Of a stretch of 36,658 nt of DNA, positions 1-36,658 are shown piece after piece. The notes under the pieces were generated by a model. That model was not told the origin of the DNA. It was given only the letters and a program-made list of their open reading frames with translations, and ran no database searches. Numbering within the stretch: position 1 is the first letter of the stretch; each line of letters starts with the position of its first letter. The DNA is taken from the IMG/VR virus record IMGVR_UViG_3300032116_000635, positions 1 to 36,658 of that record, one strand, 5' to 3'. This stretch comes from a virus. The translations under genes were made by a program, and so were the position numbers.

Positions 1-376
1 TAAAATCGGGCTATTCGCTCACGAGTATAACCCGCACAGCTTAAAATTTACGCCAAAGCTCAAGCGTGCCTTGAGTTTTAAGGCAAAATCTAAACCGCCG
101 GACTCTACATTTGCCAAATGTAGCATCCCGTTTTCCTGTAGCTTTTGACTCCCCCCAAATCCTCGCAGGCAGACGATCATACATAGCCGTGACAAGCCCC
201 TCTTCCCTTCGATGGGTAATGGGCGGCGGCCGGATCGGGGAGCGCTGGGTCGCTCGATTCACTCCGTAAAACCCGGCGTCTGTAAAGGCGCGGCCGCGCC
301 GTCCCTGCAAATCCTCCCTCTGCGTCTCCGCGCCTCTGCGGGATAACCCCCAGCGTTTGACTCCGCCCACACGGGC
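1..376. other. Left-edge region without a convincing complete gene
   Basis: The first 150 bases are clearly lower in GC than the rest. Frame 2 is open from the window edge to a TGA at 146-148, and that stop lies inside a TTTTGACTCC motif. Stops embedded in TTTGAC recur at real gene ends elsewhere (3547-3549, 5578-5580, 19781-19783), so this may be the 3' end of an upstream gene, but its 48 residues resemble nothing I recognise. A hairpin (CTCAAG 59-64 with CTTGAG 70-75) competes with another (GCCTT 68-72 with AAGGC 80-84). A repeat-like CTCTGCGTCTCCGCGCCTCT stretch lies at 318-337. In lambda-like phages the terminase gene would be expected near here; I do not see it. Confidence 0.5.
106..122. 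repeat. Perfect 17-bp palindrome, operator-like
   Basis: TACATTTG, one central C, then CAAATGTA form a perfect inverted repeat. It lies in the AT-richer left edge, upstream of the first recognised head gene. It could be a protein-binding site or a host-derived intergenic repeat. No gene product can be assigned to it. Confidence 0.6.
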
Positions 377-384
377 ATGGAGTC
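356..384 (+). promoter_or_regulatory. TTTGAC motif with start-codon hairpin (gene at 377)
   Basis: TTTGACTCC is followed by GCCC-ACAC-GGGC and directly by ATG (377). GACTCC (359-364) also pairs with GGAGTC (379-384). The whole is a two-part stem with the A and T of the start codon bulged out and its G paired. The first T of TTGAC lies 20 nt before the ATG. The same layout recurs before the genes at 665 and 4850. No Shine-Dalgarno sequence is visible. Confidence 0.55.
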
Positions 385-649
385 CCTAAAACTTTCCGGC
401 ATTAAATCCTTCCTCCGCCGCACGAAGACCACGGCGGAGCTGGAAGCCCTCGCCGCATCAACCTTCGCCAGCGCCACCGAAGAGGTCACGATTACCTCCA
501 TCGGCACCGAGGGAACATCCTCCTCCGGCCAGGTCACCATGCCCAAGTGGCTCCTCCTCGAAGCCATCGAAGACTTACTCGCTGAAGGTCCGAACGGCCG
601 CCAGCTTTTCGCCATCGCTGACCGCTCCCGCTACGGCACCGCCGTTTGA
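377..649 (+). CDS. Putative gpW-like head-completion protein
   Basis: A 90-residue protein directly upstream of the portal gene, the place lambda gives to gpW, a small head-completion protein that prepares the filled head for tail joining. It starts with a basic helix-like stretch (KLSGIKSFLRRTKT), then an Ala/Thr/Ser-rich middle and a C-terminal acidic helix (LLLEAIEDLLAEG). Length fits the gpW size class of about 60-90 residues, but I see no decisive motif, so the name rests on position. The start sits in the hairpin at 356-384. The TGA stop (647-649) is inside the next TTTGACAC motif. Confidence 0.5.
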   Translation: MESLKLSGIKSFLRRTKTTAELEALAASTFASATEEVTITSIGTEGTSSSGQVTMPKWLLLEAIEDLLAEGPNGRQLFAIADRSRYGTAV

Positions 650-667
650 CACGCCCGCCTCGGCGTG
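645..667 (+). promoter_or_regulatory. TTTGACAC motif with hairpin containing the portal GTG start
   Basis: TTTGACACGCC is followed by a perfect six-base stem, CACGCC (650-655) with GGCGTG (662-667). The portal GTG start (665-667) is the last three bases of the right arm, so it is paired in RNA. Distance from TTGACA to the start is 19 nt. The TGA of the preceding gene lies within the motif, so this is a gene-junction element. Confidence 0.55.
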
Positions 668-2410
668 CCGTCGAAAATCAAAAAATCAAGTTGGGGAGGA
701 ACCCGCCCCGGAGCAGGCCGCCCGCGCAAGCCAGACGCAAAAGCCGCCGCCTTTGAAGCCGCTCAGCCCTCGCTAAATCGCGGCCTCATCTGGGTTCCGA
801 CCACCGATCCCAAGCGCGAACTCACGGCACACACGCGCATGGAAATCCTCCGCCTCTCGCGGTGGCTCTACAACAACGCCGCGCAGGCCACCTACATCGT
901 CGAGCACTTGGCACAACGCGCCATCGGCACCGGCATTGTTGTCCAACCCAAAACCTCGAATCTCGCGTGGAACAAAAAGGTCGATCAGTATTTCGAGGAC
1001 CGCAACTGCGCCGAGGCGTGGGCATTCGATGCCGGCGCACAGGTCAATTTCTACACCGCGCAATCTCTCATCCTCCGACAGGTCGCCATCGACGGCGATT
1101 TCTTCGCGCAATTCCTCAAGACCAAAGAAGGCGCGGCCCGCGTGCGCTTCATCGGCGGCGAGTCCATCGGCGGCTCCGCAGGATACGGCAACCCGGACGA
1201 CATGACGCACGACGGCGTGACGATGGACCGCTTCGGCGCCCCCGTCGCCTACACCATCAACGCCGAAAACGGCACCCGCATCCCCGCCGAAGACATCCTC
1301 CACTTCCGCCACATTCGCCGCCACGCCCAACCGCGTGGCGTTTCGTGGTTCCACTCCGCCGTCTCCAACCTCCGCGACATCTCCGAAATCAACGGATTCG
1401 TTAAGGGCGCGTATAAGGCCGGAGCGCAAATCGGCTACATGGTTACCAGCACCGAGGTCGCCAAGATCGGCCTCGGCGCTGGCTTGAAATCCACGACCAA
1501 CGAAGTCGGCGACCTCCAGACAAGCGACCTCCCGAACGGCATCCTCCTCCCACGCCTCAAGCCAGGCGAAAAACTCGAAGCCTTCAAGAACGACATTCCC
1601 GGCCAGACCTACGAAGCCGTGATGCGCGCCCTCCGCTCGGATGTCGCCTTCGCCGTCGGCCTCCCGCCCGAGGCCATGATGGTCAATGTCGGCCTCGCAG
1701 GAACCGAGCAACGCGCCGTTTTGGAAGTCACGCAGAACTTCCTCGAGCGTCTCCAGCAGCAGATCATCGATCAGTTTTGCCGACCTTTTTACAAGTATTG
1801 GCTCTGGCACGAAATGCAGGCCGGTCGCCTCGAATACCCCGGTGACGATTGGTGGCGCCACGAATGGCTCGCACCGAAAAAGATCACGGTGGACAGCGGC
1901 CGCGACGCCCGCGCCTTCAGCGAACAACTCGACAAAGGCCACCTCTCGCCGACCCGCTATTTCAACATGCTCGGCCTCCGCGCCGAGGAGGAAGAGGAGG
2001 ATGTCATTCAGACCTACCTCCGCCGCAAAGAAAAATGCGACGCCCTCGGCCTCGATGTCGCCCAAGTCTTCCCGAACTCCCTCCGCAGCGGCCTCGCCGC
2101 GCAACAACCCGCCGAATCAAGCGACGAGGACGCGGATTCTGCCGAACCGTCCGAGGGCTCTGCGGAATTCGATATGCAAGCCAAGGAAAAACTCGACGCC
2201 GTTGGCGCAGCCGTCCGTGCCGGTGTCATCACGCCATCCGCTGAAGTCGAAAAATCCATCCGCTCCATGCTGGCACTTCCCGAAATGGGCGAGGCCGTCA
2301 TCAGCGAGTGGCAGGACAACCCGACCCGCTCGCCAATCACTCTCACCAACTCGCTCGCCGCACCCGATGCGCCAGCGCAACCCGCACCAGAAGACCCTCA
2401 ACAGCCATGA
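665..2410 (+). CDS. Portal protein, lambda gpB family (Phage_portal_2-like)
   Basis: Forms the dodecameric ring at the capsid vertex through which DNA is packaged and to which the head-tail connector binds. At 581 residues it is close to the usual 500-580 for the lambda family. Features typical of the family: a basic N-terminus, a LSRWLYNNAAQATYIVEHLA segment at about residues 60-80, IPAEDILHFRHIRR near 210-220, and an acidic, disordered-looking C-terminus from about residue 490. It starts at GTG 665 inside a hairpin. Its TGA overlaps the ATG of the protease gene (ATGA at 2407-2410), as expected for a coupled head-assembly pair. Confidence 0.93.
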   Translation: MPSKIKKSSWGGTRPGAGRPRKPDAKAAAFEAAQPSLNRGLIWVPTTDPKRELTAHTRMEILRLSRWLYNNAAQATYIVEHLAQRAIGTGIVVQPKTSNLAWNKKVDQYFEDRNCAEAWAFDAGAQVNFYTAQSLILRQVAIDGDFFAQFLKTKEGAARVRFIGGESIGGSAGYGNPDDMTHDGVTMDRFGAPVAYTINAENGTRIPAEDILHFRHIRRHAQPRGVSWFHSAVSNLRDISEINGFVKGAYKAGAQIGYMVTSTEVAKIGLGAGLKSTTNEVGDLQTSDLPNGILLPRLKPGEKLEAFKNDIPGQTYEAVMRALRSDVAFAVGLPPEAMMVNVGLAGTEQRAVLEVTQNFLERLQQQIIDQFCRPFYKYWLWHEMQAGRLEYPGDDWWRHEWLAPKKITVDSGRDARAFSEQLDKGHLSPTRYFNMLGLRAEEEEEDVIQTYLRRKEKCDALGLDVAQVFPNSLRSGLAAQQPAESSDEDADSAEPSEGSAEFDMQAKEKLDAVGAAVRAGVITPSAEVEKSIRSMLALPEMGEAVISEWQDNPTRSPITLTNSLAAPDAPAQPAPEDPQQP

Positions 2411-3549
2411 ACACACCCACAACCACCCCGAAATTCTATGCACTGGAAAAATCCGACAACGGCGAAGCAACGATCCATCTCTACGATGAAGTCGGTGCTT
2501 TCGGCTCAGGCTCAAAAGAGTTCCTCGCCGACCTCGGCAAACTCGACGGCCAACACATCCATTTGCGGATCAACTCGCCCGGTGGGTCCGTGGTTGAGGG
2601 AACGGCCATTTACAACGCCCTTCGCCGGCACAAAGGCGGGCTGACCGTTCACATCGACGCGCTCGCCGCCTCGATGGCCAGCGTCATCGCCATGTCAGGA
2701 TCGCCGGTCTATATCGCCGATAATGCTCTCTTGATGATCCACAATCCGTGGACCGTTAGCGCAGGCGACAGCGACCAGCTCCGCAAAGAAGCCGACCTCC
2801 TCGACAAGCTGAAGTCCACCCTCGTCAACGCGTATGTCCGCAAGACCGGCATGGAGCAGGACCAGATCGCCGAGATGATGGACGCCGAGACCTGGCTCGA
2901 TGCCGTCGAAGCCGTCGCCCTCGGATTCGCCGACGCCATCGAGGAAGGCGTCGCCGCCGCAGCCACCGCCACACCGGAAAGTCTCCGCGCGCGATTTGAC
3001 AGCTTCGCCAAGGGCATGACTGAAAAACCTGTCACCGAAACGCCCGAGATCGCCGAGGCTCCCGAAGCTCAAGCGCCCGTCGAGGCCACCGTCATCAGCG
3101 AAAACGCCGAGGCCCCCGCGCCCGAAGTTGTCGAAACTCCCGTCGCCGAGGAAGCACCCGAAGCCCCAGCCGCCGAGCAACCCGCCGAGGTCGTTGAGCC
3201 TCAAGCCAAAATCTCCGCCGCCGACTCGATCCTCGCCAAATTCAACGGCGCAATCGCCGAGCGCGACGCCGCCCTCGCTGAAGCCAGCGCCTACCGCGCG
3301 AAATTTGAAGCCCTCAACAGCGAAGTCGAAACCCTCCGCAGCGAACTCGCTCAGGACCGCGAAGACCTCGGCCGGTTGCAACGCTCCTTCGGCCTCTCCG
3401 CCGCCCGCGTCGTTCCCGAAATCGATCAGTCCGCAAACACCGCGAGCATCTACGACCAGTGGAAAAACGCCACCGGCGCCGAGAAGACCCGCATTTTCCG
3501 CGCGAACCGCAAAGCCCTCGAAGCCCACGCCAAGACCGCCGCGATTTGA
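2407..3549 (+). CDS. Head maturation protease (ClpP/S14-like) fused to scaffold
   Basis: 380 residues from ATG 2407; an in-frame ATG at 2308 exists but would overlap the portal gene by about 100 bases. Residues 1-210 form a ClpP-fold serine peptidase: RINSPGGSV near 54-62, nucleophile Ser89 in AASMAS, and His112 in MIHNPW. A long Pro/Glu/Ala-rich linker (about 215-300) leads to a coiled-coil scaffold-like C-terminus (about 300-360, ending near FGLSAARVVP). This combines the functions of lambda gpC and Nu3: the scaffold guides capsid assembly and the protease then removes it. The TGA stop lies in the TTTGACAC that opens the capsid leader. Confidence 0.92.
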   Translation: MNTPTTTPKFYALEKSDNGEATIHLYDEVGAFGSGSKEFLADLGKLDGQHIHLRINSPGGSVVEGTAIYNALRRHKGGLTVHIDALAASMASVIAMSGSPVYIADNALLMIHNPWTVSAGDSDQLRKEADLLDKLKSTLVNAYVRKTGMEQDQIAEMMDAETWLDAVEAVALGFADAIEEGVAAAATATPESLRARFDSFAKGMTEKPVTETPEIAEAPEAQAPVEATVISENAEAPAPEVVETPVAEEAPEAPAAEQPAEVVEPQAKISAADSILAKFNGAIAERDAALAEASAYRAKFEALNSEVETLRSELAQDREDLGRLQRSFGLSAARVVPEIDQSANTASIYDQWKNATGAEKTRIFRANRKALEAHAKTAAI

Positions 3550-3602
3550 CACCCACGCAATCCACGAAACCCAAAACCTAACCCACCAAACCACCCACTC
3601 AA
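3546..3602 (+). promoter_or_regulatory. 57-nt CA-rich leader of the capsid gene
   Basis: TTGACA (3546-3551), 17 nt, then ACCCAAAACC (3569-3578) and a G-depleted A/C tract up to ATG 3603. The same layout, with identical TTGACA-to-ATG length (57 nt), precedes the tail-tube gene, and a 54-nt version precedes the gene at 19834. No TATAAT-like -10 and no Shine-Dalgarno sequence are visible. It could be a phage-specific late promoter or an unstructured translation enhancer. Confidence 0.6.
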
Positions 3603-4508
3603 ATGGCCACAACCATCAGCTCCGAACTCAAACTGAATGTCGTCCTCGACAGCGCGCTCGTCGCACTGCGTGAGGCACTTCTCCCGCTCAACTCCTTCTC
3701 GACCGTTTATAACTCGGTCCCGCTCCAAGGCACCGACAAGATCAGTGTTCCGTTCTACCCTCTCGCCACTGACGCGACGAGCGACTTCAACGGCACCTAT
3801 TCTTTCGGCGACACAAACGCCATCAACAGCCGCGAGATCACGGTCAACAAGCGCAAGTATCAAGCGCTGAGCTTCACTAGCTCGGAACTCGCCCGCCAGC
3901 CTTATTTCAATCCTGAGCAACTCGGCTTCTTGAAAGGCCGCAAGCTCGCCGAAGACATCCTCCGTGATGTTCTTTCGGTCGTCACCCTCGCCAACTACGG
4001 CGCAGCGATCCACACCGGCGCGGCTTCCGCGTTTGATTCGGACGACATGATCACCATCAAGACCGCGCTCGACCAAGCCAAGTGGCCAAAATCCAGCCGC
4101 GTGATGATCCTCGACAACGCCTACGAAGGCGCGCTCCTCAAGGATTCCGGCATCAAGAACGCCGCCGCAGTCGGCAGCGCATCGGCCATCCAAAACGGCC
4201 GTCTCCCACAGATTGCTGGCTTCGATGTCGTCGGCACCAACCTTATCCCCGGCAACTCGCAGAACCTCGTCGGTATGGTCGCACTCCCCGAGGCGATCTT
4301 GGTTGCCTTCTCGCCCGTGCAGCCATCCCCCGGCGTCCGCAACAACCTCACTGCTTACGAAGTGGCAGTCGATCCCGAGACTGGTCTCTCCATCGAGTAT
4401 CGCAGCTGGGGCGACCCCGACACCGACACCGAGAAGAGCGTCATCGAAGTCAACTACGGCTTCGCCCTCGGCCACGCCGCCGCCCTCAAGCGTATCGTCA
4501 GCGCCTAA
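3603..4508 (+). CDS. Major capsid protein, HK97 fold
   Basis: 301 residues, directly after the protease/scaffold gene, as in most HK97/lambda-type head modules. The sequence has the flavour of the family: an N-terminal helix with VALREALLPLNSFSTV, a central helix-rich segment LAEDILRDVLSVV (about 118-130), a MILDNAYEGALL strand/helix (about 175-186), and a C-terminal Asp/Glu-rich beta part ending in FALGHAAALKRIVSA. No N-terminal delta domain is seen, consistent with a separate scaffold being fused to the protease instead. It has a 57-nt G-poor leader shared with two other late genes and is followed by one small gene and a strong terminator, suggesting high expression. Confidence 0.88.
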   Translation: MATTISSELKLNVVLDSALVALREALLPLNSFSTVYNSVPLQGTDKISVPFYPLATDATSDFNGTYSFGDTNAINSREITVNKRKYQALSFTSSELARQPYFNPEQLGFLKGRKLAEDILRDVLSVVTLANYGAAIHTGAASAFDSDDMITIKTALDQAKWPKSSRVMILDNAYEGALLKDSGIKNAAAVGSASAIQNGRLPQIAGFDVVGTNLIPGNSQNLVGMVALPEAILVAFSPVQPSPGVRNNLTAYEVAVDPETGLSIEYRSWGDPDTDTEKSVIEVNYGFALGHAAALKRIVSA

Positions 4509-4513
4509 GCCTG

Positions 4514-4756
4514 ATGCGCCTCGGCCTCACACTCAACCGCATCGGCAACGCTTGGCAGGTCACACACCTGCCGAGCGTCCCGCTCGCCGACCAACTCGCC
4601 GACTTCAAAGCCAAGCAAGTCGCCGCCGAGTTCACTGCCGACGAAACCCTCGTCGTCAGCCTCGGTGACACGCTCAAGCGCCACGCCCGCAAAGCCAGCG
4701 CCCCCGCCGTCATCGCCGAGTCGGAAGAAGATTCACCAAAGCCAAAGAAGAAATAA
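4514..4756 (+). CDS. Small hypothetical head-module protein
   Basis: 80 residues, from ATG 4514, five bases after the capsid stop. The first part is a compact domain (RLGLTLNRIGNAWQVTH...), followed by a charged, Lys-rich C-terminus ending PKPKKK. I do not recognise a family. Position between capsid and terminator suggests a head-associated protein, perhaps decoration or connector related, but this is inference from location only. A longer in-frame ORF starting at 4082 overlaps the capsid gene and is a shadow. Confidence 0.6.
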   Translation: MRLGLTLNRIGNAWQVTHLPSVPLADQLADFKAKQVAAEFTADETLVVSLGDTLKRHARKASAPAVIAESEEDSPKPKKK

Positions 4757-4791
4757 CCCGCTACCCGCGCGATTCCCCGCGCCAGCCCGCA

Positions 4792-4832
4792 AACGCCCCG
4801 CCGTCTCACTCCGGCGGGGCGTTCTGCTTTTT
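4792..4832 (+). terminator. Strong intrinsic terminator after the capsid pair
   Basis: A perfect 12-bp stem, AACGCCCCGCCG (4792-4803) with CGGCGGGGCGTT (4812-4823), an 8-nt loop, then CTGC and five T (4828-4832). The T-run is also the start of the next TTTTTGACACGC motif. It separates the head-shell transcription unit from the connector and tail genes. Confidence 0.9.
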
Positions 4833-4854
4833 GACACGCAGCGAGAAGCGTGTC
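4829..4854 (+). promoter_or_regulatory. TTTGACAC motif with hairpin containing a GTG start
   Basis: Perfect 7-bp inverted repeat GACACGC (4833-4839) and GCGTGTC (4848-4854), 8-nt loop. The GTG start of the next gene (4850-4852) is in the right arm, 19 nt after the first T of TTGACA. It is the clearest example of the start-codon hairpin seen also at 356-384 and 645-667. Confidence 0.55.
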
Positions 4855-5176
4855 GCCAGATCAAAAGAGCCGCCTCGAAACCCTCGCCGCCTCCGCGCGC
4901 AATTCGCTCCTCGGCATTCCAGTAAAATTCCGCGCGCAGGATCTCCGCGCCTGCATCTCCCCCGTCGCCGTCTCCTTCGATCTCGAAAGCGGCGGCCTCC
5001 GCCAAGGCGGCGAGTTCACCGTCCGCTTTCAAGCCAGCGACCTCGAGAGCGCCCCCCGCCGAGGCGAATCGATCCACTTCCACGGCCGCAGCTACCTCGT
5101 CCAATCCGTCGGCGAATCGCTCAACAACCCCGCCGAATACACCGCCACCGTCAGCCCCGCCGGAGGTGGCCAATGA
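4850..5176 (+). CDS. Putative head-tail connector (lambda gpFII-like)
   Basis: 108 residues from GTG 4850. An N-terminal helical stretch is followed by a beta-rich domain with RRGESIHFHGRSYLVQSVGE near 68-87, the type of segment found in small head-tail joining proteins. Lambda FII occupies the same relative position after the capsid gene. It overlaps the next gene by ATGA (5173-5176), implying translational coupling with the tail-terminator candidate. The assignment is from position, size and fold-like pattern, not a signature motif. Confidence 0.55.
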   Translation: MSPDQKSRLETLAASARNSLLGIPVKFRAQDLRACISPVAVSFDLESGGLRQGGEFTVRFQASDLESAPRRGESIHFHGRSYLVQSVGESLNNPAEYTATVSPAGGGQ

Positions 5177-5580
5177 ACCTCGAAGTCGAGACCTCCCTCG
5201 CCGCCTGGCTCCGCGCCACGCCCGCCTTTGACGGCATCCCCGTCCACACCGGCCAGAGCAGCGACCCGATCCCAAACGACCAGCCCGTCCTCATCGTCGG
5301 AGTCGAGTCCACCGAAGCCATCGTGCGCGGCCTCTACAAAGTCACCGCCTCGATCGTCCTCGCCACCCCGAGCGTCGTCGAGGCCGCGCTCGAGACCCAC
5401 GCCGCCCTCGCCTCGTCGCTCAAAACCTCCCTCCTCGCCGCCGACCAACTCGCCGCCTCCTTCGCCGCGCCGCTCACCCTCGCCGGCGCCGACCTCCGCA
5501 CATGGTCCGAGAGCCAGCAAGACGGCCGCTGGATCACCACCGCCGCGCTGACCCTCGGCCTCGTCGAGTCCGCGATTTGA
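5173..5580 (+). CDS. Putative tail terminator / tail completion protein
   Basis: 135 residues, start ATG 5173 preceded by a GGAGG-type Shine-Dalgarno sequence 8-9 bases upstream. Pattern: helix-rich N-terminus (EVETSLAAWLRATPAF), IPNDQPVLIVGV at about 33-44, Ala-rich helix SVVEAALETHAALASSLKT (about 67-85), and a C-terminal strand with ITTAALTLGLVES. Small proteins with this organisation lie between the connector and tail tube in siphoviruses (lambda gpU/gpZ region, DUF3168-like group) and cap the tail tube. The TGA stop is inside the TTTGACAC that opens the tail-tube leader. Confidence 0.55.
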   Translation: MNLEVETSLAAWLRATPAFDGIPVHTGQSSDPIPNDQPVLIVGVESTEAIVRGLYKVTASIVLATPSVVEAALETHAALASSLKTSLLAADQLAASFAAPLTLAGADLRTWSESQQDGRWITTAALTLGLVESAI

Positions 5581-5633
5581 CACCCGCCACCTCTCCGTAA
5601 CCCGCAACCCAACCACCACCACCACTCAATAAC
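5577..5633 (+). promoter_or_regulatory. 57-nt CA-rich leader of the tail-tube gene
   Basis: TTGACA (5577-5582), 17 nt, then ACCCGCAACCC (5600-5610) and an ACC/CA tract to ATG 5634. Spacing from TTGACA to ATG is 57 nt, identical to the capsid leader, although the intervening bases differ. No -10 hexamer or Shine-Dalgarno sequence is seen. Confidence 0.6.
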
Positions 5634-5996
5634 ATGGCCGCCACACTCTACCGCCACTCAGACCTCGGAACTGCCACCTATGGCACACCAGATGTTTCGG
5701 GCGTCATCTGCACTAGCTTCAGCGTCAACGAAACCGCCGCCCTCACCGAGGTGAAGGACGACCAAGGCGGAGTTGTCGCCGTCGCCGTCGCCGAGCCGAT
5801 CAAGGAAATCTCCATCGAAGGAATGCGCACTGGCACATTTACCGCTTCGGTCGGCAGCACGCTCTCCATCACGATGCCGGCCAGTGTCACGCTCGGCGCG
5901 ACCACAATCGTGACTGGTTTGACCAGCAATTTTGCTTCGGAGCAGTTCGAGACTGTCAGCCTCACAGCCCGCAGCTACGAGGCTTCGATGTCCTAA
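5634..5996 (+). CDS. Probable major tail tube protein
   Basis: 120 residues, beta-rich and Ala/Thr/Val/Ser-rich throughout, with almost no Cys or aromatic residues, as expected for a small tube-forming subunit. It follows the tail-terminator candidate and precedes the tail chaperone, the canonical place for the tail tube gene. The capsid-type leader in front of it suggests it is one of the most highly made late proteins. No signature motif is recognised. A hairpin (6013-6042) follows the gene. Confidence 0.65.
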   Translation: MAATLYRHSDLGTATYGTPDVSGVICTSFSVNETAALTEVKDDQGGVVAVAVAEPIKEISIEGMRTGTFTASVGSTLSITMPASVTLGATTIVTGLTSNFASEQFETVSLTARSYEASMS

Positions 5997-6012
5997 TTCC
6001 CCAACGCCGCCC

Positions 6013-6042
6013 GCCGGGGCAGTCGCCACGCGGCTCCCCGGC
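6013..6042 (+). terminator. GC-rich hairpin after the tail-tube gene
   Basis: GCCGGGG (6013-6019) pairs with CCCCGGC (6036-6042), and the interior AGTCG/CGGCT adds further pairs. No T-run follows, so it may be an mRNA 3'-stabilising or processing hairpin, or a Rho-independent pause site of low efficiency. A similar hairpin follows the gene ending at 20748. Confidence 0.45.
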
Positions 6043-6069
6043 AGGCCACCACACGAGATATCACGATAA

Positions 6070-6459
6070 ATGAAAGCCGTCTTTTCCACCCGCGACCTCA
6101 AGCTCGCCGCCATCTTGGCCACTCTCGGCTTCGAGTTCGAGAATCCCACCCGTCCCGCGACCCGCATCAAACGCGAGAGCGGCGACGAGAGCACCGTCTT
6201 CCACTTCCTCGCCGACTCGCCGACCGGCCAGCGCGCCGACGATGTCATGCGCTCCTTTGCCAAAGGCGAGGAATTCGTCACCGCACAGCCCGACTCCCCC
6301 GTGTCCTACATGATGGCCGTGCTCAAAAACCGCGACGAGCTGGTCAGCGTCGTGAAGCAAACCCCCCGCCAGATCGTCTTCGAGCGAAATGGCAAAATCA
6401 TTTCCATCAGCGAAAACGCCACGGCTGAGGACAAAGCCCGCTTCGCAAAATTCATCTAA
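6070..6459 (+). CDS. Hypothetical tail-module protein
   Basis: 129 residues. The N-terminus reads FSTRDLKLAAILATLGFEF, followed by a short charged middle and a C-terminal ISENATAEDKARFAKFI. I do not recognise the family. It sits between tail-tube and tail-chaperone genes, in a compact run of genes on the same strand, and may take part in tail assembly. No Shine-Dalgarno sequence is apparent before ATG 6070. Confidence 0.65.
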   Translation: MKAVFSTRDLKLAAILATLGFEFENPTRPATRIKRESGDESTVFHFLADSPTGQRADDVMRSFAKGEEFVTAQPDSPVSYMMAVLKNRDELVSVVKQTPRQIVFERNGKIISISENATAEDKARFAKFI

Positions 6460-6477
6460 CCAACCCAACGACAAACC

Positions 6478-6885
6478 ATGAAAAAAACGAAAGAAAACCC
6501 AGAACTCGAAACCGACGACGAAGCCCTCCGCGAGGCTGGAATGCGCGAAGGCACCCGCACATCCGGAAAATTCAAGCTCCGCCCGTGCGTCCCTGGCACG
6601 ATCTCCATCATCCGCTCGAACATGCTCGAGAAGCGCGATGAATTCTGGTTCGTCGCCGCCTTCGCATTCGTCCACACCGCCCCGCTCGACGATGTCCTCG
6701 CCGTGGATTCCGATCCCGTCGCCTTCAACAAAGCCGTCCGCAAATGGCAGATTGAAAACATCGCCGACCTCGAGGAGCAGAACGAACTCTCCCGCCTGGT
6801 CTCCGCCGCGTGGGATAAGGTCAACGCCTCCGAAACCCGCGCGCAGCACGCCTCCGCGCCCACCGGCTCGAGCGGGGGAAAGTAG
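6478..6885 (+). CDS. Tail assembly chaperone, zero-frame product (lambda gpG-like)
   Basis: 135 residues, hydrophilic at both ends, with a compact core FKLRPCVPGTISIIRSNM (about 32-49) and FWFVAAFAFVHTAP (about 57-70). It lies between the tail tube and tape-measure genes, as lambda G does, and acts by coating the tape-measure protein before tube polymerisation. The last codons before the TAG stop form the slippery heptamer GGGAAAG (6876-6882), the same heptamer used for the lambda G/GT frameshift. A -1 shift joins it to the reading frame ending at 7103. Confidence 0.75.
   Translation: MKKTKENPELETDDEALREAGMREGTRTSGKFKLRPCVPGTISIIRSNMLEKRDEFWFVAAFAFVHTAPLDDVLAVDSDPVAFNKAVRKWQIENIADLEEQNELSRLVSAAWDKVNASETRAQHASAPTGSSGGK
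6876..6882 (+). promoter_or_regulatory. Programmed -1 frameshift site GGGAAAG
   Basis: In the zero frame the codons are GGG GGA AAG TAG, so G-GGA-AAG fits the X-XXY-YYZ rule and is followed at once by the stop. Sliding back one base continues GTA GCA AGC and so on to TAA 7101-7103. Lambda uses this same heptamer for gpG/gpGT, which makes the case strong despite no obvious downstream pseudoknot. Confidence 0.82.
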
Positions 6886-7103
6886 CAAGCCCCAACTGGC
6901 TCGCCTCGTATGTGTATCGACTCGCCAGTGTCACCGGTTGGGGCTTCCACGAGTGCATGTGGGGAGTCCCCTATGCTGCCGGTCTCCAAATCCTGGACGC
7001 CGATTCATTCAGCCGTGGCATTCCTCGCGTTTATCTGCGCGACGATCCATCGGCGGTTTTTGACTCCCTCGCAGCCATAGAAAGCGTCTTTCAAAAACTC
7101 TAA
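6882..7103 (+). CDS. Frameshift extension of the tail chaperone (gpT-like part)
   Basis: In the -1 frame relative to the gene at 6478, 73 codons are open from 6882 to TAA 7101-7103. Fused to the 135-residue zero-frame part this gives about 208 residues. The segment has NWLASYVYRLASVTGWGFHE at its start, an aromatic, hydrophobic region of the sort expected to contact the tape measure and tube subunits, and ends in AIESVFQKL. An ATG at 6912 could start a free 63-residue product, but there is no ribosome site, so synthesis by frameshift is the better reading. Confidence 0.75.
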   Translation, partial: VASPNWLASYVYRLASVTGWGFHECMWGVPYAAGLQILDADSFSRGIPRVYLRDDPSAVFDSLAAIESVFQKL

Positions 7104-7930
7104 TGGGAGCCAGCGTCACACTCGAAAAAACAGGCATGGAGGAATTCTTTGAATTCTATGCCAAGGCGCGCCAGAAAACGATGCCCGAAGTCCTGCGCAT
7201 CAATGCGCGTTTGCTGGCCGTGGAGCTTGCACACCGCACCCAGCCTTACGGCAAGAATGACTCCGTGAAGAAAGTCGCCGAAGGAGCCATTGCAAGAGAC
7301 TTACTAGGGGGCAAAGCACGATACGGCCTTTTTGCTCCGATTACTGATTTTATGGCTGAAAACGCAGAGGACTACCCTAGTGGAAACATTCGGCTTTTCA
7401 TAAAAAAGGACGGCACGGTTTACGGCACAGACAAAGCGCATTTCCGTCGTTTTGCTACAAAGGGCTCTTTAAGGCTCCTACACAAAAAGGCTTTTACTAA
7501 CGGTAAAATGTCATCTGCTGGCAGCGGCACGCGCGACATTGGACGGTGGAAGTTTATAGATAAATACTTCGTTCCGCCCGAGGTGCTCAGCGAATATGTG
7601 GCCAGCGTTCAAGCCAAAGTCGGGCTGGCCAAGTCCGGCTGGGCGGCCTGCGCCAAGCAACTGAAAGGCGCAGTGACAGGTAGCCCCACGCGAGGCATTC
7701 CCCGCTGGGTCACACGGCACCTCGGAGATTTCGGCTTCGGGTATATTCAAGACAACGCCGACAAGGCCGACAACCCCAGCATCACGCTTACGAACACCTG
7801 CCGGTATGCTGACAAGGTTTGTCCGGAAAACACCCGCGCCGCCGCCGTGGCCATGGTGAAACAAAACATGGTGAAGCAAGTCCTGAGCATGCTCCGCTAC
7901 GAGCGCAAACAAATGAAAGCCGCCGCGTAA
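7103..7930 (+). CDS. Hypothetical tail protein between chaperone and tape measure
   Basis: 275 residues; its ATG shares the last base of the preceding TAA (TAATG). It is mainly charged and helical. The middle (about 60-155) contains many Lys/Arg and is encoded by distinctly less GC-rich DNA than the flanks. The C-terminus TAAAVAMVKQNMVKQVLSML is amphipathic (here read around residues 245-265). I do not recognise a family. Genes at this position are usually part of the tail or tail assembly. The compositional dip suggests a replaced segment. Confidence 0.65.
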   Translation: MGASVTLEKTGMEEFFEFYAKARQKTMPEVLRINARLLAVELAHRTQPYGKNDSVKKVAEGAIARDLLGGKARYGLFAPITDFMAENAEDYPSGNIRLFIKKDGTVYGTDKAHFRRFATKGSLRLLHKKAFTNGKMSSAGSGTRDIGRWKFIDKYFVPPEVLSEYVASVQAKVGLAKSGWAACAKQLKGAVTGSPTRGIPRWVTRHLGDFGFGYIQDNADKADNPSITLTNTCRYADKVCPENTRAAAVAMVKQNMVKQVLSMLRYERKQMKAAA

Positions 7931-7934
7931 TTTT

Positions 7935-10151
7935 ATGGCCGACGCAACAGTCACATTCGCCGCCAAAGACCTCAACCTCGGGTCCACGATCGAGAAGCTC
8001 AAAAAGGAACTCGGGGCCACACAGAACGCCGCGCAAGGAGCCTCCAAAGGCTTCGACCTCTCTTTCGGCAAGATCGGCCTCGCGGCTGGTGTGGCCGGTG
8101 CGGCTGTCAAGGCTGGCATGATGGCGGTCGAGGGCGCGACCGCCGCCGCCCGCGCGGTGGTGGATGGATTTGGCAAAGCGATCGATCTCGGCGGAAAGCT
8201 CACGGACCTTTCCTCACGCACCGGCGAAACGGCGGGCAGCCTGATGGTGCTCCAGCGCGCGTTTGAAAACTCCGATGTCGGCGCGGACAAGGTCGGTTCC
8301 ACGATTAACAAGTTGCAGAAATTCATGGCCGAGGCCGCTGCCGGTGGGGCCGAGCAGACCGCCACGATGCAGGCGCTCGGCATCTCGATGAGCGACCTCG
8401 CGGGAAAAACTCCCACCGAGCAGCTCCAAGTCTTCGCCCAAAAGATCGCCGGGATTTCCGACCCCGCCCAGCGCGCCCGCGCCTCGATGGAGGTTTTCGG
8501 CAAATCCGGCGGCGAACTCCTCCCTCTCCTCAATAATTTCTCTGGCGAACTGGAAACCGCGAAGGGCCAACTCGGCTCGATGCCTGGCGTGATGGATCGC
8601 ACGGCCAAGGCGCTCGACGACTTGGGCGACAACTACAAGGCGATCCAGGCGAAAACCATGGAGTTCGCCGCTGGCTTCCTCGAGGACGCGCTCCCCGCGC
8701 TCAATGCTTTCGTGGCCTCCCTATCCGGCGTCGATGCCGCCAGTTTCGGCCAATCCCTCATGAAGCAAGTCATGAGCGTGGCGGATTTCCTCGTCGGCGC
8801 TTTCAAAGCCCCAATGCCTGCCATCGAGGCGATAGGCCTCGGCCTCCTCGCCGGGGTGAAAATCGCGGGCAACAACTACCTCAACTCGCTCATCGACGCG
8901 GGCCGGTTCGCCAAGGCGTTTTTCTCCTCCGATCTCCCTGGCGTGATCTCCGGAGTGCTCGGCAACACGCTCCTCAAGGTCTTTGTGGATGGCGCAAAAG
9001 CCCTCCTCGATGGAATAAACAGCGTGATCAAAGCCTTCGAGACATGGCTCGGGGCGGCGATCGGCAATGTCGTCGATTTTTTCACGACCAAATTCTCGGG
9101 CGTGATGAACGCCGTCGCTCAGGATTTCCAAGCAGCGATGAGCGACCCCATCGGATTCGTTAGTGGCAAGCTGGACAGCGCCCTGGCGGCCGTGATGGCT
9201 AATGGCGGCGACACCTTCCAGACCTCGTTCGACAAAGCCGGTGGCAGCGCGCTCGACAAGATCAGCGCTGGTCTCGGCGCAGCTTCGGAGGAATACGGCA
9301 ACAAGATCGTGGACGGCTCGATCCGCGCCAAGGATGAGTTCGACAAACTCGTGGGCACCCTCGGAAAGAGCGATCAGGACTTCTTTGGGGCGAAAGAAAC
9401 CGCCACGGCCGCCGCCGAGAAATTCGGCGAGGTCAAAGCCGTCGGCACCAAGCTCCGCGAAGATTTCGAGAAATCGACCGCCGAAGCAGGGAAAGCAAAA
9501 GACAACACCTCCGCCGCCGCCGCCGAGGCGGCCGCCCTCGCTGGCAGTTTCAACAAAGCCGAAGGCTCCTCCAAAAAAATCAAAGACGACATGAGCGAGT
9601 CGGCGAAGCTCATGAAATCCATCGCCGACGCTGAGGCTAAAGATGCGGCAGACAAAGGCGGCCGCCTCGCCAAGCGCGCCCAGGACCAGGTCGCCCGGGG
9701 AGACTTTGAAGGAGCGCGCAAGACCGCCGGAAAGATCGCCGAAAACGAAGCCCAAGCGGCCATCACCGGCGTCGGCAAAAACCGCGACCGCCGCAACATC
9801 GCCGACATCGGCAAGGACTACGGCCTAAACCAAGGCCTCGGCGAAAGCTCTAGCGGCTTCCGCGAGCGCATTCGCTCCGCCCGCGAGGCTGGCGTCTACA
9901 ACGACTTTTCCAAACTCGATAAGCCCGCCTCCGGCCTCGATGCCATGAAAGCCAAAGGATCCCTCAAAGACGACATTGCCGACCGCCGCGCCGGAGTGGA
10001 TAAGCCCGGCCAAGACGGCCAGAAGCCACCGGCTCAAGGCGACTCCGGAGGGAAATCCGGCGGCAAGTCCACCCTCGAAAGCCTCGTCGAGAAAATCCAC
10101 ACCCTCGTCGAAAAAATCGAACCCCGCCTGCCCGTCGCCGCCCTCGTATGA
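7935..10151 (+). CDS. Tail tape measure protein
   Basis: 738 residues, the longest gene of the tail-shaft module. Ala/Gly/Lys-rich helical repeats dominate. Hydrophobic segments occur near residues 48-70 (IGLAAGVAGAAVKAG) and 280-310 (IEAIGLGLLAGVKIAG), and long coiled-coil-like stretches near 480-620. The N-terminal third (RTGETAGSLMVLQRAFENSD) resembles the TP901-type tape measure core. It sets tail length and helps DNA entry; 738 residues suggests a tail of about 110 nm by the usual 0.15 nm per residue rule. Its TGA overlaps the next ATG (10148-10151). Confidence 0.9.
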   Translation: MADATVTFAAKDLNLGSTIEKLKKELGATQNAAQGASKGFDLSFGKIGLAAGVAGAAVKAGMMAVEGATAAARAVVDGFGKAIDLGGKLTDLSSRTGETAGSLMVLQRAFENSDVGADKVGSTINKLQKFMAEAAAGGAEQTATMQALGISMSDLAGKTPTEQLQVFAQKIAGISDPAQRARASMEVFGKSGGELLPLLNNFSGELETAKGQLGSMPGVMDRTAKALDDLGDNYKAIQAKTMEFAAGFLEDALPALNAFVASLSGVDAASFGQSLMKQVMSVADFLVGAFKAPMPAIEAIGLGLLAGVKIAGNNYLNSLIDAGRFAKAFFSSDLPGVISGVLGNTLLKVFVDGAKALLDGINSVIKAFETWLGAAIGNVVDFFTTKFSGVMNAVAQDFQAAMSDPIGFVSGKLDSALAAVMANGGDTFQTSFDKAGGSALDKISAGLGAASEEYGNKIVDGSIRAKDEFDKLVGTLGKSDQDFFGAKETATAAAEKFGEVKAVGTKLREDFEKSTAEAGKAKDNTSAAAAEAAALAGSFNKAEGSSKKIKDDMSESAKLMKSIADAEAKDAADKGGRLAKRAQDQVARGDFEGARKTAGKIAENEAQAAITGVGKNRDRRNIADIGKDYGLNQGLGESSSGFRERIRSAREAGVYNDFSKLDKPASGLDAMKAKGSLKDDIADRRAGVDKPGQDGQKPPAQGDSGGKSGGKSTLESLVEKIHTLVEKIEPRLPVAALV

Positions 10152-10762
10152 CAACGATCTATTCCGCCACAGGCACCTTCCCGCTCAAAATCCGCGAGTC
10201 CACTTCCACGCGCTTCTCCGGACTTATCGAGTATTCCGCGACTTACCTTGTCGAAAAAGGTTCAACACCTCCTGGCTTTTCCGTTGGCGTCCTCATACCC
10301 ACCACCTCGGGGTCTGTTTCGATCTACCCTGGCGTCCGCATAACCAGAGCCAACGACAACGCGTTCGATGAAATGGAAGTCACGGCCTACGGCCACAACA
10401 TTTTCGGAAACAACCGCGTCGTCTACGGCACAGAGGTGCTGGAGTTGTCGCAAACATTCCAGACCCTTGACCAAACTCAGGATCCCCCGGTCGCCACAAG
10501 CTGGACGGTCTACGAATCATGGCGATGCGAAACTGTTACGAAGCACAGCGTGATTCGAAATGATTCCGCCAATTACTCGGACCCGTTTAATAGTTTGGAG
10601 CGGAGCATGATTCGGCGGTGGGTCGTTGGCGAGGTTGCCAATGGCGGCAGGGACAGCTTGCGCATCGTTTGGAATACTGGTCGCCGCGATGTCTCACGCA
10701 CAAATTTTGGCGCATGGGATGAAGTCGCCGTGATGAAAGGCTACATTCCTGAGGTCTCATGA
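10148..10762 (+). CDS. Hypothetical distal tail protein
   Basis: 204 residues, beta-rich, with many Ser/Thr and aromatic residues (TGTFPLKIRESTSTRFSGL near the start, SWTVYESWRCETV near 118-130). Overlaps the tape-measure gene by ATGA and the next gene by ATGA at 10759-10762. Following the tape measure, genes commonly encode distal tail or baseplate proteins. I cannot assign a family. Confidence 0.65.
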   Translation: MTTIYSATGTFPLKIRESTSTRFSGLIEYSATYLVEKGSTPPGFSVGVLIPTTSGSVSIYPGVRITRANDNAFDEMEVTAYGHNIFGNNRVVYGTEVLELSQTFQTLDQTQDPPVATSWTVYESWRCETVTKHSVIRNDSANYSDPFNSLERSMIRRWVVGEVANGGRDSLRIVWNTGRRDVSRTNFGAWDEVAVMKGYIPEVS

Positions 10763-11058
10763 AGTTCCCCGTTGATTTCGAGCAGAAGGCCCAAGCCGCT
10801 CGCTCAGCCAGCGGCGGTGGCTACCCCGTGCAGATCAGTTCGGCCGACCTCATGGCCAACTTCGCCTATGCCGCGCTCGATGCCAAGAGCGTCGTGCAAG
10901 GTGCTCCGCAACCTTTCTCGACCACGCAGGAGAATCAAGGCGGCACAAAGACCGTGCGGATGCTCACCTTCAACCCACCCCCGCCGACGGACGGCAAAAC
11001 CTATGTCTTCGCCTTCTCCGGTGGAGCTTTCAAATGGCTCCCGACTGAGGAGTGCTGA
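10759..11058 (+). CDS. Small tail protein with C-terminal W-L-x-T-E-E-C motif
   Basis: 99 residues. It has an N-terminal Lys/Ala/Gln-rich helix, a proline-rich segment FNPPPPTDG (about 72-80) and a C-terminus ending FKWLPTEEC. The same ending, W-[LI]-x-T-E-E-C at the very C-terminus, occurs in the poly-Gly protein at 16669-16884. I infer a short interaction or anchoring tag for distal tail proteins. Translationally coupled to the preceding gene by ATGA. Confidence 0.65.
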   Translation: MKFPVDFEQKAQAARSASGGGYPVQISSADLMANFAYAALDAKSVVQGAPQPFSTTQENQGGTKTVRMLTFNPPPPTDGKTYVFAFSGGAFKWLPTEEC

Positions 11059-11060
11059 GT

Positions 11061-11084
11061 TTTGACATGGAAGAATAAGCAATG
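11061..11084 (+). promoter_or_regulatory. TTTGACATG motif before the giant Ig protein
   Basis: TTTGACATG lies 3 nt after the TGA of the gene ending at 11058 and the ATG start (11082) follows 20 nt after the first T of TTGACA, as before the genes at 377 and 24451. Unlike the 377, 665 and 4850 sites, no strong hairpin forms. Confidence 0.45.
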
Positions 11085-14000
11085 ATCGAAATTCCGAGTG
11101 GCCAGATTTTGTATGGGAACGCTTACGCTCCATTTTCTGGAAGCTTTTTATCGACCGGGCAAATCGATTCATGGAGCGCTTCTGGATTACCTTCGGGATT
11201 TGAAATAGACAAAAACACAGGCGAGGTAACGGGAACTGCAATACGCGTTCAGAATTACCCGCTGACGATTGTCGCCAAAAAGCATCTAAGCCTCTCTCAA
11301 ATTGCAGGCGGATGTTTAGGAATCACTACTTCAGGCGATCTTGCCCAGTGGGCGCATGCGGGCGGGGAGTTGTTTTTCTCCGAGCTTCCGGCCCATGCCA
11401 ATTTAGTAAGTGCTGACCATAATGTCGTAGCCAATGCGGCCGGGCAGGTTTTTTGTTTTAATTGCAACACGCCGCTTGCTGGCATTTCAGGCGTCACCAA
11501 AGTTCGTTCTGGGTTCAACCACTATCTTGGGCTGAAAAGCGATGGCTCGGTGGTTGCGTGGGGGGCTTTTGACGAGTTGGAAATTGTTCGGGAATCCATG
11601 CTCGGAGTGCCTTCGACGGCCGTGAATGTTATCGATGTCTGCGCCGGGAGGTATCATTCTCTAGCTCTTAAAAGCGATGGCACCGTAGTTGCTTGGGGAG
11701 TTAATACATTTGGTCAGACAAGTGTCCCGGAAGGCTTAAGCTCAGTTGTAGCCATTGCCGCAGGTCAAAATTTATCTTTTGCTCTAAAGTCTAATGGGGA
11801 TGTCATAATTTGGGGAAAATACGAAGGTGCGACAGTCTCAGGCGACATTCTCGCACAAAATATTTCCCGCATCTTTGCTGGTGACCTTGGAGGAAGCGAA
11901 GCCTTTATTCTCATAAACGAGGATGGATCAGGATATGCGAAAGCTATCCAGGCTTTTACAGGATTAAACTTTTCCGCCGTTGGGATCGATGATTTCGTTT
12001 GCCCCAAAAGCCATGATTACGGGAATAATACATATAACCCAAATTATACGGACTTTTTGATTTTGAGTGGAGGGGTTTTAGAGACTTTGATCGGGCGGGA
12101 ATACCCGCAATATGCATCCGCTGCCGAGGAAGCAACACAGCAAGCGACGCTAAGCATTCTTGGCGGAACGCCAATCATCAAACCAGGCCAAGTCTTAACT
12201 GGAAAAATTGGAGCTTTATTTATTGAGCGAGTGCAACTTGAAGACAAGTTCAACCGCCCCGCAGATTCTTGGAGCGCCACAGGTCTACCACCTGGACTCG
12301 GGATCAACGAAAACACCGGCGACATCATCGGAATCTCGCCTGAGATTGCGGGGGAGTGGAATATTTCCGTCACGGCGACCGGCCCCGGCGGAAACGACAC
12401 CGAATCCCTCTCTATCATCATCGAAGTCGGCGCGCCGATCATTTCGCCAGATCAATCTTTTAACGGGAAAGTCGGGGATTCGTTTAATGCAACGCCAAGC
12501 CTTGACGACGAAGCAAACCGCCCGGCAGAGAGCTGGACTGCCACCGGTCTCCCCGCAGGGCTTTCGCTCAACATCTCCACTGGAGAGATCAACGGCACGC
12601 CGACCGCAAAAGGCTTTTTCGTTTCGTCTTTAAGAGCTACAGGCCCAGGAGGAGTTGGCAATGCTACAGGCATTACATTTACCATTGCCGAAGGCGCTCC
12701 GATTATTTCCCCAGCACAAACTGGATCGGGTAAAGTTGGAACGGCATTTAGTAAAACATTTACACTCACCGATTCAATAAACCGCCCAGCTACCGAATGG
12801 AGTGCCGAGGGACTACCAAGTTGGGCTTCTCTCGACTCAGTAACCGGGGCAATCACCGGCACTCCGGAAGATGTCGAGACCGCAACGATCACGCTCACGG
12901 CCACCGGACCCGGCGGCTCGGACACCGAGACAGCGACAATCTCCATCGCCATCGGCGTGCCTATCATCACTGCCGGGCAGACATTCGCCGGTAAAGTCGG
13001 TGATGCGTTCTCGGCAAATATCTCGCTCGATGATGCTCTCGACCGCCCTGCCACCGCATGGGCCGCCACGGGCCTGCCTGCGGGCCTCTTGATCAACTCA
13101 TCCACAGGGGCGATCACCGGAGCACCCGCAACCATTGGCTCTTTTACTGCTAGCATCGCCGCATCAAATGGCGCAGGGATCGGAGCCTCACAGAGCGTCG
13201 GATTCACCATTGAGGCTGGCGCTCCTGTCGTCGCTCCAAACCAATCGCTCTCCGGCACCGTGGGCTTGGCCTTCTCCTCAGGCATTGCGCTCACCAACTC
13301 CGCGAACCGCCCCGCCACCTCCTACACCTTCACCGGCCTTCCCGCGTGGGCGGCGACCAACTCCTCCACCGGCCTCATAACTGGCACGCCGACAGCCACA
13401 GGCACCACGACCTTTTCGGTGACAGCCACCGGCCCCGGCGGCACCAGCGAGGCCACCAATGTCTCGCTCGTTATTTCCGCCAGTGGTGGAGGTGGCGGCG
13501 GTGGAGGCGGAACAACCACCACTCGATTTATGCTCGCACCAAACCAAACTTTCACCGCCTCACTCGGCGTTCCTTTCGAGGCCACTCCAGTTCTCCTACA
13601 AGGCACCGTCGACACATGGTATGCCAGTGGCCTGCCCGGCTGGGCCACGATCAACCCCACCACCGGCGAGATCACCGGCACGCCGACCTTTTCGGGCGTG
13701 ACCGCTTTCAATCTCAGCGCAATCGATTCAGAGAATAACTACTCAAGCGCACAGGCCACGCTCGCCGTAACAGCGTGGAATGTCCGGGAGATTTTCGTGG
13801 ATGTCCGCGAAAGGAAAATCCTATCAGTCGCCAACAGCCGATATCCGCTTTCCAAGATCACTCTCAAGCGCGACGACAAGATCCCATTCCGCATCATCTT
13901 CGTGGACGAAGAGACTCCTTTCAGTATCCCCGAGTCGTTCTCTGTCTCCGTGGGCTTGAAGAAAAATTTCAACGACGAGGAATATCTCGCCTTCTCTCCA

Positions 14001-14519
14001 GACATCTCCGGCACGCTGGACCTCTCGAGCGAGCCCATCCAGGAGCTTTTCCTCGGCGGCGCGGAATCTTCCACCGGATTCTTCGAGGTCAAATGGGAGG
14101 ACGCCACGAGCGCCTTCCGCACCGTGAAGCTCCCCGCTGAAATCCAGAACTCCGTCATCCGTGGCAACGACTACACAGCCGCCGCCTACTTCGGGGCCGA
14201 TGCCGGAAGCACAACCGCCAGCACATCCGCCGAAGTCCGTGCCATCAGCGCGCCGATCTTCGGCCCGGCTAAAGGCAACAGCTACACGATCCCGATATCC
14301 CCTGGGGACACCCGCGTCACCATCGCCTATCCATCAGCCCTCGGCGACCTCGCCAGCGTGCGTTACGCGCAATTCAACAACGCCGAAGTGCTCGACACTT
14401 TTGTCAAGACCACCGTGGAAGTCTCTGCCTCTGGAAGCTCCGCCACCACCTACTCGGTCTACACCTACACGGCCGGAATTCCTTTCGAGGATTTCGCCAC
14501 CTACACGGTCACGATCTAA
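11082..14519 (+). CDS. Giant distal tail/adhesin protein: RCC1 propeller, putative-Ig repeats, BppU-like C-terminus
   Basis: 1145 residues. An N-terminal putative-Ig (He_PIG) unit (about 5-65) is followed by RCC1-like beta-propeller repeats (about 70-250, with LKSDGSVVAWG and LKSDGTVVAWG). Five tandem He_PIG domains run about 363-800, each beginning like G-x-P-I-I-x-P-x-Q and carrying x-x-TGLPxGL and TGxITG. A poly-Gly linker (about 802-811) precedes one more He_PIG unit. The C-terminal module (about 900-1030, IFVDVRERKILS onward) matches the stand-alone protein at 18004. I infer a surface-exposed fibre that contacts host glycans or proteins. The 5' third is lower in GC, suggesting acquisition of the propeller. 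TAATG overlap with the next gene. Confidence 0.8.
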   Translation: MIEIPSGQILYGNAYAPFSGSFLSTGQIDSWSASGLPSGFEIDKNTGEVTGTAIRVQNYPLTIVAKKHLSLSQIAGGCLGITTSGDLAQWAHAGGELFFSELPAHANLVSADHNVVANAAGQVFCFNCNTPLAGISGVTKVRSGFNHYLGLKSDGSVVAWGAFDELEIVRESMLGVPSTAVNVIDVCAGRYHSLALKSDGTVVAWGVNTFGQTSVPEGLSSVVAIAAGQNLSFALKSNGDVIIWGKYEGATVSGDILAQNISRIFAGDLGGSEAFILINEDGSGYAKAIQAFTGLNFSAVGIDDFVCPKSHDYGNNTYNPNYTDFLILSGGVLETLIGREYPQYASAAEEATQQATLSILGGTPIIKPGQVLTGKIGALFIERVQLEDKFNRPADSWSATGLPPGLGINENTGDIIGISPEIAGEWNISVTATGPGGNDTESLSIIIEVGAPIISPDQSFNGKVGDSFNATPSLDDEANRPAESWTATGLPAGLSLNISTGEINGTPTAKGFFVSSLRATGPGGVGNATGITFTIAEGAPIISPAQTGSGKVGTAFSKTFTLTDSINRPATEWSAEGLPSWASLDSVTGAITGTPEDVETATITLTATGPGGSDTETATISIAIGVPIITAGQTFAGKVGDAFSANISLDDALDRPATAWAATGLPAGLLINSSTGAITGAPATIGSFTASIAASNGAGIGASQSVGFTIEAGAPVVAPNQSLSGTVGLAFSSGIALTNSANRPATSYTFTGLPAWAATNSSTGLITGTPTATGTTTFSVTATGPGGTSEATNVSLVISASGGGGGGGGGTTTTRFMLAPNQTFTASLGVPFEATPVLLQGTVDTWYASGLPGWATINPTTGEITGTPTFSGVTAFNLSAIDSENNYSSAQATLAVTAWNVREIFVDVRERKILSVANSRYPLSKITLKRDDKIPFRIIFVDEETPFSIPESFSVSVGLKKNFNDEEYLAFSPDISGTLDLSSEPIQELFLGGAESSTGFFEVKWEDATSAFRTVKLPAEIQNSVIRGNDYTAAAYFGADAGSTTASTSAEVRAISAPIFGPAKGNSYTIPISPGDTRVTIAYPSALGDLASVRYAQFNNAEVLDTFVKTTVEVSASGSSATTYSVYTYTAGIPFEDFATYTVTI

Positions 14520-16669
14520 TGCCTACTCCACTCTCCATCCCTAAAGGCTTTCGGCGCCTCAACGATTTCGCGCTCGACCCGAGCTGCATTTTCACGACCA
14601 AAGAATCGTTGGATGAATACGCCTCCACGAATCCTACGGCCTACCCCGGCCAGACCTGCGCCGTAGTGCTTGGCGAATCCGCCGAGCTGTATGTGCTCAA
14701 TGCGCAAAAACTCCCGGTCATCGCCTCCGGCTCCGGTGGCGGCAGCCAGCTTGCCGAATACCTCGAAGCTCGCCAGATCGTCCTGACCGGCGAGCAGGCT
14801 GAGGAAACCACGCTGAGCATCTTCGAGGAACTCGCCGCCAACACGCCATTCCACCGCCCTAAGATCGGCAACCTGCCCGACCGAAAAGGCTGGATTAGCG
14901 AGGTCACCAGCGTCTCGGTGACCGCCGAGGTCGAGGGCTCACCCATCACCACCCCGATTACCGCCGGGCAGGACTTCGAGTTTTTCGCCGACCGCCAGTG
15001 CTTCTATTTCACCGACCCCGAAACGACCGGAGAATTTGCAATCACCGGCGCGGCTTCCCGCAATTCGATCCAATTCGGCGTTTCTATCTCAGGCACGCAA
15101 GCCACTCCCGCCAGCTTCACGACCACCCATATCGACACCGCCTCGCCGACATTTGAGATCACCGCGATCAGCGTCGACAGCGAAGATGCCGGAAGCGAGA
15201 CGATCGAAGGATTTTATTTCGACAAGGCCACTTCCTCGGTATTCTTCCACACGGCTCTTACCGCATCATCGATCTCCTCGACCTTCCAGACAAACCTCAG
15301 CGACACCATCGACCTCTCCCTCTCTGGCATTGCCGACTCGGCTACCGTGGCCGTCCCCAAAGACCTCTGGCCAAGCATCGCCGAGGTCACCGTGAATGGA
15401 GTCGCCGCCGATCCGGCCACCTACTCGCTCGAGGGCAACACGCTCACATTCTCCCCGGCGATTACCACTTCGAGCCTCATCGTCGTCAGCGGCCCGTCCG
15501 CTCACTACACCGCCTTCAGCTTCACCGGCTCCACGCTCACGCTCCCCACCTCCCTCGAGGCTGTGATCGAGACGACCGCCTACAACCCCGAAGTCGGCGG
15601 AGTCTCTTGGGGCTCCGAGTTCAACCCATTCGCCGTTCTCGAAAAGACCGACGCCGACACCGACACCCTCCACCTCGGCTGGAACTACCCAACCGGCGTG
15701 ACAGATGGGTTTTTCACCATCGATGCGGCGGACGGCGACACGACCTACCAATTTCAATTTTATTGGTGGCCCGGCAATGCCTTTGAGCTGCCGACATTCT
15801 TGGACAATGTCCACACACTCGCGCTTGATGGAGCCGCACAGCTCGTCGTTTTTGACCCCTCCACACAGAAACTCCTTTTCTCGGCCTCCCAATCAGGCAG
15901 CCTCAATTACTCCGCCACCCACAAAGCCTACGAAGGCCTTGCCCGTGGCGGCGAGGCGCTCGAGATCGTCGAGGAGATCCCCGGCATCTTTGCCACCACA
16001 TGCGGCACCGGCCACTATGTCAGCACTCTCCGCACGCTGAACCCTTCGCAGGATTGGTATCATTGGTGGGTGCAGGAGTGGGGGCGCGCACTTGTGCAGA
16101 TCGTGGACGACCAAAACATCGTCATCTACCAGGACGAAAGCGAAGGCGCGTTCCAAAAAGCGCGCCCAGGCTACACCGCGCTCGACCTTAAGCCGCTCAC
16201 CCTCAAGCTCCCGCTTGCCGCCTTGTGGGGACTCGCCCGCCGAGACGACACCAGCTTTTTCCAAGAGGCCTTCTCGCCCGACTTCGCGCCTATGGCATTC
16301 AGCTCTGCCACCTACCCCGCGCTCGACGACTCCCAGCGCTACGCCGCCGACTCCATGGCAGCAGGCAAAACCGTGACCCTCTCGACCAACCAGACCGCCC
16401 CCGTGCGCGGTGTCCAAGGCGTCACAATCGCTGGCCCAAGTCCCACCTACTTCGCAGGCTCCACGATCCCTTACATCGCGCTCTCCACCTACAAATTTTT
16501 CGTCGTGAAATGCACGAACCCCGCTGGGAACTCGTCTTTGACATCCGGCCAAAAATACCTCCTCTGCGCGAATAATGTCCAACTCGACTCCAAAGCCATC
16601 ATGGTCAATATAACCAACCAAGGATACAACATCGCCGCTGACCTCTACGAAATAAGGAGGGCGATCTAA
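14519..16669 (+). CDS. Large hypothetical tail protein
   Basis: 716 residues, beta-rich and Thr/Ser-rich, with no transmembrane segment. The start PLSIPKGFRRLNDFALDPSC is followed by a Gly/Ser linker (about 71-76, SGSGGGS), then Ig-like beta stretches (about 210-340, with SLSGIADSATVAVPKDLW) and a C-terminal region rich in Ala and aromatic residues (LPLAALWGLARRDD near 560). I recognise no family. Its place between two adhesin-like genes suggests a baseplate or fibre component. It overlaps the next ATG by TAATG, where a GGAGG sequence lies about 9 bases upstream. Confidence 0.7.
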   Translation: MPTPLSIPKGFRRLNDFALDPSCIFTTKESLDEYASTNPTAYPGQTCAVVLGESAELYVLNAQKLPVIASGSGGGSQLAEYLEARQIVLTGEQAEETTLSIFEELAANTPFHRPKIGNLPDRKGWISEVTSVSVTAEVEGSPITTPITAGQDFEFFADRQCFYFTDPETTGEFAITGAASRNSIQFGVSISGTQATPASFTTTHIDTASPTFEITAISVDSEDAGSETIEGFYFDKATSSVFFHTALTASSISSTFQTNLSDTIDLSLSGIADSATVAVPKDLWPSIAEVTVNGVAADPATYSLEGNTLTFSPAITTSSLIVVSGPSAHYTAFSFTGSTLTLPTSLEAVIETTAYNPEVGGVSWGSEFNPFAVLEKTDADTDTLHLGWNYPTGVTDGFFTIDAADGDTTYQFQFYWWPGNAFELPTFLDNVHTLALDGAAQLVVFDPSTQKLLFSASQSGSLNYSATHKAYEGLARGGEALEIVEEIPGIFATTCGTGHYVSTLRTLNPSQDWYHWWVQEWGRALVQIVDDQNIVIYQDESEGAFQKARPGYTALDLKPLTLKLPLAALWGLARRDDTSFFQEAFSPDFAPMAFSSATYPALDDSQRYAADSMAAGKTVTLSTNQTAPVRGVQGVTIAGPSPTYFAGSTIPYIALSTYKFFVVKCTNPAGNSSLTSGQKYLLCANNVQLDSKAIMVNITNQGYNIAADLYEIRRAI

Positions 16670-16884
16670 TGCCCGGCGGCGGAGGCGGAGGCGGAGGCGG
16701 AGGCGGAGGCGGAGGCGGAGGCGGAGGCGGAGGCGGAGGCGGAGGCGGCGGAGGCGGCACACCTCCTCCACCGCCGCCACCACCCCAAAATTGCATGTGC
16801 GTCCCGCCTCCACCATCTTCAGGCCGATTCGTTCTTTCATCAAATGCCGGCACGCTGCAATGGATCGCCACGGAGGAGTGCTAA
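16669..16884 (+). CDS. Poly-Gly / poly-Pro small tail protein with TEEC ending
   Basis: 71 residues: Met-Pro, then 28 Gly, Thr, 8 Pro, a CMC-containing turn, another Pro run and a C-terminus LQWIATEEC. The Gly run is written by eleven exact GGAGGC hexamers. Its last residues share W-[LI]-x-T-E-E-C with the protein ending at 11058, so the real conserved part may be only the C-terminal 25 residues, with the Gly/Pro parts acting as a flexible or rigid spacer. Translational coupling (TAATG) and a GGAGG ribosome site support real expression. Confidence 0.6.
   Translation: MPGGGGGGGGGGGGGGGGGGGGGGGGGGGGTPPPPPPPPQNCMCVPPPPSSGRFVLSSNAGTLQWIATEEC
16681..16746 (+). repeat. GGAGGC hexanucleotide microsatellite, 11 copies
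   Basis: Eleven perfect tandem GGAGGC units, extended on both sides by GGC/GGA codons. Copy-number change keeps the frame and would lengthen or shorten the poly-Gly tract by two residues per unit. The following CCT/CCG/CCA tract (16762-16785) is partly complementary, so a large hairpin is possible. Confidence 0.95.
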
Positions 16885-16892
16885 TGAGTTTA

Positions 16893-16954
16893 ACCACAGA
16901 GGACACAGAGCACACAGAGGGGCTTTTGCTTCATCCTTCTTCCTTCATCCTTCC
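16893..16954 (+). repeat. Dispersed intergenic repeat (CCACAGAGGACACAGAG type)
   Basis: ACCACAGAGGACACAGAGCA continues as CACAGAGG (16893-16920), followed by two TTCATCCTTC units (16930-16939, 16944-16953). A reverse-oriented relative lies at 17904-17930. Such ACCACAGAGG/TTCATCCTTC strings are, to my knowledge, common host chromosomal repeats, and their presence in a phage suggests transfer from the host. The repeat fills the gap before the next start. Confidence 0.6.
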
Positions 16955-16966
16955 TACTTTCTCCAA

Positions 16967-17617
16967 ATGACCCTCGGCCTCACATCTTCCGGAGCCATCA
17001 AAATCAAGACCGACGGCGGTTCCACCCGCGCGGTCGAGTGCTCGTGTTGTCAACCGCAGAGTTTAACCCCATGCCGAGATTGCCCGCCGGTCATTGATGA
17101 CTGGGACTTCTCTTTATCCGGTTCATCGGTAAATATCGCAGAGGAGTTTAATGATGGCTCTATTATCTGCCCATCACCATCAAGCACTTGCGGCTCCCAC
17201 ACGGTTGGTTGTGGCGAGGGGTCTTGCGAGGGACTGCCTCCACGCGTTTGTAGTGCTAGCTGGTTTGCTTACGGTCCCGGCGCAAGCTCGCCAGAATTTG
17301 GCGGGTCCTCACAAAATTACTATGATGTTTATCTATACCGAGCAGCCGTTTCCGGTTGCGGATGGAATTTATCTTTTAGCCTTGGAGGGTCATCCGGAGG
17401 TGGCCATGCCGCTTTAAGCTATTGTTGTTTTATGAATATGATCCCAGATATTTGCTTTGTTTCATTCACAGAAACAAAGTTCATATCAGGAGCAGATCCG
17501 CGCGGATCATATAATTTTGAAGTTAGTTCTCAATGCAATATCCCATGCGGCGAGGATGTAGACCCAGAGTATTGCAGTGGCCCCAATACTTTTAATTTTA
17601 CAGTTACAATATCATGA
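16967..17617 (+). CDS. Cysteine-rich hypothetical tail protein
   Basis: 216 residues from ATG 16967 with 17 Cys, many in pairs or close sets (CSCC near 25-28, CRDC near 36-39, YCC near 152-154). Gly/Ser-rich beta-like stretches lie between. The start TLGLTSSGAIKIKTDGG resembles the start of other short phage tail proteins by impression only. DNA from about 17060 to 17620 is much less GC-rich than its neighbours, which suggests a recently exchanged region. Possible role: a disulphide- or metal-stabilised adhesin. It overlaps the next gene by ATGA (17614-17617). Confidence 0.65.
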   Translation: MTLGLTSSGAIKIKTDGGSTRAVECSCCQPQSLTPCRDCPPVIDDWDFSLSGSSVNIAEEFNDGSIICPSPSSTCGSHTVGCGEGSCEGLPPRVCSASWFAYGPGASSPEFGGSSQNYYDVYLYRAAVSGCGWNLSFSLGGSSGGGHAALSYCCFMNMIPDICFVSFTETKFISGADPRGSYNFEVSSQCNIPCGEDVDPEYCSGPNTFNFTVTIS

Positions 17618-17976
17618 CGCGCTCCGATTTTTTAACAAAACTTCCTCAAGAACTTCGGGATTGGCATAACAAAACACGCTCCGCAATTTTAGCCGGAACA
17701 AAATTCACCGCATCCGGCTTCGCCACCACCCCACCCGAAGCCCTCGCCACCCGCGAGGCCACCTGCCGCGCGTGTCCCGAATGGGACGCCTCCGCTCTGA
17801 ACGCCACGGGCCGATGCCGCAAATGCGGCTGTAGCACCTGGGCGAAACTCCGAATGGCAACCGAGCGATGCCCTCTCGGCAAGTGGGAAGCCATTTCCTC
17901 CCCCTCTGTGTCACCTGTTTCCTCTGTGGTCAATCCGCTCCCACCCGCTCCCGAAGCCACTCGGAAGCCCGAGTGA
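17614..17976 (+). CDS. Zinc-ribbon-like small phage protein with repeat-derived C-terminus
   Basis: 120 residues. The core at about 51-92 holds CRACPEW, CRKCGC and CPLGKWE, i.e. two Cys pairs plus an extra Cys that could bind zinc or a similar metal. Proteins of this kind are common among tail genes, and I expect the family to end near CPLGKWE. The remaining residues (about 93-120, rich in Ser/Pro/Val) are encoded by a dispersed repeat at 17904-17930, so the C-terminus appears to have been extended by insertion of repeat DNA. ATGA overlap with the Cys-rich gene. Confidence 0.65.
   Translation: MTRSDFLTKLPQELRDWHNKTRSAILAGTKFTASGFATTPPEALATREATCRACPEWDASALNATGRCRKCGCSTWAKLRMATERCPLGKWEAISSPSVSPVSSVVNPLPPAPEATRKPE
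17904..17930 (-). repeat. Reverse-oriented copy of the CCACAGAGG repeat inside a gene
   Basis: CTCTGTGTCACCTGTTTCC followed by TCTGTGGT is the reverse-complement relative of the repeat at 16893-16920. It lies within the last part of the reading frame of the zinc-ribbon-like gene without disrupting it, adding residues. Confidence 0.6.
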
Positions 17977-18003
17977 TTTGACACCCGCCGCTCGCGTAGC
18001 GGC
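17977..18003 (+). promoter_or_regulatory. TTTGACAC motif and hairpin flush with a start codon
   Basis: TTTGACACCC directly follows the TGA of the gene ending at 17976. A perfect hairpin GCCGCT (17987-17992) / AGCGGC (17998-18003) then abuts ATG 18004. TTGACA to ATG is 26 nt, slightly longer than in related sites, because the start codon is just outside the hairpin. Confidence 0.55.
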
Positions 18004-18549
18004 ATGAAACTTTTCTTAGACCTCAAAAACCGGCGCTTCGTGAAAAGCGCCGCGAGCAATGTCGCGCTCGACCGCCTCGTCCTCAAGCGCCGCGACACGC
18101 TCCCCATCGAGGTCGTCTATGTCGAGAACGGCGCAACCGCCACGCCCCCCGCAGGCACCACGGCCGCCGTCGGCCTCAAGGCCAAATTCTCCGATTCCAA
18201 CTTTCTCGCTTTCGCGGCCCCGGGACAAACAATCCTTGATTTAAATACCATCCCCGTCGAGGCCGCGTTCTCTTCCAACCCCGCCACCGTCAGCGCCCTC
18301 CTCGAGATCCGCTGGGGCGCGCCAGGCACCGCCCACCGCACGGCCACCCTCGCGGTGGAACTCCAAAACGCCGTCATCACCGGCCTTGAGGGCACCCCCC
18401 AAGCGGTTCCAGATGGCAAGGCCACCCAAGCCGAAGCCGAGGCCGGAACGGACAACGAAAAATGGATGACTCCGCTCCGAACCGCGCAGGCCATCGCCGC
18501 ATTCAACTCCTCCGCCGGAATCGGCTTCATGCCAGCACCAACGCCATGA
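18004..18549 (+). CDS. BppU-like baseplate/fibre module, stand-alone
   Basis: 181 residues. The first 125 align by eye with the C-terminal region of the giant protein encoded at 11082 (here LFLDLKNRRFVKSAASN, there IFVDVRERKILSVANSR; then LVLKRRDTLPIEVVYV vs ITLKRDDKIPFRIIFV; LEIRWGA vs FEVKWED; VELQNAVITG vs AEIQNSVIRG). The pattern resembles the N-terminal domain of phage baseplate upper proteins that attach adhesins. The last part (LEGTPQAVPDGKATQAEAEAGTDNEKWMTP) resembles a tail-fibre junction motif. It overlaps the fibre gene by ATGA (18546-18549). Confidence 0.7.
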   Translation: MKLFLDLKNRRFVKSAASNVALDRLVLKRRDTLPIEVVYVENGATATPPAGTTAAVGLKAKFSDSNFLAFAAPGQTILDLNTIPVEAAFSSNPATVSALLEIRWGAPGTAHRTATLAVELQNAVITGLEGTPQAVPDGKATQAEAEAGTDNEKWMTPLRTAQAIAAFNSSAGIGFMPAPTP

Positions 18550-19559
18550 GCCAGCAACTCGTCCGCTTCATCAATTTCGGGATCGACCCGCAGGCTCCGC
18601 AAAAGCCCGACCACGGCCGCCGCCTCTACCTCCTGCCGAATGGAGACTTTGCCACCATCGACGCCGCAGGCGTCATCACGCCGCTCGCCACCGATTGGGA
18701 CTCGATCACCGGCAAACCCTCCCTTTTTCCGCCCGAAGCCCACACCCACCTCAAGAGCGAGATCACCGGCCTGCCTGCCGACCTCGCCGCCCTTTCCGCA
18801 GCCGACACCGCACTGGATGCCAGGATCGACCACCTCGCCGAGAACCTCGACGGCGCCGCGCTCGACTCCATCGCCGAGGCCGCCGCCAGCATCGGCACCC
18901 TTCAGACCCAGCTCGACACCCACACGCACACGGCCAGCGAGATCACCGACTTCGCCAGCGCCGTCGTCGCCGTCTCCCCGCCCGTCGATTGGAGCAGCCT
19001 AACCGGCAAGCCCACCGAGTTCCCGCCCGAGTCGCACACGCACGCCGCCTCCGAGATCACCGGCCTTTCCAGCTACATCATCGCCAGCGCCCCCGGCCTC
19101 TCGATCAATAGCACGATCCGCTACGGCGACGGCACCGCCACCACCTTCCCAATCGACGGCCTCGCGGGCAACGATCCCGAGCATGTCCTCGTCGCCTTGA
19201 ACGGCGTGACCCAAGCCCCGACGACCGACTACACCGTCAGCGAAGCCTCGGGAACGATCACCTTCGACTCCGCGCCCGCCGCAGGCACGCAGATCGCCGC
19301 CACCGCCCTCGGCCTGCGAATCGTCCAGCCGCCCATCGATCCGACCCTCTATCTTTTCGCCTTCGACTCCACCCTCGACGGCCTCACCACCTACAGCGGC
19401 CGCCTCCTCAACGCCGACCGCCCCGCCGCGCCAGCACTGCCCGAGACCGCCACCACCTGGACAATCCGCCGCACCACGCTCAACGCCGCCGGTCGCGTCC
19501 TTTCAACCGCCCAAGCCACCGGCTCGTGGGCTAACCGGGAGACTCTCGCCTACGCATGA
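18546..19559 (+). CDS. Tail fibre protein with repeated HTH/SEITGL motifs
   Basis: 337 residues from ATG 18546. The motif family W-x-S-[IL]-T-G-K-P and [AS]HTH-x-x-SEITGL appears three times (about residues 52-75, 122-135, 146-170). HxH motifs of this type bind iron in known trimeric tail-fibre shafts. The C-terminal ~75 residues (about 260-337, ending RETLAYA) are shared with the gene at 20836. I infer a trimeric fibre with metal-stabilised shaft. The flanking BppU-like gene suggests this fibre attaches to it. Confidence 0.8.
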   Translation: MSQQLVRFINFGIDPQAPQKPDHGRRLYLLPNGDFATIDAAGVITPLATDWDSITGKPSLFPPEAHTHLKSEITGLPADLAALSAADTALDARIDHLAENLDGAALDSIAEAAASIGTLQTQLDTHTHTASEITDFASAVVAVSPPVDWSSLTGKPTEFPPESHTHAASEITGLSSYIIASAPGLSINSTIRYGDGTATTFPIDGLAGNDPEHVLVALNGVTQAPTTDYTVSEASGTITFDSAPAAGTQIAATALGLRIVQPPIDPTLYLFAFDSTLDGLTTYSGRLLNADRPAAPALPETATTWTIRRTTLNAAGRVLSTAQATGSWANRETLAYA

Positions 19560-19783
19560 CAAAAATCACCGAGAGTAACATTCGCCAGCCACTGGACCTG
19601 TCGTCCTTCGACCTCACGCTCCCCGCCGTCATCGTCGAATACCCAACGCGCTCGAGCTTCCCGAGCATCGGAAAAGCGGACCGTTTGTATCAGGCGATGG
19701 ACGAGGGAATGCCCTACCGCTGGTCGCCCTCCGCCAGCAGCTACGCCCTCATGATCCCGGTCATCGACGCCGGCGCTTTTTGA
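19556..19783 (+). CDS. Small fibre-associated hypothetical protein
   Basis: 75 residues, ATGA-coupled to the fibre gene. Sequence is compact with LPAVIVEYPTRSSFPSIGKA (about 22-41) and SASSYALMIPVIDAGAF at the C-terminus. No family recognised. The position suggests a fibre accessory or chaperone-like role. Its TGA stop is inside the TTTTTGACAC motif that opens the next leader. Confidence 0.55.
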   Translation: MTKITESNIRQPLDLSSFDLTLPAVIVEYPTRSSFPSIGKADRLYQAMDEGMPYRWSPSASSYALMIPVIDAGAF

Positions 19784-19833
19784 CACTCACCCCCCAAACG
19801 AAACCCACAACCACCACCACCTAAAAAAATCAT
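19780..19833 (+). promoter_or_regulatory. 54-nt CA-rich leader of the coiled-coil fibre gene
   Basis: TTGACA (19780-19785), 17 nt, ACCCACAACC (19803-19812), then an ACC-rich and A-rich tract to ATG 19834. Same TTGACA-N17-ACCC layout as the leaders at 3546 and 5577, three nucleotides shorter. It suggests this fibre gene is expressed like the capsid and tail tube. Confidence 0.6.
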
Positions 19834-20748
19834 ATGGCTAATCCAGTAATTCGCATCAAAAGGGGCACAGGCTCCCCAGTATCGCTCCAGCTCGCCGAGT
19901 TGGGCTTCGACAAACTGAACAAGAAACTTTTTATCGGAACCGAAGAAGGCGTTTTCGACCTCTCCGGCGAGAGCTACTCGAAGAAAACCTTCGTTGACTC
20001 TGCCGTCGCAGCGGAAGCCGCTCTTCGCGAGTCCGGCGACTCGACCCTCACCTCGAACCTCAACAGCGAAATCAGCCGCGCCACCGCAGCCGAAGGCGTC
20101 ATCGCTGGCAACCTCGCACAAGAGATCATCGACCGCGCTGCCGCAGTTTCTGCCGAGGCTTCCGCTCGTTCCTCAGCCGACTCCGTTTTGGACGGCAAAA
20201 TCACGACTGAAAAAGGCCGCATCGACGCGATCCTCTCCGCCTCCACAGCGGATGCCGATACTTTCAAAGAGGTCGTGGACCTCATCAACAGCGTTGACCT
20301 GACCAACGACAACGCCCTCGCGGCCGCTGTCCTCTCGATCAACGACGATATCGCTGACGAGACCAGCGCACGCCAGTCGGCCGACACAGCCCTCGGCATC
20401 CGCATCGATGGGGTCGAGACCTCCGCGACAGCGTTGACCAGCCGCGTTTCCGCAGCAGAGCAAGACATCGTTGACCTCGGCACCGACCTCTCCGCCGAAA
20501 CCTCCGCTCGTCAGAGCGCGATCAGCAGCGAGCAGACAGCGCGCCAATCGGCCGACACGACTCTCCAGTCGAACATCGACAGCGAGGCTTCGACTCGTTC
20601 GACAGCCGACACGAGCCTTTCGAACCGGTTGGACGCCTTGGAAGGTGCCAGCGCCGACAGCCGACTGGACGACCTCGAGAGCGATGTCGCCGACCACGAG
20701 ACCCGCATCACCGCGCTCGAGACCACGATCGACGGCGGAGTTTACTAG
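19834..20748 (+). CDS. Coiled-coil tail fibre protein with ARQSAD repeats
   Basis: 304 residues. The N-terminus (IRIKRGTGSPVSLQLAELG and KLFIGTEEGV) resembles the short fibre-attachment motif found before long shafts, and the sibling at 20836 has a related start. From about residue 55 the protein is made of Ala/Ser/Thr/Glu-rich, heptad-like repeats (ETSARQSAD and ASTRSTADTSLSNRLDALE), typical of a trimeric coiled-coil shaft. No Cys. It has a highly expressed-type leader and a downstream hairpin, so it may be an abundant structural fibre rather than the variable adhesin. Confidence 0.8.
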   Translation: MANPVIRIKRGTGSPVSLQLAELGFDKLNKKLFIGTEEGVFDLSGESYSKKTFVDSAVAAEAALRESGDSTLTSNLNSEISRATAAEGVIAGNLAQEIIDRAAAVSAEASARSSADSVLDGKITTEKGRIDAILSASTADADTFKEVVDLINSVDLTNDNALAAAVLSINDDIADETSARQSADTALGIRIDGVETSATALTSRVSAAEQDIVDLGTDLSAETSARQSAISSEQTARQSADTTLQSNIDSEASTRSTADTSLSNRLDALEGASADSRLDDLESDVADHETRITALETTIDGGVY

Positions 20749-20762
20749 TCCACCCGCAACCA

Positions 20763-20805
20763 CTCCCCGGCGGGGCGGCCCATGCCGCCTCGCCAAGCGG
20801 GGGAG
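20763..20805 (+). terminator. Hairpin after the coiled-coil fibre gene
   Basis: GGCGGGGCGGC (20769-20779) pairs with GCCGCCTCGCC (20784-20794) with one G-U, with an outer CTCCCC/GGGGAG stem (20763-20768 with 20800-20805). No T-run follows, so a role as an mRNA-end stabiliser is possible. It parallels the hairpin at 6013-6042. Confidence 0.45.
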
Positions 20806-20835
20806 CCTAAAATCTCCGCTGAATAAAAAAGGCCT

Positions 20836-21210
20836 ATGCCAAACCCAACCATCATTCCAAAAAAGTCGGTCCAGAGCGGAGCAGTTCCGACGACCGCGCA
20901 ACTCGCCCTCGGCGAGATTTGCGTCAACCACGCCGACCGCCGCCTCTACAGCCGCAACCCTTCCACAGGGGAGGTATATCGCCTCGCAGGCGCAGGCGAA
21001 GCACCTGATCGCGTCTTCGTTTTCGACTCCAACGGCGACACCACCTACCTCGGATACCTCTTGTATTCCGATGTGCCCGCCACCGGCTCCATCTACGACG
21101 CGCCAGACTGGGAAATCTCCAGAACCCAATTCTCCGCAGACGGCAACACCTCCACCGAAGCCTCGGCCACCGGCTCGTGGAATTCTCGCAGCACCCTCCA
21201 ATTTTCTTAA
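20836..21210 (+). CDS. Tail fibre protein with attachment-type N-terminus
   Basis: 124 residues. The motif VPTTAQLALGEICVNHADRRLY (read here as two parts: VPTTAQLALGEIC, then VNHADRRLYSRNP, about 17-42) is the type of fibre attachment segment seen at the N-termini of many tail-fibre and hyaluronidase-like proteins. The C-terminal part (VFDSNGDTTYLG through DWEISRT to SATGSWNSRSTLQFS) is shared with the C-terminus of the fibre at 18546. It is therefore a chimera of attachment motif and shared C-terminal module. Confidence 0.7.
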   Translation: MPNPTIIPKKSVQSGAVPTTAQLALGEICVNHADRRLYSRNPSTGEVYRLAGAGEAPDRVFVFDSNGDTTYLGYLLYSDVPATGSIYDAPDWEISRTQFSADGNTSTEASATGSWNSRSTLQFS

Positions 21211-21213
21211 AAC

Positions 21214-21726
21214 ATGATCGCAACACCCATCCTCGCCGCAGGCACCTCCGTCAAAACCCTCGCAGCATTTTCCGCACGCGAGAACCAACCCCCCGCCACC
21301 GCCTTCGCCACCTTGGACACGCGAAACTCCATCGCCGTCCTCGATTTCGACGCCGCCACCGACGAATCCGCGATCTTCTCCGGCGTCATCCCCGACTACG
21401 CCAACCTCGCCAGCGGCCTCAAAATCCGCCTCGCGTGGATGGCCACCACCGCCACCTCGGGCAATGTCCGATGGGGCGCACAAATCATGCGGGGCAACAC
21501 CGATCTTGACTCGGACAGCTTCGACACCGCCACTCTCGTCACATCTGCCGCAAACGGCACCTCTGGCATCGTCACCATCGCCGAAATCACCGCCACCGCG
21601 CTCGATGGCCTTGCCGTGGGCGACACCTTCCGCATCCGCATCTACCGAGATGCCGACGATGCCACCAACGACACCATGACGGGAGACGCCGAACTCATCG
21701 CCGTCGAGGTGCAACAGGTTGCTTAA
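21214..21726 (+). CDS. Beta-rich virion accessory protein
   Basis: 170 residues: NSIAVLDFDAATDESAIFSG (about 38-57), LKIRLAWMATTATSGNVRWG (about 69-88), then a Thr/Ala-rich beta segment ending IAVEVQQVA. Proteins of this type recur in phages next to fibre genes; I believe they are virion appendage proteins, but I cannot name a family with certainty. It lies between two fibre-like genes with no intergenic gap. Confidence 0.6.
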   Translation: MIATPILAAGTSVKTLAAFSARENQPPATAFATLDTRNSIAVLDFDAATDESAIFSGVIPDYANLASGLKIRLAWMATTATSGNVRWGAQIMRGNTDLDSDSFDTATLVTSAANGTSGIVTIAEITATALDGLAVGDTFRIRIYRDADDATNDTMTGDAELIAVEVQQVA

Positions 21727-21728
21727 TT

Positions 21729-22388
21729 ATGGCCTACGGATTTACAGCGGCGAGCAGTCAAAGTTTAACCGCTCCAATCTCAACGGAAACCAGAATCACT
21801 GGTGCAATCACTTTAGCGGCGTGGATAAAATCGACAGGCGTTTACAATTCTCCTGTGGGGCGCGTGATGAGTAGGGCAGCAACGGCAGTAGATGGTCGCG
21901 CTTACACACTTGAATTAAACTCATCTGGTCAAGTGAGCAGCAACATGAACCCAACTGGTTTAGGGGCTGATAATTTCGTCACTACAGGAACAACCGTGGT
22001 AGGAACAAACGCTCGTCACATAGCAGCAACATTTAGCCCTTCGACCTTCTCTCGCGTCTACTTAGACGGATCGCAAGACGCAGAACGAACCAGTAGCGTC
22101 CCCGCTAGCATTGCAGATTTGAATTTGTATGGCCTAAGTTTTGGCGGTTTGCCTGGATCAAGCTTTTTTTTCAACGGCACAATTGCCGAAGTCGGCATCT
22201 GGAACGCAGCCCTAACAGCCTCCGAAATCGCCTCCCTCGCAAAGGGCATGACCTGCGACAAAATCCGCCCGCAGAATCTCGCCTTCTACGCCCCACTCGT
22301 TCGAGACCTCAACGACCAAAAAGGCGGACTCACCATCACCAACAACAACGGCGCGACCGTTGCCAACCACCCAAGAGTATATGCCTAA
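21729..22388 (+). CDS. LamG/concanavalin-like lectin, probable receptor-binding protein
   Basis: 219 residues. Features fitting a LamG (laminin G-like jelly-roll) fold: ITGAITLAAWIKSTG at about 23-37, ARHIAATFSPSTFSRVYLDG (about 95-114) and FFFNGTIAEVGIWNAALTASEIASLAKG (about 146-173, last conserved strand and helix). Such domains bind sugars. The first 450 bases are less GC-rich than neighbours, consistent with exchange of host-specificity modules. It overlaps the next gene (ATG 22381). Confidence 0.75.
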   Translation: MAYGFTAASSQSLTAPISTETRITGAITLAAWIKSTGVYNSPVGRVMSRAATAVDGRAYTLELNSSGQVSSNMNPTGLGADNFVTTGTTVVGTNARHIAATFSPSTFSRVYLDGSQDAERTSSVPASIADLNLYGLSFGGLPGSSFFFNGTIAEVGIWNAALTASEIASLAKGMTCDKIRPQNLAFYAPLVRDLNDQKGGLTITNNNGATVANHPRVYA

Positions 22389-22797
22389 CAGTTACAACAT
22401 AACGACCAACGAACTCGTCACCCTCGCGCCCGAAACCCTCGCCGCATGGGCCGAAAACGGAAACCCCAAAGCCAACGACTACGCCCAGCTGCCGCCCAAG
22501 CCCAGCGAAGACGCCACATGGGGCAACGGCGAGTGGATCACGCCTGCCGCGCCTGTCTACACCGCCGAGGAATGGACAGCCGAGCAAGGCTTCGGCGGCA
22601 ACCGCAGCACAACACTCCTCTACCAAAAGCTCCGCCTCGACGCCGCCGCGAAATCCTCCCCGAAGCTCAACGCCGTTCAAGCCTGGCTCGACGGCATGAT
22701 CGCCTCCGGCCTCGCCCCCGCCGCCAGCAACTGGCCCCCCGCCCCGCACTCCTTCGAGGCAACGCTCACCGAAACACTCACCACTCTAAACTCCTAA
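22381..22797 (+). CDS. Hypothetical protein, possible fibre-assembly factor
   Basis: 138 residues from ATG 22381, starting inside the last codons of the lectin gene. Two Trp-containing segments (TWGNGEWITPAAPVY, EEWTAEQGFGG) and a helix-rich C-terminus (RSTTLLYQKLRLDAAAKS) are visible. It resembles small fibre-assembly-type or fibre-adjacent proteins only in length and position. An alternative upstream ATG (22360) adds seven residues and is less likely. Confidence 0.55.
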   Translation: MPNSYNITTNELVTLAPETLAAWAENGNPKANDYAQLPPKPSEDATWGNGEWITPAAPVYTAEEWTAEQGFGGNRSTTLLYQKLRLDAAAKSSPKLNAVQAWLDGMIASGLAPAASNWPPAPHSFEATLTETLTTLNS

Positions 22798-22801
22798 TCC
22801 C

Positions 22802-24157
22802 ATGGCCAACGAACTCAACATCGCCCTGCCCACCAGCGGCCTCACAGTCACCGCTCAACCCTACCAATCCGGCTCTGCCGTAGGCTCCGCCATCTCGCTC
22901 ACCGAAGTCGGCAGCTCCGGCTTCTACAGCGGCACCATGAACGGCAGCGCAGGCACCTACCAACTCGCATTCCGCAGCGCCGGAGCCAATGTCGGCAGCG
23001 GCAGCATCGTGTGGTCCGGCACCGCCGAAGTCCCTGCCAGCACATTCAACGCCTCCACCGACACGGTCGCCAATGTCACCCTTTGCGCCACCACCACGAC
23101 CCTCACCAACGCGCCAACCGTGCCATCCGCAAGCGCCATCGCCTCACAGGTCCGCACCGAGCTTTCGGTGGAGCTTGCCCGAGTGGATCAAAACATCTCA
23201 TCCAGACTCGCCGTCGCTGACTATGTGGCCCCGAGCGCCGCGCCGACCGTCGTGGCAATCCGCCAAGAGATGGACGCAAACTCCACCAAGCTCGCGAACT
23301 TGGACGCCAGCATCTCGAGCCGTTTGGCCGATGCAGACTATGCCGCCCCCACATCAGCCCCAACCGTGGCAGACATCCGCGCCGAACTCGCCGTGGAACT
23401 CGGCCGTCTGGATGCCTCCGTGTCGTCGCGTTTGGCCGGTTCGTCATATACAGCCCCGACAACTCCTCCGACCGCCGCAGAAATCACCACCGAAGTCTGG
23501 GCCGCCGCCGACAAAACCGGCTACAGCCTAACGAGCGCCGAGCGCACCGCCATCGCTGCCGCCGTGGAAGGCTCGCTCCTCAACGAGGCGGACGGCCAAG
23601 CCGTCCTCAACGCCATCGTTGGAGCCATCGGCAACACGAACCTCAGCGAAGTCTCGCTTGTCGCCGCCGTCCGCGCCGACCTCGAGCGCAACGGCGGAAA
23701 GCTGGACAGCATCCCCACGACCGCCGCGCCTAGCGCCTCGGCAGTGGCCAGCGCCACACGCACCGAGCTTTCCACTGAGCTTTCGAGAATCGACCAAAGC
23801 ATCAGCAGCCGCCTCGCCTCGGCAGACTACACGGCCCCGACAGCCGCCCCAACCGCCGCGCAAAACGCCAGCGCCGTTCGCACGGAACTCAGCACCGAAC
23901 TCGCCCGCATCGATGCGCCGATCTCCGGAGCCACCGCGCCAAGCGCCGCCACCGTAGCCTCGGCCGTTCGCTCCGAACTCAGCACAGAGCTGGGACGCGT
24001 GGATGCCGCAGTCAGCACCCGCGCCACCCCGGCAAATGTGCCGACTTCAGACATCACCGCGATCAAGACGCGTCTGGATTCCATCAACGTGGATCGAGTG
24101 AACAACACAGCGACCACGAACATCGTCGGCACTCTCCTAGCCCAGGCGAACAGCTAA
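22802..24157 (+). CDS. Repeat-containing tail fibre protein
   Basis: 451 residues with an N-terminal beta domain (about 1-90) and six imperfect repeats of roughly 30-40 residues built on VR-x-ELS-x-ELxR[IV]D-x-x-ISSRLA-x-ADY-x-APT. Three are clustered (about 110-230) and three near the C-terminus (about 318-425). A non-repeat insert (about 230-315, SLTSAERTAIAAAVEGSLLNEADG) lies between. The pattern suggests a long alpha-helical/coiled-coil fibre lengthened by internal duplication. Its stop codon TAA shares its last base with ATG 24157 of the lysis gene (TAATG). Confidence 0.75.
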   Translation: MANELNIALPTSGLTVTAQPYQSGSAVGSAISLTEVGSSGFYSGTMNGSAGTYQLAFRSAGANVGSGSIVWSGTAEVPASTFNASTDTVANVTLCATTTTLTNAPTVPSASAIASQVRTELSVELARVDQNISSRLAVADYVAPSAAPTVVAIRQEMDANSTKLANLDASISSRLADADYAAPTSAPTVADIRAELAVELGRLDASVSSRLAGSSYTAPTTPPTAAEITTEVWAAADKTGYSLTSAERTAIAAAVEGSLLNEADGQAVLNAIVGAIGNTNLSEVSLVAAVRADLERNGGKLDSIPTTAAPSASAVASATRTELSTELSRIDQSISSRLASADYTAPTAAPTAAQNASAVRTELSTELARIDAPISGATAPSAATVASAVRSELSTELGRVDAAVSTRATPANVPTSDITAIKTRLDSINVDRVNNTATTNIVGTLLAQANS

Positions 24158-24426
24158 TGAGCAGCGAGATCGTCCGAAACAGACCAGGATTAAAAATGAG
24201 CGTCGGCGAGTTCATCGCCGCGCTCGCCCTGGTGGCGACCGTCTTCAGCGCCTCGCAAGCCTGGTGGATTCTTCCCGAAAAAGTCAGCCGTGTGGAGGTG
24301 GAGAACGAAAAGCAGGAGCAGCGCCTTCAAAAAATCGAAGCCACCGCCGCCGACCGCGCCGAGACTTTGGCCCGCATCGACGAACGGACCAAGCGAATCG
24401 AGCAAATCCTCGCCAATCGCCCGTGA
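24157..24426 (+). CDS. N-terminal membrane segment plus coiled coil, candidate inner-membrane spanin
   Basis: 89 residues: a hydrophobic stretch (GEFIAALALVATVFSASQAWWIL, read as two parts within residues 17-40) followed by a charged coiled-coil (KVSRVEVENEKQEQ through ERTKRIEQILANRP). This is the topology of an inner-membrane spanin (Rz-type), which spans the periplasm with its coiled coil and pairs with an outer-membrane lipoprotein. A candidate lipoprotein is encoded at 24621. Alternative: a holin-associated membrane protein. Confidence 0.6.
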   Translation: MSSEIVRNRPGLKMSVGEFIAALALVATVFSASQAWWILPEKVSRVEVENEKQEQRLQKIEATAADRAETLARIDERTKRIEQILANRP

Positions 24427-24429
24427 CCC

Positions 24430-24453
24430 TTTGACATGCGGAGAAGGGAGATG
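24430..24453 (+). promoter_or_regulatory. TTTGACATG motif before the holin-like gene
   Basis: TTTGACATG at 24430-24438; ATG 24451 follows 20 nt after the first T of TTGACA, as at 357/377 and 11062/11082. The ATG within the motif itself (24436) is in the same frame, so either start is possible. Confidence 0.4.
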
Positions 24454-24624
24454 AAAGCACTCCTCTACATCCTCGACCGGCTCTCCGAAAGCTCCACATG
24501 GCGTGGTGCAATTTTAATCTGCACCGCAGTCGGCCTCCGTCTAGAGCCCGAGCATCAGGAAGCGATTGTCGCAGCGGGCCTCGGCCTCGTCGGCGCGATC
24601 AATGTTTTCCGAAAAGGAAAATGA
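24451..24624 (+). CDS. Putative holin
   Basis: 57 residues from ATG 24451 (62 if the in-frame ATG at 24436 is used). Two hydrophobic stretches (TWRGAILICTAVGL and AIVAAGLGLVGAINVF) are separated by a short charged loop (RLEPEHQE), and the C-terminus is positively charged (FRKGK). Size and topology match small holins that open the inner membrane at lysis time. Its TGA overlaps the next ATG (24621-24624). Confidence 0.6.
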   Translation: MKALLYILDRLSESSTWRGAILICTAVGLRLEPEHQEAIVAAGLGLVGAINVFRKGK

Positions 24625-24872
24625 CGCCCAAGCAAGTCGCCGCCGTGCTGATGATCCTCGGCTGGCTGTTCTTGGCTCTCGCCTTCCTGACCTCCTGCGT
24701 GGCCGTCCCCATGCCGCCATTCGGTGACCGCGTCGGCGAAGCAGGCACGCTCCACATCCGCACCAGCGTCCGCTACGAGCCACGCCTCAGCGAAGGCGAA
24801 GCCGCCAACCGCGACCTCTGGCACGCCTTCGGCCAATTCCAACAAACCCTCCCGGCACTCAAAGACAAATGA
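24621..24872 (+). CDS. Lipoprotein, candidate outer-membrane spanin
   Basis: 83 residues with an N-terminal hydrophobic signal (AVLMILGWLFLALAFLTSC) ending in an LTSC lipobox; the mature protein would start at Cys25 or so. The remainder is charged with a short helical tail (RDLWHAFGQFQQTLPAL). Together with the coiled-coil protein at 24157 it could form a two-component spanin, though separated by the holin gene. A lipobox points to a Gram-negative host. ATGA overlaps at both ends. Confidence 0.6.
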   Translation: MTPKQVAAVLMILGWLFLALAFLTSCVAVPMPPFGDRVGEAGTLHIRTSVRYEPRLSEGEAANRDLWHAFGQFQQTLPALKDK

Positions 24873-25462
24873 ACTTCTTCGACTTCCTCCGCCGCATGTT
24901 CCCCATGGCCCAGCCACCCGCCGCGCCAGCACCAGAACCGGCGAAGTCGAAGCCCGCAGGAACGCCGTCGTCCCCGACGGCATCTGCTAAATACTACCCG
25001 CAAACCAACCGGAAAACGCCGAATGTCTCGGCCGGCCGCGTCATCAAGCCGACTCACATCGTGCTCCACCACACCTCCGGCGCTTACGCGGGTTCGGTCT
25101 CGTGGTGCATGGACCCGATTAGTAAAGTCAGCTACCACTGCATCGTGGCCCGCAACGGCAAGCGAACCGTGCTCGCCACGCCAAGCCAGCGCACCTGGCA
25201 CGCCGGCGTCTCAAGCTGGCAAGGCCGCAAAGACGCCAACACCTACTCCATCGGCCTCGCATGGGAAGGCGACACCTACACGACGCCCCTCAGCGAAGAC
25301 GCCATCCTAAGCGCCGTCGAATACCTTTTGCCGATCCTCGACGAATACCACATCCCCCTTTCCAACATCATCCGCCACGCCGACATCGCGCCCGGCCGGA
25401 AAGACGATTGCTCCCCAGCCGCTCACGCCGCGCTGATCGCCGCCCTCAACCGGGTGCTCTGA
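24869..25462 (+). CDS. Endolysin: N-acetylmuramoyl-L-alanine amidase (Amidase_2/AmpD type)
   Basis: 197 residues. After a Pro-rich N-terminus (about 14-45) the zinc amidase core begins with IVLHHTSG (His67/His68). Further sites: YHCIVARNGK at about 89-98, TWHAG (His111) and RHADIAPGRKDDC near 169-181. By comparison with AmpD the metal ligands would be His67, His170 and Asp180, with Lys178 as a catalytic residue; Cys181 is beside. It cleaves the amide bond between MurNAc and the stem peptide. ATGA-coupled to the lipoprotein gene. Confidence 0.92.
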   Translation: MNFFDFLRRMFPMAQPPAAPAPEPAKSKPAGTPSSPTASAKYYPQTNRKTPNVSAGRVIKPTHIVLHHTSGAYAGSVSWCMDPISKVSYHCIVARNGKRTVLATPSQRTWHAGVSSWQGRKDANTYSIGLAWEGDTYTTPLSEDAILSAVEYLLPILDEYHIPLSNIIRHADIAPGRKDDCSPAAHAALIAALNRVL

Positions 25463-25465
25463 TAT

Positions 25466-25711
25466 ATGGCAAAGAAAACCGCCCCGCCAAAAGACCGCGA
25501 GGCCGTCATGCTGCAAGCCCGCGCGCTCCTCGCCGAGCATTTCGCCCATGGCATCTGCGTCGTCAGTTGGGAGGACGAAGGAACCACCTACAACATGGAT
25601 TTCAAATTTGGCAACGACTACGCCGCCAAAGCCCTCGCCCGCGAAGCTGAGGAACTCTTGTGGCCAATCGAAGAAGAAGAGGAAGAGGACGACGAGGAGG
25701 AAACCGCTTGA
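25466..25711 (+). CDS. Small acidic hypothetical protein
   Basis: 81 residues. N-terminal helix with KKTAPPKDREAVMLQARALLAE, a compact core (VVSWEDEGTTYNMDFKF), and a C-terminus of about 15 Glu/Asp residues. No family recognised. Its TGA stop overlaps a TTG start (25708-25711) of the next gene, an analogue of the ATGA couplings used elsewhere. Confidence 0.55.
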   Translation: MAKKTAPPKDREAVMLQARALLAEHFAHGICVVSWEDEGTTYNMDFKFGNDYAAKALAREAEELLWPIEEEEEEDDEEETA

Positions 25712-25968
25712 AAGCCACGCTCGAATTTACTCTGCCCGACGAGCGCACCGAGCACATCGCGGCGGTGAAAGGAATGGATGCCATTTTAATAATCGACGAC
25801 CTTCTTAACGAAATCCGCTCTTTCCTTAAACACGGCAGCGGCGAGTTCCGCGAATGGCGAGACGAAGAAACCGGCAATGTCGTCACAGCGTGCGACCACA
25901 CCCTCGAAAAAGTCCGCGACTACATTTGGGAACTCCGCAGAGACAACGAAATCCCCGACCTCCCATGA
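25708..25968 (+). CDS. Small hypothetical protein starting at TTG
   Basis: 86 residues if TTG 25708 is used, giving MKATLEFTLPDERTEH. The ATG-initiated alternative (25660) would prefix an Arg/Gly-rich stretch that is only the shadow of the preceding gene's acidic codons, so I prefer TTG. LLNEIRSFLKHGSGEFREW (about 27-45) and a C-terminal helix (EKVRDYIWELRRDNEI) are visible. The overlapping TTGA junction supports the choice. Function unknown. Confidence 0.6.
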   Translation: MKATLEFTLPDERTEHIAAVKGMDAILIIDDLLNEIRSFLKHGSGEFREWRDEETGNVVTACDHTLEKVRDYIWELRRDNEIPDLP

Positions 25969-26696
25969 CACCAATCAAGAAATGGAAAAAGTGGATGGCC
26001 GTGGGATGCAGCCACGGCGCGGAGATCGATCCCGAAGCCCGCGCCGCCGTGCTGAAATTCAAAGCCGCGTGGAGGCCACAGACCACGATCCACCTCGGCG
26101 ATTTCATTGACCTCGCCAGTTTCCGCGCCGGAGCCGTCCGCGACAGCAACGACGCCGACCACGCCGCCGATGTCGCTGGTGACCTCATGGCCGGCATCGA
26201 GTTCCTCCACGAACTCGAGCCAAACCAAATCCTCTGCGGCAATCACGAAGCCAGACTCTGGAAATTTTCCAAAAGCCCGAACGCCCTCTTGGCCTACGCC
26301 GCGAATTTGACCATCCAAAAAATCGAGGAGACCGCTAAGAAACTGCGCGCACCGCTGACCCCCTACGGCATTCGCAATTTCATCGAACTCGGCGGAACGA
26401 AGTTCGTCCACGGCTCGATGTTCAATGTCAGCGCCATCCGCGACCACGCCGAGACCTACGGCAATGTGGTCATGGCGCACCTCCATCGAGTCGGCTGGGA
26501 GCGCGCCCGCAACATCGACGGAGCCTCTGGCTACTGCGTCGGCATGCTCGCCAACTTCGATATGGCCTACTCCGCCGAACGCCGCGCCACCCTAGCGTGG
26601 TCGCAAGGCTTCGCGTGGGGCCACTACTGCGACACTTCCCTCACCGTGAATCTATGCGAACGAAAAAAAGGCCAGCCCTGGCTTCTCCCGATCTAA
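25965..26696 (+). CDS. Calcineurin-like metallophosphoesterase
   Basis: 243 residues from ATG 25965 (ATGA overlap). Metal-binding motifs in order: GCSHG (14-18), HLGDFID (43-49, Asp46), GNHE (92-95), FVHGS (147-151, His149) and AHLHR (171-175, His172 and His174), the typical blocks of the superfamily. The first D-x-H motif is replaced by CSH, so the first metal Asp is missing and Cys is in its place. It could be a phosphodiesterase, nuclease or nucleotide hydrolase. Located between lysis genes and attP, where phages often carry accessory genes. Confidence 0.85.
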   Translation: MTPIKKWKKWMAVGCSHGAEIDPEARAAVLKFKAAWRPQTTIHLGDFIDLASFRAGAVRDSNDADHAADVAGDLMAGIEFLHELEPNQILCGNHEARLWKFSKSPNALLAYAANLTIQKIEETAKKLRAPLTPYGIRNFIELGGTKFVHGSMFNVSAIRDHAETYGNVVMAHLHRVGWERARNIDGASGYCVGMLANFDMAYSAERRATLAWSQGFAWGHYCDTSLTVNLCERKKGQPWLLPI

Positions 26697-26959
26697 AAAG
26701 CGCCTGGGCGAAATACTACGCGAGCACGAAGGAAGATAAATTAAGTGCTTACGAAGCCAAAGGGTGGAAGACTATTTCCACTATGGCCACCGAAACAAAC
26801 CAATCGCCCAACACGGTTCAGAGTCAGATGAGAAACCTCACCTCCCAAAACATTTTTGATAAAAAAATCATAAGGAGCATGTCTGCCAATGGCGTCCGGG
26901 ATGTGGCAATTTTTAGGCCAGCGAGCCAACGCCGTGCCAACAGCAACGCAAACCCATGA
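26654..26959 (+). CDS. Small HTH-like protein next to attP
   Basis: 101 residues from ATG 26654, overlapping the metallophosphoesterase end by 43 bases. A likely winged-helix/HTH segment is ISTMATETNQSPNTVQSQMR (about 40-59). The basic C-terminus (PASQRRANSNANP) is encoded by the left direct repeat of the attachment region (26921-26942). It could be a DNA-binding accessory factor, but no family is recognised. Confidence 0.55.
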   Translation: MRTKKRPALASPDLKSAWAKYYASTKEDKLSAYEAKGWKTISTMATETNQSPNTVQSQMRNLTSQNIFDKKIIRSMSANGVRDVAIFRPASQRRANSNANP

Positions 26960-26975
26960 TAATCAAAGGCCGATT

Positions 26976-27024
26976 TTTGATTCGTAATCGATAGGTCACG
27001 AGTTCGAGTCTCGTCATCGGCTCC
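26976..27024 (+). other. attP core: 3' half of tRNA-Thr(CGU)
   Basis: The anticodon loop TTCGTAA (26981-26987, anticodon CGT) sits in a weak stem. A complete T arm follows: ACGAG (26998-27002), loop TTCGAGT, CTCGT (27010-27014). Next are CATCGGC as the acceptor 3' strand and TCC (27015-27024). No 5' acceptor or D arm is present, so it is a fragment, not a tRNA gene. Integration into a host tRNA-Thr would restore that gene. The integrase starts about 87 bp downstream. Confidence 0.75.
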
Positions 27025-27035
27025 CTTCTTAAATG

Positions 27036-27074
27036 CCCGCAGAGGCGCTCCTAGTGTGCTTCTGCGGGTTTTTT
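27036..27074 (+). terminator. Intrinsic terminator between att and int
   Basis: CCCGCAGA (27036-27043) pairs perfectly with TCTGCGGG (27061-27068), followed by six T (27069-27074). The loop is 17 nt with some internal pairing. It may have come with the tRNA, or it could shield int from rightward transcription coming from the late genes. Confidence 0.8.
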
Positions 27075-27110
27075 GTTGATGTTTCCATTCGTTGCGCTTG
27101 ATTGCTGTAA

Positions 27111-28139
27111 ATGCCTAAACGAGCCAACATCGTGCCAACAGTGCCAACAGCCCTAGCAACGCAGAGCAACACAAGCACCGTGTCGATTCAGCGGGCGAGC
27201 GTGCGGGGGGTGGAAAAGTTCTGCGTGTGGACGAAAATTTCGGGGAAGCGGAAGCGGGCTTTCTTTGATGAGGCGGTGGCTGCGGTGGCTTATCGCGATC
27301 AGATTTTGCGGCAGCTCCAGGCGAAGGGCACGGAGTCGTTTGCCGAGTCGGGCAAGACGGTCTCGGAGGGGTGGCGCGAATTTCAGATGCTCCGGCTACC
27401 GAAGCTCCGAGGGAGTAATGCGCGGCTGGTGTGCTGGTGGATCGGCCACTATGTCGAGGCTCAGGGGCGGATGCCGCTGGCGGCGGTTTCACCTCGGGAC
27501 ATCGATGCGTTTCTGGCGCGGAAGGAGTGGAGTGGCACGACGCGGCAGCAGGGCTTCGTTTATCTTCGCCTCTTTTTCAACTGGCTGGTGCGATACGAGC
27601 ATCTGGACCGCTCGCCGGTTCAGCGGGCGGAGAGGCCGCAGGCGGCGCCGGTCCACCATCTCTTGACGGTTCCGCAGGTGCGGCGGTTGCTGGAGCTGAC
27701 GGCAGGCGATGACAGGATGCGGGCGTGGCTGGTTCTGGGAGTCTTTGGGGGGATGCGAATCTCGGAGGTGGGGCGGGCATTGCCGGAGCATATCGAGGAG
27801 ACGGAGATCTTCGTGCCGCAAACCAAGTCCACCGATCCAGATCCTCGGCCGCGCTTCGTTCCGATCCTGCCGGCGCTCAAGCGGCACCTTCCGAAGAAAT
27901 GGGACTGCCTCGATGAGGATCACATCAAGCGGGCGCGCACGGCGCTGGCTTTAGAAATGAACTGGGACGAGTGGCCGCAGAATTGTCTGCGTCATACGGC
28001 GGCCTCGATGCACTACGCGGCTTGGCAGGATGCGGGGAAGACGGCTTACTATCTAGGTCATTCCTCGCCAAAGATGGTTGGAGAACGATATGCGCGAGCG
28101 GTGCGGGGAAAAGAGGCAAAGGCTTTTTGGGCGCTTTAG
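27111..28139 (+). CDS. Tyrosine recombinase (phage integrase)
   Basis: 342 residues. N-terminal arm-binding-like part about 30-100, core-binding SAM-like domain about 85-170, and catalytic domain from about 185. Catalytic set: Arg216 in GGMRISEV, Lys239 in QTKS, Arg294 in NCLRHTAAS, His317 in LGHSSPKM, and Tyr327 in ERYARA. The first position of the HxxR box is Asn291 rather than His. It performs site-specific integration/excision at the neighbouring attP. Codons and strand composition (G-rich) differ clearly from the C-rich late genes upstream. No close Shine-Dalgarno sequence. Confidence 0.93.
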   Translation: MPKRANIVPTVPTALATQSNTSTVSIQRASVRGVEKFCVWTKISGKRKRAFFDEAVAAVAYRDQILRQLQAKGTESFAESGKTVSEGWREFQMLRLPKLRGSNARLVCWWIGHYVEAQGRMPLAAVSPRDIDAFLARKEWSGTTRQQGFVYLRLFFNWLVRYEHLDRSPVQRAERPQAAPVHHLLTVPQVRRLLELTAGDDRMRAWLVLGVFGGMRISEVGRALPEHIEETEIFVPQTKSTDPDPRPRFVPILPALKRHLPKKWDCLDEDHIKRARTALALEMNWDEWPQNCLRHTAASMHYAAWQDAGKTAYYLGHSSPKMVGERYARAVRGKEAKAFWAL

Positions 28140-28181
28140 ATAAGCTGGCGGCGCATTTAAACCTGCGCGCAAAACGGCTTT

Positions 28182-28421
28182 TTATTGACGCCTAGTTTTT
28201 CCAAGGAGAGATGTAGGAGAGGAAGGTCGGGCATTCGATGCAGTGGCGTTTGCTTTCTTTTCGGAATCTCTCATCTCTCTAACGGCTTCCGAAATGATTT
28301 TAGAGATGGGCACCGTTACCATTGGGTTTTTTGCCTGCTCCTCGTTTTTCTTTTTGACGCAAAAAGCGTGCAGATCGAGAGGCAGTGAGATGTTCAATTT
28401 CTTGTGCGTTTTCTCTTTCAT
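28182..28421 (-). CDS. Ribbon-helix-helix repressor candidate, divergent
   Basis: 79 residues from ATG at 28421 (- strand). The start at 28466 would add a hydrophobic prefix and is less likely. N-terminal strand KKLNISLPLDLHAFC (about 7-21), an Asn/Lys-rich loop, and helices VPISKIISEAVREM (about 37-50) match RHH transcription factors. It is the only - strand gene, diverging from another RHH gene at 28594 with 172 bp of operator-like DNA between. I infer the lysogeny maintenance repressor. Confidence 0.75.
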   Translation of the reverse strand: MKEKTHKKLNISLPLDLHAFCVKKKNEEQAKNPMVTVPISKIISEAVREMRDSEKKANATASNARPSSPTSLLGKTRRQ

Positions 28422-28593
28422 GATTCCTACTAGTAGCACCGAAAGCACCAGTGCGCAAATTTTCATGAAAATTTATTTTCGCCCGCAAACCTAGTGTCCA
28501 TGCGGAAGTCAAGAGAAATTTTCATCTAAGCAGAACACCCCATTGACAGATTTTTATTGCTACACCGGTAGCACCGGAGCTATCGGTAGCACC
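28422..28593. promoter_or_regulatory. Divergent control region (probable lysogeny switch)
   Basis: Operator-like elements in order: CTACTAGTAG palindrome (28427-28436) overlapping GTAGCACC (28433-28440); AAATTTTCA/TGAAAATTT, an 18-bp perfect palindrome (28457-28474); a further AAATTTTCAT half-site (28516-28525); TTGACA (28543-28548); dyads GCTAC-ACCG-GTAGC (28559-28572) and GCTA-TCGG-TAGC (28579-28590), with CGGTAGCACC twice at 28566-28575 and 28584-28593. The last ends directly at ATG 28594. A leftward TTGACT-like -35 lies in TCTTGACTTCC on the - strand around 28507-28514. Confidence 0.65.
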
Positions 28594-28755
28594 ATGCAAA
28601 GCGCATATGTGAAAACAAGCCTGAGCCTGCCGACAGACCTCTTCGAGTATCTGAAGGACAAGGCGGAAAAAAATGGGGGCACGCCGATCAGTCGGTTGGT
28701 CGCCCAAGCGATCAAAAAGCAAAAAGACAACGAGGGACGGAGGGCGCGGAAATGA
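28594..28755 (+). CDS. Small ribbon-helix-helix regulator (Cro-like role)
   Basis: 53 residues. The strand VKTSLSLPTDLFEYLKDKA (about 6-24) and helix PISRLVAQAIKKQK (about 31-44) are the Arc/CopG-type fold. It starts directly at the end of a repeated CGGTAGCACC element. Opposing the - strand RHH gene, it would serve as the second regulator of the switch. ATGA-coupled with the excisionase-like gene (28752-28755). Confidence 0.75.
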   Translation: MQSAYVKTSLSLPTDLFEYLKDKAEKNGGTPISRLVAQAIKKQKDNEGRRARK

Positions 28756-28958
28756 TCACCGTTGAGGAACTCGCCGAGGCCATCCACCTCGCACCCTTCA
28801 CCGTTCGGAAATACGCACGGCAAAATATCATCCCGGCGTTCAAGGTGGGCCGCGACTGGCGGTTTAGGTCGCTGGAAGAGGTCACGAATTCGCTGGCCTG
28901 CACCAAGGGGAACAAAGCAGCCAAAGCCGCCGCGATGGCGATGAGGAGGGCCGCGTGA
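28752..28958 (+). CDS. Excisionase-like HTH protein
   Basis: 68 residues. VEELAEAIHLAPFTVRKYAR (about 4-23) followed by IIPAFKVGRDWRFRSLEEV (about 26-44) is the MerR/excisionase-type HTH_17 pattern. It may act as directionality factor for the integrase or as a regulator. GGAGG-type Shine-Dalgarno sequence before the start; its TGA overlaps the next ATG (28956-28960). Confidence 0.75.
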   Translation: MITVEELAEAIHLAPFTVRKYARQNIIPAFKVGRDWRFRSLEEVTNSLACTKGNKAAKAAAMAMRRAA

Positions 28959-29107
28959 TGAATCTCTACCTCTGCACCGCTAACGGAGTTTTCGGACCCT
29001 TCGGCGATTATGTTCACGCCAGCACGCCGGCCGAGGCGCGCTGGAAATTCTGGCGCTCATTCAAGGTGACGCCGTTTTCGGTGGTCTTCGAGAGGAGGGC
29101 GAAGTGA
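28958..29107 (+). CDS. Very small hypothetical protein (49 aa)
   Basis: A 49-residue product starting NLYLCTANGVFGPFGDYVH, ending VVFERRAK. It is preceded by GGAGG (within GAGGAGGG) and coupled to the previous stop (TGATG). It overlaps the next start by one base (TGATG at 29105-29109). No family recognised. The chain of tightly overlapping small ORFs argues that it is expressed. Confidence 0.55.
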   Translation: MNLYLCTANGVFGPFGDYVHASTPAEARWKFWRSFKVTPFSVVFERRAK

Positions 29108-29214
29108 TGGACTACGAGACGACACTCCGCTGCCTGGGCTACGCGCTCGACTTTATTCAGATCGTAACCGTGCCGGTCCTGTTGGCGGCACTCACATGGA
29201 GGCTCGCACGATGA
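29107..29214 (+). CDS. Tiny membrane peptide (35 aa)
   Basis: 35 residues with one hydrophobic stretch (ALDFIQIVTVPVLLAALTW, about 13-31) and a basic C-terminus (RLAR), i.e. a likely single-pass membrane peptide. GGAGGG lies about ten bases before its ATG, and it overlaps the next gene by ATGA. Function unknown; such peptides may modulate the host membrane or superinfection. Confidence 0.5.
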   Translation: MDYETTLRCLGYALDFIQIVTVPVLLAALTWRLAR

Positions 29215-29399
29215 GCGAGAAAACCTACCAGCTCACTCCCTTGGGTCTTTTTACCACGCACATCGGCGACGAAGCCCAAGCAAAAAAGGTCGCCGACGCC
29301 GTTGAACTTTACATGCGCCGAAGCGGGGTCGGGATGGCCATCGATAAAAACCGACTGGCTTTTGTCGAAATGGAACCCGTCGAGGAGGTCGTTCGATGA
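29211..29399 (+). CDS. Small hypothetical protein (62 aa)
   Basis: 62 residues from ATG 29211; the upstream in-frame ATG 29196 is inside the preceding gene. GGAGG (29198-29202) eight bases upstream supports the start. The sequence is amphipathic with HIGDEAQAKKVADAVELYM (about 17-35) as a probable helix. ATGA overlaps at both ends place it in the small-gene operon. Function unknown. Confidence 0.6.
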   Translation: MSEKTYQLTPLGLFTTHIGDEAQAKKVADAVELYMRRSGVGMAIDKNRLAFVEMEPVEEVVR

Positions 29400-29587
29400 C
29401 CGCCTGGCTTTCCGTGGAGGATCAAATGCCGGACTCGGACACCGATGTCATTGTGGCGGCTGAGGATGGTCATGTTGAGGCTGGGTTTCACGATGGCCGC
29501 GTCTGGCGGTGGCTGAACGCCTGCCGAGTCGAGCCAGACATTACGCACTGGATGCCGTTTCCCAACCCACCGGAGGACGCACGATGA
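29396..29587 (+). CDS. DUF551-like small protein
   Basis: 63 residues. The pattern WLSVEDQMPDSDTDVIVA ... GFHDGRVWRWLNA ... THWMPFPNPPEDAR matches the layout of DUF551 proteins (an N-terminal W-x-x-V-x-D-x-x-P and a C-terminal HW-x-P-x-P-x-P-P). Function of the family is not known. GGAGG 29384-29388 is seven bases upstream of the ATG; ATGA overlap with the next gene. Confidence 0.75.
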   Translation: MTAWLSVEDQMPDSDTDVIVAAEDGHVEAGFHDGRVWRWLNACRVEPDITHWMPFPNPPEDAR

Positions 29588-29745
29588 GCGCCTTGGAGGG
29601 ATTCATCTTGGCCCTGGTGACGCTCGGGTCGGTTTTCGCCGCTTACTGGAGCGGCCAGCAGACGATTTTGAACCGCTTCCGCGACATGGAGCAACGCCGC
29701 AAGGAACGCGAGCGCCGGTGGAGGGAATTCGATGACCAGGACTGA
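29584..29745 (+). CDS. Small membrane protein (53 aa)
   Basis: 53 residues from ATG 29584: FILALVTLGSVFAAYWSG (about 7-24) is a likely membrane span, followed by a highly charged tail (RFRDMEQRRKERERRWREF). Preceded by GGAGG in GGAGGACGC and coupled by ATGA to the DUF551-like gene. Function unknown. Confidence 0.6.
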   Translation: MSALEGFILALVTLGSVFAAYWSGQQTILNRFRDMEQRRKERERRWREFDDQD

Positions 29746-29750
29746 GCGCC

Positions 29751-29942
29751 ATGGATCTCATCGAAAACGCCTCCGTGGACTCGAGCTTTTGCCACCTCTG
29801 CACGGCCGAGGGCAAGACCGTGGTGGCGCACCTCGTGGACAAAGACCTCGGGCCGCTCTGCGTGGACTGCTTCGCGGCGGCGCTCCGAGCCGAGACCGAG
29901 CTTCGGTGGAGCTGCCTGACTTACTCACCGTCGGACGAATGA
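29751..29942 (+). CDS. Two-CxxC small zinc-finger-like protein
   Basis: 63 residues. FCHLCTAEGKTV (about 13-24) and PLCVDCFAA (about 35-43) form two CxxC pairs, spaced like a treble-clef or ribbon zinc site. Acidic ends. Could bind DNA, RNA or protein; no family name assignable. Last gene of the small-gene cluster, five bases after the preceding stop. Confidence 0.6.
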   Translation: MDLIENASVDSSFCHLCTAEGKTVVAHLVDKDLGPLCVDCFAAALRAETELRWSCLTYSPSDE

Positions 29943-30051
29943 GATACGCCGTTCGCGAATAGCAAACAATTTCCGCTTCGCCTGAGAGGGCAGGAGTCAT
30001 GGGGGGCGCGCATCCCACACAACGCGCAACTACTTAGAAACAAAGAGTGAC

Positions 30052-30984
30052 ATGAATATCATCAAAGGAAAACAACAGCGGCCACAGCGGGTCGTTATTT
30101 ACGGGGTGGAAAGCGTTGGCAAGTCCACCTTTGCGGCTCAATTCCCGAAGCCTCTCTTCCTCGACATCGAGGGCGGCACGGCCCACTTGGATGTTGACCG
30201 CGTGGCGGTGGACTCGTGGAAGCAACTCGGCGAGTGCATCGCGGAGGTGGGCAAAACGGATTACGGCACGGTCGTGATCGACTCGGCCGATTGGGCGGAG
30301 CGGTTGGCGGTCGAGGATTTGCTGGCGGCTAACAAGAAGCAATCGGTCGAGGATTTCGGTTTCGGCAAGGGGTGGGTCATGGCGGCCGAGAAGATTAGCC
30401 GGTTCCTCGGTGCCTTGGATCGCCTGATCGAGGGAGGCAAAAATGTGGTGGTTATCGCGCACAGCAAAGTGCAGCGCACCGAACCGCCGGACATCCTGGC
30501 AGCTTACGACCGTTATGAGTTGAAGCTCTCCAAACAATCCTCGCCGCTGGTTAAGGAGTGGGCCGATGAACTCTGGTTTTTCCGGTTCAAAACGAAATCG
30601 GTAACGAACGACGGCGGCAAGGCCAAGGGCATCGGCGGCAAGGAGCGCGTGATCTACACGACGCATTCGGCGGCTTACGACGCCAAGACCCGCTCGGGAC
30701 TACCTGACGAGATTCCCATGGAGTGGTCTGCGGTCGCGCACCTCTTCCAGCCGGTGGCGAAACCCAAAACCTCGGCGCCTCCCGTGGAGATCATCGGCCG
30801 TGAGTCGGTGGCCGCCCTCGAGGACAACGAGGAGATCGTCAACGCTTTCCTCGTCGCTAACGGCTCGCTGACCGAGGGGCAGACCTGGCGTGACGCGGCT
30901 CCGAAACTCCGCCAGCAGATCGTGGCACGGCCCGAGGCTTTGGTCGCCAAGGCGAAGGCCGCTCAAATGGAGGTGGCGGCGTGA
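30052..30984 (+). CDS. Sak4-like RecA-fold ATPase (AAA_24 type)
   Basis: 310 residues. Walker A GVESVGKST (18-26) with an upstream IYG strand and Walker B VVIDSAD (74-80, Asp77) mark a RecA/Rad51-like ATPase core. FFRFKTKSV near 185-193 lies in the back half. Together with the following RecB/Cas4-like nuclease and the SSB-like protein it makes a typical phage single-strand annealing/recombination cassette. The C-terminus (about 240-310) is a helical tail. It overlaps the next gene's GTG start (GTGA at 30981-30984). Confidence 0.8.
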   Translation: MNIIKGKQQRPQRVVIYGVESVGKSTFAAQFPKPLFLDIEGGTAHLDVDRVAVDSWKQLGECIAEVGKTDYGTVVIDSADWAERLAVEDLLAANKKQSVEDFGFGKGWVMAAEKISRFLGALDRLIEGGKNVVVIAHSKVQRTEPPDILAAYDRYELKLSKQSSPLVKEWADELWFFRFKTKSVTNDGGKAKGIGGKERVIYTTHSAAYDAKTRSGLPDEIPMEWSAVAHLFQPVAKPKTSAPPVEIIGRESVAALEDNEEIVNAFLVANGSLTEGQTWRDAAPKLRQQIVARPEALVAKAKAAQMEVAA

Positions 30985-31988
30985 TTAAGGAAATCTCCCC
31001 TTCCTCCCTGCCGAAGCTGGCCGAGTGCGCGCTCTTTACGGGCGCGCCGGGGGCCAGCGCGGCGGCCGAGCGTGGCACCTTGCTCGACAAAGCTCTCCGC
31101 GAGCTTTTCATGGATGACCCGACGACCTTCGACCTACTGAGCGCCGAGGATAAGAAGGCGGTGGAGTGGGGCGCGAATGAACTGCGCGTCCTTTCCGGTG
31201 GCTACCATGTCGAAACCCGCGAGGAGCATTTGGGCATGGAGGTGCCGGGGCTTTCCAAACCCGGCACCGCCGACGCGGTATGCGTTCGCGCCAAGTGGGT
31301 GGCGGACATCAAGACCGGCCAAGTGCGCAACTATCGCCAGCAGCTCGCCGCTTACAGCCTCGCGTGCATGCAGGAGCACTTTGCGGATTCGTGGACGGCG
31401 CATGTGGTCTATGTCGATCAGCGACTGCGTAGAACTTACGACTTCACCCGCGACCAAGCCGAGGCCACGGTTTCAAACCTCATCGCCGAGGCCTCGAGCC
31501 GCACGGCCGAGCCGACGCCTAATGAATACTGCGGCTGGTGCGCCAATTTCAATTCCTGCCGGGCCATCGTCCGCCAATCCTCCGAGGCTTTGGCTTTGGT
31601 TCATTCAAGCCGAACGCTTGAGGAACTCCGGTGGGAAATTTCTAGCGAGCCGCTGAAGCTCTCGGTGTTCGCCGCGAACTGGAAAGCCGCCGAGAAGCAT
31701 CTGGCCGAACCGCTACTGGATCACCTCAAGGCGCGGCTCTCCGATGGGGAGGAAATCCCCGGATGGAAAGTCTCCAGCATGGCCGGCCGCGATTATGTCG
31801 AGGCCGATGCCATCGCCAAAGCCTCGGCCAATGTTTCCAAAGAAACCCTCATTCTCGCCCTCGGCGGGAAGATGTCGGGCAAGAACTTTCGCCAATTCTG
31901 CGCCGATTCCGGCGTGGAGGTGGATGAAACGGCGATCCGGACGGGCGCGCCGATCACTACGCTTCGTCAAATCAAAACCAAGAAATAA
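30981..31988 (+). CDS. Cas4/RecB-like PD-(D/E)XK nuclease with Cys cluster (DUF2800-like)
   Basis: 335 residues from GTG 30981, preceded by GGAGG. Active-site pattern: GTADAV (Asp98), ADIKTG (Asp109, Lys111), RQQLAAY (Gln121, Tyr125). Cys16 and the C-terminal EYCGWCANFNSC (Cys184, Cys187, Cys193) could hold an iron-sulphur cluster as in AddB/Cas4. It likely produces 3' overhangs for the neighbouring Sak4-like annealing protein. From about residue 200 a helical tail follows. Confidence 0.85.
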   Translation: MIKEISPSSLPKLAECALFTGAPGASAAAERGTLLDKALRELFMDDPTTFDLLSAEDKKAVEWGANELRVLSGGYHVETREEHLGMEVPGLSKPGTADAVCVRAKWVADIKTGQVRNYRQQLAAYSLACMQEHFADSWTAHVVYVDQRLRRTYDFTRDQAEATVSNLIAEASSRTAEPTPNEYCGWCANFNSCRAIVRQSSEALALVHSSRTLEELRWEISSEPLKLSVFAANWKAAEKHLAEPLLDHLKARLSDGEEIPGWKVSSMAGRDYVEADAIAKASANVSKETLILALGGKMSGKNFRQFCADSGVEVDETAIRTGAPITTLRQIKTKK

Positions 31989-31991
31989 CTT

Positions 31992-32426
31992 ATGCCAACA
32001 TATACACCAAAAACAGAAAACACAATTCAGACGGTTCCTCCGGGGCAATACAAAGTCCAAGTGGAATTTGCAGAAACAAAAATCGGACAACAATCTGGCA
32101 ATGAATACATAAAAATGAAGCTTAGAGTTGCAATGCCGGACGGATCAAGAGGGCCAGTTGTTTTTGAAAACATGAGTTTCACAGCTAAGGCTGAGGTAAT
32201 TACAAATGCAATCCGCGAATCTCTTGGCTTTGCGGTCATTTTGAATGAGCCGGTTAGCGTAGAACCGGAAGAGCTTATGGGAAGAACTGCGGTTGTAAAA
32301 ATCAAAATTGATGATGATGGATACAACAAGGTTGCCAAGTGGATTTCACCCAAGGAGCTGTCAGCGGCAGCGACCAAGCCAGCACCCAAAACCTCAGCGG
32401 CGGAAGCGGACGAGATTCCGTTTTAA
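31992..32426 (+). CDS. DUF669-like / SSB-type protein
   Basis: 144 residues. Beta-rich domain with PPGQYKVQVEFAETKIG (about 16-32), SGNEYIKMKLRVAM (about 35-48) and an alpha/beta part, then a low-complexity Ala/Pro/Lys linker and an acidic C-terminus EADEIPF. Ending D-x-I-P-F matches the protein-interaction tail of single-strand binding proteins. DUF669 proteins occupy this position next to RecA-like/nuclease genes and are thought to work in recombination/replication. The first 330 bases are lower in GC than the surrounding genes. Confidence 0.75.
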   Translation: MPTYTPKTENTIQTVPPGQYKVQVEFAETKIGQQSGNEYIKMKLRVAMPDGSRGPVVFENMSFTAKAEVITNAIRESLGFAVILNEPVSVEPEELMGRTAVVKIKIDDDGYNKVAKWISPKELSAAATKPAPKTSAAEADEIPF

Positions 32427-32436
32427 CTACTAACCA

Positions 32437-32931
32437 ATGGACCGGGTTTATTTTTTCCACAATGGCAACGAGTGCAAGATCGGATGCACGGAGAGGGACT
32501 TACGGCAAAGGCTGTGGGCTGCTCATGTGTGGTCTCCTCGGGCACTTGAAATCCTCGGCTGGGTGCAAACTCAGCCAGGGGAGAAAGCCATTCTGGAAAA
32601 ACAAATTCACCTCGCTCTTGCCCATCTGCGGCTCGTGAAACCGAGCGGCAATGGCGAGTGGTTCAAACTCTCACGCAGTGAGGCATTAGAAACGATAAAA
32701 AAATATGAAGGAAATCAAAACAACTACACTTACGGCCACGCTTCGCGGCATCCGGCCTATCATGTTCGACCGCTACGCGGGAGACAACAAAACCAAGCTG
32801 CCGGTGATGGAGAAATTCTACACCACGGCGTCGGGCCATTTGGTCATTCCCGTCCTCAACCTTTACTCGCTACTGGCGGCGCAAAACACACCATCGGTGG
32901 CCAAGCGTTTTTACGGAAAGCAAGCGCGTGA
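32437..32931 (+). CDS. GIY-YIG-like (T5orf172-type) nuclease, frame overruns next gene
   Basis: The open frame gives 164 residues, but only the first ~88 look like a domain: VYFFHNGNECKIGCTERDLR (about 4-23), EKQIHLALAHL (about 54-64) and NGEWFKLS (about 71-78), as in the MUG113/T5orf172 group. The rest is the shadow of the next gene. A run of seven A (32697-32703) reads A-AAA-AAA; a -1 shift leads straight to TGA 32706-32708, which overlaps ATG 32705 as ATGA, the junction type used by most genes here. A real product of about 90 residues is therefore likely. Confidence 0.65.
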   Translation: MDRVYFFHNGNECKIGCTERDLRQRLWAAHVWSPRALEILGWVQTQPGEKAILEKQIHLALAHLRLVKPSGNGEWFKLSRSEALETIKKYEGNQNNYTYGHASRHPAYHVRPLRGRQQNQAAGDGEILHHGVGPFGHSRPQPLLATGGAKHTIGGQAFLRKASA

Positions 32932-33265
32932 TGTTGCTCTTGGAGTCATGTCTTTTGTCTCAATCGAGGCCACCGGAGACGATCCGCTTAACGCTCAAAT
33001 CTTCGACGCTGAGGGCAAGCCATACACCTTGCAAGACCCACGGATCGAAATCTTGCAGCATGTCGCAAGAGTCAAGGACGGAGTGCCCAATCCAAAAGAG
33101 CGGCCAATGCTTCCGACCGGGTGGCAAATCAAGCTGCAACTTACACACCAAGAAAACACCTTACTCACATCGGCATGCCTCCAAACCATGCTCGACCAAG
33201 GTGGAATCTTGGGGCTTGGAACATTTCGCCCAATCTTCGGCCGCTACACGGTTGAATGGCAATGA
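32705..33265 (+). CDS. Hypothetical phage protein (186 aa)
   Basis: 186 residues. It begins TTTLTATLRGIRPIMFDRYA and ends GILGLGTFRPIFGRYTVEW. The Gly-rich strand near the C-terminus and the hydrophobic core hint at a compact alpha/beta fold. I do not recognise the family. The Gly-rich LGLGTFRP element slightly recalls RAMP-type proteins, but nothing else supports that. Neighbours are a GIY-YIG-like gene and the pentamer/hairpin element. Confidence 0.65.
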   Translation: MKEIKTTTLTATLRGIRPIMFDRYAGDNKTKLPVMEKFYTTASGHLVIPVLNLYSLLAAQNTPSVAKRFYGKQARDVALGVMSFVSIEATGDDPLNAQIFDAEGKPYTLQDPRIEILQHVARVKDGVPNPKERPMLPTGWQIKLQLTHQENTLLTSACLQTMLDQGGILGLGTFRPIFGRYTVEWQ

Positions 33266-33540
33266 TTTTTCAGTTTTTGGCGCGGCGAGGCGGGGCGAGG
33301 CGCGGCGGGGCGTGGCGGGGCGCGGCGGGGCGGGGCGCGGCGTGGCCGAGCTGGGCGTGGCAAGGCAAACACACTGCATCCTTTGGGGTGCAGCAGTTTG
33401 CCAAGGCGGGGCGCGGCGGGGCGGGGCTGGGCATGGCGCGGCGGGGCTGGGCGCGGCATGGCTTGGCAAGGCAAACACACGGCGCTTCACGGAGCGCCGC
33501 AGCTTGCCAATGCAAGAAAACCAAAAACTAAACAAACCAA
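33266..33540. other. Noncoding interval dominated by the pentamer/hairpin element
   Basis: All six frames look open across parts of this interval simply because GGCNN repeats lack stops. The small ORFs here overlap each other and shift with the period-5 repeat, so I call none. The only clear content is the duplicated element (33279-33510) and an A-rich stretch up to ATG 33541. Confidence 0.8.
33279..33510. repeat. Two tandem [GGCNN]n - ACACAC - hairpin - GCAGYTTGCCAA modules
   Basis: Module 1 (33279-33404) has 18 near-perfect GGCNN pentamers, ACACAC, an 18-nt hairpin (33375-33392), then GCAGTTTGCC and AA. Module 2 (33405-33510) has 14 pentamers, ACACAC, an unrelated-sequence 18-nt hairpin (33481-33498), then GCAGCTTGCCAA. 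Both hairpins have 7 pairs and a 4-nt loop. GGCAAAC (33364-33370) pairs with GTTTGCC (33396-33402); in module 2 TTGGCAAG (33463-33470) pairs with CTTGCCAA (33503-33510). Sequence differs but structure is kept. Extreme G>C strand bias. Confidence 0.85.
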
Positions 33541-33738
33541 ATGCTCCCTGAAATCACCCTCCGCCTAGCGATTTGCGCGAATGCCTGCCCAATCGGGCCA
33601 CGGCTCGAGCGCGGCGCGCCGATGCCGGCTTACCAGCACACCTACGCCCTCGAGGAGCGCGACCAGGCTGAGGCGGACATGCGGCGGGTGCGGGAATATG
33701 TCGAGCGGAACCAGAACACTATGAAGGGAAAGAAATAA
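33541..33738 (+). CDS. Small hypothetical protein (65 aa)
   Basis: 65 residues following the pentamer element: a hydrophobic start (PEITLRLAICANACPIGP) and a charged helical end (ERDQAEADMRRVREYVERNQ). No family is recognised. It ends one base before ATG 33740, with an ATG start at 33541 after an A-rich stretch. Moderate confidence that it is expressed. Confidence 0.5.
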   Translation: MLPEITLRLAICANACPIGPRLERGAPMPAYQHTYALEERDQAEADMRRVREYVERNQNTMKGKK

Positions 33739-33739
33739 T

Positions 33740-34192
33740 ATGGCAGGAGAATGGATCAAAGTAGAGAACCACCTACACGAGAAGGTCGAGGTGGCGGCGA
33801 TTGCCGACCACACCGGCCTCGACCTCGACGCGGTGGTCGGGAAGCTCGTGAAGGTGTGGGCGTGGGCGTCACGGAATTGTCACGGTGACGGCGTGACATC
33901 TGTCACGGCCCTCCGTGTCATTCGTGAAATCACGCGCGTTGAGAACTTCGACGAAGCACTCTCAAATTGCGGGTGGATTCGCATCAAGGGCGACAAAATC
34001 GAGTTTGTAAACTTCGACCGCCACAATAGCCAAACCGCTAAAGAGCGTGGACTTGCCACTCAGAGAAAGTGGAAACAAAGAGCCAAAGAATCTGTCACGC
34101 CAGTGTCACGCTCACACCGTGACAAAAGCGTGACTAGAGAAGAGAAGAATAAAGAGCGGTCTTGCGACCGCTTCATCCCCACCTGCGTATGA
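33740..34192 (+). CDS. Replication-initiator-like protein (lambda O/DnaD-like position)
   Basis: 150 residues. A winged-helix-like N-terminal domain is suggested by WIKVENHLHEKVEVAAIADH (about 5-24), VVGKLVKVWAWASRN (about 32-46), ALSNCGWIRIKGDKIEFVNF (about 73-92); the C-terminus is basic and low in complexity. It lies directly upstream of a DnaB-type helicase, the place of lambda O. Two clusters of GTCACG sites lie inside the gene (33868-33908 and 34094-34134), the arrangement expected of an initiator that binds an origin within its own gene. ATGA overlap with dnaB (34189-34192). Confidence 0.7.
   Translation: MAGEWIKVENHLHEKVEVAAIADHTGLDLDAVVGKLVKVWAWASRNCHGDGVTSVTALRVIREITRVENFDEALSNCGWIRIKGDKIEFVNFDRHNSQTAKERGLATQRKWKQRAKESVTPVSRSHRDKSVTREEKNKERSCDRFIPTCV
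33868..33908. repeat. Iteron cluster 1 inside the initiator gene
   Basis: Four GTCACG sites: 33868 (+), 33879 (+), 33892 (-), 33902 (+); start spacings 11, 13 and 10 bases. GTCAC-G-GTGAC at 33879-33889 is a perfect palindrome. The three + copies fall in all three coding frames, so conservation is of DNA, not protein. Probable initiator-binding part of the phage origin. Confidence 0.7.
34094..34134. repeat. Iteron cluster 2 inside the initiator gene
   Basis: Four GTCACG sites: 34094 (+), 34105 (+), 34118 (-), 34129 (-); spacings 11, 13 and 11. The cluster has the same 41-bp span as cluster 1 and lies 226 bases to its right, near the gene's 3' end. An A-rich stretch (AAAGAATAAAG-like, around 34140-34155) follows and could be an unwinding site. 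Confidence 0.7.
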
Positions 34193-35460
34193 CAACGAGC
34201 GCAAAGATTATCCAGATGGCACCCAGCGTCCCATTGAACGAAACAGCAGAGAAGGCCGCGATCTCGTGCATCCTGCAAAACTTCGAGTGCCTGAGGGTGA
34301 TGTCATGGCCGGAGGAATTGTTTTTTTACGAGGCGCACAAAATCATTTTGACCACGGCTAAGGAACTCGCCGACACCGGCATGGCGACCGATCCCTTCGC
34401 GGTGCAATCGCGGCTGGAGCAGAAGGGTCTGCTGGATGCCGTCGGGGGGATGCACAACTTCACCGAGCTGATGGATTTCATGCCCACGGGCGATGCCAAG
34501 ACGGCGGCATGGCACCGGAGCGCGCTAATGGACGCGGCGAGGTATCGCCGGGCGCTCGCGGCGGTGCGTGAGGCTGAGGGGGCTTTCCTGCGACAGGAGG
34601 GAGACATTGCCAGCGTTTCGCTCGAGCTTTCGGAAGCGGCGATGATGGTGGACCGGCCGAGAGTTTCGACCAGAGACCTTCTGACGAAGCTCACGGAAGA
34701 ACTCGAAAACCACACGCCTGCGGAGGCGTTTGGGACAGGGATCGAATGGCTGGACCGTGTGACGAATGGCGGCGTCAAGCGGGGGGAACTCCTGACGATC
34801 GGTGCGCCGACCTCGGGAGGCAAGTCGATCCTGCTCCTTCAGATGGCGGTGCAGGCGGTTCTGGCTGGCAAAAAGGTGGCGGTCTTCAGCTTGGAGATGC
34901 CGGCGACCCAAGTCCTCGCTCGCATGGTCTCGCACCTGGCGGGCTTCAATGTGGGCATCTTCCGAATGGCTGGGGCCAAGGGTTCGGTGAACAAGGACAT
35001 GCTGGCGAAATTCAACTCGGCGTCGTCTTTGCTTTCGCAGTCGGGCCTCGTGGTCGAGTCGGGCTTCACCGACATGGAATCAATCGATGCCTCGGCGCGT
35101 GACCTTGCAGGCAAGGGAAACGCTGACCTCGTGATCGTGGACTATGTGCAACTCGTTCACTTGAGAGCCATGGCCTCGAACGAGACACGCGAGCAGCATG
35201 TCTCGGAGATCACCCGGCGGCTCAAGGCGCTGGCCTTGCAGCTCAACATCGCGGTCGCCACGGCGTCCCAGCTCAACGAGGACGGCAAACTGCGCGAGTC
35301 CCGCGCCATCGGGATGCACAGCGATCATGTGTGGATGATCAAGCACGAGGACAAGTCGTTCATTTCACTAGACAAAAACCGCGACGGCGAGCGCGGCCAC
35401 GCGGTGCCGGTCCACATGGACGGCTCCCTCGCCAAATTTACCCAACTACAACAATCATGA
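34189..35460 (+). CDS. Replicative DNA helicase, DnaB family
   Basis: 423 residues from ATG 34189 (an in-frame ATG at 34162 is inside the preceding gene). N-terminal DnaB domain (about 18-110, with ILTTAKELADTG and FAVQSRLEQKG), linker, then RecA-like motor: Walker A GAPTSGGKS (205-213), SLEM (234-237), Walker B LVIVDYVQL (314-322, Asp318) and the C-terminal motif with KNRDGERG (near 396-403). It unwinds DNA at the fork. ATGA coupling with the upstream initiator gene and with the RuvC-like gene. Confidence 0.92.
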   Translation: MTTSAKIIQMAPSVPLNETAEKAAISCILQNFECLRVMSWPEELFFYEAHKIILTTAKELADTGMATDPFAVQSRLEQKGLLDAVGGMHNFTELMDFMPTGDAKTAAWHRSALMDAARYRRALAAVREAEGAFLRQEGDIASVSLELSEAAMMVDRPRVSTRDLLTKLTEELENHTPAEAFGTGIEWLDRVTNGGVKRGELLTIGAPTSGGKSILLLQMAVQAVLAGKKVAVFSLEMPATQVLARMVSHLAGFNVGIFRMAGAKGSVNKDMLAKFNSASSLLSQSGLVVESGFTDMESIDASARDLAGKGNADLVIVDYVQLVHLRAMASNETREQHVSEITRRLKALALQLNIAVATASQLNEDGKLRESRAIGMHSDHVWMIKHEDKSFISLDKNRDGERGHAVPVHMDGSLAKFTQLQQS

Positions 35461-35888
35461 AACTATACATCGGAATCGACCCTGGCCTGAGCGGCGGCAT
35501 CGCATTCATCCCAACCACCGGCGAACCATGGGCGCACAAGATGCCCGAGACCGACCGCGACCTCATCGACCTCCTTCGGGACTCGATCAATATGTTCGAG
35601 GCGCGGGCCACGCTGGAGTTAGTTCACAGCAGTCCGCAGATGGGCGTGAAATCGGCTTTCACCTTCGGCGAGGGGTTCGGGCGCTTGCAGATGGCTCTGA
35701 CCGCGCTTGGCGTCCCTTACGAGCGCGTGCGGCCTGCCATGTGGCAGAAGGCAATGGGGTGTTTGACCAAGGGAGACAAGAATGTGTCGAAGCGCCGGGC
35801 GCAGGAGCTTTTCCCCGCCATCAAGGTCACGCACGCCATCGCGGACGCTTTGTTGATTGGGGAATACGCCAGGAGGGCGGCGAAATGA
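35457..35888 (+). CDS. RuvC-like Holliday-junction resolvase
   Basis: 143 residues from ATG 35457. RNase H-fold signature: YIGIDPGLSGGIAF (Asp8 first acidic residue), ATLELVHSS (Glu54), and HAIADALLIGEYA (Asp130), the expected order of three acidic sites. The N-terminal in-frame extension from 35331 is shadow of dnaB. It would resolve replication or recombination intermediates before packaging. ATGA overlaps with both neighbours. Confidence 0.85.
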   Translation: MKLYIGIDPGLSGGIAFIPTTGEPWAHKMPETDRDLIDLLRDSINMFEARATLELVHSSPQMGVKSAFTFGEGFGRLQMALTALGVPYERVRPAMWQKAMGCLTKGDKNVSKRRAQELFPAIKVTHAIADALLIGEYARRAAK

Positions 35889-36118
35889 CCAAGAACGCCG
35901 ACCATGACTACGGCTACCGCGCGCTGGCCGCTCGGATCATACTCGACGCCTACGAGGACATCGACCGAAAGACCGACTACAAAAGCCAATACGCCACCAT
36001 GGTCGCGCAGGATGCCAAAGACAGCGCGGTCCGGTTTTTCAAAAGCCCTTGGTTTTTAGAAATCGCCGAGGGCTTAAAACTCTCCGGACCCAAAATCAAA
36101 ACCGCCGCATTAAAATGA
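35885..36118 (+). CDS. Small hypothetical protein (77 aa)
   Basis: 77 residues from ATG 35885 with a GGAGG sequence about ten bases upstream. Sequence: YRALAARIILDAYEDIDR (about 11-28) and AVRFFKSPWFLEIAEGLKL (about 47-65) suggest two helices. No family recognised. ATGA coupling with both neighbours. Probably in the replication operon. Confidence 0.6.
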   Translation: MTKNADHDYGYRALAARIILDAYEDIDRKTDYKSQYATMVAQDAKDSAVRFFKSPWFLEIAEGLKLSGPKIKTAALK

Positions 36119-36654
36119 ACCCACACGCCCACCCAACATTTCCAACCGAGGCCGAAAGGCTCCACGCGGCCGGTGCGGTTTACCATCACGACTACGCGGG
36201 CGAGATCGACACCGAGGAGGAGATCCTTGCCGACATGTTAGGCGTCACGCCCAGGCAGGCGAGGGGAGTGATGGAGCACACTGAGGCCGAGGTCCGGCGC
36301 TCGCAATCGCTCATCCTCGGCAAAGTGGTCGGCATGCTCCTCGAGACGAGCAACCTGCCGGTTATGGCCCACGCGCTGGCATTCGCGGCCGGCCTCGATC
36401 AGCTCAATGGCAAACGCTCCCAGGCTGAAGTCGCGCGGGAGTTGGGCGTTACCCGCGCGCTGGTCAGCCATTATGTCATTGGGGTGCGAGATGTCCTAAG
36501 CGGCAAGCGTGAGACATTCGACTGCACCAAATTCCGCAAATCCAATTCCTCCCGAAAGACCTTTCGAGACAAGGCGCTGTCGCCATTCCTCGAAGCCAAG
36601 CGCGCGGCTATGGCACGCAAGAAACAACAAACACCAAACACCACATGCAACTGA
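36115..36654 (+). CDS. HTH regulator, sigma/terminase-small-like
   Basis: 179 residues from ATG 36115 (ATGA). N-terminal His/Ala-rich stretch, then a helix-rich domain. GKRSQAEVARELGVTRALVS (about 101-120) is a clear helix-turn-helix. ITE-like acidic N-terminus (IDTEEEILADMLGVTPRQAR, about 31-50) is a second HTH-like segment. Such double-HTH proteins precede terminase large genes or act as late regulators. It is the last complete gene of the window, so a terminase gene might follow. Confidence 0.65.
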   Translation: MNPHAHPTFPTEAERLHAAGAVYHHDYAGEIDTEEEILADMLGVTPRQARGVMEHTEAEVRRSQSLILGKVVGMLLETSNLPVMAHALAFAAGLDQLNGKRSQAEVARELGVTRALVSHYVIGVRDVLSGKRETFDCTKFRKSNSSRKTFRDKALSPFLEAKRAAMARKKQQTPNTTCN

Positions 36655-36658
36655 TCGA
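36645..36658 (+). CDS. Possible start of the next gene (truncated by window end)
   Basis: ATG CAA CTG ATC at 36645 overlaps the last codons of the HTH gene and stays open to the window edge. Only four to five codons are visible. Overlapping starts are common in this genome, which is the only support. Confidence 0.25.

Follow-up and report, generated by a model that had tools for sequence, protein, structure and literature searches.

The stretch of DNA analysed here, a 36,658-base IMG/VR virus record classed linear (hereafter the window), carries the hexamer TTTGAC at a short, recurring distance ahead of its late genes, which raises the question of what the hexamer does there. An earlier note on this DNA had described six such sites, several with the start codon locked in a hairpin, and had favoured a translational or other role. 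From the comparisons set out below, we consider it probable that this phage group has a late-promoter element of its own in TTTGAC (core TTGAC, often TTTGACAC), with transcripts that would start about 20 nt downstream and yield mRNAs that are leaderless or carry an AC-rich leader.

No near match to the window DNA was found among GenBank phage records. Relatives are abundant in IMG/VR, and about 230 related loci were compared, the first 129 of which comprise 1.65 Mb and are partly redundant. Because two relatives sit in Verrucomicrobia MAGs, the host is probably a freshwater verrucomicrobium, and the phages would form a large, uncultured, Verrucomicrobia-associated group from lakes. The window encodes a portal (665-2410, + strand), a ClpP-like head maturation protease (2407-3549), the major capsid protein (MCP, 3603-4508), tail genes and replication genes including DnaB, together with an integrase-like gene (27111-28139) assigned on the basis of position and relatives only.

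TTTGAC boxes and gene starts in the window

In the window, all ten copies of TTTGACA are on the + strand, and the - strand has none. Of these copies, nine lie 6-60 nt upstream of a gene start, a zone covering 8.5% of the window (p=2e-9), and TTTGAC is placed exactly 20-21 nt upstream of a start at 6 of its 21 + strand sites (0.3% of the window, p=5e-11), both p-values resting on our own start list, which was partly chosen with the boxes in view. On both strands together TTTGAC was seen 27 times against 16.8 expected. The comparison with chance that the earlier note had proposed as a check thus shows enrichment upstream of starts.

All the boxes described here are on the + strand. The first, TTTGAC at 356..361, stands 21 nt before ATG377 of the small protein in the gpW position and is also present in relatives. 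It is followed by TTTGACAC at 645..652, 20 nt before the portal start GTG665, a box that contains the TGA stop of the gene upstream of portal. TTTGAC at 2995..3000 lies within the ClpP-like protease gene, 21 nt before an in-frame internal ATG3016, and TTTGACAC at 3545..3552 lies 58 nt before ATG3603 of the major capsid protein, from which it is separated by an unstructured AC-rich leader. At 4830..4837, TTTGACAC precedes GTG4850 of g6, a gene with a weak match to minor tail proteins, by 20 nt, and here the T run of the box merges with a rho-independent terminator. Two further TTTGACAC boxes with AC-rich leaders are found at 5576..5583, 58 nt before ATG5634 of the gene in the tail-tube position ('MTP'), and at 19779..19786, 55 nt before ATG19834 of a gene with a weak tail/adhesin match; a third, at 17977..17984, is 27 nt before ATG18004 of g21. 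TTTGACA at 11061..11067 and at 24430..24436 lies 21 nt before ATG11082 of an 1145-aa protein with Ig-like and RCC1 repeats and 21 nt before ATG24451 of a 57-aa protein of unknown function, respectively. The earlier note had missed the boxes at 2995, 3545, 5576 and 19779. Its own six positions hold at 356, 645, 11061, 17977 and 24430, the one given as 4829 being a base early (4830 is correct), and the starts ATG377, GTG665, GTG4850, ATG11082, ATG18004 and ATG24451 were all found at these boxes. The near-constant spacing it described is seen at five of them (21, 20, 20, 21 and 21 nt from the first T to the start), the distance at 17977 being 27 nt.

A further TTTGAC, at window 144-149 and likewise at L130:9104 and L131:6568, comes ahead of the box that serves the gpW-position gene. 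No gene start follows this extra copy, which is possibly a box before a non-coding RNA.

The box inside the protease gene marks a predicted nested in-frame product (3016..3549, + strand) in the scaffold position, made up of the C-terminal part of the protease; the window product showed no family match. In phage lambda, C and Nu3 form a nested pair of protease and scaffold. The window resembles this arrangement in that a head maturation protease of the ClpP-like kind (PHROG 94/133) has an in-frame internal start, the boxed ATG3016, for its C-terminal part, and differs from it in that a separate conserved box serves the internal start. Phe-Asp at this nested start was encoded by TTT GAC in 105 of 105 cases, which are related by descent, compared with 76 of 557 Phe-Asp pairs elsewhere, so that codon usage here is clearly constrained at the level of the DNA.

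Conservation among relatives and behaviour in host-like DNA

TTTGAC was found before portal in 45 of 45 homologues with a start at that place, before the nested protease start in 17/17, before g6 in 50/50, before MTP in 49/49 and before g21 in 26/26, and it precedes 45 of 52 capsid genes; the other seven have TTTGAA, TTTGAG or no similar sequence and keep the AC-rich leader. The flanks of the box diverge between homologous late genes while the box itself stays invariant. In the first 129 loci, TTTGACAC occurs 555 times in the forward and 11 times in the reverse orientation, and a DNA pattern scan added about 100 loci with the same strand bias, some of whose capsid proteins are only about 25% identical. 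The tie between TTTGAC and late-gene starts at about 20 nt, as first noticed in the window, is therefore strong there and in the relatives alike. In G029/G040, a lineage apart, starts are found at +20 and +22 of TTTGACAC. G017 uses [A/G/T]TTGAC with starts at +20 to +25, among them one that lies in frame within its protease gene; because these variants keep TTGAC, we take TTGAC to be the core. Genes in the small-terminase position of G003, G005 and G042 also carry a box, with GTG at +20/21.

Host-like DNA from the two MAGs (0.79 Mb, with crude start calls) showed no peak of starts at +20/21 of TTTGAC, and outside the prophage contigs of these MAGs TTTGACAC was as frequent as a reversed-pattern control, that is, at background level. 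The check in host DNA put forward in the earlier note accordingly found TTTGAC not linked to starts, and a host-wide signal was rejected. A general signal of Verrucomicrobia phages was also rejected, the gene starts of Akkermansia phage Moulinsart being without such boxes. In that phage (L295), another recurring motif, about AGAGACGGCGGGGA, was seen upstream of several late genes, at starts near 2808, 4684 and 15339.

A purine anchor 20 to 22 nt from the box

Start codons were mapped relative to 446 unique TTTGACA sites, with the first T of the box as +0 and open reading frames of at least 60 codons taken as genes. The results showed 154 GTG and 20 ATG starts at +20, 14 GTG and 29 ATG at +21, and no GTG and 25 ATG at +22; no accepted start fell at +19 and few fell below it. 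A group of GTG starts at +15/16 apparently stems from a GTGGCGTG-like context. Among the 446 sites not one TTG or CTG start was found at +20-22, all being ATG or GTG. The choice between these two codons also depends on distance, the GTG:ATG ratio being 168:49 at +20/21 vs 31:188 at +26-61 (p=9e-43). At sites without a start codon at +20-22, the base at +21 was a purine in 52 of 64 cases (p=2e-8) and the base at +22 was A in 66%, the 64 sites differing from one another by at least 25%. This purine anchor in startless sites argues that something at +20-22 is set by the box, with a start codon present or absent.

The simplest reading of the anchor would be that it is the transcript start. The first base of the RNA would then be a purine, 20-22 nt past the first T of the box. 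Where a GTG or ATG falls on that purine, the product would be a leaderless mRNA whose translation begins right at the 5' end and needs no Shine-Dalgarno sequence, as predicted for portal, g6, the nested scaffold and the gpW-position gene. The capsid, tail-tube and fibre genes, with start codons at a greater distance, would yield mRNAs with a short, unstructured AC-rich leader. Consistent with this, only ATG and GTG occupy the presumed 5' position, and Shine-Dalgarno runs are missing from most late genes.

Leaders, terminators and tRNA genes around the boxes

The same observations could be accommodated if the late mRNA were polycistronic and TTTGAC served in it as an initiation element for translation, recognised by the ribosome or a phage protein and standing in for the Shine-Dalgarno sequence. 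The earlier note had preferred a translational or other role, having set a promoter aside on the ground that sigma-70 geometry would place the start of transcription inside the gene. Such an element would suit the 20-21 nt spacing to the start that is fixed in many genes, the scarcity of Shine-Dalgarno runs in late genes set beside the GGAGG of several early ones, and the lack of boxes where genes overlap or are coupled. However, in other genes spacings of 26-61 nt are just as well conserved, AC-rich leaders exist without a box, and the +21 purine is held where no start codon follows. Strong terminator hairpins abut the box at 54 of 173 +20 sites, vs 4 in the control, mainly before g6 and also elsewhere. 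In five phage loci (L244, L052, L060, L224 and L054) the gene behind a terminator and a box is one for tRNA-Met, with GTC instead of a start codon at +20, and a second box lies 2 nt after the tRNA in the four of the five loci shown by the tRNA scan; these five loci are related and so represent few independent events, and their boxes could be remnants of a displaced gene start. Given the boxes at 34-61 nt, those abutting terminators and those at tRNA genes, a purely translational role fits poorly, and we regard it as unlikely. What stands of the earlier view is that the box is tied to late-gene starts and does not look like an ordinary sigma-70 promoter; the data point instead to a promoter of non-sigma-70 geometry whose transcripts would start at about +20/21, at the start codon.

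Still less probable, in our estimation, is that TTTGAC is an RNA processing site, with new 5' ends arising when a nuclease cleaves a long late transcript at the box or beyond it. The fixed distance from box to anchor would suit a cutter with a ruler, and 5' ends at +20 would equally yield leaderless mRNAs, but the anchor is outside the box, 14 nt further on, and the terminators directly upstream would leave little transcript to cut.

Several features count against the late-promoter reading itself. No conserved second promoter element was seen upstream or downstream of the box. In the +20 class the box is separated from the start by 14 nt of 78% GC, a composition that is unusual for strand opening and constitutes the main oddity for a promoter. 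The seven boxless capsid genes and the leadered genes g9 and g25, which have no box, also weigh against it. A further AC-rich leader without a box is that of g10, which together with the boxless capsid genes indicates that leader and box are separable.

Hairpins at the starts

For each site, the 30 nt from the box were folded and scored against shuffles. The z scores were -4.4 at 356, where the start codon is inside the right arm, and -3.5 at 4830, where the arms are GACACGC/GCGTGTC; they were -1.4 at 645 and -1.7 at 17977. The remaining six window sites ranged from -0.6 to +0.7, and three of them were without any structure. The hairpins that the earlier note had described as locking the start are thus borne out at 356 and 4830, weak at 645 and 17977 and missing from the other six sites, among them the capsid, tail-tube and tail-fibre genes; its statement that 11061 and 24430 lack a strong hairpin agrees with the scores. 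In the relatives, only the +20 class folded clearly better than dinucleotide shuffles (mean z -1.2; rank <=0.05 at 39% of sites); there was little or no folding excess in the +21 and long-leader classes. The folding check that had been proposed therefore gave an excess at 356, at 4830 and in the +20 class, and none at most window sites (only 2 of the 10 fold much better than shuffles).

Across relatives, variable stem positions paired in 44 of 84 cases vs 45.1 of 84 when arms were shuffled between sites. A covarying, start-enclosing stem was accordingly rejected as a common feature, there being no covariation and no such stem at most window sites. The claim that structure rather than sequence is conserved is reversed in the relatives, where TTTGAC is invariant at most homologous starts and the hairpins vary. 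The hairpins are a side effect and not a conserved part of the signal. That a start-hiding hairpin with TTTGAC in its left arm regulates translation is very improbable, since the strong folding at 356 and 4830, and the complementarity of the CAC of TTTGACAC to a GTG at +20, by which two conserved ends alone produce some pairing in that class, are set against the lack of a hairpin at six of ten window sites, arms without covariation, and a box that is conserved where the hairpin is absent.

Comparison with known promoter and leaderless systems

A sigma-70 promoter has a -35 element, TTGACA, a -10 element, TATAAT, about 17 nt downstream, and a transcript start about 35 nt after the -35 element. 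The box resembles the -35 element in its conserved TTTGACA / TTGAC core, but the place of the -10 element falls at or inside the start codon or the leader, and the logos of all classes showed no conserved -10 at 17 nt; a sigma-70 -35/-10 promoter was rejected.

A literature search for a TTTGAC or TTGAC phage motif found nothing relevant. Closer parallels to the late promoter proposed here are the late promoters of AR9 (AACA-6N-T[A/G]) and phiKZ (TATG), which show that one short box close to the transcript start can make up a phage late promoter (PMC5312081). With TTTGAC as read here, they would share the fixed spacing between the box and a purine at which the transcript starts; they also recur ahead of many late genes, in some cases inside open reading frames. 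They differ in being read by phage multisubunit RNA polymerases, none of which was recognised among the approximately 30 window proteins scanned, and AR9 5' leaders are 26-491 nt long, whereas the box-to-start distance here is about 20 nt and many mRNAs are predicted to be leaderless. In Thermus phage P23-45, middle and late promoters are of the extended -10 class, with sigma4 displaced by gp39 (PMC7403470). Late transcription there escapes the -10/-35 geometry through host polymerase and a phage factor, as would be the case here, but the P23-45 signal is an extended -10 element, and none was seen at the boxes. In mycobacteria, only ATG or GTG at the RNA 5' end starts leaderless translation, and either suffices for it (PMC4633059). 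The box sites share the use of ATG and GTG, without TTG or CTG, at a 5' end that is here presumed; the mycobacterial rule is host-wide and works with ordinary promoters, whereas here the pattern is linked to a phage-specific box.

A candidate reader of the box

Host RNA polymerase, guided by a helix-turn-helix protein of the phage, would probably be the enzyme that uses the late promoter. Among about 30 window proteins compared with Pfam and/or PHROGs, a subset of the ORFs, none could be identified as a phage sigma factor or RNA polymerase. The best candidate for the trans factor is the helix-turn-helix protein at 36115-36654 (+ strand), whose gene lies upstream of the terminase genes in relatives. 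It and the integrase are the only early genes with homologues in all six TTTGAC-rich, near-complete relatives compared, and it was found in 27 of 42 records searched, fragments included. In G017 a divergent homologue joins the profile (E 2e-4, then 2e-22), and in G029/G040 a similarly placed protein has members of this family as its best non-self hits, at E of about 0.003 only. The link to the box is thus one of co-occurrence, and it is weak for G029/G040. Pfam recognised only a helix-turn-helix in the family, with weak matches to sigma-70 region 4 in three members, and the structure model was too weak to use (mean pLDDT 62.6).

We suggest, tentatively and with more doubt than assent, that a single TTTGAC box, a phage helix-turn-helix factor and transcripts starting exactly on GTG or ATG might together make up an undescribed class of phage late promoter, giving a leaderless late programme run by the phage, with an initiator-like tRNA-Met beside the boxes in some members. 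If the late-promoter reading is true, it would provide a simple cis code for the late genes of a large uncultured group of lake phages, correct gene starts (GTG at +20), reveal hidden ones such as the nested scaffold and single out one protein as the late switch. It would also make it possible to test whether the position of a promoter dictates leaderless translation in the phylum Verrucomicrobia, some members of which have been reported to be Shine-Dalgarno-poor (PMC10783764).

Other features of the window and its relatives

Several early genes at 28594-29751 have a strong Shine-Dalgarno sequence (GGAGG). A large terminase gene, present in L130 (6849-8633), was not seen in the window, and the open reading frame cut by the window start (1-60) begins, in L130, 20 nt past a box at 5493; the record is probably incomplete or misjoined around 1-60 / 36655-36658. 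GC-rich low-complexity repeats (GGCGGA units; GGGGCGCGGC-type runs) occupy 16674-16760 and 33270-33470. A tRNA-Thr (CGT) call at 26951-27025 adjoins the integrase gene and is a likely attachment site. The tRNA-Met (CAT) genes beside late boxes lie, as oriented, at L244:8811-8883, L052:5440-5512, L060:6377-6448, L224:11900-11972 and L246:522-598. By eye, the box-side tRNA-Met genes have a 1-72 mismatch (C-U or C-A), and those of a first type have GGG/CCC in the anticodon stem; in these features they were judged initiator-like.

Follow-up and report, generated by a model that had tools for sequence, protein, structure and literature searches.

We asked whether a short phage gene could encode a replication initiator and at the same time contain the origin on which that initiator acts. 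The gene lies near the end of the window, by which we mean the whole stretch of viral DNA analysed (36,658 nucleotides, IMG/VR record IMGVR_UViG_3300032116_000635). A first-pass annotation of the window had proposed a lambda-like origin inside the initiator gene, and comparison suggests that this was right in substance, with the parts arranged in the order known from lambda. In our assessment, the gene probably codes for a small replication initiator and also contains the phage replication origin, in the way set out in the mechanism proposed below. The larger pattern is visible only with the relatives of the gene.

The initiator gene and its neighbourhood

The gene product, P0001, matches the profile phrog_2509, annotated as replication initiation protein (E 1.4e-37), as well as phrog_9474 with the same annotation, and phrog_2509 is matched by 96 of 96 aligned family members; the description "initiator-like" was thus well founded. 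P0001 gave no Pfam match at E 0.1, and PDB sequence and fold searches with it returned no relative and no fold at E 0.001 or better. An AlphaFold2 model of P0001, built with 96 relatives, is confident up to about residue 90 (ten-residue blocks at pLDDT 86-97, the first block at 73), followed by a helix spanning residues 98-116 and a low-confidence tail. By our reading of the model, residues 1-95 are predicted to be helical and winged-helix-like.

The direct neighbour is a DnaB-type helicase, as first annotated. Upstream of the initiator are found a Sak4-like annealing protein, an exonuclease-like protein and a DUF669 protein weakly similar to single-strand binding proteins, and these genes together with the initiator and the helicase are a replication and recombination module.

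Two other repeated stretches were noticed in the window. Positions 33279-33510, before the initiator gene, contain (NGGCN) units arrayed with a period of 5 bp, in which the spacer bases vary freely and a 111-bp period is also present twice; similar arrays occur in 8 of 341 loci (L002, L047, L063, L241, L248, L274, L313 and L317). At 16674-16748 the hexamer CGGAGG is repeated 12.5 times with a 98% match.

Table 1. Coordinates of the initiator gene, the putative origin parts and the adjacent helicase in the window
Feature	Position	Strand	Remarks
Initiator gene P0001, 150 aa	33740..34192	+	
Cluster 1 site GTCACG	33868..33873	+	doubtful: stays put in GTTACG/GTAACG relatives
Cluster 1 iteron GTCACG	33879..33884	+	
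Cluster 1 iteron GTCACG, inverted	33892..33897	-	
Cluster 1 iteron GTCACG	33902..33907	+	
Codons of helix 98-116, putative recognition helix	34031..34087	+	modelled at pLDDT ~70; covariation with repeat word
Lys110 codon	34067..34069	+	best predictor column of third iteron base; outside every iteron here
Cluster 2 iteron GTCACG	34094..34099	+	
Cluster 2 iteron GTCACG	34105..34110	+	
Cluster 2 iteron GTCACG, inverted	34118..34123	-	
Cluster 2 iteron GTCACG, inverted	34129..34134	-	
Purine tract AGAGAAGAGAAGAA	34136..34149	+	candidate part of unwinding region
Short AT-rich stretch TAAAGA after purine tract	34150..34155	.	
Hairpin AGCGGTC-TTGC-GACCGCT	34155..34172	.	DNA fold and shuffles
DnaB-type replicative helicase	34189..35460	+	PF03796, E 2.4e-36; start codon overlaps initiator stop

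Two groups of repeats whose word changes between relatives

The gene contains eight exact GTCACG/CGTGAC sites in two groups lying about 190 bp apart. The spacings of 11/13/10 and 11/13/11, about one helical turn, were measured exactly as first described; the eight sites also stand, but the spans, both originally given as 41 bp, are 40 bp (33868-33907) and 41 bp (34094-34134). An additional palindrome, GTCAC-G-GTGAC, had been pointed out and is indeed present (GTCACGGTGAC, 33879-33889), but it is not conserved, because some close relatives (L019) have GTCACGCTGAC instead. In the whole window GTCACG occurs 28 times, compared with 18.4 expected (sd 3.7).

Relatives of the gene were collected by a first scan of viral contigs, which gave 73, and by wider searches reaching Pseudomonas, Xanthomonas, enterobacteria, Vibrio, planctomycetes and verrucomicrobia. 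Once 120 duplicates, 2 short genes and L001, L072 and L074 had been taken out, 341 distinct genes related to phrog_2509 were kept, the window's own gene being counted as L002, to which it is identical over the first 480 nt. L131 and L133 were left out of the rule and tree counts below, which therefore refer to 339 genes. Repeats were typed by 6-mers because the 5-mers GTAAC and GTTAC are reverse complements of each other and thus ambiguous.

Results showed that at matching gene positions the 73 relatives of the first scan carry GTCACG, GTTACG, GTAACG or GTCCCG, switched in both groups. Over the 341 genes, the repeat types were GTAACG (194), GTCCGC (53), GTCACG (37), GTTACG (22) and GTCCCG (17), with GTCACA (5), GTGACG (3), CTAACG (2), GTCGGA (2) and six singletons as rarer types. 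Two groups in matching places were found in nearly all of them. When the groups were scored separately, over narrower stretches and with 5-base cores, both had the same word in 321 of 341 genes, different words in 11 and too few sites in 9; an earlier scoring over wide stretches (257 same, 76 different, 8 too few) was lower, since sparse real sites were outnumbered by chance words from the first 300 nt. Homologous initiator genes lacking the repeats had been named in the first-pass annotation as evidence against its reading. Relatives of 55-79% identity do mostly lack GTCACG, but they carry another hexamer at the same positions. The idea that a paired design of equal length is an unusual property did not hold beyond the window's clade, to which equal length is peculiar; elsewhere in the family a group contains about 2-7 sites.

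One site behaves differently from the others. The site at 33868, in codons Ala-Ser-Arg, reads GTCACG even in relatives that have GTTACG or GTAACG elsewhere; since it has not followed the change seen at the others, it is perhaps not a functional site.

Origin-like elements follow the second group

Directly after group 2 the window contains the purine tract, AT-rich stretch and hairpin listed in Table 1. A purine run at this place, usually AGAGAAGAGAAGAGA, is 8 or longer in 86 of 87 representatives and 14 or longer in 71 of 86, whereas runs of 14 occurred in 0 of 87 at the control gene positions 1-300. The stretch after it is AT-rich, with a mean A+T of 0.69 over 12 nt. The hairpin of the window has a folding energy of -8 kcal/mol as DNA (z -2.58), equalled by 1 of 200 shuffles. 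A perfect stem of at least 6 within 45 nt after the tract was found in 29 of 86 representatives and was absent in 57. Shuffled sequence gave such a stem in 3% of cases, and control stretches in 2 of 86 and in 5 of 77. Between members, the stem sequences are not the same. GC skew of the window gave no signal at 34 kb, and its cumulative minimum is near 27 kb.

These elements bear on the strongest of the alternatives, namely that the sites are in-gene operators by which the initiator limits its own expression or blocks RNA polymerase, the origin being elsewhere. The sites do lie inside the gene, the initiator may also regulate itself, and a few members (L082, L087, L122 and L127) have at least two own-type sites shortly before the start codon. 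However, no own-type hexamer was found within 200 nt upstream in 312 of 337 genes, and a purine tract, an AT-rich stretch and a hairpin beside group 2 are parts of an origin, not of an operator. We regard this alternative as unlikely. Operator and origin functions could coexist. Separately, in the Rac-type L087 and L082 an inverted GTAACG pair with an operator-like look lies about 18-33 nt ahead of the initiator gene, just before its start codon.

A helix of the initiator covaries with the repeat word

Across the relatives, the variable residues of helix 98-116 track the iteron word, and an RKxK helix together with GTCACG recurs in the window clade and in the far lineages of L330, L134, L144 and L404. 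Among all alignment columns, residue 110 has the highest mutual information with the third iteron base (1.06 bits), followed by columns 106, 113 and 51. An own-type iteron overlaps the codon of residue 110 in only 1 of 341 genes. In the 339 genes the pairs of residue 110 and third base were Val-class/A in 198, Lys/C in 113, Met/T in 22, Met/G in 2 and others in 4, so that 335 of this derivation set fit a rule of Lys-C, Met-T/G and Val/Gln/Thr/Ala-A.

In a tree of the remaining columns, 17 independent contrasts gave about 14 joint changes, none contrary and about 3 unchanged when branch support was ignored. Only 15 of the 146 inner branches of this tree are well supported, and these alone leave 3, 1 and 2 contrasts for the three pairings, none of them contrary and too few for significance.

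The rule was written down before the test genes were fetched. Three further scans, after dropping 161 already-used genes and 4 without a helix match, provided 70 new genes, and the rule was correct in 48 of them. Val-A held in 34 of 35, the miss (L555) having visible GTAACG sites with another word counted more often; Lys-C held in 10 of 12, one miss (L496) being a near-tie with GTCACG and the other (L530) a new word. Gln-A failed, with 4 of 23 correct, and there was no Met case among the 70. The one-residue rule as stated, with Gln placed in the Val class, was therefore rejected. This outcome indicates that the rule holds for Lys and Val in phrog_2509 relatives, is incomplete for Gln and needs neighbouring residues. 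In a later fit, which has exceptions, Gln would go with A if the next residue is Glu or Asp or if residue 113 is His, and with C if the next residue is Arg. Taken together, these data hint at a rough protein-to-DNA recognition rule behind the joint switching of repeat and helix. The new word of L530, GTGTCG, occurs with the helix segment KNKQSER and falls outside the residue 110 rule.

Such covariation also makes it very unlikely that the repeats are bound by a host protein or another phage protein and not by the gene's own product. Sites as short as these would be compatible with a foreign reader, but the word switches between close relatives along with the initiator helix, and similar helices accompany the same repeat type even in distant lineages; a host factor is disfavoured because it would not follow a phage helix.

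The repeats are kept as DNA

The start frames of the eight sites, in order, are 2,1,2,0,0,2,0,2, meaning that all three frames are used. We compared the gene with 2000 synonymous-codon shuffles preserving the protein and the codon pool, in which GTCACG had a mean count of 1.68 and a maximum of 6, and the top count of any hexamer was also at most 6; as the observed 8 was never reached, the protein sequence does not by itself account for the repeats. Thus, although VT, SR and RD pairs recur at the sites, an origin of the repeats in codon or peptide repeats such as Val-Thr is hardly tenable, given sites in all three frames and on both strands, the shuffles, and the 5-bp period of the purine tract, which being below 15 bp cannot be a peptide repeat. 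Among representatives, the best-hexamer count exceeded all 100 codon shuffles in 54 of 87 and did not in 33. Frames, codon-shuffle excess and a family-wide two-group layout with a changing word consolidate the first-pass view that the sites are conserved as DNA.

Exchange of the putative origin and its reader

Comparison of L002 (GTCACG) with L016 (GTTACG) gave an identity of 83-100% in segments starting at gene positions 1-121, 50-93% at 136-376 and 93-100% from 391. GTCACG and GTTACG members as a whole show high DNA identity to about nt 135 and low identity over about 136-390, save for the codons around NFDRH, and past 391 identity is back to 90-100% in 7 of 8 pairs, including pairs that are unlike in the first 135 nt. 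A given downstream gene start was found with 2-4 iteron types. As repeat types combine freely with downstream genes, the origin and its reader look like an exchangeable cassette. In a contig of a Verrucomicrobia MAG (L137:346-801), a GTCACG group 1 is joined to a GTTACG group 2 with the matching helix, which is either a real recombinant or an assembly chimera.

Proposed mechanism and significance

We infer that the initiator binds the GTCACG iterons in both groups, helix 98-116 probably reading the variable bases, with Lys110 going with C as the third base. With both groups occupied, the DNA would be distorted and the neighbouring purine/AT-rich stretch beside the hairpin opened; the DnaB of the phage, product of the following gene, would be loaded there, giving the fragment its presumed origin activity. 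Origin and reader lie interleaved within about 260 bp, so that the whole specificity unit can be exchanged by recombination, and relatives have changed to different iteron words together with helices to match.

Extending this to the family, we tentatively propose, at slightly less than even chances, that in a widespread family of phage and prophage initiators the origin and its reader form one interleaved, exchangeable cassette of about 260 bp, with specificity residing largely in few helix residues (Lys, Val or Met at residue 110 for C, A or T at the third base, modified by neighbours), and that it is swapped to escape origin-targeting agents such as resident prophages, satellites, decoy origins or origin-directed nucleases.

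As far as the literature was searched, the origin anatomy of phrog_2509 relatives and the residue-base covariation appear to be new: no title or abstract describing these repeats or the rule was found in that search, which covered subscription journals little. The analysis predicts an origin to the level of single sites for a large phage and prophage family whose members are mostly annotated just as "replication initiation" or "hypothetical" protein. It also brings a partial recognition rule within reach of simple binding assays, and origin incompatibility and origin-targeting defence would become directly testable in these phages.

Comparison with known systems

The lambda origin, whose iterons and AT-rich region are described in two papers (PMC5043065, PMC6022878), is alike in having origin repeats in the initiator gene (gene O, PF04492), followed by an AT tract rich in purines and by an imperfect palindrome. 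The lambda order of iterons, AAAAGAAAAAAGAAAAGA, ATTATT and imperfect palindrome is the order of the window, the lambda palindrome being our own reading of the sequence where a perfect-stem search gave a different stem. Lambda differs in its four inverted-repeat iterons of 18-19 bp in one array, compared with 6-bp iterons in two groups, and in its P-type loader, whereas in the window the phage DnaB itself follows the initiator and no helicase loader gene (P or DnaC) lies beside it. A P- or DnaC-like gene does adjoin the initiator in the relatives L078, L082, L083, L084 and L087. Lambda O itself matches PF04492, which neither P0001 nor any of the 96 family members does, and hhalign gave a probability of 0.2% between lambda O and the window protein; with no detectable relation of the proteins, the likeness is therefore one of working parts, not of membership.

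In lambdoid phages, in-gene and type-specific origins are known, and Furth and Yates (1978) and Moore et al. (1979) reportedly described the replication specificity types of lambda, phi80 and 82, with in-gene origins and cognate initiators. Compared with these types, the phrog_2509 relatives belong to another protein family, with many more types and a wider host range.

Closer to the window are the phrog_2509/phrog_9474 initiators of epsilon15, Xanthomonas CP2, E. coli TL-2011b and some Rac prophages, which share a homologous N-terminal domain and have in-gene repeats, mostly in the same two places. Those examined have 225-332 aa; the 150-aa window protein is without their C-terminal part. We rejected phrog_2509 relatives as a mark of Rac oriJ in E. 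coli K-12, where the N-terminal domain of YdaU differs. This protein (Rac prophage, L702:4620-5477) has an N-terminal DUF1376 domain (PF07120), absent from P0001 and L087, and C-terminal residues resembling those of the protein from strain 442/2; its gene contains three TGTTCAAAC repeats at positions 393, 426 and 450. K-12 ydaU may thus be a further in-gene origin read by a different protein, and is a candidate location of oriJ. For the mobile elements of Pf-5, the origin described is a plasmid-like one only (PMC2647930).

Finally, the RepA_N/ori modules of PLE satellites and the Odn nuclease, as described (PMC8263062), resemble the present case in that DNA-binding domain and origin repeats covary and are swapped as a module while the remainder is conserved, with an origin-directed nuclease as the proposed selecting force. 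In the satellites the origin lies in a separate noncoding region, whereas in the window the sites are interleaved with the reader within a single gene, and in phrog_2509 relatives the covariation can be traced to single residues.
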